From: Phycisphaerales bacterium
Lineage (GTDB): Bacteria; Planctomycetota; Phycisphaerae; UBA1845; Fen-1342
Assembly (NCBI GenBank): GCA_020427345.1
Contig: JAGQOO010000004.1
Span: forward strand, 1 to 40,289
DNA: 40,289 nucleotides
Direction: 5' to 3'
Positions 1 to 40,289 of this stretch are shown here, piece by piece; within the stretch, counting starts at the first letter, position 1; each line of letters begins with the position of its first letter. A program made the translations under genes and the position numbers. The notes beneath the pieces are model-generated. The model worked only from the letters and a program-made list of their open reading frames with translations. It had not been told where the DNA came from and did no database searches.

Positions 1-158
1 AGCTTTCGGAGGCCGCCCTGCGCCACGGGGAGGACGACCGCCCGATCCGCTCAGACCTCGTGCAACGCGTCCGAGACGAGATCGCGAACGACACGTACCT
101 CACGGATGAGAAGCTCGACGCCGCTTTGAACGGGCTAAAACGAGACTTGTTCCGATAA
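1..158 (+). CDS. FlgM-like anti-sigma-28 factor, C-terminal fragment
   Basis: The window opens inside a reading frame whose first whole codon is at position 3; it gives 51 residues and stops with TAA at 156-158. The fragment reads RSDLVQRVRDEI, then NDTYLTDEKLDAAL, then GLKRDL. This is the pattern of the FlgM C-terminal region: a helix rich in R/E, a 'Y-x-T/V-D/P-E-K-L' turn and a closing amphipathic helix that in FlgM binds the flagellar sigma factor. The N-terminus lies outside the window, so length and start cannot be judged. Planctomycetes carry several small FlgM-like proteins not always tied to flagella, and no flagellar gene is seen nearby. The family call is by motif only; another small helical regulator is possible. 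Confidence 0.55.
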   Translation, partial: LSEAALRHGEDDRPIRSDLVQRVRDEIANDTYLTDEKLDAALNGLKRDLFR

Positions 159-195
159 TCCGACAGACAAGGAAGTCTGCCAGTTTGTTTCGAAC

Positions 196-226
196 GGCGC
201 CCATTTCGCTCGGCGAGATGGGCGCC
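196..226 (+). terminator. Intrinsic terminator after the FlgM-like gene
   Basis: Arms at 196-209 and 213-226 pair over 14 positions (one T:G wobble) around a 3-base loop. The right arm is followed by TTCATTTAT. It lies 38 bases after the FlgM-like stop codon. A weaker 5-bp hairpin at 164-179 precedes it. Confidence 0.7.
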
Positions 227-254
227 TTCATTTATCGACGTGGCCATAACGCAA

Positions 255-282
255 AGGGGCGACCCTCCTCCGGGTCGCCCCT
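255..282 (-). terminator. Hairpin terminator for the pilin gene
   Basis: An 11-bp perfect stem (255-265 with 272-282) has a 6-base loop. Read on the reverse strand, the stem is followed by TTTGCGTTATGG. It lies about 45 bases beyond the stop codon of the reverse-strand pilin gene. Confidence 0.6.
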
Positions 283-327
283 GTTGGGGAAGCGGCTGTC
301 GCGTGAGTTTCGAAACGGTTGGGGCTG

Positions 328-516
328 CTAGCGTTCGGGGCCGTCGACCATGGCGCTCCGAAGCGTTTTTGTGATCCCGATCATCCCGCCGCCGAATGCC
401 CGCAGGGCGACAATGCTCATCACCACGACCAACGACAGCAGAATCGCGTATTCGGACGCAGTGGGGCCGTCGTCGTTGATCAGGAAATCGCGGCAGCGGG
501 ACGTGAATCGCGGCAC
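328..516 (-). CDS. Flp/Fap-type pilin-like protein, 62 aa
   Basis: This is a short protein with a basic N-terminus, then DDGPTASEYAILLSLVVV and a long hydrophobic helix (about residues 17-42). That is the form of Flp-type pilins: a charged stretch, Gly, Thr-Ala-x-Glu-Tyr, then a hydrophobic helix used for assembly by tad-type secretion. The GTG start at 516 is chosen because GAGGAGGAG lies about six bases upstream; the frame stays open further upstream without another good ribosome site. The conserved Glu five residues after the Gly is present, as expected for prepilin-peptidase substrates. No tad/cpa assembly genes are in the window, so this is a lone pilin gene or one whose machinery is elsewhere. 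Its terminator is at 255-282. Confidence 0.8.
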   Translation of the reverse strand: MPRFTSRCRDFLINDDGPTASEYAILLSLVVVMSIVALRAFGGGMIGITKTLRSAMVDGPER

Positions 517-939
517 TTGGCTCCTCCTCAGAAGCGTTTGTCCAATGCTAGTCCACCCGAGACGGCTCCCGGCGCGGGAGTGCGGGCGGATTTGCCGCCG
601 CCGCAGTTGGTTCGATGGGTTATCGGCCGCGCCGATAAATTGCCTGTTCACGTGCAACTTGGCGCGTCAGTAAAACAGCTAGGCGGACGCCAGCCTACCA
701 TGTTACCATTGCGAGCTTGACCGCCCACATAACCCCTGTTGTTTCCAGACGTTCAGCGCGAGTTATGTAAAGGCCTGGAGAAAAACCCCGGGCGGCAACG
801 GTCTGGCGGGGCCGCCCGGGTTCTTATCTGTCCTTGGGGCGGTGTGCATGGTGGTCTTGCCAAGACGCGCTTCGAGTGGCCTAGGATAGGTATCGCCGTG
901 ATTGCAGGTGTCTGGTCCACCTCATGGAAGGAGAGTTCG
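517..939. other. Gene-free stretch between pilin and secreted protein
   Basis: This 423-base divergent intergenic region holds no convincing coding sequence. The frame open from 739 upstream of the next gene reads like translated non-coding DNA and has no ribosome site. It contains an 8-bp perfect inverted repeat with a 3-base centre at 620-638 (TTATCGGC/GCCGATAA), a possible operator near the pilin promoter, and a strong bidirectional hairpin at 787-820 that is listed separately. A TTGACC hexamer is at 717-722, but no good -10 box stands at the right distance. Confidence 0.6.
787..820. terminator. Orphan bidirectional intrinsic terminator
   Basis: A 10-bp all-G/C perfect stem (787-796 with 811-820) has a 14-base loop. 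The right arm is followed by TTCTTATCTGTCC, and the left arm is preceded by AAAAA, which reads TTTTT on the reverse strand. It is therefore a good terminator in both directions. No annotated gene ends next to it on either strand. It lies about 120 bases before the secreted protein that starts at 940, so it could be an attenuator in that leader or the end of a small RNA. Confidence 0.65.
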
Positions 940-1623
940 ATGGTGCGCTCGCTCACTATGATCGCGCTGCTCGGCGGCTGCGCCGGTATCGCCGTGGCCG
1001 ACTGTCCGGAGAGCTGGTCTGTGACAATTTCAACCACCGGCGGCACAGTCAGCTGGATGTCGCTGACGAACGTTGCGACTAATGGAGATGAGTACGAGGT
1101 CAGTCTCCTGGTGACCGACGTCCGCGCTGATGTCGTGTGGGGGTCCTTCACGATCCCGAATGTCAGTGTCATCGATCAACTGGATGCCAATCAGTTGACG
1201 CAGTCGGCGATCGCACAGGGGCCATTGCCCGTGGTTGCGTCTTCGCAGGACGTTGTCGTTCCACCGCCGCCGGCGGCTCCCAGCATATCGGGTAGCGTCA
1301 CGGTCGGGCTTGACGCAAACGGATTCGCGGTCGTCAGCGCAACGAACGTCACGCTCGGCACGGCGCAGGTCGTTCTGCCGGTGTTCGGGCTTCAGACTGT
1401 CACGCTGACCCGCATTGAGCTACAGGGGATCGTATCGGTTTCTCCGTCGTTGAACGCCGACCTGAACGGCGATGGAACGGTGGCGCTGGAGGATCTCGCA
1501 GCATTGCTGGCCTCGTTCTCCCTCTGTGGTTCGGATGTGCCCGACCTGAACGGAGACGGCTGTACGGCGCTGGAAGATCTGGCCGGATTGCTCGCCGATT
1601 TCGGCGCCAGCGTCTGCCCCTAG
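940..1623 (+). CDS. Secreted protein with C-terminal dockerin-like repeats
   Basis: The 227-residue protein starts at ATG 940, with AAGGAGAG four bases upstream; the frame is open further 5' but has no such site. The N-terminus (MVRSLTMIALLGGCAGIAVA) is a signal peptide. The middle is Thr/Val/Ser-rich, predicted beta structure of no family I recognise. The last ~55 residues hold two calcium-loop units, DLNGDGTVALEDLAALLASF and DLNGDGCTALEDLAGLLADF, each with the D-x-N-x-D-G pattern and paired cysteines. Such dockerin-like tails are very common on exported phycisphaeral proteins and probably mark or anchor them at the cell surface; true cohesin partners are not implied. The next gene starts 20 bases downstream and has the same kind of tail, so the two may be co-transcribed. 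Function is unknown. Confidence 0.8.
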   Translation: MVRSLTMIALLGGCAGIAVADCPESWSVTISTTGGTVSWMSLTNVATNGDEYEVSLLVTDVRADVVWGSFTIPNVSVIDQLDANQLTQSAIAQGPLPVVASSQDVVVPPPPAAPSISGSVTVGLDANGFAVVSATNVTLGTAQVVLPVFGLQTVTLTRIELQGIVSVSPSLNADLNGDGTVALEDLAALLASFSLCGSDVPDLNGDGCTALEDLAGLLADFGASVCP

Positions 1624-1643
1624 GAACGGGAAGCAACCGCAAC

Positions 1644-4472
1644 ATGAAGACGACGCGCGCAGTCGCGATTGGCGTTTCTATGGCGGCTTGGGGGTTCTCC
1701 GCAAGCCACGTCTGGGCGGGTCCCGGCGGGCAGCCAACATGCGCGCCTTCCGCCCAATCGGGGGTGGATTCAATCCCCTACCTGCCGCCAACGACCTATT
1801 ACGACCTCGCAAACGGCTGCGTTCTGGTTGACCAATTGGAGCCGGCGGGCGCGCAGCCGGTCGAGGTCACGCTTCTGCCGCCGATCACAAATGCGGGCGT
1901 CGTTGAACTGAACTGGACGACGCGCATCACCGCGACCGACCTGCGTCCGTATCTGCTGGATCAGTTCGATCGTGCCACGCCGGCCTTTTGGGGACTCGGG
2001 CAAGGGATGGCCTGGTTTGATATCGACACGCCGCGCGTCCGCTCACTCGCGTCGGTGTCGGCGAGCGATGGCGTGTTCATGTCGGGCGGCGGTGTCGGGG
2101 GCAAGACGCCGGTTCCGCAATGCGGGAACCAACACTACATGTTCGGTCTGGTTGACGGCTGGCTGCACCGCTCGAGCGACGGCGTCACGTGGGAGTTGCT
2201 CGGGTTCCAACCTTCGACGGTACTGAAGGCCTTGCACGACGGCACACTGCTGTCACTTCGCACCGTGACGGGGAGCGGCCCGCAGATTTTCCGCAGCGTT
2301 GATGACGGCGTTACCTGGACGCGCTCGGTCTGGGCGGGTTCGGGGATACCATTCGCGTTCTATTCAACGACGGCGACGATCGTGAACTGGGGCGTGCATC
2401 AGGCCGCGAACGGGACCATCATTGTCGTCGAGTACGGTCTTCCCGCCGAGGGGCGGTTCATCTACCGATCGACCGACAACGGCGCGAGTTGGAGCGCCGT
2501 CCACGACGCCGGCTTCGACGTGATTCACCACTATCACGCGGTAACCAAGCAGGAAGCGCTGGGACGTTGGGTCGCGATTACCGGCGACAACCGCGGAACG
2601 CCGCGCAACTTCATCAAAGTCAGCGATAACGACGGCCTGACCTGGTACGACTGGACGGCCCCGTTGGAGTTGTGGCTCCAACCCACGTATCTCCTCGATT
2701 TCGGCGACCCGACGCGCCTTCTGTTCGGAAGCGATACCAGTTGGCAGGTCGGCGTCCTCGATGTGTCCGACGGACCCACTTCCAAGACCGTCTCATCGGT
2801 GCTCACAAACTGGGATCGAAGGCCGAACCGCCACACGTGCTTCTTCATGTTCGAGCACAATGGCTTGTACTACGCCTGCCACCGCATCGCCGAGTATGGC
2901 GATCGGTACCCGGTTATCAGCGTGAGCGCCAACCTGCGCGACTGGGCGGTCTATCACCGCTTCGACGCGCAGGAGGTAGCCGGGCTGGAGTTTGCCGGCG
3001 AGTGGGGTGGACGCCTGCACCTCGGCGTGCTCGGGAATTCGACGTGGAAGCACCTGTCCATCAGCCCGGCAAAGCTGTCGCAACGAACGGGCGTCGTTGT
3101 TACGCCCGCCACCGAGAACCTGATGTCGCTGGCCGATAGCAAACTCGACAGCGTGACGAATTGGGTCAATGGCAGCCCGCTCGATGCGCAGGGCGGCCGC
3201 GGGAGTTTCTGGGACGGCGCCCCTGGGATGCAGGGCGATGGCTGTCTGCGCTATCAGCGCTCCGACGGGCAGCGGATGCTGCTGCGCTCGCCGAGCGTGC
3301 CCTACACTCCCGGCAAAGCGTACCAGGCGCGCGTGTGGATGCGAGGCGACGGCGGACTGGTTCAAATGCGCTGGTCGGTTGATACGACCGGAGCCGGCGA
3401 GTCGGTGTGGGGCCAACTCAGCAACACCGAGTGGCAGGAGTTTGTGACGCCACCGATCACGATGCCGACGGGTGTCGGCGTATTGCGACTTGAGGTTGTT
3501 GTCTTCGCGAACACGGGTACTGGTTGCGACGTATGGCTGGACAACATGACTGTCAGCGAAGCCCCCGCTGTTTCCTGGACGCTGGGCGGGACATCCGACG
3601 GCGATCACATGTCGACATGGCAAATGGTCGGCGACGCCTGGACCAACGTGCTCTCCATCCAGACAGACGACATGGCGGATTTCTATCAGGGCCACAACCC
3701 GTTTGTCGTCAAAACCTGGGGCGCTGCCGAGCCGAACGACATGCGACTCGTCTATGTCCCGATTGACAAGCGATTCGAGCTTCAGCGATTCCGCGATGGA
3801 CAGCTGATCGGCGACATTCGCCTGGCGGCGAAGCCGTTTCAGCGCAACGCGGAAATCCGGTTCGTGATTCGGTCGAACGCTGAGCGGACGGCGCTAAGCG
3901 TGTCCAACGGAAACAACCTGCGAACGCGATGCGGGCGGCCGGACGCGCGCTACCGCAATCGGGCGTTGATGATGCGGTACGGAGATGGCGCGGACAAGAC
4001 ACTTCCGATGACGCTGATCGACGACCACCTGTATGAAGGCTGGCTCCCGGAGAGCGACCTTGGCCCATTACTGCGGGATCCCAATGCGGCCGCCGATTCT
4101 TGGCAGCCGGACGGCTATTGCGTCGAACGCCGGGCGCCGGGCGGCGACTGGGTTCTAATCGGGGAGATCACCGACGGTTCCACGAGCTTCTTCGACGAGG
4201 ATCCGATCGATGGCGCGACCTATCGAGTCACGGCCAAGGGCCCTTTCGGCGGGTCACGACCTTCGAATGAGAAAGCCACCGGGCTCAGGAGCGACATCAA
4301 CGGCGACGGTGAAGTTGGTATCGCGGACCTGGCAGTCCTGATCGCGAGCTTCGGCAAGTGCGAAGGAGAGCCGGGGTACGAGGCGCAGTCCGATCTGACC
4401 GGGGATGACTGTGTGGGGTTGGAAGATCTGTCGCTGTTGCTGGGCGATTTCGGCAAGGCGATCGAAGGTTAG
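1644..4472 (+). CDS. Secreted BNR/Asp-box protein with dockerin-like tail
   Basis: The 942-residue protein begins with a signal peptide (MKTTRAVAIGVSMAAWGFSA, cleavage near residue 25). Four Asp-box/BNR repeats follow: SSDGVTW near 177, SVDDGVTW near 218, STDNGASW near 276 and SDNDGLTW near 327. They mark a sialidase-like beta-propeller that covers roughly residues 120-470. Residues about 490-650 look like a carbohydrate-binding jelly roll of the CBM4/9 type (MLLRSPSVPYTPGKAYQARV, then WLDNMTV). Residues from about 884 hold two dockerin-like units (DINGDGEVGIADLAVLIASF; DLTGDDCVGLEDLSLLLGDF). I do not see the Arg triad and FRIP motif needed to call a sialidase, so the propeller may bind or cleave another glycan. 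A GGGAAG ribosome site lies ahead of the ATG. It probably acts outside the cell on polysaccharide. Confidence 0.8.
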   Translation: MKTTRAVAIGVSMAAWGFSASHVWAGPGGQPTCAPSAQSGVDSIPYLPPTTYYDLANGCVLVDQLEPAGAQPVEVTLLPPITNAGVVELNWTTRITATDLRPYLLDQFDRATPAFWGLGQGMAWFDIDTPRVRSLASVSASDGVFMSGGGVGGKTPVPQCGNQHYMFGLVDGWLHRSSDGVTWELLGFQPSTVLKALHDGTLLSLRTVTGSGPQIFRSVDDGVTWTRSVWAGSGIPFAFYSTTATIVNWGVHQAANGTIIVVEYGLPAEGRFIYRSTDNGASWSAVHDAGFDVIHHYHAVTKQEALGRWVAITGDNRGTPRNFIKVSDNDGLTWYDWTAPLELWLQPTYLLDFGDPTRLLFGSDTSWQVGVLDVSDGPTSKTVSSVLTNWDRRPNRHTCFFMFEHNGLYYACHRIAEYGDRYPVISVSANLRDWAVYHRFDAQEVAGLEFAGEWGGRLHLGVLGNSTWKHLSISPAKLSQRTGVVVTPATENLMSLADSKLDSVTNWVNGSPLDAQGGRGSFWDGAPGMQGDGCLRYQRSDGQRMLLRSPSVPYTPGKAYQARVWMRGDGGLVQMRWSVDTTGAGESVWGQLSNTEWQEFVTPPITMPTGVGVLRLEVVVFANTGTGCDVWLDNMTVSEAPAVSWTLGGTSDGDHMSTWQMVGDAWTNVLSIQTDDMADFYQGHNPFVVKTWGAAEPNDMRLVYVPIDKRFELQRFRDGQLIGDIRLAAKPFQRNAEIRFVIRSNAERTALSVSNGNNLRTRCGRPDARYRNRALMMRYGDGADKTLPMTLIDDHLYEGWLPESDLGPLLRDPNAAADSWQPDGYCVERRAPGGDWVLIGEITDGSTSFFDEDPIDGATYRVTAKGPFGGSRPSNEKATGLRSDINGDGEVGIADLAVLIASFGKCEGEPGYEAQSDLTGDDCVGLEDLSLLLGDFGKAIEG

Positions 4473-4495
4473 GGGATCGACTGGCGAAAGAACAA

Positions 4496-4534
4496 ACGAG
4501 CGGGGACACGCGAGTACTCGCGCGTTCCGCTCGT
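4496..4534 (-). terminator. Terminator between convergent genes, best on reverse strand
   Basis: An 8-bp outer stem (4496-4503 with 4527-4534) encloses a perfect 14-bp palindrome, CGCGAGTACTCGCG, at 4509-4522. On the reverse strand the structure is followed by TTTGTTCTTT. It lies 38 bases past the stop of the reverse-strand RRM gene and 23 past the forward gene's stop, so it can serve both. Confidence 0.65.
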
Positions 4535-4572
4535 CGATCGATCTGATCTCAGTTACGCGGTTCTGCGATCGG

Positions 4573-4911
4573 CTAGTACTGGTCGCGCCGGCCCCCGCCG
4601 CCGTACCCACCGCGACCGCCGCCGCCGCCATAGCCGCCTCGACCACCACCGCCACCGCCGCCGCCACCTTCGCGCGGACGGGCTTCATTAACGGTCATGG
4701 CCCTGCCATCGAGTTCTGACCCGTTGAGCGCCGCGATCGCGGATCGCGCTTCGTCCTCATTGGGCATTTCGATGAAGCCGAACCCGCGTGAGCGCCCGGT
4801 CTCGCGGTCAATCAGGATTGACGCGTTGGAGACCTCTCCGTGTGCGGCAAAAGCGGCCCGCAAAGAATCTTCCGTTGACTTGTACGAGATGTTCCCGACA
4901 AAAATACGCAC
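4573..4911 (-). CDS. Glycine-rich RRM RNA-binding protein
   Basis: The 112-residue protein has one RRM domain (residues 1-79) with RNP2 IFVGNI at 3-8 and RNP1 RGFGFIEM at 42-49, whose aromatic residues stack on single-stranded RNA. A tail of Gly runs broken by RGGYGG motifs (81-107) resembles cyanobacterial and plant glycine-rich RNA-binding proteins. The GTG start at 4911 gives the standard RRM opening MRIFVGNI and has GGAG about nine bases upstream. The frame continues further 5' but those residues look untranslated. In other bacteria such proteins are often cold- or stress-induced RNA chaperones; that role is inferred here. A TTGACG hexamer on the reverse strand (5035-5040), with no good -10 box, leaves a possible leader of about 100 bases. 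Confidence 0.9.
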   Translation of the reverse strand: MRIFVGNISYKSTEDSLRAAFAAHGEVSNASILIDRETGRSRGFGFIEMPNEDEARSAIAALNGSELDGRAMTVNEARPREGGGGGGGGGRGGYGGGGGRGGYGGGGRRDQY

Positions 4912-5090
4912 CGCCGCCGCTCCTGTCTCTGTCTCGCGCTTGTTCCTGTTACGCAGCGCTGTTGTAGCCGCGAACGCCCGCCGAGTGCGTTCACAGTGCT
5001 CCAGAGGGGAAGCGTAGACCGAACCGTTACCATCCGTCAACGACAAAATAGGGGGGCCGAGGCCCTCCGATGTCCGAACGAGGAGCCCGC

Positions 5091-6002
5091 ATGCCACCGA
5101 TCCGGCCCCACGGTACGGGGATAATCGACCTTCCAAACCAATGGCGAGTAGCGGCGATCGATCAGGTCGCTCCCATGCGTTTGCCTACCGGCGCGCTGAT
5201 GTGCACCCCCGATCACTTCGACATCATCGATGTCAAGAACCCCCACATGGCAGGGAATCTCGGCGCGATAGACCGGTCGCGGGCCCGTCGCCAGTGGGAG
5301 TCGCTCGGGAGCGCTTTTGGTCATGCCTGCCTTCGGGTCGACGTGATCCCGTCCATCCTCGGCTGTGAGGACATGGTGTTTTGCGCAAATCCCGTTTTCA
5401 CCGGACTCGACGTGGACGGACATCGGGTTTGCGTCCCCGCCCGGATGCGGCACGACTCGCGTCAGCGCGAGACGCCGGCGCTTGTGGCATGGTTCCAGAA
5501 TGCGGGCTACTCCGTCCACACCGTTGCGACATCCCTGTTTGAGGGTGGCGGCGACGCGGTCTGGCATCCCGGTCGGCGACTGATCTGGGGCGGATACGGC
5601 CATCGCACCGATCCGGCCGTCTACGAAGAACTCGGCCCGATCTTCCAGGCGCCCGTGATTCGGCTGAAGCTGATGTCGGAGCACTTCTACCATCTGGACA
5701 CTTGCCTATGCGCGGTCGACGAGAACACCGCGCTGATCAATCCGGCGTCGTTCGACGAAAGCGGGCTCGGCCTGATTCGATCGGTGTTCAAGCGGGTGAT
5801 CGAATGTCCGGCCGACGAGGCCATCGGCGCCTTGGCCTGCAACGCAGTCGCCACGGCGAGCGGCGCAGTTATTCTCCCGGCAGGCGCGCCGCGAACAGCG
5901 GGATTGCTGACCAAGGCGGGCTATTCCGTCATCGAGGTCGACACCAGCGAGTTTCAAAAGTCCGGCGGCAGCTGTTACTGCATGAAAATGTGGCTGTGGT
6001 GA
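5091..6002 (+). CDS. DDAH-type amidinohydrolase/amidinotransferase-fold protein
   Basis: The 303-residue protein belongs to the arginine deiminase-related superfamily (COG1834: dimethylarginine dimethylaminohydrolase and relatives). These enzymes use a Cys-His-Glu/Asp triad on a guanidino group. Diagnostic segments are MCTPDHFDIIDVKNPHM near the start, EDMVFCANPVFTG, LFEGGGDAVWHPG with the acidic residue near E151, FYHLDTCLC with catalytic-type H201, and the C-terminal GGSCYCMKM, where C297 aligns with the nucleophile. All key residues are present, so it should be active. The true substrate (dimethylarginine, arginine or another guanidine) cannot be told from the sequence. ATG 5091 is preferred over ATG 5070 because AGGAG stands five bases ahead of it. 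It is transcribed away from the RRM gene and ends at a shared terminator. Confidence 0.85.
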   Translation: MPPIRPHGTGIIDLPNQWRVAAIDQVAPMRLPTGALMCTPDHFDIIDVKNPHMAGNLGAIDRSRARRQWESLGSAFGHACLRVDVIPSILGCEDMVFCANPVFTGLDVDGHRVCVPARMRHDSRQRETPALVAWFQNAGYSVHTVATSLFEGGGDAVWHPGRRLIWGGYGHRTDPAVYEELGPIFQAPVIRLKLMSEHFYHLDTCLCAVDENTALINPASFDESGLGLIRSVFKRVIECPADEAIGALACNAVATASGAVILPAGAPRTAGLLTKAGYSVIEVDTSEFQKSGGSCYCMKMWLW

Positions 6003-6014
6003 TAGAAAAACAAG

Positions 6015-6046
6015 GCCGCCGACGCCCATCCCTGAGCGCCGGCGGC
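6015..6046. terminator. Bidirectional terminator between convergent genes
   Basis: A 7-bp G/C stem (6015-6021 with 6040-6046), one mismatch and three further pairs close a 10-base loop. The reverse strand continues into TTGTTTTTC, and the forward strand into ATTCATCATTC. It sits between the stop codons at 6002 and 6078 and serves both genes. Confidence 0.7.
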
Positions 6047-6077
6047 ATTCATCATTCAAGAAAGCATGTGTGGACGA

Positions 6078-9000
6078 CTATCGCATCGTGCGGCGCTTGA
6101 GCGCTCGACGCTGAACACCGATCCCCAGCATCGTGAGCAGTGTCATCGTCATTGACACAGGCCCGCACGCGCCGCAGCCGATCGGTGTCGCCTCCGTCAC
6201 GACGCCGAGCGCGATCGAGCTCGCTGTCGCAAGCGTGACGCTGCCCGCGCTCAGCAACTCGGCGCCGATCGAGAACGATCCGGCGGACATCGTTTCAAAC
6301 TTCGCCTCGATGACAAGGGTCTCGCCGACAGCGACGGCGCCAATCTCGATTTCGACGCTGTCGCTGCCAATCGTCGCCGGCAGTTCGGCGCTCTGGGTCG
6401 TCGAGCTGACCTCGGTCGCCGACAAGAAGCCCAGGCCGGCGGGCAGATCGAGCGATAGTGTCACATCCTCGGCCGCGGCGTCGCCATTGTTGACGATCGT
6501 CACGCGGACGACGATCTCATCGCCGATCACGAGCGTATCGCCAGAGGTGACAGTCAGCGAAACCGCCAGATCAGCGGCCGGCGTGTCCATCGAGTCGTTC
6601 GGATCGCCGGAACTGTCATTGCTGACCTGCAAAGCGCGCGTTCCCGCGCTGCCCGAGTAGTTTGTGTCGCCGCCGTACGCGGCGCTGAGCGTATGGGCGC
6701 CGACTTCTAACGCGTCGGTCGTCAAGGTCGCCACACCGCTCGAGTTCAACGTTCCTTCGCCAATCGTTGTTGAACCGTCCTTGAAGGTCACCTTTCCGCT
6801 TGGATCGCCGGAGCCCGGGGCCACGACACTCACTGTCGCGGTGAGCGTGACCGTGTCGCCCTTCTGAGGGGTCAGATCGGACGCCGTCAGTGTGACCTTC
6901 GTCGATGCCTTGGAAATCGTCACTGTGGATGCGGCCGACGTGTCGGGGTCATAGCGCGTGTCGCCGGGATAGCTCGCGGTCACCGTCTTCGTGCCGACGG
7001 TCATGAACCGGATGGAACACTCGCCATCGCCGACGCTGCCGGTGCACTCGTCGGTTCCATCGCTGACCGTGACGTCGCCGGTCGGCGCCGTTCCGTCGCC
7101 AGTGACGGAGTACATCACCGCGATCGCCTCGCCCACGACGCCCGTCGTCGCGACGTCGTCGATCGTGATTGTCGACGGCCCGCACTTGTCGTCCCAGTTC
7201 ACCGCGCCGGCTTTCAGGTCGGCGTCGTCGATCTCGACGCCATCGCAAAGCGCGCTCTTGCCGCTATCACTCGCGTAGGTCGCCTTGTCGATCTCCGCAA
7301 AACCCAGCGACAGGTTGTCCGTGCCGGCGTTGACGTTGATTGTCACGTTACCCGCCGATGTGAGCACAACCGGCGTGCCTGCGGCCTGACCATCGAGGCT
7401 CACCAGGCCGTCATTGCCGATGTCGAGCGTCGCGCCATTGAGGAAAAACAGCGATCCGTCCGGCTTCAGGTCGATTAACTGGCCCGTGGTCGCGATCGTC
7501 AGGTTGTTGATGCGGAACTGGTTTGCGCTGTTCAGCGTGTATTTGCCACTTCCCGTAATGTTCGTGTCGCCCTCAAGAGCGATCTCGTCGTCGCCGGCCT
7601 GCGTCAGCGTCTCCGTCGTCGTCGATGTCAGATTCAGCGTGGCGCCGCCCATCAGCTCAAACGGCTTGGTTCCGCCGGCTGTCGTAATCGAGCCGGAGGT
7701 GTTCAGCGCAGCGCCCGTCGCAATCGACACTTTGTCGTTCGTGTCGGTGAGCGTGACGTTATCGTTTGAACCCGCTGTGCCGATTGTCGTCTCGCCGTCG
7801 TCGAGATCGAGCGTCACACCCGCCGCCGCGAAAGAGAATCCACCAGCGAACGCGAGAGCGCCGGCTCCGGTGTAGTTCACGGTGTCACCCGCGCCCGGCG
7901 CGGCCGCGCTCGAAATCGTCAGGTCACCATCTCCCGCGATCGTGAGCGTGTCGCCGCCGCCGGTGAGCCCGGGATCGAATGTCGTGATGGTCAGGTCCGC
8001 GCCCATGTCGATCGTCAGAATCGGCGGCGGCGTGCCGAGATCTACCCCGGCGATTGTGCCCGTTCCGCTGAGCGTAACCGGATTCGACGCCGGCACGGTC
8101 TGCGTCCAGTTCACGCCGGACACGTTGATGGTCGGGCCGCCCGCGCCGATGTTCAGCGCCGTGATATTGATGTCGGCGCCGATGACGAGCGTGTCGTTGC
8201 CGTTCAGATCAATCTGCGAAATCGTGCCGATGCCGGTCAGCGTCAACAGGTCGTCCGTCGGTGCGATCGCCGCGGTCAGCGTGCGGCCGCTGGCCACATC
8301 AATCGCCGCGTTTGCCGTCTGACCGAGCGTCGTGACCGTCGTTGAAATGTCGACATCCAGCGCGCCGCCCGACATGTCCAGATTGATTTCGGAAACGGTC
8401 GCGGGCCCCGTGCCCATGATGTGCAGGATGTTGTCGCCGACGCTGACGCCGTTAGTCACCGTGAGCGTGTTCGCGTTCAGGCTGAGGTCGAGATTGCCCT
8501 GGCCGGCTGACATCGTGACGGTGTCAATCGTCGCGCCGCCCGCACCATCGATCTCTACTGCCGTGCCGTCATCGTCAATCGTGACCGTCGCATCCACGAT
8601 CACGGGATCAGTATCGTCCCCGTCAATCGAGAGCGTAGCGCCTTCGATCGAAAGATTACCCGCAAAGTCGACCGTTTCCGACAACGCGCCGTCATCGCGA
8701 CCCGTGATCGTCATCGTCTTGTTCGCCGGAAGCGTGACGGCGTCGGTAATCGTGAGCGTTGACCCCTCAGCTCCGGCGTTGTCAAAGTCGAGCGTTACGC
8801 CCTCGGTCGGCGTCAGCGTCTCAATCGTGGCGTCGCCGTTCACCGAGATCAGCGCATCGTTCGCGGACGTCGTGACGCCGGACAGCACGTCAACATCCAG
8901 CACGCCCAGCGACGCGCCCGCGCCCAGCGTCAGCCCCGCCGCAAAGTCGACTGACTCCGTGGCCATGCCCGCGTCGCCGGCGATATCGATCGAAATCCCG

Positions 9001-9668
9001 GCGATCGAAACAGCGGCCGTCACGATCGCCTGCACGTCCGAATCCAGCGTGAAGTTCATCGCGAAGCCGTTGCCGCTCGTCGTCAGCGCCGGAATCGTCG
9101 TGTCATCAAGCAGGTCAAACGTCACTTGCGAGCCAATCGATGAGTTCACGACGATGTTGGGAGTCACGTTCGATGGGGCGCCCGCGGCGGCCACGCGCAC
9201 GATTTTGGCGTCGGCGGACACAAACAGGTTGTTGGCCGCCACCGCGCTGTCGAATGTGCCGGAGCCGCCTGACGTAACTGTCAGCGTTCGCGCGGTAGTA
9301 AATGACGAGAAATCAAACCCGGCGGCCGAGTTCGTGCCGGCAACGACAATCGTCCCCGTGCCGTTCAACGTCATTTCGATGTCCGCGTTGGAGAAAAACA
9401 CGCGAAATGCGGTTCCGGCAAAGTCGATCGTGCCCGTAAAGCCGCTGTTCACGACGATGCCGGTGCAGTTGCCGATCGATGCGTCGACACTCACGGTCGC
9501 TGTCGAGTCGAAAACGATCCGGCCCGAGCCGGCGCCGGCGGAAAGCTGCGCGTTGACGGTCGCCGCGCTATGCGGCCCCGCTCCGCTGCTGGTCAGAAAG
9601 TCGTCGGCCAGCGCGGCGCTGGACAGCGCGAGGGAAACAAGCAGGCTGGCGCACAGGTGGCGGCGCAT
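6078..9668 (-). CDS. Large secreted repeat protein with Ig-like and CARDB/DUF11-like domains and Cys-TM-Arg tail
   Basis: The 1,196-residue exported protein has AAGGAGA four bases ahead of its ATG and a signal peptide (MRRHLCASLLVSLALSSAALA). Residues ~25-820 are low-complexity Thr/Asp/Gly/Val repeats of the type 'LTITGxGTIS-DLNG-TLVIGADITI', which suggests a long beta-helix or autotransporter-like stalk. Two bacterial Ig-like domains follow at about 830-915 and 915-1016, with PTGDVTVSDG and PSGKVTFKDG strands and 'ASYPGDTRYDPDTS' and 'AAYGGDTNYSGSAG' ends. A DUF11/CARDB-like domain at 1030-1150 contains VRVTIVNNGDAAAEDVTLSL. The tail from about 1162 reads GCGACG, a hydrophobic stretch and QRRALKRRTMR, a tripartite surface-sorting layout. 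It is probably a structural or adhesive cell-surface protein. No catalytic domain is seen. Confidence 0.85.
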   Translation of the reverse strand: MRRHLCASLLVSLALSSAALADDFLTSSGAGPHSAATVNAQLSAGAGSGRIVFDSTATVSVDASIGNCTGIVVNSGFTGTIDFAGTAFRVFFSNADIEMTLNGTGTIVVAGTNSAAGFDFSSFTTARTLTVTSGGSGTFDSAVAANNLFVSADAKIVRVAAAGAPSNVTPNIVVNSSIGSQVTFDLLDDTTIPALTTSGNGFAMNFTLDSDVQAIVTAAVSIAGISIDIAGDAGMATESVDFAAGLTLGAGASLGVLDVDVLSGVTTSANDALISVNGDATIETLTPTEGVTLDFDNAGAEGSTLTITDAVTLPANKTMTITGRDDGALSETVDFAGNLSIEGATLSIDGDDTDPVIVDATVTIDDDGTAVEIDGAGGATIDTVTMSAGQGNLDLSLNANTLTVTNGVSVGDNILHIMGTGPATVSEINLDMSGGALDVDISTTVTTLGQTANAAIDVASGRTLTAAIAPTDDLLTLTGIGTISQIDLNGNDTLVIGADINITALNIGAGGPTINVSGVNWTQTVPASNPVTLSGTGTIAGVDLGTPPPILTIDMGADLTITTFDPGLTGGGDTLTIAGDGDLTISSAAAPGAGDTVNYTGAGALAFAGGFSFAAAGVTLDLDDGETTIGTAGSNDNVTLTDTNDKVSIATGAALNTSGSITTAGGTKPFELMGGATLNLTSTTTETLTQAGDDEIALEGDTNITGSGKYTLNSANQFRINNLTIATTGQLIDLKPDGSLFFLNGATLDIGNDGLVSLDGQAAGTPVVLTSAGNVTINVNAGTDNLSLGFAEIDKATYASDSGKSALCDGVEIDDADLKAGAVNWDDKCGPSTITIDDVATTGVVGEAIAVMYSVTGDGTAPTGDVTVSDGTDECTGSVGDGECSIRFMTVGTKTVTASYPGDTRYDPDTSAASTVTISKASTKVTLTASDLTPQKGDTVTLTATVSVVAPGSGDPSGKVTFKDGSTTIGEGTLNSSGVATLTTDALEVGAHTLSAAYGGDTNYSGSAGTRALQVSNDSSGDPNDSMDTPAADLAVSLTVTSGDTLVIGDEIVVRVTIVNNGDAAAEDVTLSLDLPAGLGFLSATEVSSTTQSAELPATIGSDSVEIEIGAVAVGETLVIEAKFETMSAGSFSIGAELLSAGSVTLATASSIALGVVTEATPIGCGACGPVSMTMTLLTMLGIGVQRRALKRRTMR

Positions 9669-9795
9669 AACGTCTCCTTGAGTCGATGAAAGCCCTTTGC
9701 AGGGCCTATCGGGAGACTCGGACCGCCGACTCGAAGTCGAGATCGGGATCGACGGTCATCGTGGCGGAGATCGCGCAATTCCTGCGTCGAGAAGG

Positions 9796-11727
9796 CTACC
9801 AGCCGCCACCGCTGCCGCCGCCACCACCTCCTCCGCCTCCGCTGCTGCCTCCGCCGGACGAACCACTTCCGGACGGAGATGACGCGAGCGTGGCGGAGAT
9901 CGAACTGACCATGGTGGAGACGCTCTTGCCAAAATCGAACCCGCCGGAGCCGCCTGCCGTCACATCGTGCGATGGGTGGTAGTAGCTGGTTCGAACGGCG
10001 TCAGAGGAGAAGCGTCGCATCCACTGGCTCTGTGCGTTCAGCGCGATGGCGTATGGCAGGAAGTCGCCAAACTGATCGGGCTCAGGCGTGCGCTCATCCA
10101 GTCCGCGCAGGTGCTCGCGAAACGCGCGCCAGCGCGCCGCGATGTCCGCGCCGAGTTGCGTCTTGCGGCGCATGGCGCCGGACAACAGAATTCGCATCAA
10201 CCCTGCGCAGAACAGCGCGAAACCCGGCACATGCGCGACCGGCGCCCACCCCGACCACATTTCGACGTAACCCCAACAGATCCCGCCAAGCCCGATCAGA
10301 ATGAACGGCGTGACAAAAACGAAGACCGCGACGCCCGCCCACGAGCGCGCCTGCCAGGCCGCCGCCGCCATCACGGTGGGGATGCCGGCAAAGAAAGCGC
10401 CCCATACAAACAGGAATGCCGTCGTCGGACTGGAAACTCCGATCAGGATCAGCCCCGGAACCAGCCACGCGAGCCCCATCAGCGCGTTGCGGCCAACGCT
10501 GTGCTGAGGCCCCTTGTCGAAGTACTTCTCCTGCGTTTCGCTCCAGATCGCCCGCTTGATCGAATTCGCGGTCTTGTAGAAACGGTTCTTCAATTCGCTG
10601 ACGCGGATCGTCTCGCCGGCGTGGCGCCCGCGGCCGAACAAGCCGTTCAGCAGATTCAACTCAAATGGTCGAAGGCTCGCGTCGCCCTTCGACGCGAGAA
10701 CAATCTCAAAGTCGTCATCCAGTTGCCTCAGTTCGAGGACGCCGCGGCGGCCGAGATCCAGCAGCGTCGCGATTACCGATCGCATGTCGGTCGACTCATT
10801 CAACAGGGCGCCGACGATTGCGGGTGGTAGTTCGTCCGGCGGCGATGTCGCGGGGCCGAGGGCGGCTGTCGGCGCGGGATCACGACCGAAGCGAAACCAG
10901 CGCAGCCAGTTGAGCAAGACGATCACCGGAGCGGCCAGCAGCAGCACGATGACGCCGCCGGCGCCGTCGAAGAAGCCGTTAACTGTCAACGGCGCCTTGA
11001 TGACTTCTTTCGGGAATCGAACGAAAATCTCGAAATCCTGCTGCGGCGGAATATTGGAGGCTGAGAAGTGAATCGTGCGCGCATCGGCGTCCTCTTCCCA
11101 TTTCGCGTCCGGCGCTGTGCAGAAAAATGTCACATCCACGTTGTCCAGCGCACACGGGAGGTGGACATCGCAGGCGCCTTCCTTCACAGCCGAAATGCGA
11201 TCAGCGAAAATCGCTTTCCAGAATACGCCGTCTGAGAACAACCCCTTTCGAATGGAGCCGTTGAGCGTGTATGACAGTACGAACCGCGCTTGCTGGTTCT
11301 CGTACGGAGGCGCAGCCGGCGCGCGCGAGCGCCAACGCAGGCGCGTTTCGCTGAGCCCCTTCACGACGCGACACTTGTGAAGCGGAATGTCGTCTTTCTC
11401 GCTTCCCTCTACCACGGCGTAGTCAATCGGCTTGGCCGCGTCGGGTGTTTCTTTCTCGGGCTGTATGTCATGCGGGTCGGCGACGGGAACTTCGCGCAGC
11501 GAGATATCCGACACGGACGCGACGCCGCGCAACGGCATGTTGCGATAGCCGCCGTTCAGCGGGCCATCCAGCACACAGTCCCACGTTTCGGTCACGCGGA
11601 TGCGGCCATCCGTTTGAACGTCCATCCGGACCGCGATTCTGTCGAAGGAGAGCGCGCCTTCGCCGTTCGCGGTCGCGACGACCATCAGTGCCGTCAAGGT
11701 TGCTGTTATTCGCCGGATCGGGCTCAT
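9796..11727 (-). CDS. DUF2207 family predicted membrane protein
   Basis: The 643-residue protein matches the DUF2207 layout. A signal peptide (about 1-22) leads into an exported beta-rich domain containing IRVTETWDCVLDGPLNGGYRNMPL. A membrane segment near residue 250 (VIVLLLAAPVIVLLNWL) is followed by RFGRDP, a cytoplasmic winged-helix-like part with LLDLGRRGVLEL, three or four more membrane helices, and a Gly/Ser tail ending SGGGGGGGGGSGGGW. That glycine-rich end is typical of the family and is not an artefact. The start at 11727 is chosen for AGGAGG eight bases upstream and the signal peptide. The open frame further 5' overlaps the divergent gene region. The biochemical role of DUF2207 proteins is not known, and the neighbours do not reveal it. 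Confidence 0.88.
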   Translation of the reverse strand: MSPIRRITATLTALMVVATANGEGALSFDRIAVRMDVQTDGRIRVTETWDCVLDGPLNGGYRNMPLRGVASVSDISLREVPVADPHDIQPEKETPDAAKPIDYAVVEGSEKDDIPLHKCRVVKGLSETRLRWRSRAPAAPPYENQQARFVLSYTLNGSIRKGLFSDGVFWKAIFADRISAVKEGACDVHLPCALDNVDVTFFCTAPDAKWEEDADARTIHFSASNIPPQQDFEIFVRFPKEVIKAPLTVNGFFDGAGGVIVLLLAAPVIVLLNWLRWFRFGRDPAPTAALGPATSPPDELPPAIVGALLNESTDMRSVIATLLDLGRRGVLELRQLDDDFEIVLASKGDASLRPFELNLLNGLFGRGRHAGETIRVSELKNRFYKTANSIKRAIWSETQEKYFDKGPQHSVGRNALMGLAWLVPGLILIGVSSPTTAFLFVWGAFFAGIPTVMAAAAWQARSWAGVAVFVFVTPFILIGLGGICWGYVEMWSGWAPVAHVPGFALFCAGLMRILLSGAMRRKTQLGADIAARWRAFREHLRGLDERTPEPDQFGDFLPYAIALNAQSQWMRRFSSDAVRTSYYHPSHDVTAGGSGGFDFGKSVSTMVSSISATLASSPSGSGSSGGGSSGGGGGGGGGSGGGW

Positions 11728-11887
11728 TGGAGCATCCTCCTGCCAACAATCTAGCCAACGCCCGAGCAACCGCCGTTTGATAATCACGAGAATATTCGAA
11801 TCCCGGAGGGCGCGTCCCGCATGGTGCGCTGTCACCGACGCCATGCTAGCATGTGCGCAACCTGAGCCGCTGCAAGGAGGCTGAGCC

Positions 11888-12232
11888 ATGAATCTTCGAA
11901 ATGCGATCGCGATGTCAGGGGTCGTGTTGCTGCTGATGACCGGGTGCGCGAGCACGCCGCGCGCCGTTGGCCGCGATAAACCACGCGTCGTCCAGGCGGG
12001 TTGCGGCATGTGCGTCTTTCACATGAAGGGCGAAGACGAGTGCCAGTTGGCCGTGAAGATTGACGGCCGCCCGTATCTCGTCGTTGGAACGGACATCGAC
12101 GATTACGGCGATGCCCACGCGCCGGATGGGCTGTGCAACACGTCGCGCGAAGCGCGCGTGTCGGGCGAAATCCGCAATGACCGCTTCGTCGCACACACGT
12201 TTGAGCTCGAGCCGATGGAGATCGACGAGTAG
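11888..12232 (+). CDS. DUF6370 family small lipoprotein
   Basis: The 114-residue protein has AAGGAGG seven bases before ATG and a lipoprotein signal ending MTGC, with lipidated C20. The mature part carries CGMC (C39, C42), H45 and C52 within CGMCVFHMKGEDECQLAVKI, then GRPYLVVGTDIDDYGDAHAPDGLCNTSREARVSGEI. This matches the compact DUF6370 family, whose members are short exported or lipid-anchored proteins with this Cys cluster. The cysteines, histidine and acidic residues look suited to bind a metal or form disulfides, but no function is established. It is transcribed away from the DUF2207 gene and lies 18 bases upstream of the pterin-synthase-like gene, with which it may be co-transcribed. 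Confidence 0.85.
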   Translation: MNLRNAIAMSGVVLLLMTGCASTPRAVGRDKPRVVQAGCGMCVFHMKGEDECQLAVKIDGRPYLVVGTDIDDYGDAHAPDGLCNTSREARVSGEIRNDRFVAHTFELEPMEIDE

Positions 12233-12250
12233 CGGAGCCCGTCGCCTGCC

Positions 12251-13054
12251 ATGATTCTGCTCACGCGCGAAGTCCGTTTTTCCGTCGACCGCGATTGGGC
12301 CGGGCGGATCGAGCCGTCCCGGCCAATCACGAATTCGTGGGCCGGCTGGCCAAGCGCGGTCGGCATCGTGCCGTATCTATGCTTGCGGGCCACTGTCGCC
12401 GGCGAGCCCGACGCCACCACCGGATACCTGTGCAACATCAAGCTGATAGACGACTTGCTCCGCACGCGCGCCATTCCCGCCACGGCCGAAGCGCTGGAGG
12501 CGAACGGCTGGCGGATTTCCGCGGAGCGTTTGCTGCGGGGCATCTGGGGCGCCGTGCGCGATCAGGCGCCGGTCGGCGCCACGCTTCGCCGTCTTGAGTT
12601 GTTGACAACGCCGTTCTTGAGCTACGCGATCGAAAGCGAGGCGCCGCAGATGACGCTGTTGACGCAGCAGTTCGAGTTTTCCGCCGCGCACCGGCTGCAC
12701 TGCCCGTCGATGAGCGACGAAGAGAACGTCGCGACATTCGGCAAGTGCAATAACCCGAACGGCCATGGCCATAACTATCTGCTTGAAGTGAGTGTGCGCG
12801 GCGAGCTCGACGCGCGCGGCGCGATTCTGCCCCTCCCGCACTTTGAGCGCATCGTGCAACAGCGCGTCATCGATGTGCTCGACCACAAGCATCTGAACGA
12901 AGACACTACGCTGTTTCGCGAATTGAACCCCAGCGTGGAGAACATCACCCGCGTGATCTGGTCGCTGCTCGCGGCGCACGTTGGGCCGGCGGAACTGCAC
13001 GCCATCCGCGTCTGGGAAACTCCCAAAACATGGGCGGAGTATCGCGGCGACTGA
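12251..13054 (+). CDS. Double-domain 6-pyruvoyl-tetrahydropterin synthase-like protein
   Basis: The 267-residue protein is two PTPS-like units in tandem. The C-terminal unit (about 134-267) is canonical: QFEFSAAHRLHC with zinc ligand H147, FGKCNNPNGHGHNY with catalytic-type C166 and zinc ligands H172/H174, and VWETPKTWAEY with the substrate-anchoring Glu. The N-terminal unit (about 1-130) begins REVRFSVDRD but lacks the zinc histidines and the Cys, so it is probably structural. The family converts dihydroneopterin triphosphate into 6-pyruvoyl- or 6-carboxy-tetrahydropterin. The CNNPNGHGHNY motif is closer to eukaryotic-type PTPS than to typical QueD, and no queC, queE or folE lies beside it. 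The assignment between tetrahydropterin, folate and queuosine pathways therefore stays open. Confidence 0.85.
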   Translation: MILLTREVRFSVDRDWAGRIEPSRPITNSWAGWPSAVGIVPYLCLRATVAGEPDATTGYLCNIKLIDDLLRTRAIPATAEALEANGWRISAERLLRGIWGAVRDQAPVGATLRRLELLTTPFLSYAIESEAPQMTLLTQQFEFSAAHRLHCPSMSDEENVATFGKCNNPNGHGHNYLLEVSVRGELDARGAILPLPHFERIVQQRVIDVLDHKHLNEDTTLFRELNPSVENITRVIWSLLAAHVGPAELHAIRVWETPKTWAEYRGD

Positions 13055-13093
13055 GATCAGGAGCGCACGCGGGCGACGACTCGATCGCGCACG

Positions 13094-14131
13094 CTAAGCG
13101 ACGGGCGCAGTCGCCGGGGAATCGGCCGGCGTCTGCCCCTCCACTTCCGTGAGATACCAGCGCACCGTATTCGGGATGCCGCGCTCGTAGGGAATTGTCG
13201 CCTTCCAGTTCAACTCGCGCCGCGCCTTCTCGGCCGAGAAGAACGACCTGCGCCCCATCAGCCAGACGGCATAGCGCGTAATGAACGGCGGCTTCTTCGA
13301 GCGGAACAAGTGGCCAACGCACTCCAACACGAATCCCGCAGTGTAGGCGATGCGATACGGCACGCGCTGTGTGACGCGGGGCGCGTTGAGCGCGTCCGCC
13401 AGCATATCGAAGTACTCCTGCTGCGTAATCTCACCGTCATTGGAGCAGTTATACGCCTCGCCGGCGGCCTTTTCGAGATGCGCGGCGGTGATGCAGGCTT
13501 CGGCGATGTTGCCGGCGTAAACGACGTTCAGCCGATTCGTGCCGGCCCCGAGAATCTTGGCCTTGCCGGCGCGAATGATGTGCGCCAAGCGCGCGATTGT
13601 CGTCCGATCCCGCTCGCCATAAATCCACGCCGGCCGAATAACGGTCACCTGGATCCGGCCCTGCCGGTGCGCGTCCCATGCGATGCGCTCGGCCTCGACC
13701 TTTGATCGCGTGTAATACGCCCAACGGTACATCTTGTAGCCGAGGTCAAACGTCTCATCGACGGTGATGTCTTTCGTGTGATACCCATACGTGCTGATCG
13801 AGCTGATGTGCACAAAACGCCGGGCGCCCGCTTTAGCCGCCGCGTCGATCAGCGCGCGCGTGCCGTCGATCGTGTAGCGCTGAAACTCCTCCCACGGCCC
13901 CCAATCGCCGACGCGCGCAGCGGAGTGATAGACCACGTCACAACCTTGGCACGCCCGCGCCAGCGACGCCGGATCGTTCAGATCACCCTCTACGAACTCA
14001 ACGCCCTGCGTACGAAGCCAGGAACGGTCGCTGTTCGCCCGAACCAGCACCCGCACAGGCATATCCCGACGACGAAGCTGCTCGACGATGTGGCTTCCCA
14101 ACAATCCGGTCGCGCCGGTGACGAGATTCAT
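13094..14131 (-). CDS. NAD-dependent epimerase/dehydratase (extended SDR, 3-beta-HSD-like)
   Basis: The 345-residue protein opens with the Rossmann signature VTGATGLLGSHIVEQL. It has the acidic NAD-contact region EGDLNDPASL, the strand VVYHSAARVGDW, the active-site Ser segment FVHISSISTYG and the Y-x3-K pair in YYTRSKVEAE, followed by VIRPAWIYGERD. This is a complete, probably active extended short-chain dehydrogenase. The closest style is the 3-beta-hydroxysteroid dehydrogenase/NSDHL-like group or dihydroflavonol-4-reductase-like epimerases, but substrate cannot be read off. A C-terminal extension after YLTEVEG is Pro/Ala-rich. GAGG lies seven bases upstream of the ATG. It converges on the PTPS-like gene with only 39 bases between the stops. 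Confidence 0.85.
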   Translation of the reverse strand: MNLVTGATGLLGSHIVEQLRRRDMPVRVLVRANSDRSWLRTQGVEFVEGDLNDPASLARACQGCDVVYHSAARVGDWGPWEEFQRYTIDGTRALIDAAAKAGARRFVHISSISTYGYHTKDITVDETFDLGYKMYRWAYYTRSKVEAERIAWDAHRQGRIQVTVIRPAWIYGERDRTTIARLAHIIRAGKAKILGAGTNRLNVVYAGNIAEACITAAHLEKAAGEAYNCSNDGEITQQEYFDMLADALNAPRVTQRVPYRIAYTAGFVLECVGHLFRSKKPPFITRYAVWLMGRRSFFSAEKARRELNWKATIPYERGIPNTVRWYLTEVEGQTPADSPATAPVA

Positions 14132-14356
14132 AGAAGCGCCTCGCTGACTTGGTCCGCCCGCGGATACCCCGCCGCCGGCGCCTCGGTGTCCCGCACCGAT
14201 AACCTGGCTATCTCAAAGGCTTTATGGTTGCTTGTCGCCGCCAAGTTCATCGGAGTCTCGTTACCGGAGGTTGGGACTGCGGCGGGCACAGGCGGTACTC
14301 TAGTCGTGGCCTATGCACACGGCAACCGCGGATTCGACTCTCGCCCGGGAGGGCAG

Positions 14357-14383
14357 GGTAGTGTCCTGATTTGGGACACTACC
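14357..14383. promoter_or_regulatory. Perfect palindrome upstream of the rpmH promoter
   Basis: GGTAGTGTCC (14357-14366) and GGACACTACC (14374-14383) are perfect inverted repeats with a 7-base centre. The centre is about 65 bases upstream of the predicted rpmH transcription start. No T-run follows on either strand, so it is better read as a protein-binding operator or enhancer than as a terminator. The regulator is unknown. The remainder of the gene-free stretch 14132-14518 shows only the rpmH promoter and leader. Confidence 0.5.
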
Positions 14384-14399
14384 AGGGACGCCGGTCTGT

Positions 14400-14428
14400 T
14401 TGACGCGAAGACGCGGACGCGTCATACT
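14400..14428 (+). promoter_or_regulatory. Predicted sigma-70-type promoter of rpmH
   Basis: TTGACG at 14400-14405 and CATACT at 14423-14428 are separated by 17 bases, matching the -35 consensus at 5 of 6 positions and the -10 consensus at 4 of 6. Transcription would start near 14435, giving a leader of about 85 bases before rpmH. Confidence 0.5.
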
Positions 14429-14433
14429 CCGGG

Positions 14434-14456
14434 GCTCGGCATCGATTGAGCCGAGC
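14434..14456 (+). promoter_or_regulatory. Leader hairpin at the 5' end of the rpmH mRNA
   Basis: GCTCGGC (14434-14440) pairs with GCCGAGC (14450-14456) around a 9-base loop. It would form the very start of the predicted transcript. It may stabilise the mRNA or take part in autoregulation; the sequence does not tell which. Confidence 0.4.
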
Positions 14457-14518
14457 AAACATCAGGAATGTCGCGGCCCCTTGGCGGGAAAGCCGCGTGT
14501 GAAGCACGGAGACGGGTC

Positions 14519-14653
14519 ATGCATTACCCACACCGCCTCAGCAAGATCAAAAAGAAGCGCAAGAGCGGCTTTCGAGCCCGCATGCGCACGTCGCGCGGTC
14601 GCAAGACGATCAATCGCCGTCGCCGCCTCGGCCGTCGCGTAACTCCGTGCTAA
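14519..14653 (+). CDS. rpmH: 50S ribosomal protein bL34
   Basis: The 44-residue, very basic protein contains RKSGFRARMRTSRGRKTINR and a final RRRRLGRR. This matches the bL34 signature (HGFRARMxTxxGRxVLxxRRxKGR) and the usual length of 44-46 residues. bL34 sits deep in the 50S subunit against 23S rRNA. The ATG at 14519 follows GGAG by seven bases; an in-frame ATG at 14468 would add 17 atypical residues. In most bacteria rnpA (RNase P protein) follows immediately. Here the next gene is a convergent acetyltransferase and no rnpA is seen, so the usual rpmH-rnpA pair is split. The odd N-terminus (MHYPHRLSKIKKK instead of MKRTYQPS) is a lineage variation. Confidence 0.92.
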   Translation: MHYPHRLSKIKKKRKSGFRARMRTSRGRKTINRRRRLGRRVTPC

Positions 14654-14681
14654 GCGCACGTACGCCCTTGCCAGCGCGAGA

Positions 14682-15260
14682 CTATCTGAATCGGACGTAC
14701 ACCGCCGTGTCGCAGAGTTCGCCCGCCGGATTGCGCGCATCGTGTTGGGCGATCCCTTCGAGTTGATAGCCCGCTCGCTCGGCCACGTTTCGGCTTCGGC
14801 GATTCTCCGTCAGGCATTTGATTTCAATCCGAACCGCATTCAATTCGTCAAAGCAAAGCCGCGTCAGCGCTTCGACGCCTTCGCCGATGTACCCGCGCCC
14901 AACGCAGGACGTTCGGGCCCAATAGCCGATTTCGAACTTCGGCACGTCCCAATTCAGCCGCGGCAGACCCACGCAACCAACGAACGCTTGAGTTGAAAAG
15001 GCGGGGTCTGCGTCCATCAACCACAGATTCCAGTGAAAGGCCTCTCGCGCCTCAAACTGCTTCGTGGCTTGCGTAAAGAACGCGCGGGTTTGTTCGAGCG
15101 TCTGTCCGCCGACGGCCCATGGCAGCCACGGCGCTAACTCGGCGAGCGACTCGCACACACCCGCATTGACGGCCTCCGCATGCGCCACATCCGGGCCCAC
15201 CAGCAGCAGACGCGCAGTCTCAATGCGCCACAGGGCGGCGCTTTTCTCGGCGTTGCTCAT
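14682..15260 (-). CDS. GNAT N-acetyltransferase, RimJ/RimL type
   Basis: The 192-residue protein opens with the typical RIETARLLLVGP strand. It has AHAEAVNAGVCESLAELAPWLPWA, FVGCVGLPRLNWDVPKFEIGYW and the acetyl-CoA pyrophosphate loop in CVGRGYIGEGV (R/Q-x-x-G-x-G/A form). It ends with NRRSRNVAERAGYQLEG, the motif B helix. This layout fits acetyltransferases of the RimJ/RimL group, which modify protein N-termini or small molecules; the substrate is not identifiable. The ATG at 15260 is preferred; an in-frame GTG two codons earlier has no better ribosome site. It converges on rpmH, with 28 bases between stops, and lies 55 bases downstream of tRNA-Thr on the same strand. Confidence 0.88.
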   Translation of the reverse strand: MSNAEKSAALWRIETARLLLVGPDVAHAEAVNAGVCESLAELAPWLPWAVGGQTLEQTRAFFTQATKQFEAREAFHWNLWLMDADPAFSTQAFVGCVGLPRLNWDVPKFEIGYWARTSCVGRGYIGEGVEALTRLCFDELNAVRIEIKCLTENRRSRNVAERAGYQLEGIAQHDARNPAGELCDTAVYVRFR

Positions 15261-15315
15261 AGTCACATTGATAGCGTCTGCCGAGGGGATTGCGAGGGTT
15301 TCGCTGGAACAGAAA

Positions 15316-15387
15316 AGCCGATGGAGGGATTTGAACCCTCAACCCCAGCTTTACGAAAGCTGTGCTCTACCGTTGAGCTACATCGGC
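15316..15387 (-). tRNA. tRNA-Thr (anticodon CGT)
   Basis: Read on the reverse strand, a full cloverleaf is present. The acceptor stem is GCCGATG/CATCGGC, the D stem GCTC/GAGC, the anticodon stem CAGCT/AGCTG with loop TTCGTAA, and the T arm GAGGG-TTCAAAT-CCCTC. The loop gives anticodon CGT, which reads ACG threonine codons. CCA is not encoded; the discriminator is T, and a TTTT run follows directly as a likely terminator. The coordinates include the discriminator base. Confidence 0.95.
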
Positions 15388-15582
15388 GTTCACGATCGGG
15401 CGCAGACCGAGCTACTATCGACCCGTCGAGCCACATAGCTTAGGTCAGACCCGCGATTTGGGCAAGGTTCCGGGAATAGGCGAGGGCGGCGCCGACGGCG
15501 GGGGCTCCCCAACACCCAGCGTCGAAACGCCACCCTCGCGAGATTGGGTCCGGCCGATTGCCGCGAGCCGCCGAGCGGCCCG

Positions 15583-16371
15583 CTACCAGCCCGCAAACGC
15601 TGCCCGCAACTCCTCTTCGGTATACTGCGCCGGCTGAAGCAGATTCACCACGCGCGGCTCCGCCAGCGGCGATATCTCAATCACCGCCGCCTGGCCGATA
15701 TCGCGTCGATGCGCGTGCAGCTTGCCGCGACAGGGCAGCTTCAACCGACTCGCATATTGTTCAGCCGACTGTCCGGTATCAAAGAAGACCGCCACCGGCG
15801 TATCTCCGTCAACGCGCGTCAGCAGCATCAGGGTCTTGGGCGAAATCGCTGTGCTGTGTACCCAGCCGACAACCTTGACGTCTGTCGCCGACGCGACGAG
15901 CAACCCTTCGCGTGAAGCGCCCCAGGCGGCGCCGGCGAACTCAAGATCGTCCTTGCAGACGATTTCGGGCTTGAAGCCGGCCTCAACTTCGCGGTTGTAC
16001 GCCGTTTCAAAAGACTCCGGGCGAAACGTGTTTTGAATCACCGGATTTTGCGTCGGCGCCCGATTGAACCAGTACACGCCGATCGCGGTGACAAGCGCGG
16101 CAGCCGCCGCCATCGCGGTAAAGCGAAAAACAACAGGCGCCCGGCGGCGAGAGGGCGCCGAGCGCAGCGCCCGCTCCAGCACGCGCTCGACATCCGGGGC
16201 CGGGAACAGTCGCTTGAGCGATTCGTCAACGGCGCGCTGGCTGGCAACCTCGCGCCGGGCGGCGCTATCGCCCGTGAGCGACTCCTCGAACGCGCGGCGC
16301 TCATCGTCGCTCATCTGATTATCCAGATAGCGATCCAGCGCCTCGGTTATGTCGTCTCTTCGCTCACGCAT
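15583..16371 (-). CDS. Membrane anti-sigma factor partner of the ECF sigma
   Basis: The 262-residue protein begins with an acidic helical cytoplasmic part, DDITEALDRYLDNQMSDDE and RRAFEESLTGD (residues 5-36), in the style of zinc-less anti-sigma domains of the RskA/FecR class. One membrane segment follows at about 81-102 (VFRFTAMAAAAALVTAIGVYW), then an exported C-terminal domain of ~160 residues without a recognised fold. The cytoplasmic part should hold the sigma factor encoded 40 bases upstream and release it on a signal from outside. The start at 16371 is chosen because it falls after the sigma stop and gives the expected N-terminus; the ribosome site is weak. The frame remains open further 5' into the sigma gene. 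Confidence 0.8.
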   Translation of the reverse strand: MRERRDDITEALDRYLDNQMSDDERRAFEESLTGDSAARREVASQRAVDESLKRLFPAPDVERVLERALRSAPSRRRAPVVFRFTAMAAAAALVTAIGVYWFNRAPTQNPVIQNTFRPESFETAYNREVEAGFKPEIVCKDDLEFAGAAWGASREGLLVASATDVKVVGWVHSTAISPKTLMLLTRVDGDTPVAVFFDTGQSAEQYASRLKLPCRGKLHAHRRDIGQAAVIEISPLAEPRVVNLLQPAQYTEEELRAAFAGW

Positions 16372-16411
16372 CCCGTCGTCGTCTCCATCCGCCTTTCGTG
16401 CCGCAGCGCAG

Positions 16412-17044
16412 TCAATCCCCGCGCGTGGCGCTTCCCAGTTTCCGTCGCAACGTCTGTCGACTCCTGAACACATGGCTCATCGCCGTGCCGGCAGGCACAT
16501 CCAACGCCGCGGAAATCTCGGCGTAGCTCAGGCCCTGCACAGTTCTCAACAGCAGGCAGGCCCGCGGAATCTCCGCGATCTCGGCCAGCGCGGCGAGCAC
16601 ACGGTCATCAAACCAGTTCGGGTCAAAACCCCCACCCGCGCCGGCCTCCTCGGATGTCGTCCCCGCGGCAGGCTCGGCCGCGGCCTCAAGCGGGACCGCG
16701 CGGCGGCGCTGTTCCCGTCGCGACTGGTTCATCGCAACGAAACGCACAATCTGCCCCATCCAGGCGACAAAGCTGGTGTTCGGATCAAACTCCGCGAGCT
16801 TTCGCAGGGCAATCACGGCTGCTTCCTGGACAACATCCTCCGCCAGATCCGGCTTGCGGGTCACACCACACGCAATCAGCCACAGCGTCCGAAAATGCTG
16901 ACGAAACGCGCGTCCGAAGGCTTCCGTTGCCAGCGCAGGGGCGCTCCCTTGCCGTGCGAGGCGCGCATCGACAGCCCCTGATTGCCCCGAAACACCCATA
17001 GTTCGGCCCGGCCGACGGTTAAGTGCAAACGATCCGGCGGTCAT
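16412..17044 (-). CDS. ECF-type RNA polymerase sigma factor
   Basis: The 210-residue protein has region 2 at about residues 45-105 (LAEDVVQEAAVIALRKL and FVAWMGQIVRFVAMN) and region 4 at about 150-205 (PRACLLLRTVQGLSYAEISA then VPAGTAMSHVFRSRQTLRRKL, the DNA-binding helix-turn-helix). There is no region 1.1 or 3, so it is an ECF sigma factor, in the style of the Rhodopirellula/Verrucomicrobium ECF group. It directs polymerase to a small regulon, normally including its own promoter, and is paired with the anti-sigma gene directly downstream. The start is uncertain: ATG 17044 has no well-spaced ribosome site, and ATG 16999 is an alternative that would trim 15 variable residues. Confidence 0.9.
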   Translation of the reverse strand: MTAGSFALNRRPGRTMGVSGQSGAVDARLARQGSAPALATEAFGRAFRQHFRTLWLIACGVTRKPDLAEDVVQEAAVIALRKLAEFDPNTSFVAWMGQIVRFVAMNQSRREQRRRAVPLEAAAEPAAGTTSEEAGAGGGFDPNWFDDRVLAALAEIAEIPRACLLLRTVQGLSYAEISAALDVPAGTAMSHVFRSRQTLRRKLGSATRGD

Positions 17045-17123
17045 CCTTTACAGATGTCCGCAGGATCGCTCATTATTGCGGAAAGACGCCTTTGCGTGTA
17101 CGCCCGGCGGCCCAAGCCCTCAA

Positions 17124-18002
17124 CTACTCCGGCTTGCTGTCGTCGGTCTTGGGAATTGGGCCGAACTTGGCCTCCAGATTATCGAGCAAGGTCTCGGTCG
17201 ATCGCGCTCCGTCCTTCCCCTTCGTCACAAGCATCAGTTTCTGTTTGTCGCCCTCGATCAACGGGATGACCATTCGTCCGCCGGGAACGAGTTGATCCCA
17301 AAGACCCGAGGGGATCTCAGTCGCCGCCGACATGACCAGGATCGCGTCGTACGGCGCGTATGCCTTCCAGCCGCGCGTGACGTCCTGGGCCAACCCGACC
17401 TCAATCGTCGGATACCCCGCTCGCCTGAGCCGAAGCAGCGTCGCGTCGTACGTAGCGCGGTCGAGCTCAAGCACGAACACATACGGCGTCAGCTCATTCA
17501 CAAGCGCAGCGCCGTAGCCCTGCCCCTCGCTGACGACAAGTACGCGGTCGCGTTGTGCGACCGCCAACGCCTGAAGCATGACACACATGACATAAGGATG
17601 TGGAATGACCTGGCCGGAGGTCAGCGCGATGGTGACCATATCGTGCGCCTGTTGCACCGAAAGGCCGTTCGGCAGGAATGGTTCGCGTGGGACGACGCGC
17701 AATGCGCGTTCGATCTCCGGATTGACCAGCTCCGGCCCCTTGATTTTCGTTTGAGAGAAGGCGTGGCGCGCCATGGTGGCGCGCTGGCGAAGGCTACGTT
17801 TCCTACGAGACCGCTCCCACTCCAGCTTGCCGTCTTCGGATTGCTTGACATGCTCCGCCTGTGGCAGTTTGTCATCGGGGATTCGCTCCGCCTTGGCCTT
17901 ATCCGCCGGCTGCACGTCCGATTCCTGCCCGAGCGCGCCCGGCGCGAAGAAGGCCGATGCAAACCCGACCGCCATCACCGAAAGAACTCCAAATCTCCGC
18001 AT
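17124..18002 (-). CDS. Exported protein-L-isoaspartate O-methyltransferase-like protein
   Basis: The 292-residue protein starts at ATG 18002 (GAGGAAGGAA upstream) with a signal peptide (MRRFGVLSVMAVGFASAFFA). The rest follows the PCMT plan: RALRVVPREPFLP, a SGQVIPHPYVMCVMLQAL segment that matches the family's 'GQTISQPYIVALM', a Rossmann strand RVLVVSEGQGYGAALV, and PYDAILVMSAATEIPSGLWD followed by QLVPGGRMVIPL. PCMT normally methylates isoaspartyl residues to start their repair with S-adenosylmethionine. Here the SAM loop is SEGQGYG instead of the usual GTGSGY, and the protein appears exported, where SAM is scarce. It may therefore be a repurposed or inactive relative. It lies 51 bases downstream of the DUF4159 gene on the same strand, a probable operon. 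Confidence 0.8.
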   Translation of the reverse strand: MRRFGVLSVMAVGFASAFFAPGALGQESDVQPADKAKAERIPDDKLPQAEHVKQSEDGKLEWERSRRKRSLRQRATMARHAFSQTKIKGPELVNPEIERALRVVPREPFLPNGLSVQQAHDMVTIALTSGQVIPHPYVMCVMLQALAVAQRDRVLVVSEGQGYGAALVNELTPYVFVLELDRATYDATLLRLRRAGYPTIEVGLAQDVTRGWKAYAPYDAILVMSAATEIPSGLWDQLVPGGRMVIPLIEGDKQKLMLVTKGKDGARSTETLLDNLEAKFGPIPKTDDSKPE

Positions 18003-18053
18003 CGACTCGTTCCTTCCTCTGTCTAATCCCACTACTCAGACGAGAACGCCCGC

Positions 18054-20324
18054 TCAGTTATTCGACACTCCGCCCTTTTGAACACCGGGCGTATCCCCGA
18101 ACAGCACCAGATTTCGCATCAGCCCCAGGCACGTCGCCCCGTCAAAACCCGCCAGATCGAACGGTTCGGCCCCCAAGAGCCCCACACTGATGTCGAGTGG
18201 CGACAGCACGACGGCGATCCGCTCGTCATACTCAAAAACGCGCAGCGGCGGAATATCAGACCCACGGGCCAGGCGCCGCCCCGCCCGACGGTACGCCGCG
18301 CTCACCGGAGTTTCGGCCCCGAGGCCGGCTCCGGTCAGTATCGCGGAACTCGCCGGAATCGCGCGCCACGCTCGAGGATCGTATGCCGAGATCTCCATCG
18401 CCGCAGCCACCTCCGACTCGACCGACTTAGCGAACTCGGCGGATCCGCCTGCCGCATCGGCAATCAAGACGCCGCCGGCTTCGATAAATCGCCGCAACCC
18501 GGCGCGTTCGGCATCGGACAGACTCAACGGCGCTTTGCCGGTTACGTGGGCGACGCGGTACTGCGCCAGCCGATCAGAATCGAGCCGCACGCCTTCACTG
18601 ACCAGCAGCCGCACATGGTCGTTATTGTTCATCGCGGCGGCGACGCGCTCCCAGCCGGCGGGTTCGATGTTCCAGTCGCCATCGTATTCAATTCGCGCCA
18701 GGCGGACGGTTCGATCGAGTTCGTGCGACTCCAGTTCGATAATCGGGGTTTTGAGCCGGTTACGCATCACGACTCGATCCGTCGCATACAGATACGCGTC
18801 AAGCCCCAGCCGGAATCGCGATTCGTCGCGCGCCAGGCGATACGTTCGCCACGCGTCGCCGATGGGCTCTTCAATCAGGACCGCCAAGGACCGCAACCCG
18901 TTCGACACTTCCCACGCCTTCGGCGGATTCGTGATCGGGTATTGCACACCGCCGGAGAAGAGCGGGTGCGTCGCGTCGATCGCGACGGCGACGTGATCCG
19001 GAATGATTCGCTTCAACTCTGCCTTGGCGCTGGCGACAAACTCCGCATCATCATCCGCCGGTGAGATTAACAGGAACCCGCCGCGCGCCACATAGTCGCG
19101 CAGCTTCTCGACCTGCGGTTCGCCGAACTCGAGCTTTCCCTTGCCGGTGATATACAGTGCCGGCGCTTCGAGCAGGTCGGACACCGGCCCGTCGAGCGAC
19201 ACGATCTGCCAGTTGAATGGGCGCTCAAAGGCGCGCTCCGCAAACCGTGTCAGGTTCTCAACGTCGCGCAGATTGCGGTCCCAATCCGTCGCGAACTCCA
19301 GCTTGTTCATCAGCAGCGGCGCCCGCCCATGCGTCAGAAACAACACCGCGAACGCCGTATCGTGAATGTCCGCGTCCCAACTGCCGTCGAGTTTCTGTCG
19401 GCTTAGTAGATCTGCGGCGCCGATTCGGAACCAGTCATGCCGACCGAATCGTTTTCGCCCGCTCGCGCGACCCGCCCGCTCCACGCCGTAGAGGTAGTAG
19501 TGCTTCCATTGACCGCCGCCCGAGGGATTGTCGGGCGAGAAGCGCCGCTCGAACCACTCGAGGCCCTTCTTCACGGCGGCGTCAAGTTCCGGTGAACGCG
19601 TCGCGCGGGGCGAGTTGAACGCCTGATCAATCACGATGAATAGCGTCGCCAGCCCGCCCGCTGTCATGCTGCCGGTGGTTTCGCGGTCCGGCCGATACTT
19701 CCACCCGCCGTCCTCGGCCTGTCCTTTCAGCCAATACGACTCAACCCGCTGCCAATACCCCTCGAAGTTGGGGCTCTTTGCGCCCGCCGATGCCGCCATC
19801 CACACGCCAAGCACACCAAACTGGCTGTTGGAGTTGTCAAACCAGCGGCGTTCGAGTTCGGCGCCGGTGCAGTAGTAGCCGTAACCGCCGGCGTTGGGGT
19901 TTCCGCTTGGATGCGCCCCAGCGAGAAGATCGCGCATGTCGTTCTGCAATGTGTCGCGGTACTTGCGCACATTCGTCAGCGCCAGGGCCTGCGCCCGCAG
20001 GCTGAGCACATACGTCGTGTGTGGGCGCTGCTTTTCCAACCAATCGAGCGCCCCTTGCAAGTCGGCCTCGTTCGGGTTCACGCCGGCGCTCAGCAGCGCC
20101 AGCGAAACGAGCGCGGTGCTGCCGCCGCGATATCGGGCCTCGCGAATCGCTCCGGGTGAATCTTCCCAGGTCCCGTCGGCGTCGCGCATCGACCGCAGCC
20201 ACGCGACCGCTCGTTCGACGCCATCGTCGACGCGCTCAGCCGTAAGCGGACCTTGGGTTTGTCCGCGCGCGGAGAGACTCGCGACAACCGCCAACGTCAC
20301 TCCGATCAGCCTACGAACCGCCAA
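18054..20324 (-). CDS. Exported DUF4159 protein with terpenoid-cyclase-like toroid
   Basis: The 756-residue protein begins with a TTG codon (GGAG six bases upstream) and a signal peptide (MAVRRLIGVTLAVVASLSA). Residues ~30-350 are alpha-alpha repeats with GTWEDSP, GGWKYRPDRETTGSMTAGGL and DGSWDADIHDTAFAVLFLTHG, the QW-like pattern of prenyltransferase/squalene-cyclase toroids, but no catalytic DxDD motif is seen. Two glutamine-amidotransferase-like DUF4159 segments follow, one near 390 (ALYITGKGKLEF, LRDYVARGGFLLISP) and a second near 590 (VAHVTGKAPLSLSDAERAGL, EAGGVLIADAAGG). Proteins of this build are frequent in planctomycetes. Their role is unknown; a protein-binding or surface-associated function is more likely than cyclase activity. 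The PCMT-like gene follows. Confidence 0.8.
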   Translation of the reverse strand: MAVRRLIGVTLAVVASLSARGQTQGPLTAERVDDGVERAVAWLRSMRDADGTWEDSPGAIREARYRGGSTALVSLALLSAGVNPNEADLQGALDWLEKQRPHTTYVLSLRAQALALTNVRKYRDTLQNDMRDLLAGAHPSGNPNAGGYGYYCTGAELERRWFDNSNSQFGVLGVWMAASAGAKSPNFEGYWQRVESYWLKGQAEDGGWKYRPDRETTGSMTAGGLATLFIVIDQAFNSPRATRSPELDAAVKKGLEWFERRFSPDNPSGGGQWKHYYLYGVERAGRASGRKRFGRHDWFRIGAADLLSRQKLDGSWDADIHDTAFAVLFLTHGRAPLLMNKLEFATDWDRNLRDVENLTRFAERAFERPFNWQIVSLDGPVSDLLEAPALYITGKGKLEFGEPQVEKLRDYVARGGFLLISPADDDAEFVASAKAELKRIIPDHVAVAIDATHPLFSGGVQYPITNPPKAWEVSNGLRSLAVLIEEPIGDAWRTYRLARDESRFRLGLDAYLYATDRVVMRNRLKTPIIELESHELDRTVRLARIEYDGDWNIEPAGWERVAAAMNNNDHVRLLVSEGVRLDSDRLAQYRVAHVTGKAPLSLSDAERAGLRRFIEAGGVLIADAAGGSAEFAKSVESEVAAAMEISAYDPRAWRAIPASSAILTGAGLGAETPVSAAYRRAGRRLARGSDIPPLRVFEYDERIAVVLSPLDISVGLLGAEPFDLAGFDGATCLGLMRNLVLFGDTPGVQKGGVSNN

Positions 20325-20432
20325 ACCGATCTCCGTTCAGGCTCTTACACTTCTTATCGTACCTGTCAGTGTGGGAGTTCGGGCTAGTCGCGAGAGCGGC
20401 GCCCGTCAAGGCGGGCGTGGCGTGACTATAAA

Positions 20433-20461
20433 TTGACCCTGTTATCGTAACTGCCTAGACT
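20433..20461 (+). promoter_or_regulatory. Predicted sigma-70-type promoter of the kinase gene
   Basis: TTGACC (20433-20438) and TAGACT (20456-20461) are spaced by 17 bases, in the 161-base divergent region ahead of the kinase gene. A 6-bp inverted repeat (20400-20405 with 20412-20417) lies just upstream. Transcription would begin near 20468, leaving a short leader. Confidence 0.5.
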
Positions 20462-20485
20462 TGAGGGGGATAGACGTTACCTACC

Positions 20486-21736
20486 ATGCCCGCCGTAGCG
20501 CGTTGGGGATCCATGGCCGCAGGCGCCGAAGACAGCCAAATTCGACGAGCCGTCATCGAGCGGAACCTCGTCACGCCCGACGAACTCGCGGCCGCCGACG
20601 CCCGCCGGGGCGGCCGAAACGGGGCCGAAGCCCCATTGGGCCAGACCCTGCTTGAGTTGGGCTATCTCACGCGCACCCAGCTCGACCGCCTGGTGGCAGG
20701 CGCCAGTGACGACTCCGGCAGCCGCTCCGTTCAGCAGATTCCCGGTTACCAACTCATTCGAAAAGTCGGCGCTGGGGCGATGGCGGTGGTCTACAAAGCC
20801 AAGCAGATCAGCCTCGACCGCATCGTGGCCATCAAGGTGCTGCCGAAGCGGCTGAGCGCGAACACAGAATTCGTCGACCGCTTTTACAAAGAGGGCAAGG
20901 CCGCCGCGGCCCTCAGCCATAACAACATTGTGCAGGCAATCGACGTAGGCGAAGCTGGCGGGTTCCATTACTTTGTCATGGAGTTCGTCGAGGGCGCAAC
21001 TGTTTACGACGAACTCGCCGCCGGCCGACTGTATGAAGAAAAGGACGCGCTGCGGATCGTGCGGCAGATCGCGGACGCCCTGCAGCACGCCCACGAGCGC
21101 GGGATCATCCACCGCGACGTCAAACCCAAGAACATCATGCTGACCAAGGAGCGCGTTGCCAAACTCGCCGATATGGGTCTCGCTCGTGCGACGACCGACG
21201 TCGACGCTGCCCTCGCCGAAGCCGGGCGGGCGTATGGCACGCCGTATTACATCAGCCCGGAGCAGATTCGCGGTGAAGTCAGCATCGACCACCGCGCGGA
21301 TATCTACTCGCTCGGCTCGACGTTCTATCACATGATGACGGGCAAAGTGCCGTTCGAAGGCCCGACGCCTTCGGCCGTAATGCACAAGCACCTGCGCGAA
21401 GCGCTTGCCCCGCCGGATCATCTCAATACCAAACTCACGGCGGGCTGCGCGGCGATGATCGAGATGATGATGGCCAAGAAGCGCGAAGAGCGCTATCAGA
21501 GCTGTCGAGAACTCATCGAGGACATCGACCGGCTGATGCGCGGTGAGCAGTTGCAGTACGCCCAGCACGGGCTCGACCAGTCAACGCTGGCCGATCTCGC
21601 CCGCGGCGCCCCGGCGCCCATGGCCCCGCCGCCGCGAACGACTACCGACACCTCATCAACGACGATCATGCTCGGCGTCGGTCTGGCTGTCAGCATCGTG
21701 TTGAACATCATCCTGATCGTCGTCCTGATGGGCTGA
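20486..21736 (+). CDS. Hanks-type Ser/Thr protein kinase with C-terminal membrane anchor
   Basis: The 416-residue protein has an N-terminal helical domain (about 17-72, SQIRRAVIERNLVTPDEL ... LGQTLLELGYLTRTQLDRLV) resembling GspE/MshE N-domains. A full kinase domain spans about 87-355: nucleotide loop GAGAMA at 95-100, VAIKVLP with K117, E136 on helix C, HRDVKPKN with catalytic D211, DMG at 229-231 and SPE at 258-260. A Pro/Thr-rich linker leads to one membrane helix (about 393-415) at the extreme C-terminus. There is no extracytoplasmic sensor domain, so it is tail-anchored with the kinase in the cytoplasm. Catalytic residues are complete, although the third loop glycine is Ala and DFG is DMG. 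An in-frame ATG at 20513, with GGGGA just before it, is an alternative start. A lipoprotein gene follows on the same strand. Confidence 0.92.
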   Translation: MPAVARWGSMAAGAEDSQIRRAVIERNLVTPDELAAADARRGGRNGAEAPLGQTLLELGYLTRTQLDRLVAGASDDSGSRSVQQIPGYQLIRKVGAGAMAVVYKAKQISLDRIVAIKVLPKRLSANTEFVDRFYKEGKAAAALSHNNIVQAIDVGEAGGFHYFVMEFVEGATVYDELAAGRLYEEKDALRIVRQIADALQHAHERGIIHRDVKPKNIMLTKERVAKLADMGLARATTDVDAALAEAGRAYGTPYYISPEQIRGEVSIDHRADIYSLGSTFYHMMTGKVPFEGPTPSAVMHKHLREALAPPDHLNTKLTAGCAAMIEMMMAKKREERYQSCRELIEDIDRLMRGEQLQYAQHGLDQSTLADLARGAPAPMAPPPRTTTDTSSTTIMLGVGLAVSIVLNIILIVVLMG

Positions 21737-21786
21737 GCCGCGCCGCGATGCGCCGCCGACGGACAAGGCACTTCCCGCTCCGACTG

Positions 21787-22275
21787 ATGGCCACAAACAC
21801 TATGGTTCGTGTCGCGACGGCGTTGGTCGCCGCATTATCGTTCTTTGCGATCGCGGCGCTCAGCGGGTGTCGGGGAGATTTCTCCCTTCAGCCTGCCAAC
21901 CCCAAGCCCGCGCCGCCGATCGTGACTTTGCCATTCGTGCAGGAGATTACGTGCGAGCGGTTTCGCGTGATCGTCAAGAAGGCGCCTTCACCGGATGTGA
22001 TGCTCGTCGTCAACGGGGCCACACAGAGCACGATCGACGTTCACCCCGGCGAGGGCTTCACGATCATGGCCCGCGGTGGCTTCGCTGAGCGCTACGAGTT
22101 GGTGCAAATCCAAGATGACGCGGCGCTGTTCCGTCGCCTGACACGCGAAGACAAAACCGCCGAAGGCCGCGGCGTGCGAACGCGCGCGGAGGTTGTATTG
22201 GTGCGATCGACCGAGCCGCTGGAGGTCATCCCGCAGGCGTCGCACGATTCGGTCGTTACGACAGAAGATGAATGA
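21787..22275 (+). CDS. Hypothetical lipoprotein
   Basis: The 162-residue protein has a lipoprotein signal ending ALSGC, so it should be attached to a membrane by its Cys. The mature part is Pro-rich at first, then mixed beta structure (FRVIVKKAPSPDVMLVVNG, FTIMARGGFAERYELVQI) with an acidic end. I recognise no family. The start is uncertain: ATG 21787 gives a normal-length signal peptide, ATG 21748 would add an Arg-rich 13 residues and ATG 21802 would shorten it. It follows the kinase gene by about 50 bases on the same strand and may be co-transcribed with it. A membrane-attached partner of the kinase is possible but unproven. Confidence 0.65.
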   Translation: MATNTMVRVATALVAALSFFAIAALSGCRGDFSLQPANPKPAPPIVTLPFVQEITCERFRVIVKKAPSPDVMLVVNGATQSTIDVHPGEGFTIMARGGFAERYELVQIQDDAALFRRLTREDKTAEGRGVRTRAEVVLVRSTEPLEVIPQASHDSVVTTEDE

Positions 22276-22307
22276 CCGGAAGAACAGAATAGCCGGACGG
22301 CACCAGC

Positions 22308-22404
22308 GGATTAGCGTCGTGCGCGCGCGAAGTGAGTTGGGGGATGGGTCCCCGCTTTCGCGGGGATGACGGGAGGATTAGCTTCGTGCGCGCGAAGTGA
22401 GTTG
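22308..22404. repeat. Direct repeat pair enclosing a dispersed-type hairpin repeat
   Basis: Two near-identical copies start GGATTAGC(G/T)TCGTGCGCG and end GAAGTGAGTTG: copy one at 22308-22339 and copy two at 22375-22404, two bases shorter. Between them, 22349-22366 is the hairpin TCCCCGC-TTTC-GCGGGGA within a GGGTCCCC...GGGGATGACGG context. Translated on the reverse strand it gives the well-known spurious peptide VIPAKAG, which marks a dispersed intergenic repeat found in many bacteria. It lies between two convergent genes. Confidence 0.7.
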
Positions 22405-22429
22405 ATCGCCATCGCGAGCAACCGCGCCA

Positions 22430-22515
22430 CCGTGTGCCACTGCCGTGGCGGCAGTCGTTCCGCGAACCGACGCCATGGAGTCAGCCACCACTGCCGAGAC
22501 GGCAGTGGCACACGG
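22430..22515. repeat. Nested palindromes, REP/BIME-like unit
   Basis: Arms CCGTGTGCCACTGCCGT (22430-22446) and its exact reverse complement (22499-22515) form a 17-bp inverted repeat 52 bases apart. Each arm is also half of a local hairpin: ACTGCCG/CGGCAGT at 22439-22455 and CCACTGCCG/CGGCAGTGG at 22488-22508, each with a 3-base loop. The core ACTGCCG thus occurs four times in alternating orientation. This resembles a pair of REP elements in a BIME. It fills the convergent gap before the esterase gene. Confidence 0.7.
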
Positions 22516-22542
22516 GTGGGGATGATTCTGGCGCCGGAATCC

Positions 22543-23790
22543 CTAGTCCTTCGACACAGGAAACAAGTAGCGCAGCACATCATCAAACCGCGCCGACCAG
22601 GCCGCCTCGTTGTGCTCGCCGCCTTCCACTTCGACGTACTCAAAATCCCGCTGCTGCTGATAGCCCATACCGATCAGCGTCTGGCGCAACCGGCGGCAGT
22701 TTTCGATCTCCGGACCGGCGCCTGCGCGGCCGTTTGAGCGACCCTCGCGCGTGCCCATGTCGAACCACAATCGCGGCTTGAACGCCGACTTGTTCGTGCG
22801 GACATAATCCACCAGCCAACCGTCCTGCCACTGCAGCGACGGCGACAGCGCCGCACAGCGCGAGAAAACGTCCGGCCGGCGAAAACACGCGTACAGCGAA
22901 ATCAGCCCGCCCATCGACGAGCCGGCGATCGCGGTGTCGTCTCGACCCGGCTTGGTGCGATAAGTCTTGTCGATCAGCGGCTTGACCGTTTCGACCACAA
23001 ACTCCACGTACTTGTCGCCGTCCCCGCCGCCGCCGTATCGCGCGTCGCGCACCGGGGCATACTCGTCCATCCTGTCCGGCGTGTTGTAGATCGCGACGAT
23101 AATGACCGGCTCGATTTCCCTGGCGTTGATGAGGCGTTCGGCGGTTTCGTCGACGTTCCACTCGATCCCGAGAAACGACGTTCGCGCATCGAACAGATTC
23201 CCGCCGTCGTGCATATACAGCACCGGATAGCGGCTGTTCTTTTCCGCGTCATAGCCGGGCGGCAGATACACGAGCACATCACGCGTATTGTCGAGTTGCG
23301 GAGAGTACACCTCCGCGTGCAGGCGGATGTCGCCGGTGCGTGTGCTCGGAATCGTCGGTTGCATCGGGTTGTTGAACACTGTGGTCCGGATGGCGGTGCG
23401 CGGCGCGTCCGCCCAGCGTTCGACGCTGTGCAGAATGGTGAGCTCGTCCGCGTCAGTGGGGATTGCGACACGGCGATTGGGGATATCCACGCCGTCCGCG
23501 TTCAACTCTACCGACGACCATTCACCGACCCGCGTAAACTTGTACTCCAGCACCGTGCCGCGCAACTTCCACTGCCCGGCGTACAAGTCAGGCGAGACAC
23601 GCTCCAGCGAGCGGCCGTTCGACTTCCAGCCGTCTACCGACAAGGCGAGATAGATTCGCGGTGGCGGTTCCTCGATGGGCGGAGTCACCACCACAAACCG
23701 TACAAGTGTGTCTTTCGCGTCCACCGCAGGCGCCTCCGTTTGCCCGCCGCTCGATTGAGCGCACAACCAGCAGATTATCGCGAACATCAT
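22543..23790 (-). CDS. Exported alpha/beta-hydrolase esterase (enterochelin-esterase-like)
   Basis: The 415-residue protein has a signal peptide (MMFAIICWLCAQSSGGQ) and an N-terminal beta-sandwich (about 30-120, RIYLALSVDGWKSNGRSL, LEYKFTRVGEW) like a starch-binding/CBM48 or Fes N-domain. A catalytic domain of the esterase-D/Fes type follows: VLVYLPPGYDAEKNSRYPVL, the nucleophile elbow GSSMGG with Ser near 292, WFDMGTREG near the acid position, and GGEHNEAAW with catalytic His near 393. The triad looks complete. Such exported enzymes cleave acetyl or feruloyl esters or siderophore esters; the substrate is not evident. The start ATG 23790 has GAGG ten bases ahead; a GTG three codons earlier overlaps that site. 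It begins 24 bases after the TVP38-like gene on the same strand. Confidence 0.88.
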   Translation of the reverse strand: MMFAIICWLCAQSSGGQTEAPAVDAKDTLVRFVVVTPPIEEPPPRIYLALSVDGWKSNGRSLERVSPDLYAGQWKLRGTVLEYKFTRVGEWSSVELNADGVDIPNRRVAIPTDADELTILHSVERWADAPRTAIRTTVFNNPMQPTIPSTRTGDIRLHAEVYSPQLDNTRDVLVYLPPGYDAEKNSRYPVLYMHDGGNLFDARTSFLGIEWNVDETAERLINAREIEPVIIVAIYNTPDRMDEYAPVRDARYGGGGDGDKYVEFVVETVKPLIDKTYRTKPGRDDTAIAGSSMGGLISLYACFRRPDVFSRCAALSPSLQWQDGWLVDYVRTNKSAFKPRLWFDMGTREGRSNGRAGAGPEIENCRRLRQTLIGMGYQQQRDFEYVEVEGGEHNEAAWSARFDDVLRYLFPVSKD

Positions 23791-23814
23791 GTTGAGCACA
23801 CCTCGCCTCTGCGG

Positions 23815-24567
23815 CTAGCCCGGGGGCGGCTCCGGGACGGGCTCTGTCGATGTGACTTTGGCGATCGCCTGCTGCGCGATGCGGCCGATGATCAGCACGA
23901 CAATGACAATCGTCGCGATTCCGCCAACCAGCAACCACCGCGGCTGATCCGGGTCGCTCAAGTCCTTTACGGTGGACCCGACCCACACCGCCGCCGCCGT
24001 TCGCGGCGCCATGCCGACGAGCGTTCCGGCCACATATATCGCAAACGGAACGCGAGCGGCGGCGAGAACGAGATTCGTAATCGCAAAGGGCGAATTCGGC
24101 GGTACCCGCAGCAGCGTCACAATCCCCAACAGGCGAAGCCAGCCGCGACCTGCCAGCGAGTCGTAGACCGCTCGCCAGCGCTTGTCCTGCTCGATCAGCC
24201 GCATTCCGCGGTCGCCGCCGACGGCCCGCGCCACGACATACCCGATGATGGCGCCGCCGAGGAACCCGGCCAATGCCGCTAGTGTGCCTACCGGTAAAAA
24301 ACCGAATACAAATCCGCCGATGACGGCCTGCAGGTACGTTGGCAACAGGGCCAGGCCGGCGGTGACGGCAAACCCGCCGACATAGATTCCGACACCGGCC
24401 GAACCCTGCCCGCGCAGCCACTCCCCGATGGCCGAAGCGTTGTAGAGGAGCAGCGTCGTCCCGATCAGCGGCAGCGTGACCGACGCGATCGCCAGCGGGC
24501 CGAGGCCGCCGAGTTGGCGGAGCCGGTCGAGCGGCGACGGGGACGGAGACGAATCCGGTTCGGACAT
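23815..24567 (-). CDS. TVP38/TMEM64 family (VTT domain) membrane protein
   Basis: The 250-residue protein has an N-terminal Pro/Ser cytoplasmic leader and then about six hydrophobic segments. Family landmarks are FAVTAGLALLPTYLQAVIGG, FGFLPVGTLAALAGFLGGA and GYVVARAVGG, then the loop with RLLGIVTLLRVPPNSPFAIT, the conserved R-x-x-P-x-x-P/N-F segment of the SNARE-associated/DedA superfamily. These proteins are thought to act as lipid scramblases or transporters in the membrane; the exact substrate is not known here. AGGA lies seven bases before the ATG. It is the first gene of a likely two-gene unit with the esterase, and it is divergent from the C39/ATP-grasp operon. Confidence 0.88.
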   Translation of the reverse strand: MSEPDSSPSPSPLDRLRQLGGLGPLAIASVTLPLIGTTLLLYNASAIGEWLRGQGSAGVGIYVGGFAVTAGLALLPTYLQAVIGGFVFGFLPVGTLAALAGFLGGAIIGYVVARAVGGDRGMRLIEQDKRWRAVYDSLAGRGWLRLLGIVTLLRVPPNSPFAITNLVLAAARVPFAIYVAGTLVGMAPRTAAAVWVGSTVKDLSDPDQPRWLLVGGIATIVIVVLIIGRIAQQAIAKVTSTEPVPEPPPG

Positions 24568-24683
24568 CGCCGCATCCTAGCGGCTGAGCGCGCCGAAAGC
24601 GCGTCGGCACTGGCGTTTGGCAAGACACAATGGCATGATGGCGGACTTCGCGCGGCTAACACAGCCGCATGACGAGGAGTTGG

Positions 24684-25409
24684 ATGCGACTGGACTTTAA
24701 GATTCTGCCGCAACCCGACAACACGACCTGCGGGCCGACTTGCCTGCAAGCCGTGTATCAGCACTTCGGCGACGTGATGCCGCTTCAGCAAGTGATTCGC
24801 GAAGCGTTCGCATTTGAGGGCGGCGGCACGCTTGCGGTGTTCCTCGGCGTCCACGCGCTGAAGCGCGGGTATTCCGCAACAATCCACACCTACAACCTCG
24901 TGCTGTTCGATCCATCGTGGTTCGCGGCGCCGGGCGTCAATCTCGCGGAGAAACTCCGGGCGCAGGCCGCGGTCAAGTCCGACCCGCGGCTTCGCCACGC
25001 GACGGAGGGATACCTCGAATTCCTCTCGCTCGGCGGTCGGATCGAGTTCCAGGACCTGACAACAACCTTGGTCCGTCGCCACTTGAAGAAAAACGTCCCG
25101 ATTCTGACGGGCCTTAGCGCCACATATCTGTATGACTGCCGCCGTGAGCGTGACGCGGACATGGAGTACGACGACATTGTCGGCGTTCCGCAAGGCCACT
25201 TTGTAGTGCTGTGCGGCTACGATGCGGAGAGGCGCGAAGTGATTGTCGCGGACCCGCAACATCCGAACCCGCGCACTTCGTCGCCCCTTTATTCGCTGCC
25301 TATCCAGCGCGTCATACACTCGATCCTGCTGGGCGTGCTGACCTATGACGCCAACCTGTTGACGTTGAATCCGCCTGTAACCCCCAAGGAGCATGCGCCT
25401 CGTGCGTAA
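24684..25409 (+). CDS. C39-like cysteine peptidase of the ATP-grasp operon
   Basis: The 241-residue protein has the papain-like C39 core: LPQPDNTTCGPTCLQAVY with nucleophile C16, GHFVVLCGYD with H172 and IVADP with D190. The full Cys-His-Asp triad is in order. It has no transporter domains and no signal peptide, unlike bacteriocin-exporting C39 proteins, so it is probably a free cytosolic peptidase or amidase. An insert of about 90 residues lies between the Cys and His parts. ATG 24684 is chosen because GAGGAG lies four bases upstream; ATG 24669 is in frame but lacks a site. Its end overlaps the ATP-grasp gene, so translation is probably coupled. It may cleave the product of the ligases encoded next, or activate a precursor. 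Confidence 0.82.
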   Translation: MRLDFKILPQPDNTTCGPTCLQAVYQHFGDVMPLQQVIREAFAFEGGGTLAVFLGVHALKRGYSATIHTYNLVLFDPSWFAAPGVNLAEKLRAQAAVKSDPRLRHATEGYLEFLSLGGRIEFQDLTTTLVRRHLKKNVPILTGLSATYLYDCRRERDADMEYDDIVGVPQGHFVVLCGYDAERREVIVADPQHPNPRTSSPLYSLPIQRVIHSILLGVLTYDANLLTLNPPVTPKEHAPRA

Positions 25410-26871
25410 TCTCGTCATTGCCGAGAACCCCAAGAACTGGTCGCTCGAACTGCGCGACGCGACCATGATCTCTGCCCGGCAGTATCTAACCGATCCGGCG
25501 TACTTCGACGCGCGCGGCTTGCGCATATTCAACCTGTGCCGGTCATACCGCTATCAATCCGTCGGCTACTACGTCTCGCTGCTCGCGATGGCACGCGGCC
25601 ACCGGGCGCTGCCGAGTATCGAGACCATACAGGACTTGAAATCGCCGACGCTGACGCGCGTTGTCGCCGGCGACCTCGATGAGCTGATGCAGAAGAGCCT
25701 GCGCCACGTTGAAGGCGATCATTTCACGTTGAGCGTCTACTTCGGACGGAACGTCGCCAAGCGATACGACGAACTCAGTAGCCGTCTATTCCGCCTGTTT
25801 CAGGCGCCGATGCTGCGGGCCGAGTTCATCCGGGCCGACGGCGAATGGACGCTGCGCACGATCGGGCCGATCGATCGAAAAGACATCAGCGAGTCGCATA
25901 AGGCGTTTCTGAGCGACGCCGCCAGCCGGTATTTTGCCGAAACGCCGCGCGCGCCGCGCACGCGGCGCGGCGCGCAATACGAACTCGCAGTATTGCACCG
26001 CCCCGACGAGGAAAACTCACCCTCCAACGCCGGCGCGCTCAAGCGCTTCGCCAAGGTCGCCCGCGAACTGTCGATGAACCCGCAGTTGATCGAAGCGGAG
26101 GATTTCTCGCGCCTGGCGGAGTTTGACGCGCTGTTGATTCGCGCGACCACCGCCGTCAACCACTATACGTATCGCTTCGCCCGCCGCGCCGCGGCCGAGG
26201 GGCTGGCCGTCATCGATGACCCCGCTTCCATCGTCCGCTGCACGAACAAGGTCTACATGGCCGAGCTGTTGGATCGCCACGAAGTGCCGACGCCGAAGAC
26301 CCTCATCGTGCACCGCGACAATCGCGACGATGTCGAGTCCGCGATCGGCCTGCCGTGCATCCTCAAAACGCCCGACGGCTCGTTTTCATCCGGCGTCAAG
26401 AAAGCCGAGACGATCGATGAACTCAAAACACTGCTGGACGACATGTTCGAAAAGTCGGATCTGCTGATCGCCCAGGAGTTCACGCCGACCGAATTCGACT
26501 GGCGCGTCGGCGTGCTCGAAGGGCGACCGCTGTTTGTGTGCAAGTACTACATGGCCAAACAACACTGGCAGATTACGAAAGTGCAGGGCAAGAGCGTCGA
26601 TTATGGCAAAGTCGAGTCCGTCATCGTCGACTCCGCGCCCAAGAACATCGTGCGCACCGCGGTGAAGGCGGCCCGCCTCATCGGCGACGGACTGTATGGC
26701 GTCGACCTGAAGGAAGTGCATGGCCAGCCAAAAGTGATTGAAGTCAACGACAATCCGAACATCGACAAGGGTTTTGAGGATTCGATTCTCGGTGACGTGC
26801 TCTATGAGCGGATCCTGCGGTGGCTGATGGAACGTGTCGATCGCCGACGCCAGGGTGGGGGCCGCATTTGA
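25402..26871 (+). CDS. RimK-type ATP-grasp ligase with N-terminal RLAN-like domain
   Basis: The protein has about 489 residues. The N-terminal ~150 residues (NLVIAENPKNWSLEL, ISARQYLTDPAYF, NLCRSYRYQSVGYYVSLLA) match the RLAN domain found ahead of some RimK-like ATP-grasp enzymes. The ATP-grasp part runs from about 200 to 480: CILKTPDGSFSSGVKKAE with K322 near the ATP loop, LIAQEFTPTEFDWRVGVLEG, and the metal-binding VIEVNDNPNID with E447 and N449. Such enzymes form amide bonds from a carboxylate, ATP and an amine via an acyl phosphate. GTG 25402 has AAGGAG ten bases upstream and gives the family-like opening; ATG 25393 would add three residues but stands only one base from that site. It overlaps both neighbours, so the four genes are probably one translationally coupled operon. 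The substrate is unknown. Confidence 0.88.
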   Translation: MRNLVIAENPKNWSLELRDATMISARQYLTDPAYFDARGLRIFNLCRSYRYQSVGYYVSLLAMARGHRALPSIETIQDLKSPTLTRVVAGDLDELMQKSLRHVEGDHFTLSVYFGRNVAKRYDELSSRLFRLFQAPMLRAEFIRADGEWTLRTIGPIDRKDISESHKAFLSDAASRYFAETPRAPRTRRGAQYELAVLHRPDEENSPSNAGALKRFAKVARELSMNPQLIEAEDFSRLAEFDALLIRATTAVNHYTYRFARRAAAEGLAVIDDPASIVRCTNKVYMAELLDRHEVPTPKTLIVHRDNRDDVESAIGLPCILKTPDGSFSSGVKKAETIDELKTLLDDMFEKSDLLIAQEFTPTEFDWRVGVLEGRPLFVCKYYMAKQHWQITKVQGKSVDYGKVESVIVDSAPKNIVRTAVKAARLIGDGLYGVDLKEVHGQPKVIEVNDNPNIDKGFEDSILGDVLYERILRWLMERVDRRRQGGGRI

Positions 26872-28100
26872 GCGCGTTGTCACTGTTTGAGGGATTCGGC
26901 GTCGAACTCGAGTACATGATCGTCGACGCTGACTCGCTGAATGTGCTGCCGATCGCAGACACCCTGATGCAATCCGTCAGCGGCCGGTTTGAGGACGTGG
27001 AGCGCGGCGACCTTGCATGGTCCAACGAACTGGTCGCGCACGTGATCGAGCTGAAAACGAACGGCCCGGCCGCGAACCTCGATGGCCTCGGCGACAAGTT
27101 CCAGCGAGAAGTCGCCTACGTGAATGAGCGCCTTGCGCCGTTCAACGCGCGATTGATGCCGACCGCGATGCACCCCTGGATGAACCCGCTCCGCGAAACG
27201 CGCATCTGGCCGCACGAGTACAACGACGTATACGAAGCGTTTCATCGCATCTTCGATTGTCGCGGTCACGGCTGGTCGAACCTGCAGAGCACGCACCTGA
27301 ATCTGCCGTTCGCGAACGATGACGAGTTCGCCCGCCTGCACGCTGCGATTCGGCTGACCTTGCCATTGCTGCCGGCCCTGGCGGCGTCTTCGCCGATCGT
27401 CGATGGGCGGGTGGCTGCGTTTCGCGACGTGCGGCTGGAGTTCTATCGCCACAATTCTGATCGGGTGCCGCTCGCCACGGGCCATGTCATTCCGGAGCGC
27501 GTCTATTCGCGGGGCGAGTATGACGCGCAGGTGTTTCAGCCGCTCTATCGCGCGATTGCTCCGCTCGACACGGCGAATGTGCTGCAGGAGGAGTTCCTGA
27601 ACGCGCGCGGCGCCATCGCCCGTTTCAGCCGCGGCGCTATCGAAATCCGCGTGCTCGACATTCAGGAGCGACCCGTCGCCGACATCGCGCTGCTGCGCCT
27701 GATCGTCGCGACCATTCGCGCGCTGACCGATGAACAATGGACATCGCTTGATCAGCAGAAACCGTGGGCGGAGGAGCGACTTGAGCGCCTGCTGTTGGCG
27801 ACCATTCGCGACGCCGGCGCGGCGGTAATCGACGACGCGGATTACTTACATGCATTCGGTATGGGCAATACACGCGCGCCCGCCGCCGGCATCTGGCGCC
27901 ATCTGTGCGACGCGCTCGCGCCGCAGATGCCACAAGACGAAATGGAAGCTGTGAAGACCGTGCTGGATCACGGAACGTTGTCCGAACGGATAGTCAATGC
28001 CACCGGCACGAAACCGGATCGCGAACGTCTGTCGCGCGTGTACGCGCAGTTATGCGACTGCCTGGCCCACAACACGGCCTTCCTGCCCGACGGAATCTAG
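26868..28100 (+). CDS. GCS2-type glutamate-cysteine ligase-like amidoligase
   Basis: The 410-residue protein has GVELEYMIVD with paired E13/E15 near the start, NELVAHVIELKTNGP, MHPWMNPL and GHGWSNLQSTHLNLPF with the Q-S-x-H signature. It closes with ARGAIARFSRGAIEIRVLDIQE. These are the ATP- and glutamate-binding elements of the carboxylate-amine ligases in the GCS2 family, which join the gamma- or alpha-carboxyl of a glutamate-like acid to an amine. It starts at TTG 26868, which overlaps the ATP-grasp stop codon (TTGA); a GGTGGGGG site lies upstream. A longer in-frame ORF from 26820 would overlap that gene by 52 bases and adds unlikely residues. Context suggests a dedicated conjugation pathway, not general glutathione synthesis, because no glutathione synthetase is present nearby. 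Confidence 0.85.
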   Translation: MSALSLFEGFGVELEYMIVDADSLNVLPIADTLMQSVSGRFEDVERGDLAWSNELVAHVIELKTNGPAANLDGLGDKFQREVAYVNERLAPFNARLMPTAMHPWMNPLRETRIWPHEYNDVYEAFHRIFDCRGHGWSNLQSTHLNLPFANDDEFARLHAAIRLTLPLLPALAASSPIVDGRVAAFRDVRLEFYRHNSDRVPLATGHVIPERVYSRGEYDAQVFQPLYRAIAPLDTANVLQEEFLNARGAIARFSRGAIEIRVLDIQERPVADIALLRLIVATIRALTDEQWTSLDQQKPWAEERLERLLLATIRDAGAAVIDDADYLHAFGMGNTRAPAAGIWRHLCDALAPQMPQDEMEAVKTVLDHGTLSERIVNATGTKPDRERLSRVYAQLCDCLAHNTAFLPDGI

Positions 28101-28108
28101 GCGGCCAC

Positions 28109-28818
<710 letters not shown>

Positions 28819-28822
<4 letters not shown>

Positions 28823-30498
28823 CTGCGACGCCGGCGCGGCGCCTGCGTCTCGCCCGGCGTGCGCTTGCGCGCGTCGGCGGTCGGTAGGCGCAGCACAAAC
28901 TGCGCTCCGCCATCCGGCGGATCAACGAGCTCCACCTCGCCACCAAGCTCATCAATCGTCTTGCGCACGACCGCCAACCCTAGCCCCGTTCCGCCGTGGC
29001 CCTTGGTCGAATGGAATGGCTGCCAGATTCGCTCACGCTCAGCCGGCGGAATGCCCGGCCCGTTGTCGGTGACGCTGATCGTCACGACACGATCAATCAC
29101 ATCGAACTTCGTGCGGACGTTGATCACGCCATGGTTGTTGCGCCCGACGGCGTCCAACGCGTTAACCACGAGGTTCAGCAGCGCTTGATGCAAGCCCTCC
29201 TGGTCCACAGGGATCGGCGGCGCATGCTCGTCGAGTTCGGCCAGCACGACGATGCCCGCGTCATCCGCCTGCCGCTGTGTCGACTTGATCACGTCGTCAA
29301 CAATCCTGTTTACCTGCAACATTTCCATGTACGGCTCGCGCTGCTTGCTGAAGGCCAGCATATTCAGCATCAGCGCAAAACAGCGGTCCATGTTGCGATC
29401 GACGATCGCCCAGCCGCGCCGCACCTGCTCGATGTCGCTCTTGTCCAAAGCGCGGGCCACCAGATCCGATCCGGCACGCATACCCTGCAAAATGTTCTTG
29501 ATTGAATGTGACAGATGCGCCGCGGTTTCCCCGGCGGCGGCCAGACGCTCGCGCTCAACGAGCGACTTGAGCAAGCGCGCGTTTTCAATCGCCATGCCCG
29601 TCTGGTGGCCGATCGCCGTCAGCAACCGCAGTTCGGCGTCGCTATACGTGTGCTGCGTGACCGGGCAATCCAGATGGATGACGCCAAACGCCTGCTCACG
29701 CGCGACGATCGGCACGCAGATCACCGAGCGCATTCCGAGATTCTGCACACTCTTGCCGGCTCGAAAGCGCTCGTCCGTCTCAACATTCGAGCACAACACG
29801 CCTTCGACTTTGTCGAGCACGTCATTAATGATTGTTCTCGAAGCAAAAATCGTCGTCTTTGAGGCCTCCGCCCGCGCCTTGCGGCTCGCAAAGCGCACAA
29901 CTTCCGGAATCAGCTCGTTGGTCTCTTCGTCCCGAAGAATGATCATGCCGCGCTGCGCGTCGATCTCTTCAAAAATGATGTCGAGGACGCGCGCCAGCAA
30001 CTGCTCAATCCCGAGCGGCCCGCCAATGATCAGGCTGAGCTCGCGCATGATCTTCCACGCCTTCACCGCCAGCGCGGTGTCCGGCGCGGCCATGATCACG
30101 CTGTCGTCGTTCGAAACGCGCGACACGATCGCCGCGTCCAGACGATCCGCTCCCGCGTCCAGCGAAACGAGATCGGTTGGAATGCCGGTTCCCGACACCT
30201 GCTCAATCGTCTCGTCGCCGGCGTAGACGAGCAGCGTGCTGCCGACGCGAATCTGGTCGCCGTGCTTCAACCGAACCGACTTCGTCACCCGCACGCCGTT
30301 AACCCATGTGCCGTTCGCGCTGCCCAGATCGTCCAGCGTCCAGGCGCCGTCCATCTCGCGCATTTCAGCGTGCCGGCGGCTTACCGTTTGGTCCGTCAAG
30401 GGGATCTGCTCGCTGCCGCGCCCGATAGGGACCACGGGATCGGACGTCTTAAGCGTCCGCCCCTTGTCTGGTCCCTGTAGCACATACAGCGTTGGCAT
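28819..30498 (-). CDS. FHA-GAF sensor histidine kinase
   Basis: The 559-residue cytosolic kinase has an FHA domain (about 1-95; GRGSEQ, SRRHAEM and DLGSANGTWVNG, the phosphothreonine pocket). A GAF domain follows at about 150-312 (RGMIILRDEETNEL, VICVPIVAREQAFGVIHLDC). The dimerisation region has HSIKN with phospho-accepting H331, followed by an ATPase domain with N-box LLNLVVNALDAVG, G1 DNGPGIP and G2 GHGGTGLGLAVVR. No membrane segment is present, so the signal is internal: the GAF ligand plus a phosphorylated partner bound by FHA. The FHA domain offers a link to Ser/Thr kinases such as the one at 20486, though this is inference. No response regulator is adjacent. A basic tail (APRRRRS) ends the protein. 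Confidence 0.93.
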
Positions 30499-30562
30499 TC
30501 CGGCTCTCTAACAGCTGTGGTTCAATGGGGTTCGACGCCGCGCTCCCCCAAAGCACGGCCTG

Positions 30563-30583
30563 CCGGATTCTATCCGAATCCGG
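30563..30583 (-). terminator. Hairpin between ligA and the histidine kinase gene
   Basis: CCGGATTC (30563-30570) pairs with GAATCCGG (30576-30583) around a 5-base loop. It lies 50 bases after the ligA stop on the reverse strand. No T-run follows, so it may be a Rho-independent terminator of poor quality or an mRNA 3' stabiliser. The rest of the 134-base gap shows nothing clear. Confidence 0.4.
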
Positions 30584-30632
30584 GCGACCCTCGGCCGGAT
30601 CATTCTACCCGCGCAATCCGCGGCCGGCGCCC

Positions 30633-33394
<2,762 letters not shown>

Positions 33395-33457
33395 CGTGGT
33401 TTTCTCCCGTATGCTCGGCGGATTTGACCAGACGCGATAACTTTGGGCAAGCCGCTT

Positions 33458-34834
33458 TCAGCCCGACCACTCGTACAAGCCGAAGCTGAACGCCCACGCC
33501 GCTTGAATCAGCATCATCAGCGAAAACGCGGCCGCGCGGTATCCCCACTTCCACTCGCGCATCCACGCCGCCATGGCGACAAACGTCGGCACGCTGATCG
33601 CCATGTATCGGCCGATCGGCTGCACGCCGAAACTCGCCGCTCCGGAAGCGGCGTACGAAAACGCGAACACAAACGGCGCGAACCACAGCAATGGTCGAAA
33701 ATCCGGCGCGACGCGGCGCATCGCGACAAACGATCCGATCACCAGAAACAGGTTCAGCCACATGTTCCACGCCAGCGGCCGCGCGAACGCGACCAGCCCC
33801 TCCGGCGCAAACCACAGCCCCAGCGGCAAGTGCTTCAGCTGCTCCCAGACTCGCGCGAGTGTCAGGTACTCCACCCAATCGCCCCGCGCGCGATCGTCTA
33901 CCCAACCCTTGAAATTCTGCGTATACACAAAAGGCGAGCCGAACTTCCAGGTCAGGAACCCCATGTAGGCGAACAGTCCGATGCCGCCGATCGCGCCGAG
34001 CAGGATTGCCACGCCGGCTCGCTTGCGCTGCGATCCCGGTTCGCGCAGGTAGTAACACAGCGCTAGCAACGCCGCGACGACGCAGGCCGTGGGGCGCGTC
34101 GCGGTGCACAGCGCGCATGCGACCGCCCCAAGCGCGTAACGGCGCGTGTCGATTGAGATCAACGTGAGGGTCGTAAACAGCAGCGTCGTACTTTCGGCAT
34201 AACCGAAGCTGTAGAAGCACGCGCTCGGCCAGCAGGCGAGAATCGCGGCTGACAGCAATGCGGTCTCAAACCCGACTCGCGTTCGAATCCACGCGAACAC
34301 GAGCCAAGCGCTGAACAACAGCAACAGGTTGGCGACCAGCACCATCGCGTCCGGCACGCTCATCCACTGCGCGACAAGTCGACAGATCAGCGGGTATAGC
34401 GGGAAAAACGCGATGTTGTGGCGAAACGACTCATCCGACCGAATGTCCGCGTCCGGCGGCGGAGGCTCATATTGATAACCGCCCTCGATGATCGAGCGAT
34501 AGTGGTTGCCATCCCACAATAGTAGCGGCCGAAACTCCGCCAGCCCTTTCTGCATTCGCTTGGCGACGCGATCGCGCAGTTCGGCGTTCTCGGGGCGGTC
34601 CATTCGGGCGCGAATCACGTCGTATGGTGGCTCTAGTCGCTCATCGATGCGGGCCCACATCACGCTGCCGGTATACGCGCCCGTCCACACGACAAACCGC
34701 GTGCCGAGGAACAGTAGTGTCACGAGCAGGAACCCGCGCAGCAGCGAACCATCACCTCCGCGCCAACCGGGTTCAATCAGCATGGTTTCGCGCGACGCGG
34801 CCGAAGTCGAAGCGTTGTTCACTTCGTCGATCAT
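33458..34834 (-). CDS. PIG-V-like GT-C mannosyltransferase
   Basis: The 458-residue integral membrane protein has about nine to ten hydrophobic segments. Diagnostic motifs of the PIG-V family (GPI-type mannosyltransferase II homologues) are LLWDGNHYRSIIEGGYQYE, FFPLYPLICR and FSFGYAES. The WDG-x-x-Y and FFPLYP elements are in the first large exported loops, as in GT-C glycosyltransferases that use lipid-phosphate sugar donors. In bacteria it probably transfers a hexose from a polyprenyl-phosphate donor to a lipid or surface glycan on the outer face of the membrane. The start overlaps the end of the YfiH-like gene by four bases (ATGA), so translation is coupled. Donor and acceptor are unknown. 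Confidence 0.85.
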   Translation of the reverse strand: MIDEVNNASTSAASRETMLIEPGWRGGDGSLLRGFLLVTLLFLGTRFVVWTGAYTGSVMWARIDERLEPPYDVIRARMDRPENAELRDRVAKRMQKGLAEFRPLLLWDGNHYRSIIEGGYQYEPPPPDADIRSDESFRHNIAFFPLYPLICRLVAQWMSVPDAMVLVANLLLLFSAWLVFAWIRTRVGFETALLSAAILACWPSACFYSFGYAESTTLLFTTLTLISIDTRRYALGAVACALCTATRPTACVVAALLALCYYLREPGSQRKRAGVAILLGAIGGIGLFAYMGFLTWKFGSPFVYTQNFKGWVDDRARGDWVEYLTLARVWEQLKHLPLGLWFAPEGLVAFARPLAWNMWLNLFLVIGSFVAMRRVAPDFRPLLWFAPFVFAFSYAASGAASFGVQPIGRYMAISVPTFVAMAAWMREWKWGYRAAAFSLMMLIQAAWAFSFGLYEWSG

Positions 34835-35604
34835 CGCATCGCCGCCATCAAGCCGAAGTGTCCGCAGCCGACGCCCTCACGCCGATACGAAAAGAACACG
34901 TCGTTCTGGCACATTGTGCAGACGCTCGCGACGGCGATACTAGACGCCGGCACGCCCGCCGCGATGAGCTGCGCGCGGTTCGCGCTCCACAGATCAAAGT
35001 ACACTTGCCCATCGCGCTCGGGAAACAAGCGATCGACATCGGGGATTACGGCGGCCGCTTCGCGCACGTCGTCGCCCACTTCGTAGCAGCACGGCCCGGC
35101 CGACGGGCCAATACCGGCGCAAATCCGCCCCGGGTCGGCGCCGAGCGACCGCATCGTTTCGATCAGCCGCCCGACGATGCCGGCCGTCGTGCAGCGCCAA
35201 CTGGCGTGCGCAAGTCCCAACACGGGGGCGGCCGGATCCCAGGCCACGATCAGGGGGCAATCGGCTGAAAACGTCATCAGCGGAACGTCCTTCCGCGCTG
35301 TAACAATGAAATCAACGCCCTCGCGCGGTCCGGGCGCGTCATCGGCGCCGATGACGCATCCACCCGCCTCATGCGTCTGCACGCAATAGCTCAGTTGGTT
35401 TGGGTCCAGTTCAAAGTCGCCCAGCAGCAACGCCCGCCGCGCCGCGCGCTCCGCCTGGCGATCATCCCGCCGCGCGGAGACATCGTCCGGCCGCGTCGAA
35501 AAGGCATGGATCAGGCGCGACGCTGAATCGCGTTCAGACGCGTCGCACAATTCGGGAAACTGAGCATATCGGCGCGACCCGCGCTGCACGAACCGCAACG
35601 CCAT
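34831..35604 (-). CDS. pgeF: YfiH/laccase-domain (multicopper polyphenol oxidase family) protein
   Basis: The 257-residue protein contains the family's three metal ligands in order: VQTHEAGG with H78, SADCPLIV with C116 and LAHASWR with H133. GIGPSAGPCCYEVG and CTMCQNDVFFSYRREG complete the signature. The usual HAGWRG is HASWRC here. Homologues are purine nucleoside phosphorylases/adenosine deaminases that act on nucleosides, and one member (PgeF/YfiH) has been linked to editing of peptidoglycan precursors. That link is attractive here because the glutamate racemase gene lies upstream on the same strand, but it is context only. ATG 35604 is chosen because it follows the HEAT-repeat gene by seven bases; the frame open before it overlaps that gene. 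Confidence 0.87.
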   Translation of the reverse strand: MALRFVQRGSRRYAQFPELCDASERDSASRLIHAFSTRPDDVSARRDDRQAERAARRALLLGDFELDPNQLSYCVQTHEAGGCVIGADDAPGPREGVDFIVTARKDVPLMTFSADCPLIVAWDPAAPVLGLAHASWRCTTAGIVGRLIETMRSLGADPGRICAGIGPSAGPCCYEVGDDVREAAAVIPDVDRLFPERDGQVYFDLWSANRAQLIAAGVPASSIAVASVCTMCQNDVFFSYRREGVGCGHFGLMAAMR

Positions 35605-35611
35605 CCGCCGA

Positions 35612-36490
35612 CTAGTCCTTGGCGGCCGGAATGATGGTTTGAAAGACCTTCTTGGTGTCGTACGCGATCTTGCCCCAGGCGCCGCTGTATGGCGGCTGAA
35701 GCTTGGGCGGCATCTTTCCGCCATCCGCAAACAGGCGATCGCCGTTTGCCGCGCGCCACGCCTCCCACGCGTGCCGCCGACAGTCAAACGTGTGACCGGT
35801 CAATACTGCCAGCGAATAGTCCGCTTCATATGCGACGGCGAACACCGAATCCCCCGTTGCCGCGATCAACGCGTCCACGACTTCCGCGTCCGCGAAACGC
35901 CGCAAGCCCTTCGCGCAAAAGACGCGGACTTCAGGGTCTTCGTCCTGCAATGACTGAAGCAGTGTCGCCCGCGCGTCACGTGATTGCTCTTCGCGCACTG
36001 CGCCGCGATCAACCGCGTCCGCCAGCACCTTTGCCGCATCCGCGCGACAAAGCGGCTCCGGCGGCCAGACCTCCGAAGCGGCATACGACTTGGCATTCAG
36101 AATCTTCAGCGCAACATCCACGGCTTCCGGTCGGCCCGAAGCGCCAAGCCCGCGAATCGCGACGCAACGGGCATGCGTGTCGGTTTCCAGCAGCGCGACA
36201 GTCGACATGCCCTTGATGGCCCAGTCCTTGTCGCGCTGGTCGCTTTCGGCCACTTCCGCGATCGCGTCGCGCCGAATGTCGGGGTCCGTGTCAGATACCG
36301 CCACCAACAGGTACTGTTGAGGAGTGCGGTCCGGCTGAATCAGATTCTGCACCGCCGCGTTGAGGTCGATCTTTCCGAGGTTCTCGCAGCCTGTGAGAAA
36401 ACCGACCGCGACCAAGGCCGCGACGGCCCTAGCGAACGGATGGCGCGATGCGCGACGGAACGGCGTGCGGCTCCAAGTCAACAAGCTCAA
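35612..36490 (-). CDS. HEAT-repeat lipoprotein
   Basis: The ~292-residue protein has a signal (FARAVAALVAVGFLTGC) with a lipobox Cys, then helical repeats: DTDPDIRRDAIAEVAESD, ARCVAIRGLGASGRPEAVDV, DPEVRVFCAKGLRRFADAEV and a final DSVFAVAYEADYSLAVLTG. The repeats are HEAT/PBS-lyase-like scaffolds that bind proteins. The C-terminal part carries HAWEAWRAANGDRLF and PYSGAWGKIAYDTKKVFQ, a segment common in planctomycete HEAT proteins. No ATG lies at the signal peptide. TTG 36490, with GGAG four bases upstream, gives a proper signal sequence and overlaps the end of the racemase gene by 62 bases; the exact start is uncertain. A structural or partner-binding role at the membrane is likely. Confidence 0.72.
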   Translation of the reverse strand: MSLLTWSRTPFRRASRHPFARAVAALVAVGFLTGCENLGKIDLNAAVQNLIQPDRTPQQYLLVAVSDTDPDIRRDAIAEVAESDQRDKDWAIKGMSTVALLETDTHARCVAIRGLGASGRPEAVDVALKILNAKSYAASEVWPPEPLCRADAAKVLADAVDRGAVREEQSRDARATLLQSLQDEDPEVRVFCAKGLRRFADAEVVDALIAATGDSVFAVAYEADYSLAVLTGHTFDCRRHAWEAWRAANGDRLFADGGKMPPKLQPPYSGAWGKIAYDTKKVFQTIIPAAKD

Positions 36491-37271
36491 CGCTCTCCAG
36501 GTTTTGTCCGAGGAAACGCGATCCGACCGCGCGAAATCGCGTGGGATTGTCCGAAACGAATACACGCATGCTAGCCGGGGCTCCAGCGGCGGACAACCAG
36601 CCGCGATCCGCCAGCATAGCCGCCACCGCGTGGGCCGCCTCCTGCCCGCTGTCGATAATCGCCACATTCGGCCCCAGCACGGCCGCGATCGCCTCGCGTA
36701 ACAGCGGGTAATGCGTGCAGCCCAGTATGACCGCTTTCGGGCTCAACTCGCCGAGCGGCGTCAGATAGGTTTGCGCCGTTAAGGCGACAATCGGATCATC
36801 CGAAAGCCGACCCTCCTCCGCGAGTGGCACAAACAGGGGGCAGGCTGTCGACTCAATCCGCTGCCCCGGATTGATGTGGTGGATTGCGCGGACGTACGCG
36901 CCACTCGCGATGGTCGCCTCGGTGCCGATCACGCCGATCGCACCATCGCCGGCGGCGACGGTCGCGCCTCGCGCACCGGGCTCGACCATCCCGATTACTG
37001 GCACATCCGTAACTGCGCTGAGCGCGTCCATCGCGACCGCGCTGACCGTGTTGCACGCGGCGACAATCAGTTTCGGATCAAACGTCAACAGAAACTCGGC
37101 CGCCTCACGGGCAAACTGCGCGACGATCCGCGGCGATTTCGTTCCATATGGCACGCGGGCCGTGTCGCCGAAATACACGATCGGCTCCGCCGGCAGCGCG
37201 CGGCGCAACTCGCGCACGACGGACAATCCGCCAACGCCGGAATCAAAAACCGCGATCGGTCGCTGCGTCAC
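36429..37271 (-). CDS. murI: Glutamate racemase
   Basis: The 280-residue protein matches MurI over its whole length: IAVFDSGVGGLSVVREL with D10/S11, YFGDTARVPYG, LIVAACNTVSAVAM with catalytic C73, IGMVEPGARGA, IGVIGTEATI and VILGCTHYPLL with C185. The two cysteines deprotonate either face of glutamate to make D-glutamate for peptidoglycan. The GTG start at 37271 has GGGG five bases upstream and gives the standard N-terminus; a second GTG at 37292 would add seven residues. It lies 45 bases downstream of the DUF2961 gene and overlaps the HEAT-repeat gene. The presence of a proper murI supports a peptidoglycan-containing planctomycete. Confidence 0.95.
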   Translation of the reverse strand: MTQRPIAVFDSGVGGLSVVRELRRALPAEPIVYFGDTARVPYGTKSPRIVAQFAREAAEFLLTFDPKLIVAACNTVSAVAMDALSAVTDVPVIGMVEPGARGATVAAGDGAIGVIGTEATIASGAYVRAIHHINPGQRIESTACPLFVPLAEEGRLSDDPIVALTAQTYLTPLGELSPKAVILGCTHYPLLREAIAAVLGPNVAIIDSGQEAAHAVAAMLADRGWLSAAGAPASMRVFVSDNPTRFRAVGSRFLGQNLESVELVDLEPHAVPSRIAPSVR

Positions 37272-37315
37272 GCAATCCCCAGGTCGTGGCACGGGCGTCC
37301 CACCCGCGCGGCATT

Positions 37316-39274
37316 CTAAGGCGCCTCAACGGGTTCCACCGTGAAGCAATCCACAATCATCGTCCGACTCGCCGTCAACACGATTTCATGCTCCCCCGCG
37401 CCCGGCGCCCACTCCGCCACAGTGTACAACCCGTTGGCGGTTCCATTCGCATAAGTCACCACGCCGATCGTGCCGCCCTTGTCATCCGTCAGCGTCAGTG
37501 TCTCAAAACCGCGCCGCGGATGCACCCGAACCCCCAGTCGCACCTTCCCGACCGGCGTCGTGATCCGAAAACGCGTCGGCGTGTTTTCCTTCAACCCGAC
37601 GGCGGCCTCGCCGGAATACAGCGTTTCCCGCTGCGGCGTGATTGTGCCAGCCCCAGCCTGTAGCGCCGTTTCCGCCTCAACCGCAAATGGGATGCGCAGT
37701 CCGTTTGGCGTCACCATCTCGCGATCAATCGCGTCAAAACGCGCCGTCGAATCCGGCGTGGCGTACCAGTAGGCGACACTGCTGTAGTCCACGTCCTTCA
37801 ACCCGTTGTCCTGCCAGTTCTCGATCGTGATTGCCAGGCCGCGCTGAAAAGGCACATCGTCCGCGACAAACCAGCGATAGACGGACTGCTTGCCGAAGGC
37901 GTTGACCAGCGGCGCGCCGCTGAACGCCTCACTATGCGCGTGCAGCGGTGGTGTGTCGTCGACAAAGTCCGCCGTGCCCGTGCCATAGATGGCCGGGAAC
38001 GTGTCGTCATCGACCCAGACCTTGTGATCGCCGCGGCCCCACCACTCCGCGCGCGGACAATCCACACTGAGTGTGCATCCGACCAGCCGTCCGCGCCCGA
38101 TGGCCGTCAGGATCGGGTAGTCAAATGACTGACACGGCGCCTCACTGTTGAAGCGCGCGTGAAACCGCAGGCGGTCGCCGGGCTTGCCCTCGCGATCAAA
38201 CCGCACGTACGTCAACAGTCCGATCGCCTCGCGACCTTCGTTCAGGTTTTCGATCTCGATTCGCGCGCCGTTCGCAAAGGGCATCGGAAACAGGCAATAC
38301 ATGAATCGATCATCGCCCGGCTTGCGATCCGGCAATGGCATGCGCAGGTCGTAGTCTGTTCCGACTGGAATGCCGCGCGTCGAGCGCAACTCAAACCCGG
38401 AGCCGAAAAAGTCGACAAGCGGCGCCTCGACATACGGCTCCGCGCGGCCGTCAAAGAAAATCCGAATCACGCACTTGCGCAGTGCGAACACTTGTCGCGG
38501 GTTCCTTCGATCCGTCAGTCCGACGAACAGGCCGCGAATCGTGCCCTGCCCCTTGATGTCCTCACTAAGTTTGGCCCCGGCCGCGAGGTCCTGCTTATTG
38601 CTGTATGCGATCGTGTGGCGCTCGCCGAAGATCGCGTCCTGGCTCAGGCCGAGTTGCATCGCCTCGGTCACATCGCGCAGCGCTTTGCGGGCCGCGTCAT
38701 CTAGTTTTCCGCCGAACGGCTCGACCGATTGCCCCTTGGCGACCTGACGACAGTCAATCTGATAGCGCCCGTCAAATCCGCGACACGCGATGCGCAACGA
38801 CTTGGCATACCCGATTGGCGACAGGTTCACCCAACCGCCGGCTTCCGTCGTTTCATATGTCAACGGCTGACCAAACGGCGCCACGCCGCCGTCAACGAAC
38901 AGCTTCATTTCCGCGTCGATCACCTGACGCCCGTCCACCCAGACGCGCAAGTCGCCGGCGGGCGCATCGACCCAGAACCGCGCCACATAGCCCGCGCCAT
39001 CAATTTCGGCCATCACCGACCACTCGCCGTCCTGCCGCACGAACTGGCCGCGATCATTGTCCGCGTCCCAGTTCACATACCGCCCGTCCTCGACGCGCAT
39101 CGACGCGCGGTCAAAGCTCGAAAACAGCACCGTGCGTTCGCCCTCCGCCGGCGGGTCAGCGAGCCGGTCCAGATCAATCAGCCGCCGATACAAGTCCGCC
39201 TGTGACAAAGCCCCATCCGCGCGGGCGTTGGCGACACTCATCGCTGCTACAAGAAATGCAATCGCGGTTCGCAT
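37316..39274 (-). CDS. Exported DUF2961 (GH172-like) protein, catalytic residues apparently lost
   Basis: The 652-residue protein has a signal peptide (MRTAIAFLVAAMSVANA) and the DUF2961 body: LIDLDRLADPPAEGERTVLF, SSFDRAS, DGEWSVMAEIDGAGYVARFW with LRVWVDGRQV, then IGRGRLVGCTLSV, EWWGRGDHKVWVDDD and FPAIYGTGTADF. DUF2961 is the glycoside hydrolase family GH172 (for example difructose-dianhydride and alpha-furanosidase enzymes), made of two jelly rolls. In active members the motifs read WWGEGD and GTGTEDY; here the Glu positions are R414 and A435, 21 residues apart. A C-terminal jelly-roll-like extension (VRLGVRVHPRRGFETL) follows. AAAGGA precedes the ATG. It could be a sugar-binding protein derived from an enzyme, or an enzyme with other catalytic residues. 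Confidence 0.8.
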   Translation of the reverse strand: MRTAIAFLVAAMSVANARADGALSQADLYRRLIDLDRLADPPAEGERTVLFSSFDRASMRVEDGRYVNWDADNDRGQFVRQDGEWSVMAEIDGAGYVARFWVDAPAGDLRVWVDGRQVIDAEMKLFVDGGVAPFGQPLTYETTEAGGWVNLSPIGYAKSLRIACRGFDGRYQIDCRQVAKGQSVEPFGGKLDDAARKALRDVTEAMQLGLSQDAIFGERHTIAYSNKQDLAAGAKLSEDIKGQGTIRGLFVGLTDRRNPRQVFALRKCVIRIFFDGRAEPYVEAPLVDFFGSGFELRSTRGIPVGTDYDLRMPLPDRKPGDDRFMYCLFPMPFANGARIEIENLNEGREAIGLLTYVRFDREGKPGDRLRFHARFNSEAPCQSFDYPILTAIGRGRLVGCTLSVDCPRAEWWGRGDHKVWVDDDTFPAIYGTGTADFVDDTPPLHAHSEAFSGAPLVNAFGKQSVYRWFVADDVPFQRGLAITIENWQDNGLKDVDYSSVAYWYATPDSTARFDAIDREMVTPNGLRIPFAVEAETALQAGAGTITPQRETLYSGEAAVGLKENTPTRFRITTPVGKVRLGVRVHPRRGFETLTLTDDKGGTIGVVTYANGTANGLYTVAEWAPGAGEHEIVLTASRTMIVDCFTVEPVEAP

Positions 39275-39317
39275 GGCGGGACGTCCTTTCGAAACCGGCG
39301 CAGCGCCGGATCAGCGG

Positions 39318-40289
39318 TCAGACGTTGAACTTGATGTTCATGATGTCGCCATCCTGCACGACATAGTGCTTCGGCTCCTGCCGCACGAGGTTCTGGGCCT
39401 TGGCCTCGCGCATCGAGCCCACGCGGTGCAGGTCGTCAAACGCGAGCGTCTCCGCCCGAATAAACCCGCGCGCCAGATCGGAGTGAATCTTGCCCGCCGC
39501 CTCGACCGCAGTGAACCCGCGCGGAATCGGCCACGCCCGCACTTCCGGCTCGCCCGCGGTCAGGAAACAGATCATGCCCAGGGCATCGAACGAAGCGCGA
39601 ATAATCCGATCTCGCGCCAACGCGGTAATGCCCCATTCCTCCATGAACGCCGCCCGGTCGGCCTCCTCAACGCCCATGATCTCCGCTTCGATCGACGCGC
39701 ACACCGCAATCGTCTCACGCGCCAGCGGATCGGTCAGGGGCGGCTCCTCCGAAGCGGCACTTTCATTTACGTTGACCGCGACGACTGATTCCTTCTGCGT
39801 CAAGAAACCGAAGCTGCGCACCGATTTCTCATCTTCCGGCGTTTGAATCACTTCGCTCAGCGGCTTGCCTTCCTCGAGCGCCGTCCGGCACTGATGCAGC
39901 AGATCGAGTTCGGCTTTCTGCTTGTCGCGATCCTTGGTGGGCTTTTTGATCGACGCTTCGAGCCGCTCGATGCGGTTCTCGCAGATCACAAAGTCAGCGA
40001 CCTGCATCTCCTCGCGAATCAGCCGCAAATCCGCCGCCGCGTCGACGCGCCCGCGAAACGCCGGCGCTCCGGGGTTCTCGAACGCGCGGAGCACGATCAG
40101 CAAGGCGTCCGCTTGGCGCAAACTTGGCAGGTGCTTGGTCAGGCCCGCGTTTTCGGCGTCGCCCGCGCCCGGCAGGTCGACGAATTCCATCGTCGCCTCG
40201 GTCCGCTTGCGCGGTTTGAAGACCTCTTCGAGGTAGTCCAAACGCGTATCCGGCGCCTTCACCGACGCCAGCCGCTCCTCCGCCGCGTG
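39318..40289 (-). CDS. YchF/DUF933 family P-loop GTPase/ATPase, N-terminus outside window
   Basis: The reverse-strand frame remains open to the window edge, so the P-loop and N-terminus are missing; about 323 residues are seen. The visible part has the switch-like VDLPGAGDAENAG, VICENRIERLEASIKKPTK (the coiled-coil insert of YchF) and AVNVNESAA in the guanine-contact region. The C-terminal TGS/DUF933 domain carries GMICFLTAGEPEVRAWPIPRG, AGKIHSDLARGFIRAE and VVQDGDIMNIKFNV. YchF/OLA1 proteins bind ATP or GTP and associate with ribosomes. The switch segment departs from the usual DIAGLVKGASxGEGLGN, so this may be a divergent paralogue. An internal GTG at 40262 is not the true start. Confidence 0.88.
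   Translation of the reverse strand, partial: HAAEERLASVKAPDTRLDYLEEVFKPRKRTEATMEFVDLPGAGDAENAGLTKHLPSLRQADALLIVLRAFENPGAPAFRGRVDAAADLRLIREEMQVADFVICENRIERLEASIKKPTKDRDKQKAELDLLHQCRTALEEGKPLSEVIQTPEDEKSVRSFGFLTQKESVVAVNVNESAASEEPPLTDPLARETIAVCASIEAEIMGVEEADRAAFMEEWGITALARDRIIRASFDALGMICFLTAGEPEVRAWPIPRGFTAVEAAGKIHSDLARGFIRAETLAFDDLHRVGSMREAKAQNLVRQEPKHYVVQDGDIMNIKFNV

Follow-up and report, generated by a model that had tools for sequence, protein, structure and literature searches.

A DUF2961/GH172-fold protein with replaced catalytic residues and its degenerate clade in a family of uncultured planctomycetes

GH172 is a young enzyme family whose members are mostly recognised by domain match, and pseudoenzymes are an already known kind of protein. 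Searches of the open-licence PMC literature found no paper on inactive GH172/DUF2961 members. In alphaFFase1 (BBDE_2040, PDB 7v1v), E270 acts as the acid/base and E291 as the nucleophile (PMC8605356), and the sugar is contacted by W267, E270, E291, D292, W298 and Y187′. Single changes at its catalytic positions left 0.1–2.2% activity where the protein was produced, and D292A/N left about 0.1–1.4% (PMC8605356). For the exo-D-arabinofuranosidase DgGH172c (8ah3), the activity of E233A was undetectable and that of E254A dropped more than 10^5-fold (PMC10115798). The same text names a mutant D225A, yet residue 225 of 8ah3 is Cys and residue 255 is Asp, beside E254; by our count of residues by hand, D255A is probably meant. 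Repeated evolution of inactive members within an enzyme family is reported for the ascomycete RNase II pseudonucleases (PMC8097288), although that enzyme and those organisms are unrelated to the ones considered here. Below we compare these systems with a planctomycete gene whose product has replaced both catalytic glutamates, and with its orthologs.

Architecture and active site of the window protein

Throughout, the window denotes the whole 40,289-nt stretch of DNA that was analysed and the window protein the product of the ORF at 37316–39274 on the minus strand (Table 1). This ORF is intact, running from an ATG at 39274 to a stop at 37316 and encoding 652 aa. PF11175 (DUF2961) was the sole Pfam domain (residues 265–505, E 5.9e-59), scoring 199.9 bits where the cut-off is 27. 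In NCBIfam, neither the window protein nor its relative L069 matched a model. PDB sequence relatives were the GH172/DUF2961 entries 4kq7, 7v1v, 8ah3 and 8ic8; a fifth candidate, 3pqh, was dropped as a chance match (E 0.23). An AlphaFold2 model built with 65 homologs reached a pLDDT of 94.0 and a pTM of 0.92, and VIA-align superimposed 294–301 of its residues on the four structures at Z 33.9–35.0, with 33.9 for alphaFFase1, 34.2 for DgGH172c and 35.0 for 8ic8, itself an exo-D-arabinofuranosidase. The window protein thus combines the DUF2961 domain with the double jelly-roll GH172 fold. Double jelly-roll viral capsid proteins, which are non-enzymatic and related in fold, matched at Z of about 11–14 (STIV MCP, 13.7), but the identity of the STIV and PRD1 capsid proteins to the window protein was about 10% or less, and the viral contigs scanned with the window protein contained no relative.

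Relative to alphaFFase1, the window protein is extended at the N-terminus and carries an additional CBM-like module. The N-terminus is probably signal-like, as judged by eye from the translation. The SSYDR/WDAN loop of the N-terminal part is likely delivered into the active site of the neighbouring protomer, and motif order suggests that N72-x-D74 would correspond to the calcium ligands N31′-x-D33′ of alphaFFase1. In the model, residues 529–650 adopt a beta-sandwich that shares its fold with CBM6/CBM35-type modules: MiXBM (7ehg) was matched at an identity of only about 20%, and CBM35 and CBM6 entries at Z of about 11–13.

Pairwise alignments to 7v1v, 4kq7 and 8ah3 placed R414 and A435 opposite the Glu of the respective motif, with no gap separating the two positions, and the alignment to 8ic8 paired the same two motifs with one inserted residue between them. 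Along the 7v1v alignment, R414 corresponds to E270 and A435 to E291 of alphaFFase1. The sequence-only reading had pointed to these two residues, R414 within a WWGRGDH motif, and the confirmed ORF bears this out, with the motif starting at residue 411. The spacing of 21 residues between the catalytic glutamates, which it had given, is that of E270 and E291 in alphaFFase1 (PMC8605356). It had also proposed an alignment with characterised GH172 enzymes as a check for glutamates placed elsewhere; in ours, no other glutamate of the window protein occupied either catalytic position. Both glutamates of active GH172 are hence replaced, which also separates the window protein from DgGH172c and 8ic8. 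A third sugar-contact residue, absent from the earlier account, is gone as well: of the −1 subsite set (W267, D292, W298, Y187′), W267 and D292 are retained as W411 and D436, but W298 has become P442; for Y187′ the alignment gave no confident counterpart. From the identity of these residues, normal GH172 catalysis has very probably been lost, and it is on this basis that we infer the absence of activity.

Table 1. Features of the probable pseudoenzyme locus in window coordinates
Feature	Position	Strand	Basis or remark
DUF2961/GH172-fold pseudoenzyme gene	37316..39274	−	652 aa; ORF, Pfam, AF2 model, fold alignment
Probable signal peptide, ~residues 1–20	39215..39274	−	read by eye; helix 2–15, low pLDDT in model
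N-terminal part, residues 25–187, with SSYDR/WDAN loop	38714..39202	−	conserved in E/E homologs
Double jelly-roll GH172 fold, residues 211–511	37742..38644	−	VIA-align Z 33.9–35.0 to four GH172/DUF2961 structures
R414, replacing the acid/base Glu (E270 of alphaFFase1)	38033..38035	−	alignment; codon read
A435, replacing the nucleophile Glu (E291 of alphaFFase1)	37970..37972	−	alignment; codon read
D436, −1 subsite Asp (D292) retained	37967..37969	−	alignment
P442, in place of −1 subsite Trp (W298)	37949..37951	−	alignment
CBM6/35-like beta-sandwich, residues 529–650	37325..37690	−	7ehg_C Z 15.1, 2.2 A, 117 residues
ychF, runs off window	39318..40289	−	YchF-GTPase_C E 9.2e-32; 43 nt upstream of pseudoenzyme gene

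The degenerate clade and its genomic neighbourhood

DUF2961 was present in all 27 genomes of the window's family, and a member of the window protein's clade in 24 of them (the window, L066–L087 and L049, counted by genome). The 22 clade rows tested formed one group in the DUF2961 tree with a support of 100/100. The named records were uncultured Phycisphaerae or Planctomycetota MAGs, one of them labelled Planctomycetia. Left out of the counts were two members without a readable catalytic site (L083, truncated by a contig end, and L087, interrupted by an N gap) and two duplicates (L053 of L085, and L055, which is the L086 gene).

Comparison with planctomycete homologues, which the sequence-only reading had suggested, revealed that the substitutions indeed mark a clade. 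Glu was found at both positions (E/E) in 5 of the 22 readable members (L068, L069, L070, L072, L073), against 103 of 105 DUF2961 loci outside the clade, in agreement with the earlier statement that active members carry Glu in both motifs; the substitutions are therefore more than a chance observation. These 105 loci were drawn from the phylum, from near relatives and from a scan of named genomes, and they are partly non-independent, with a few genomes entering by two routes and, for example, L018 and L123 displaying an identical site. The exceptions among them were L015 and L029. In L015 (G371:C40; E/D), GTGTDG stands for GTGTED, so that the nucleophile Glu is replaced by Asp and the following Asp by Gly. 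L029 (G346:C76) carries N/T at the catalytic positions and has its first Trp replaced (TWANGDE, GTGLTDY); it is possibly another, separate pseudoenzyme.

Within the clade, the remaining 17 readable members lacked at least one residue of the catalytic pair, so that the loss extends across orthologs. Their site pairs were A/A (4), R/A, A/E, E/A and T/A (2 each), and E/Q, A/D, D/S, D/A and I/gap (1 each), where the residue assigned to each site depends on the alignment for the strongly degenerate L049, L055, L082, L084 and L085. A clade-specific R/A switch was considered and dropped, as R/A occurred only in the window protein and L075. The column of W298 followed the catalytic pair: Trp was present in 5/5 E/E members and in 0/16 degenerate members with a residue there.

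How often the residues were lost was addressed with two trees. In a DUF2961 tree computed without the active-site and SSYDR columns, two changes were needed, and a single loss was not rejected (lnL difference 11.26, p-AU 0.187). The YchF tree, a stand-in for the species tree that assumes vertical descent of both genes and has many weak branches, required three changes and rejected the grouping of all losers in a single clade (p-AU 0.0012). The catalytic residues were thus likely lost more than once in the clade.

Orthology is accompanied by synteny with ychF, which was found on the same contig in 16 of the 24 clade genomes (the window and 15 of 23 others). In 13 of 14 measured cases the spacing was 9–121 nt, the exception being L068 with 2,409 nt. 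L066 begins 39 nt from a contig end, so that adjacency could not be read there, and the DNA examined around the remaining seven members contained no ychF. A scan of 128 other loci, many with short flanks, detected ychF only at clade members or their second copies. Even strongly divergent members adjoin ychF, namely L086 (G411:C305) and L085/L087 (G416, G400), and the Pfam score has fallen to 71 bits for L086, the copy in G411. The window neighbourhood held no gene indicating a substrate for the pseudoenzyme. An Asp/Glu racemase family gene (MurI-like; 36429–37292, minus strand) lies directly downstream, and was not found beside the orthologs in the fetched stretches. Elsewhere in the window, a protein of 1196 aa (6078–9668, minus strand) that contains DUF11 and bacterial Ig-like (Big_3_5) domains is likely located at the surface, and a RimK-like ATP-grasp protein (RLAN domain) beside a GCS2 glutamate-cysteine ligase family protein (25393–28100, plus strand) possibly forms with it a small peptide-ligase pair.

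Selective loss, purifying selection and C-terminal modules

Degeneration is selective, in that the segment of the active site is scrambled but scaffold and C-terminal CBM6/35-like module are preserved. Mean pairwise identity of segment 407–445 was 66% in 67 outgroup rows (E/E-type) versus 36% in the 17 degenerate rows, whereas for residues 241–375 it was 34% in the outgroup and 47% in the degenerate rows. We further scored the 52 columns whose residue is shared by at least 88% of a reference set (the five E/E members plus the non-clade rows), 14 of them in the active site and 38 elsewhere. Degenerate members kept 125 of 232 cells in the active site against 510 of 619 in the other columns (Mann–Whitney p 0.0017). 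Each of the 21 clade members whose sequence extends into the CBM-like module, 16 of them degenerate, carries R583, F590, D642 and C643.

Reading frames were open over the matched stretch in 23 of 23 members examined, except at contig ends and the N gap; a TAA in the G413 copy proved to be the terminal stop at the end of the match. For the degenerate pair L085/L087, dN/dS was 0.143 (95% 0.077–0.229) over the 245 codons that precede the N gap in L087; the E/E pair L069/L070 gave 0.196. For three degenerate pairs at greater distance the values were 0.29, 0.31 and 0.31, with synonymous sites near saturation (pS 0.54–0.60). In each pair, 0 of 1000 bootstraps reached a dN/dS of at least 1. Purifying selection at 0.14–0.31 is hence observed in four degenerate pairs, few of them close and none including the window gene, which has no close relative among the genomes analysed.

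The five E/E members measured 930–937 aa, with about 275 aa more at the C-terminus. This tail was found in 0 of 15 complete degenerate members, nor was it seen elsewhere in their fetched stretches. In Pfam, the tail gave only a sub-threshold CBM_35_2 match, and an AlphaFold2 model from five sequences (pLDDT 90.8) predicted two CBM35/6-like sandwiches (7ehg_C, Z 19.6; CBM35 entries, Z of about 12–13). The association of tail and catalytic pair (5/5 versus 0/15) gave a Fisher p of 6e-5 with relatedness ignored, while an independent-pairs test for their joint loss had n = 2 pairs, too few for significance. Related tail sequence was also located beside two DUF2961 paralogs, L089 and L090.

Function of the degenerate proteins

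The best reading of the window protein, to which we assign a probability of roughly 0.7, is that of a secreted, non-catalytic pseudoenzyme with a carbohydrate-binding or envelope role. The window gene would encode a secreted, trimer-type DUF2961/GH172-fold protein from which the retaining glycosidase chemistry would have gone, and which would have been kept for a non-catalytic job, most likely carbohydrate binding or a structural function in the envelope. This job would be carried out through the double jelly-roll scaffold and the CBM6/35-like module at the C-terminus. Secretion, oligomeric state and the binding or structural role are those that we infer for the protein. Since the residues were lost yet the protein stayed under selection, it is probably now binding or building rather than cutting, and as substitutions at the former catalytic positions are unconstrained, it is probably scaffold and CBM-like module, and not the old pocket, that hold the conserved function. 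Binding is a possible role, consistent with the retention of the module predicted from the model.

The sequence-only reading had proposed both a loss of retaining hydrolase activity and a switch to binding or another chemistry. The identity of the residues supports its first part well, with both glutamates and W298 replaced. Another chemistry is not supported: with R, A, T, D, Q or S found at the catalytic sites of different members, the clade conserves no new one. In the window protein itself, W411 and D436 still sit in the pocket, so that some sugar binding or residual chemistry may persist. With D416, these residues would be the starting point for an enzyme in which another acidic residue (D436 or D416) supports altered, for example inverting, hydrolysis. 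This is very improbable, as neither Asp is conserved in the degenerate clade (D436 in 5 of 16 rows, D416 in 7 of 17), and the residues at the two variable catalytic sites share no chemistry.

GH172 active sites form between protomers (PMC8605356), and most genomes of the family hold further DUF2961 genes; both would fit a regulatory or assembly partner of an active paralog, for instance in mixed trimers with inter-protomer sites. Such a role is nevertheless unlikely for the window protein. Eight of the 27 genomes (the window's, 83.8% complete, as well as G392, G397, G403, G407, G411, G413 and G414) have no DUF2961 gene besides the degenerate copy. Among them are G407, assembled in 7 contigs at 99% completeness, and G414, a single contig, so that a helper role cannot be general. 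That the gene is simply decaying on its way to loss might be read from the several losses, the long branches and the three family genomes of 27 in which a clade member was not found. It is quite improbable, given open frames apart from contig ends and the N gap, dN/dS well below 1 throughout the bootstraps of each pair, and the invariant C-terminal set of four residues.

The non-catalytic reading of the window protein leads to a wider proposition, which we regard as doubtful: a trimeric hydrolase of the double jelly-roll type would, within a single uncultured family of planctomycetes, repeatedly have turned into a conserved non-catalytic secreted scaffold or lectin, often as the sole DUF2961 protein. 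If true, present-day bacteria would illustrate how a sugar enzyme becomes a non-catalytic double jelly-roll building block, a step that an origin of double jelly-roll capsids from a DUF2961-like protein would require. PMC8812541 proposes a common ancestry of these capsids and DUF2961, which makes a selected, non-catalytic version relevant to the idea, and also mentions the reuse of an inactivated glycoside hydrolase by pandoraviruses. To see in the clade a bacterial case of DUF2961 kept without catalysis, linked to the origin of capsids, is speculative. For annotation, domain match alone would mislabel 17 of the 22 readable orthologs as enzymes. The orthologs of the clade, largely syntenic, also form a graded series in which the active site is intact, altered at one residue or scrambled completely, and may thus provide a test of the role that a GH172-fold protein takes on once catalysis is gone.
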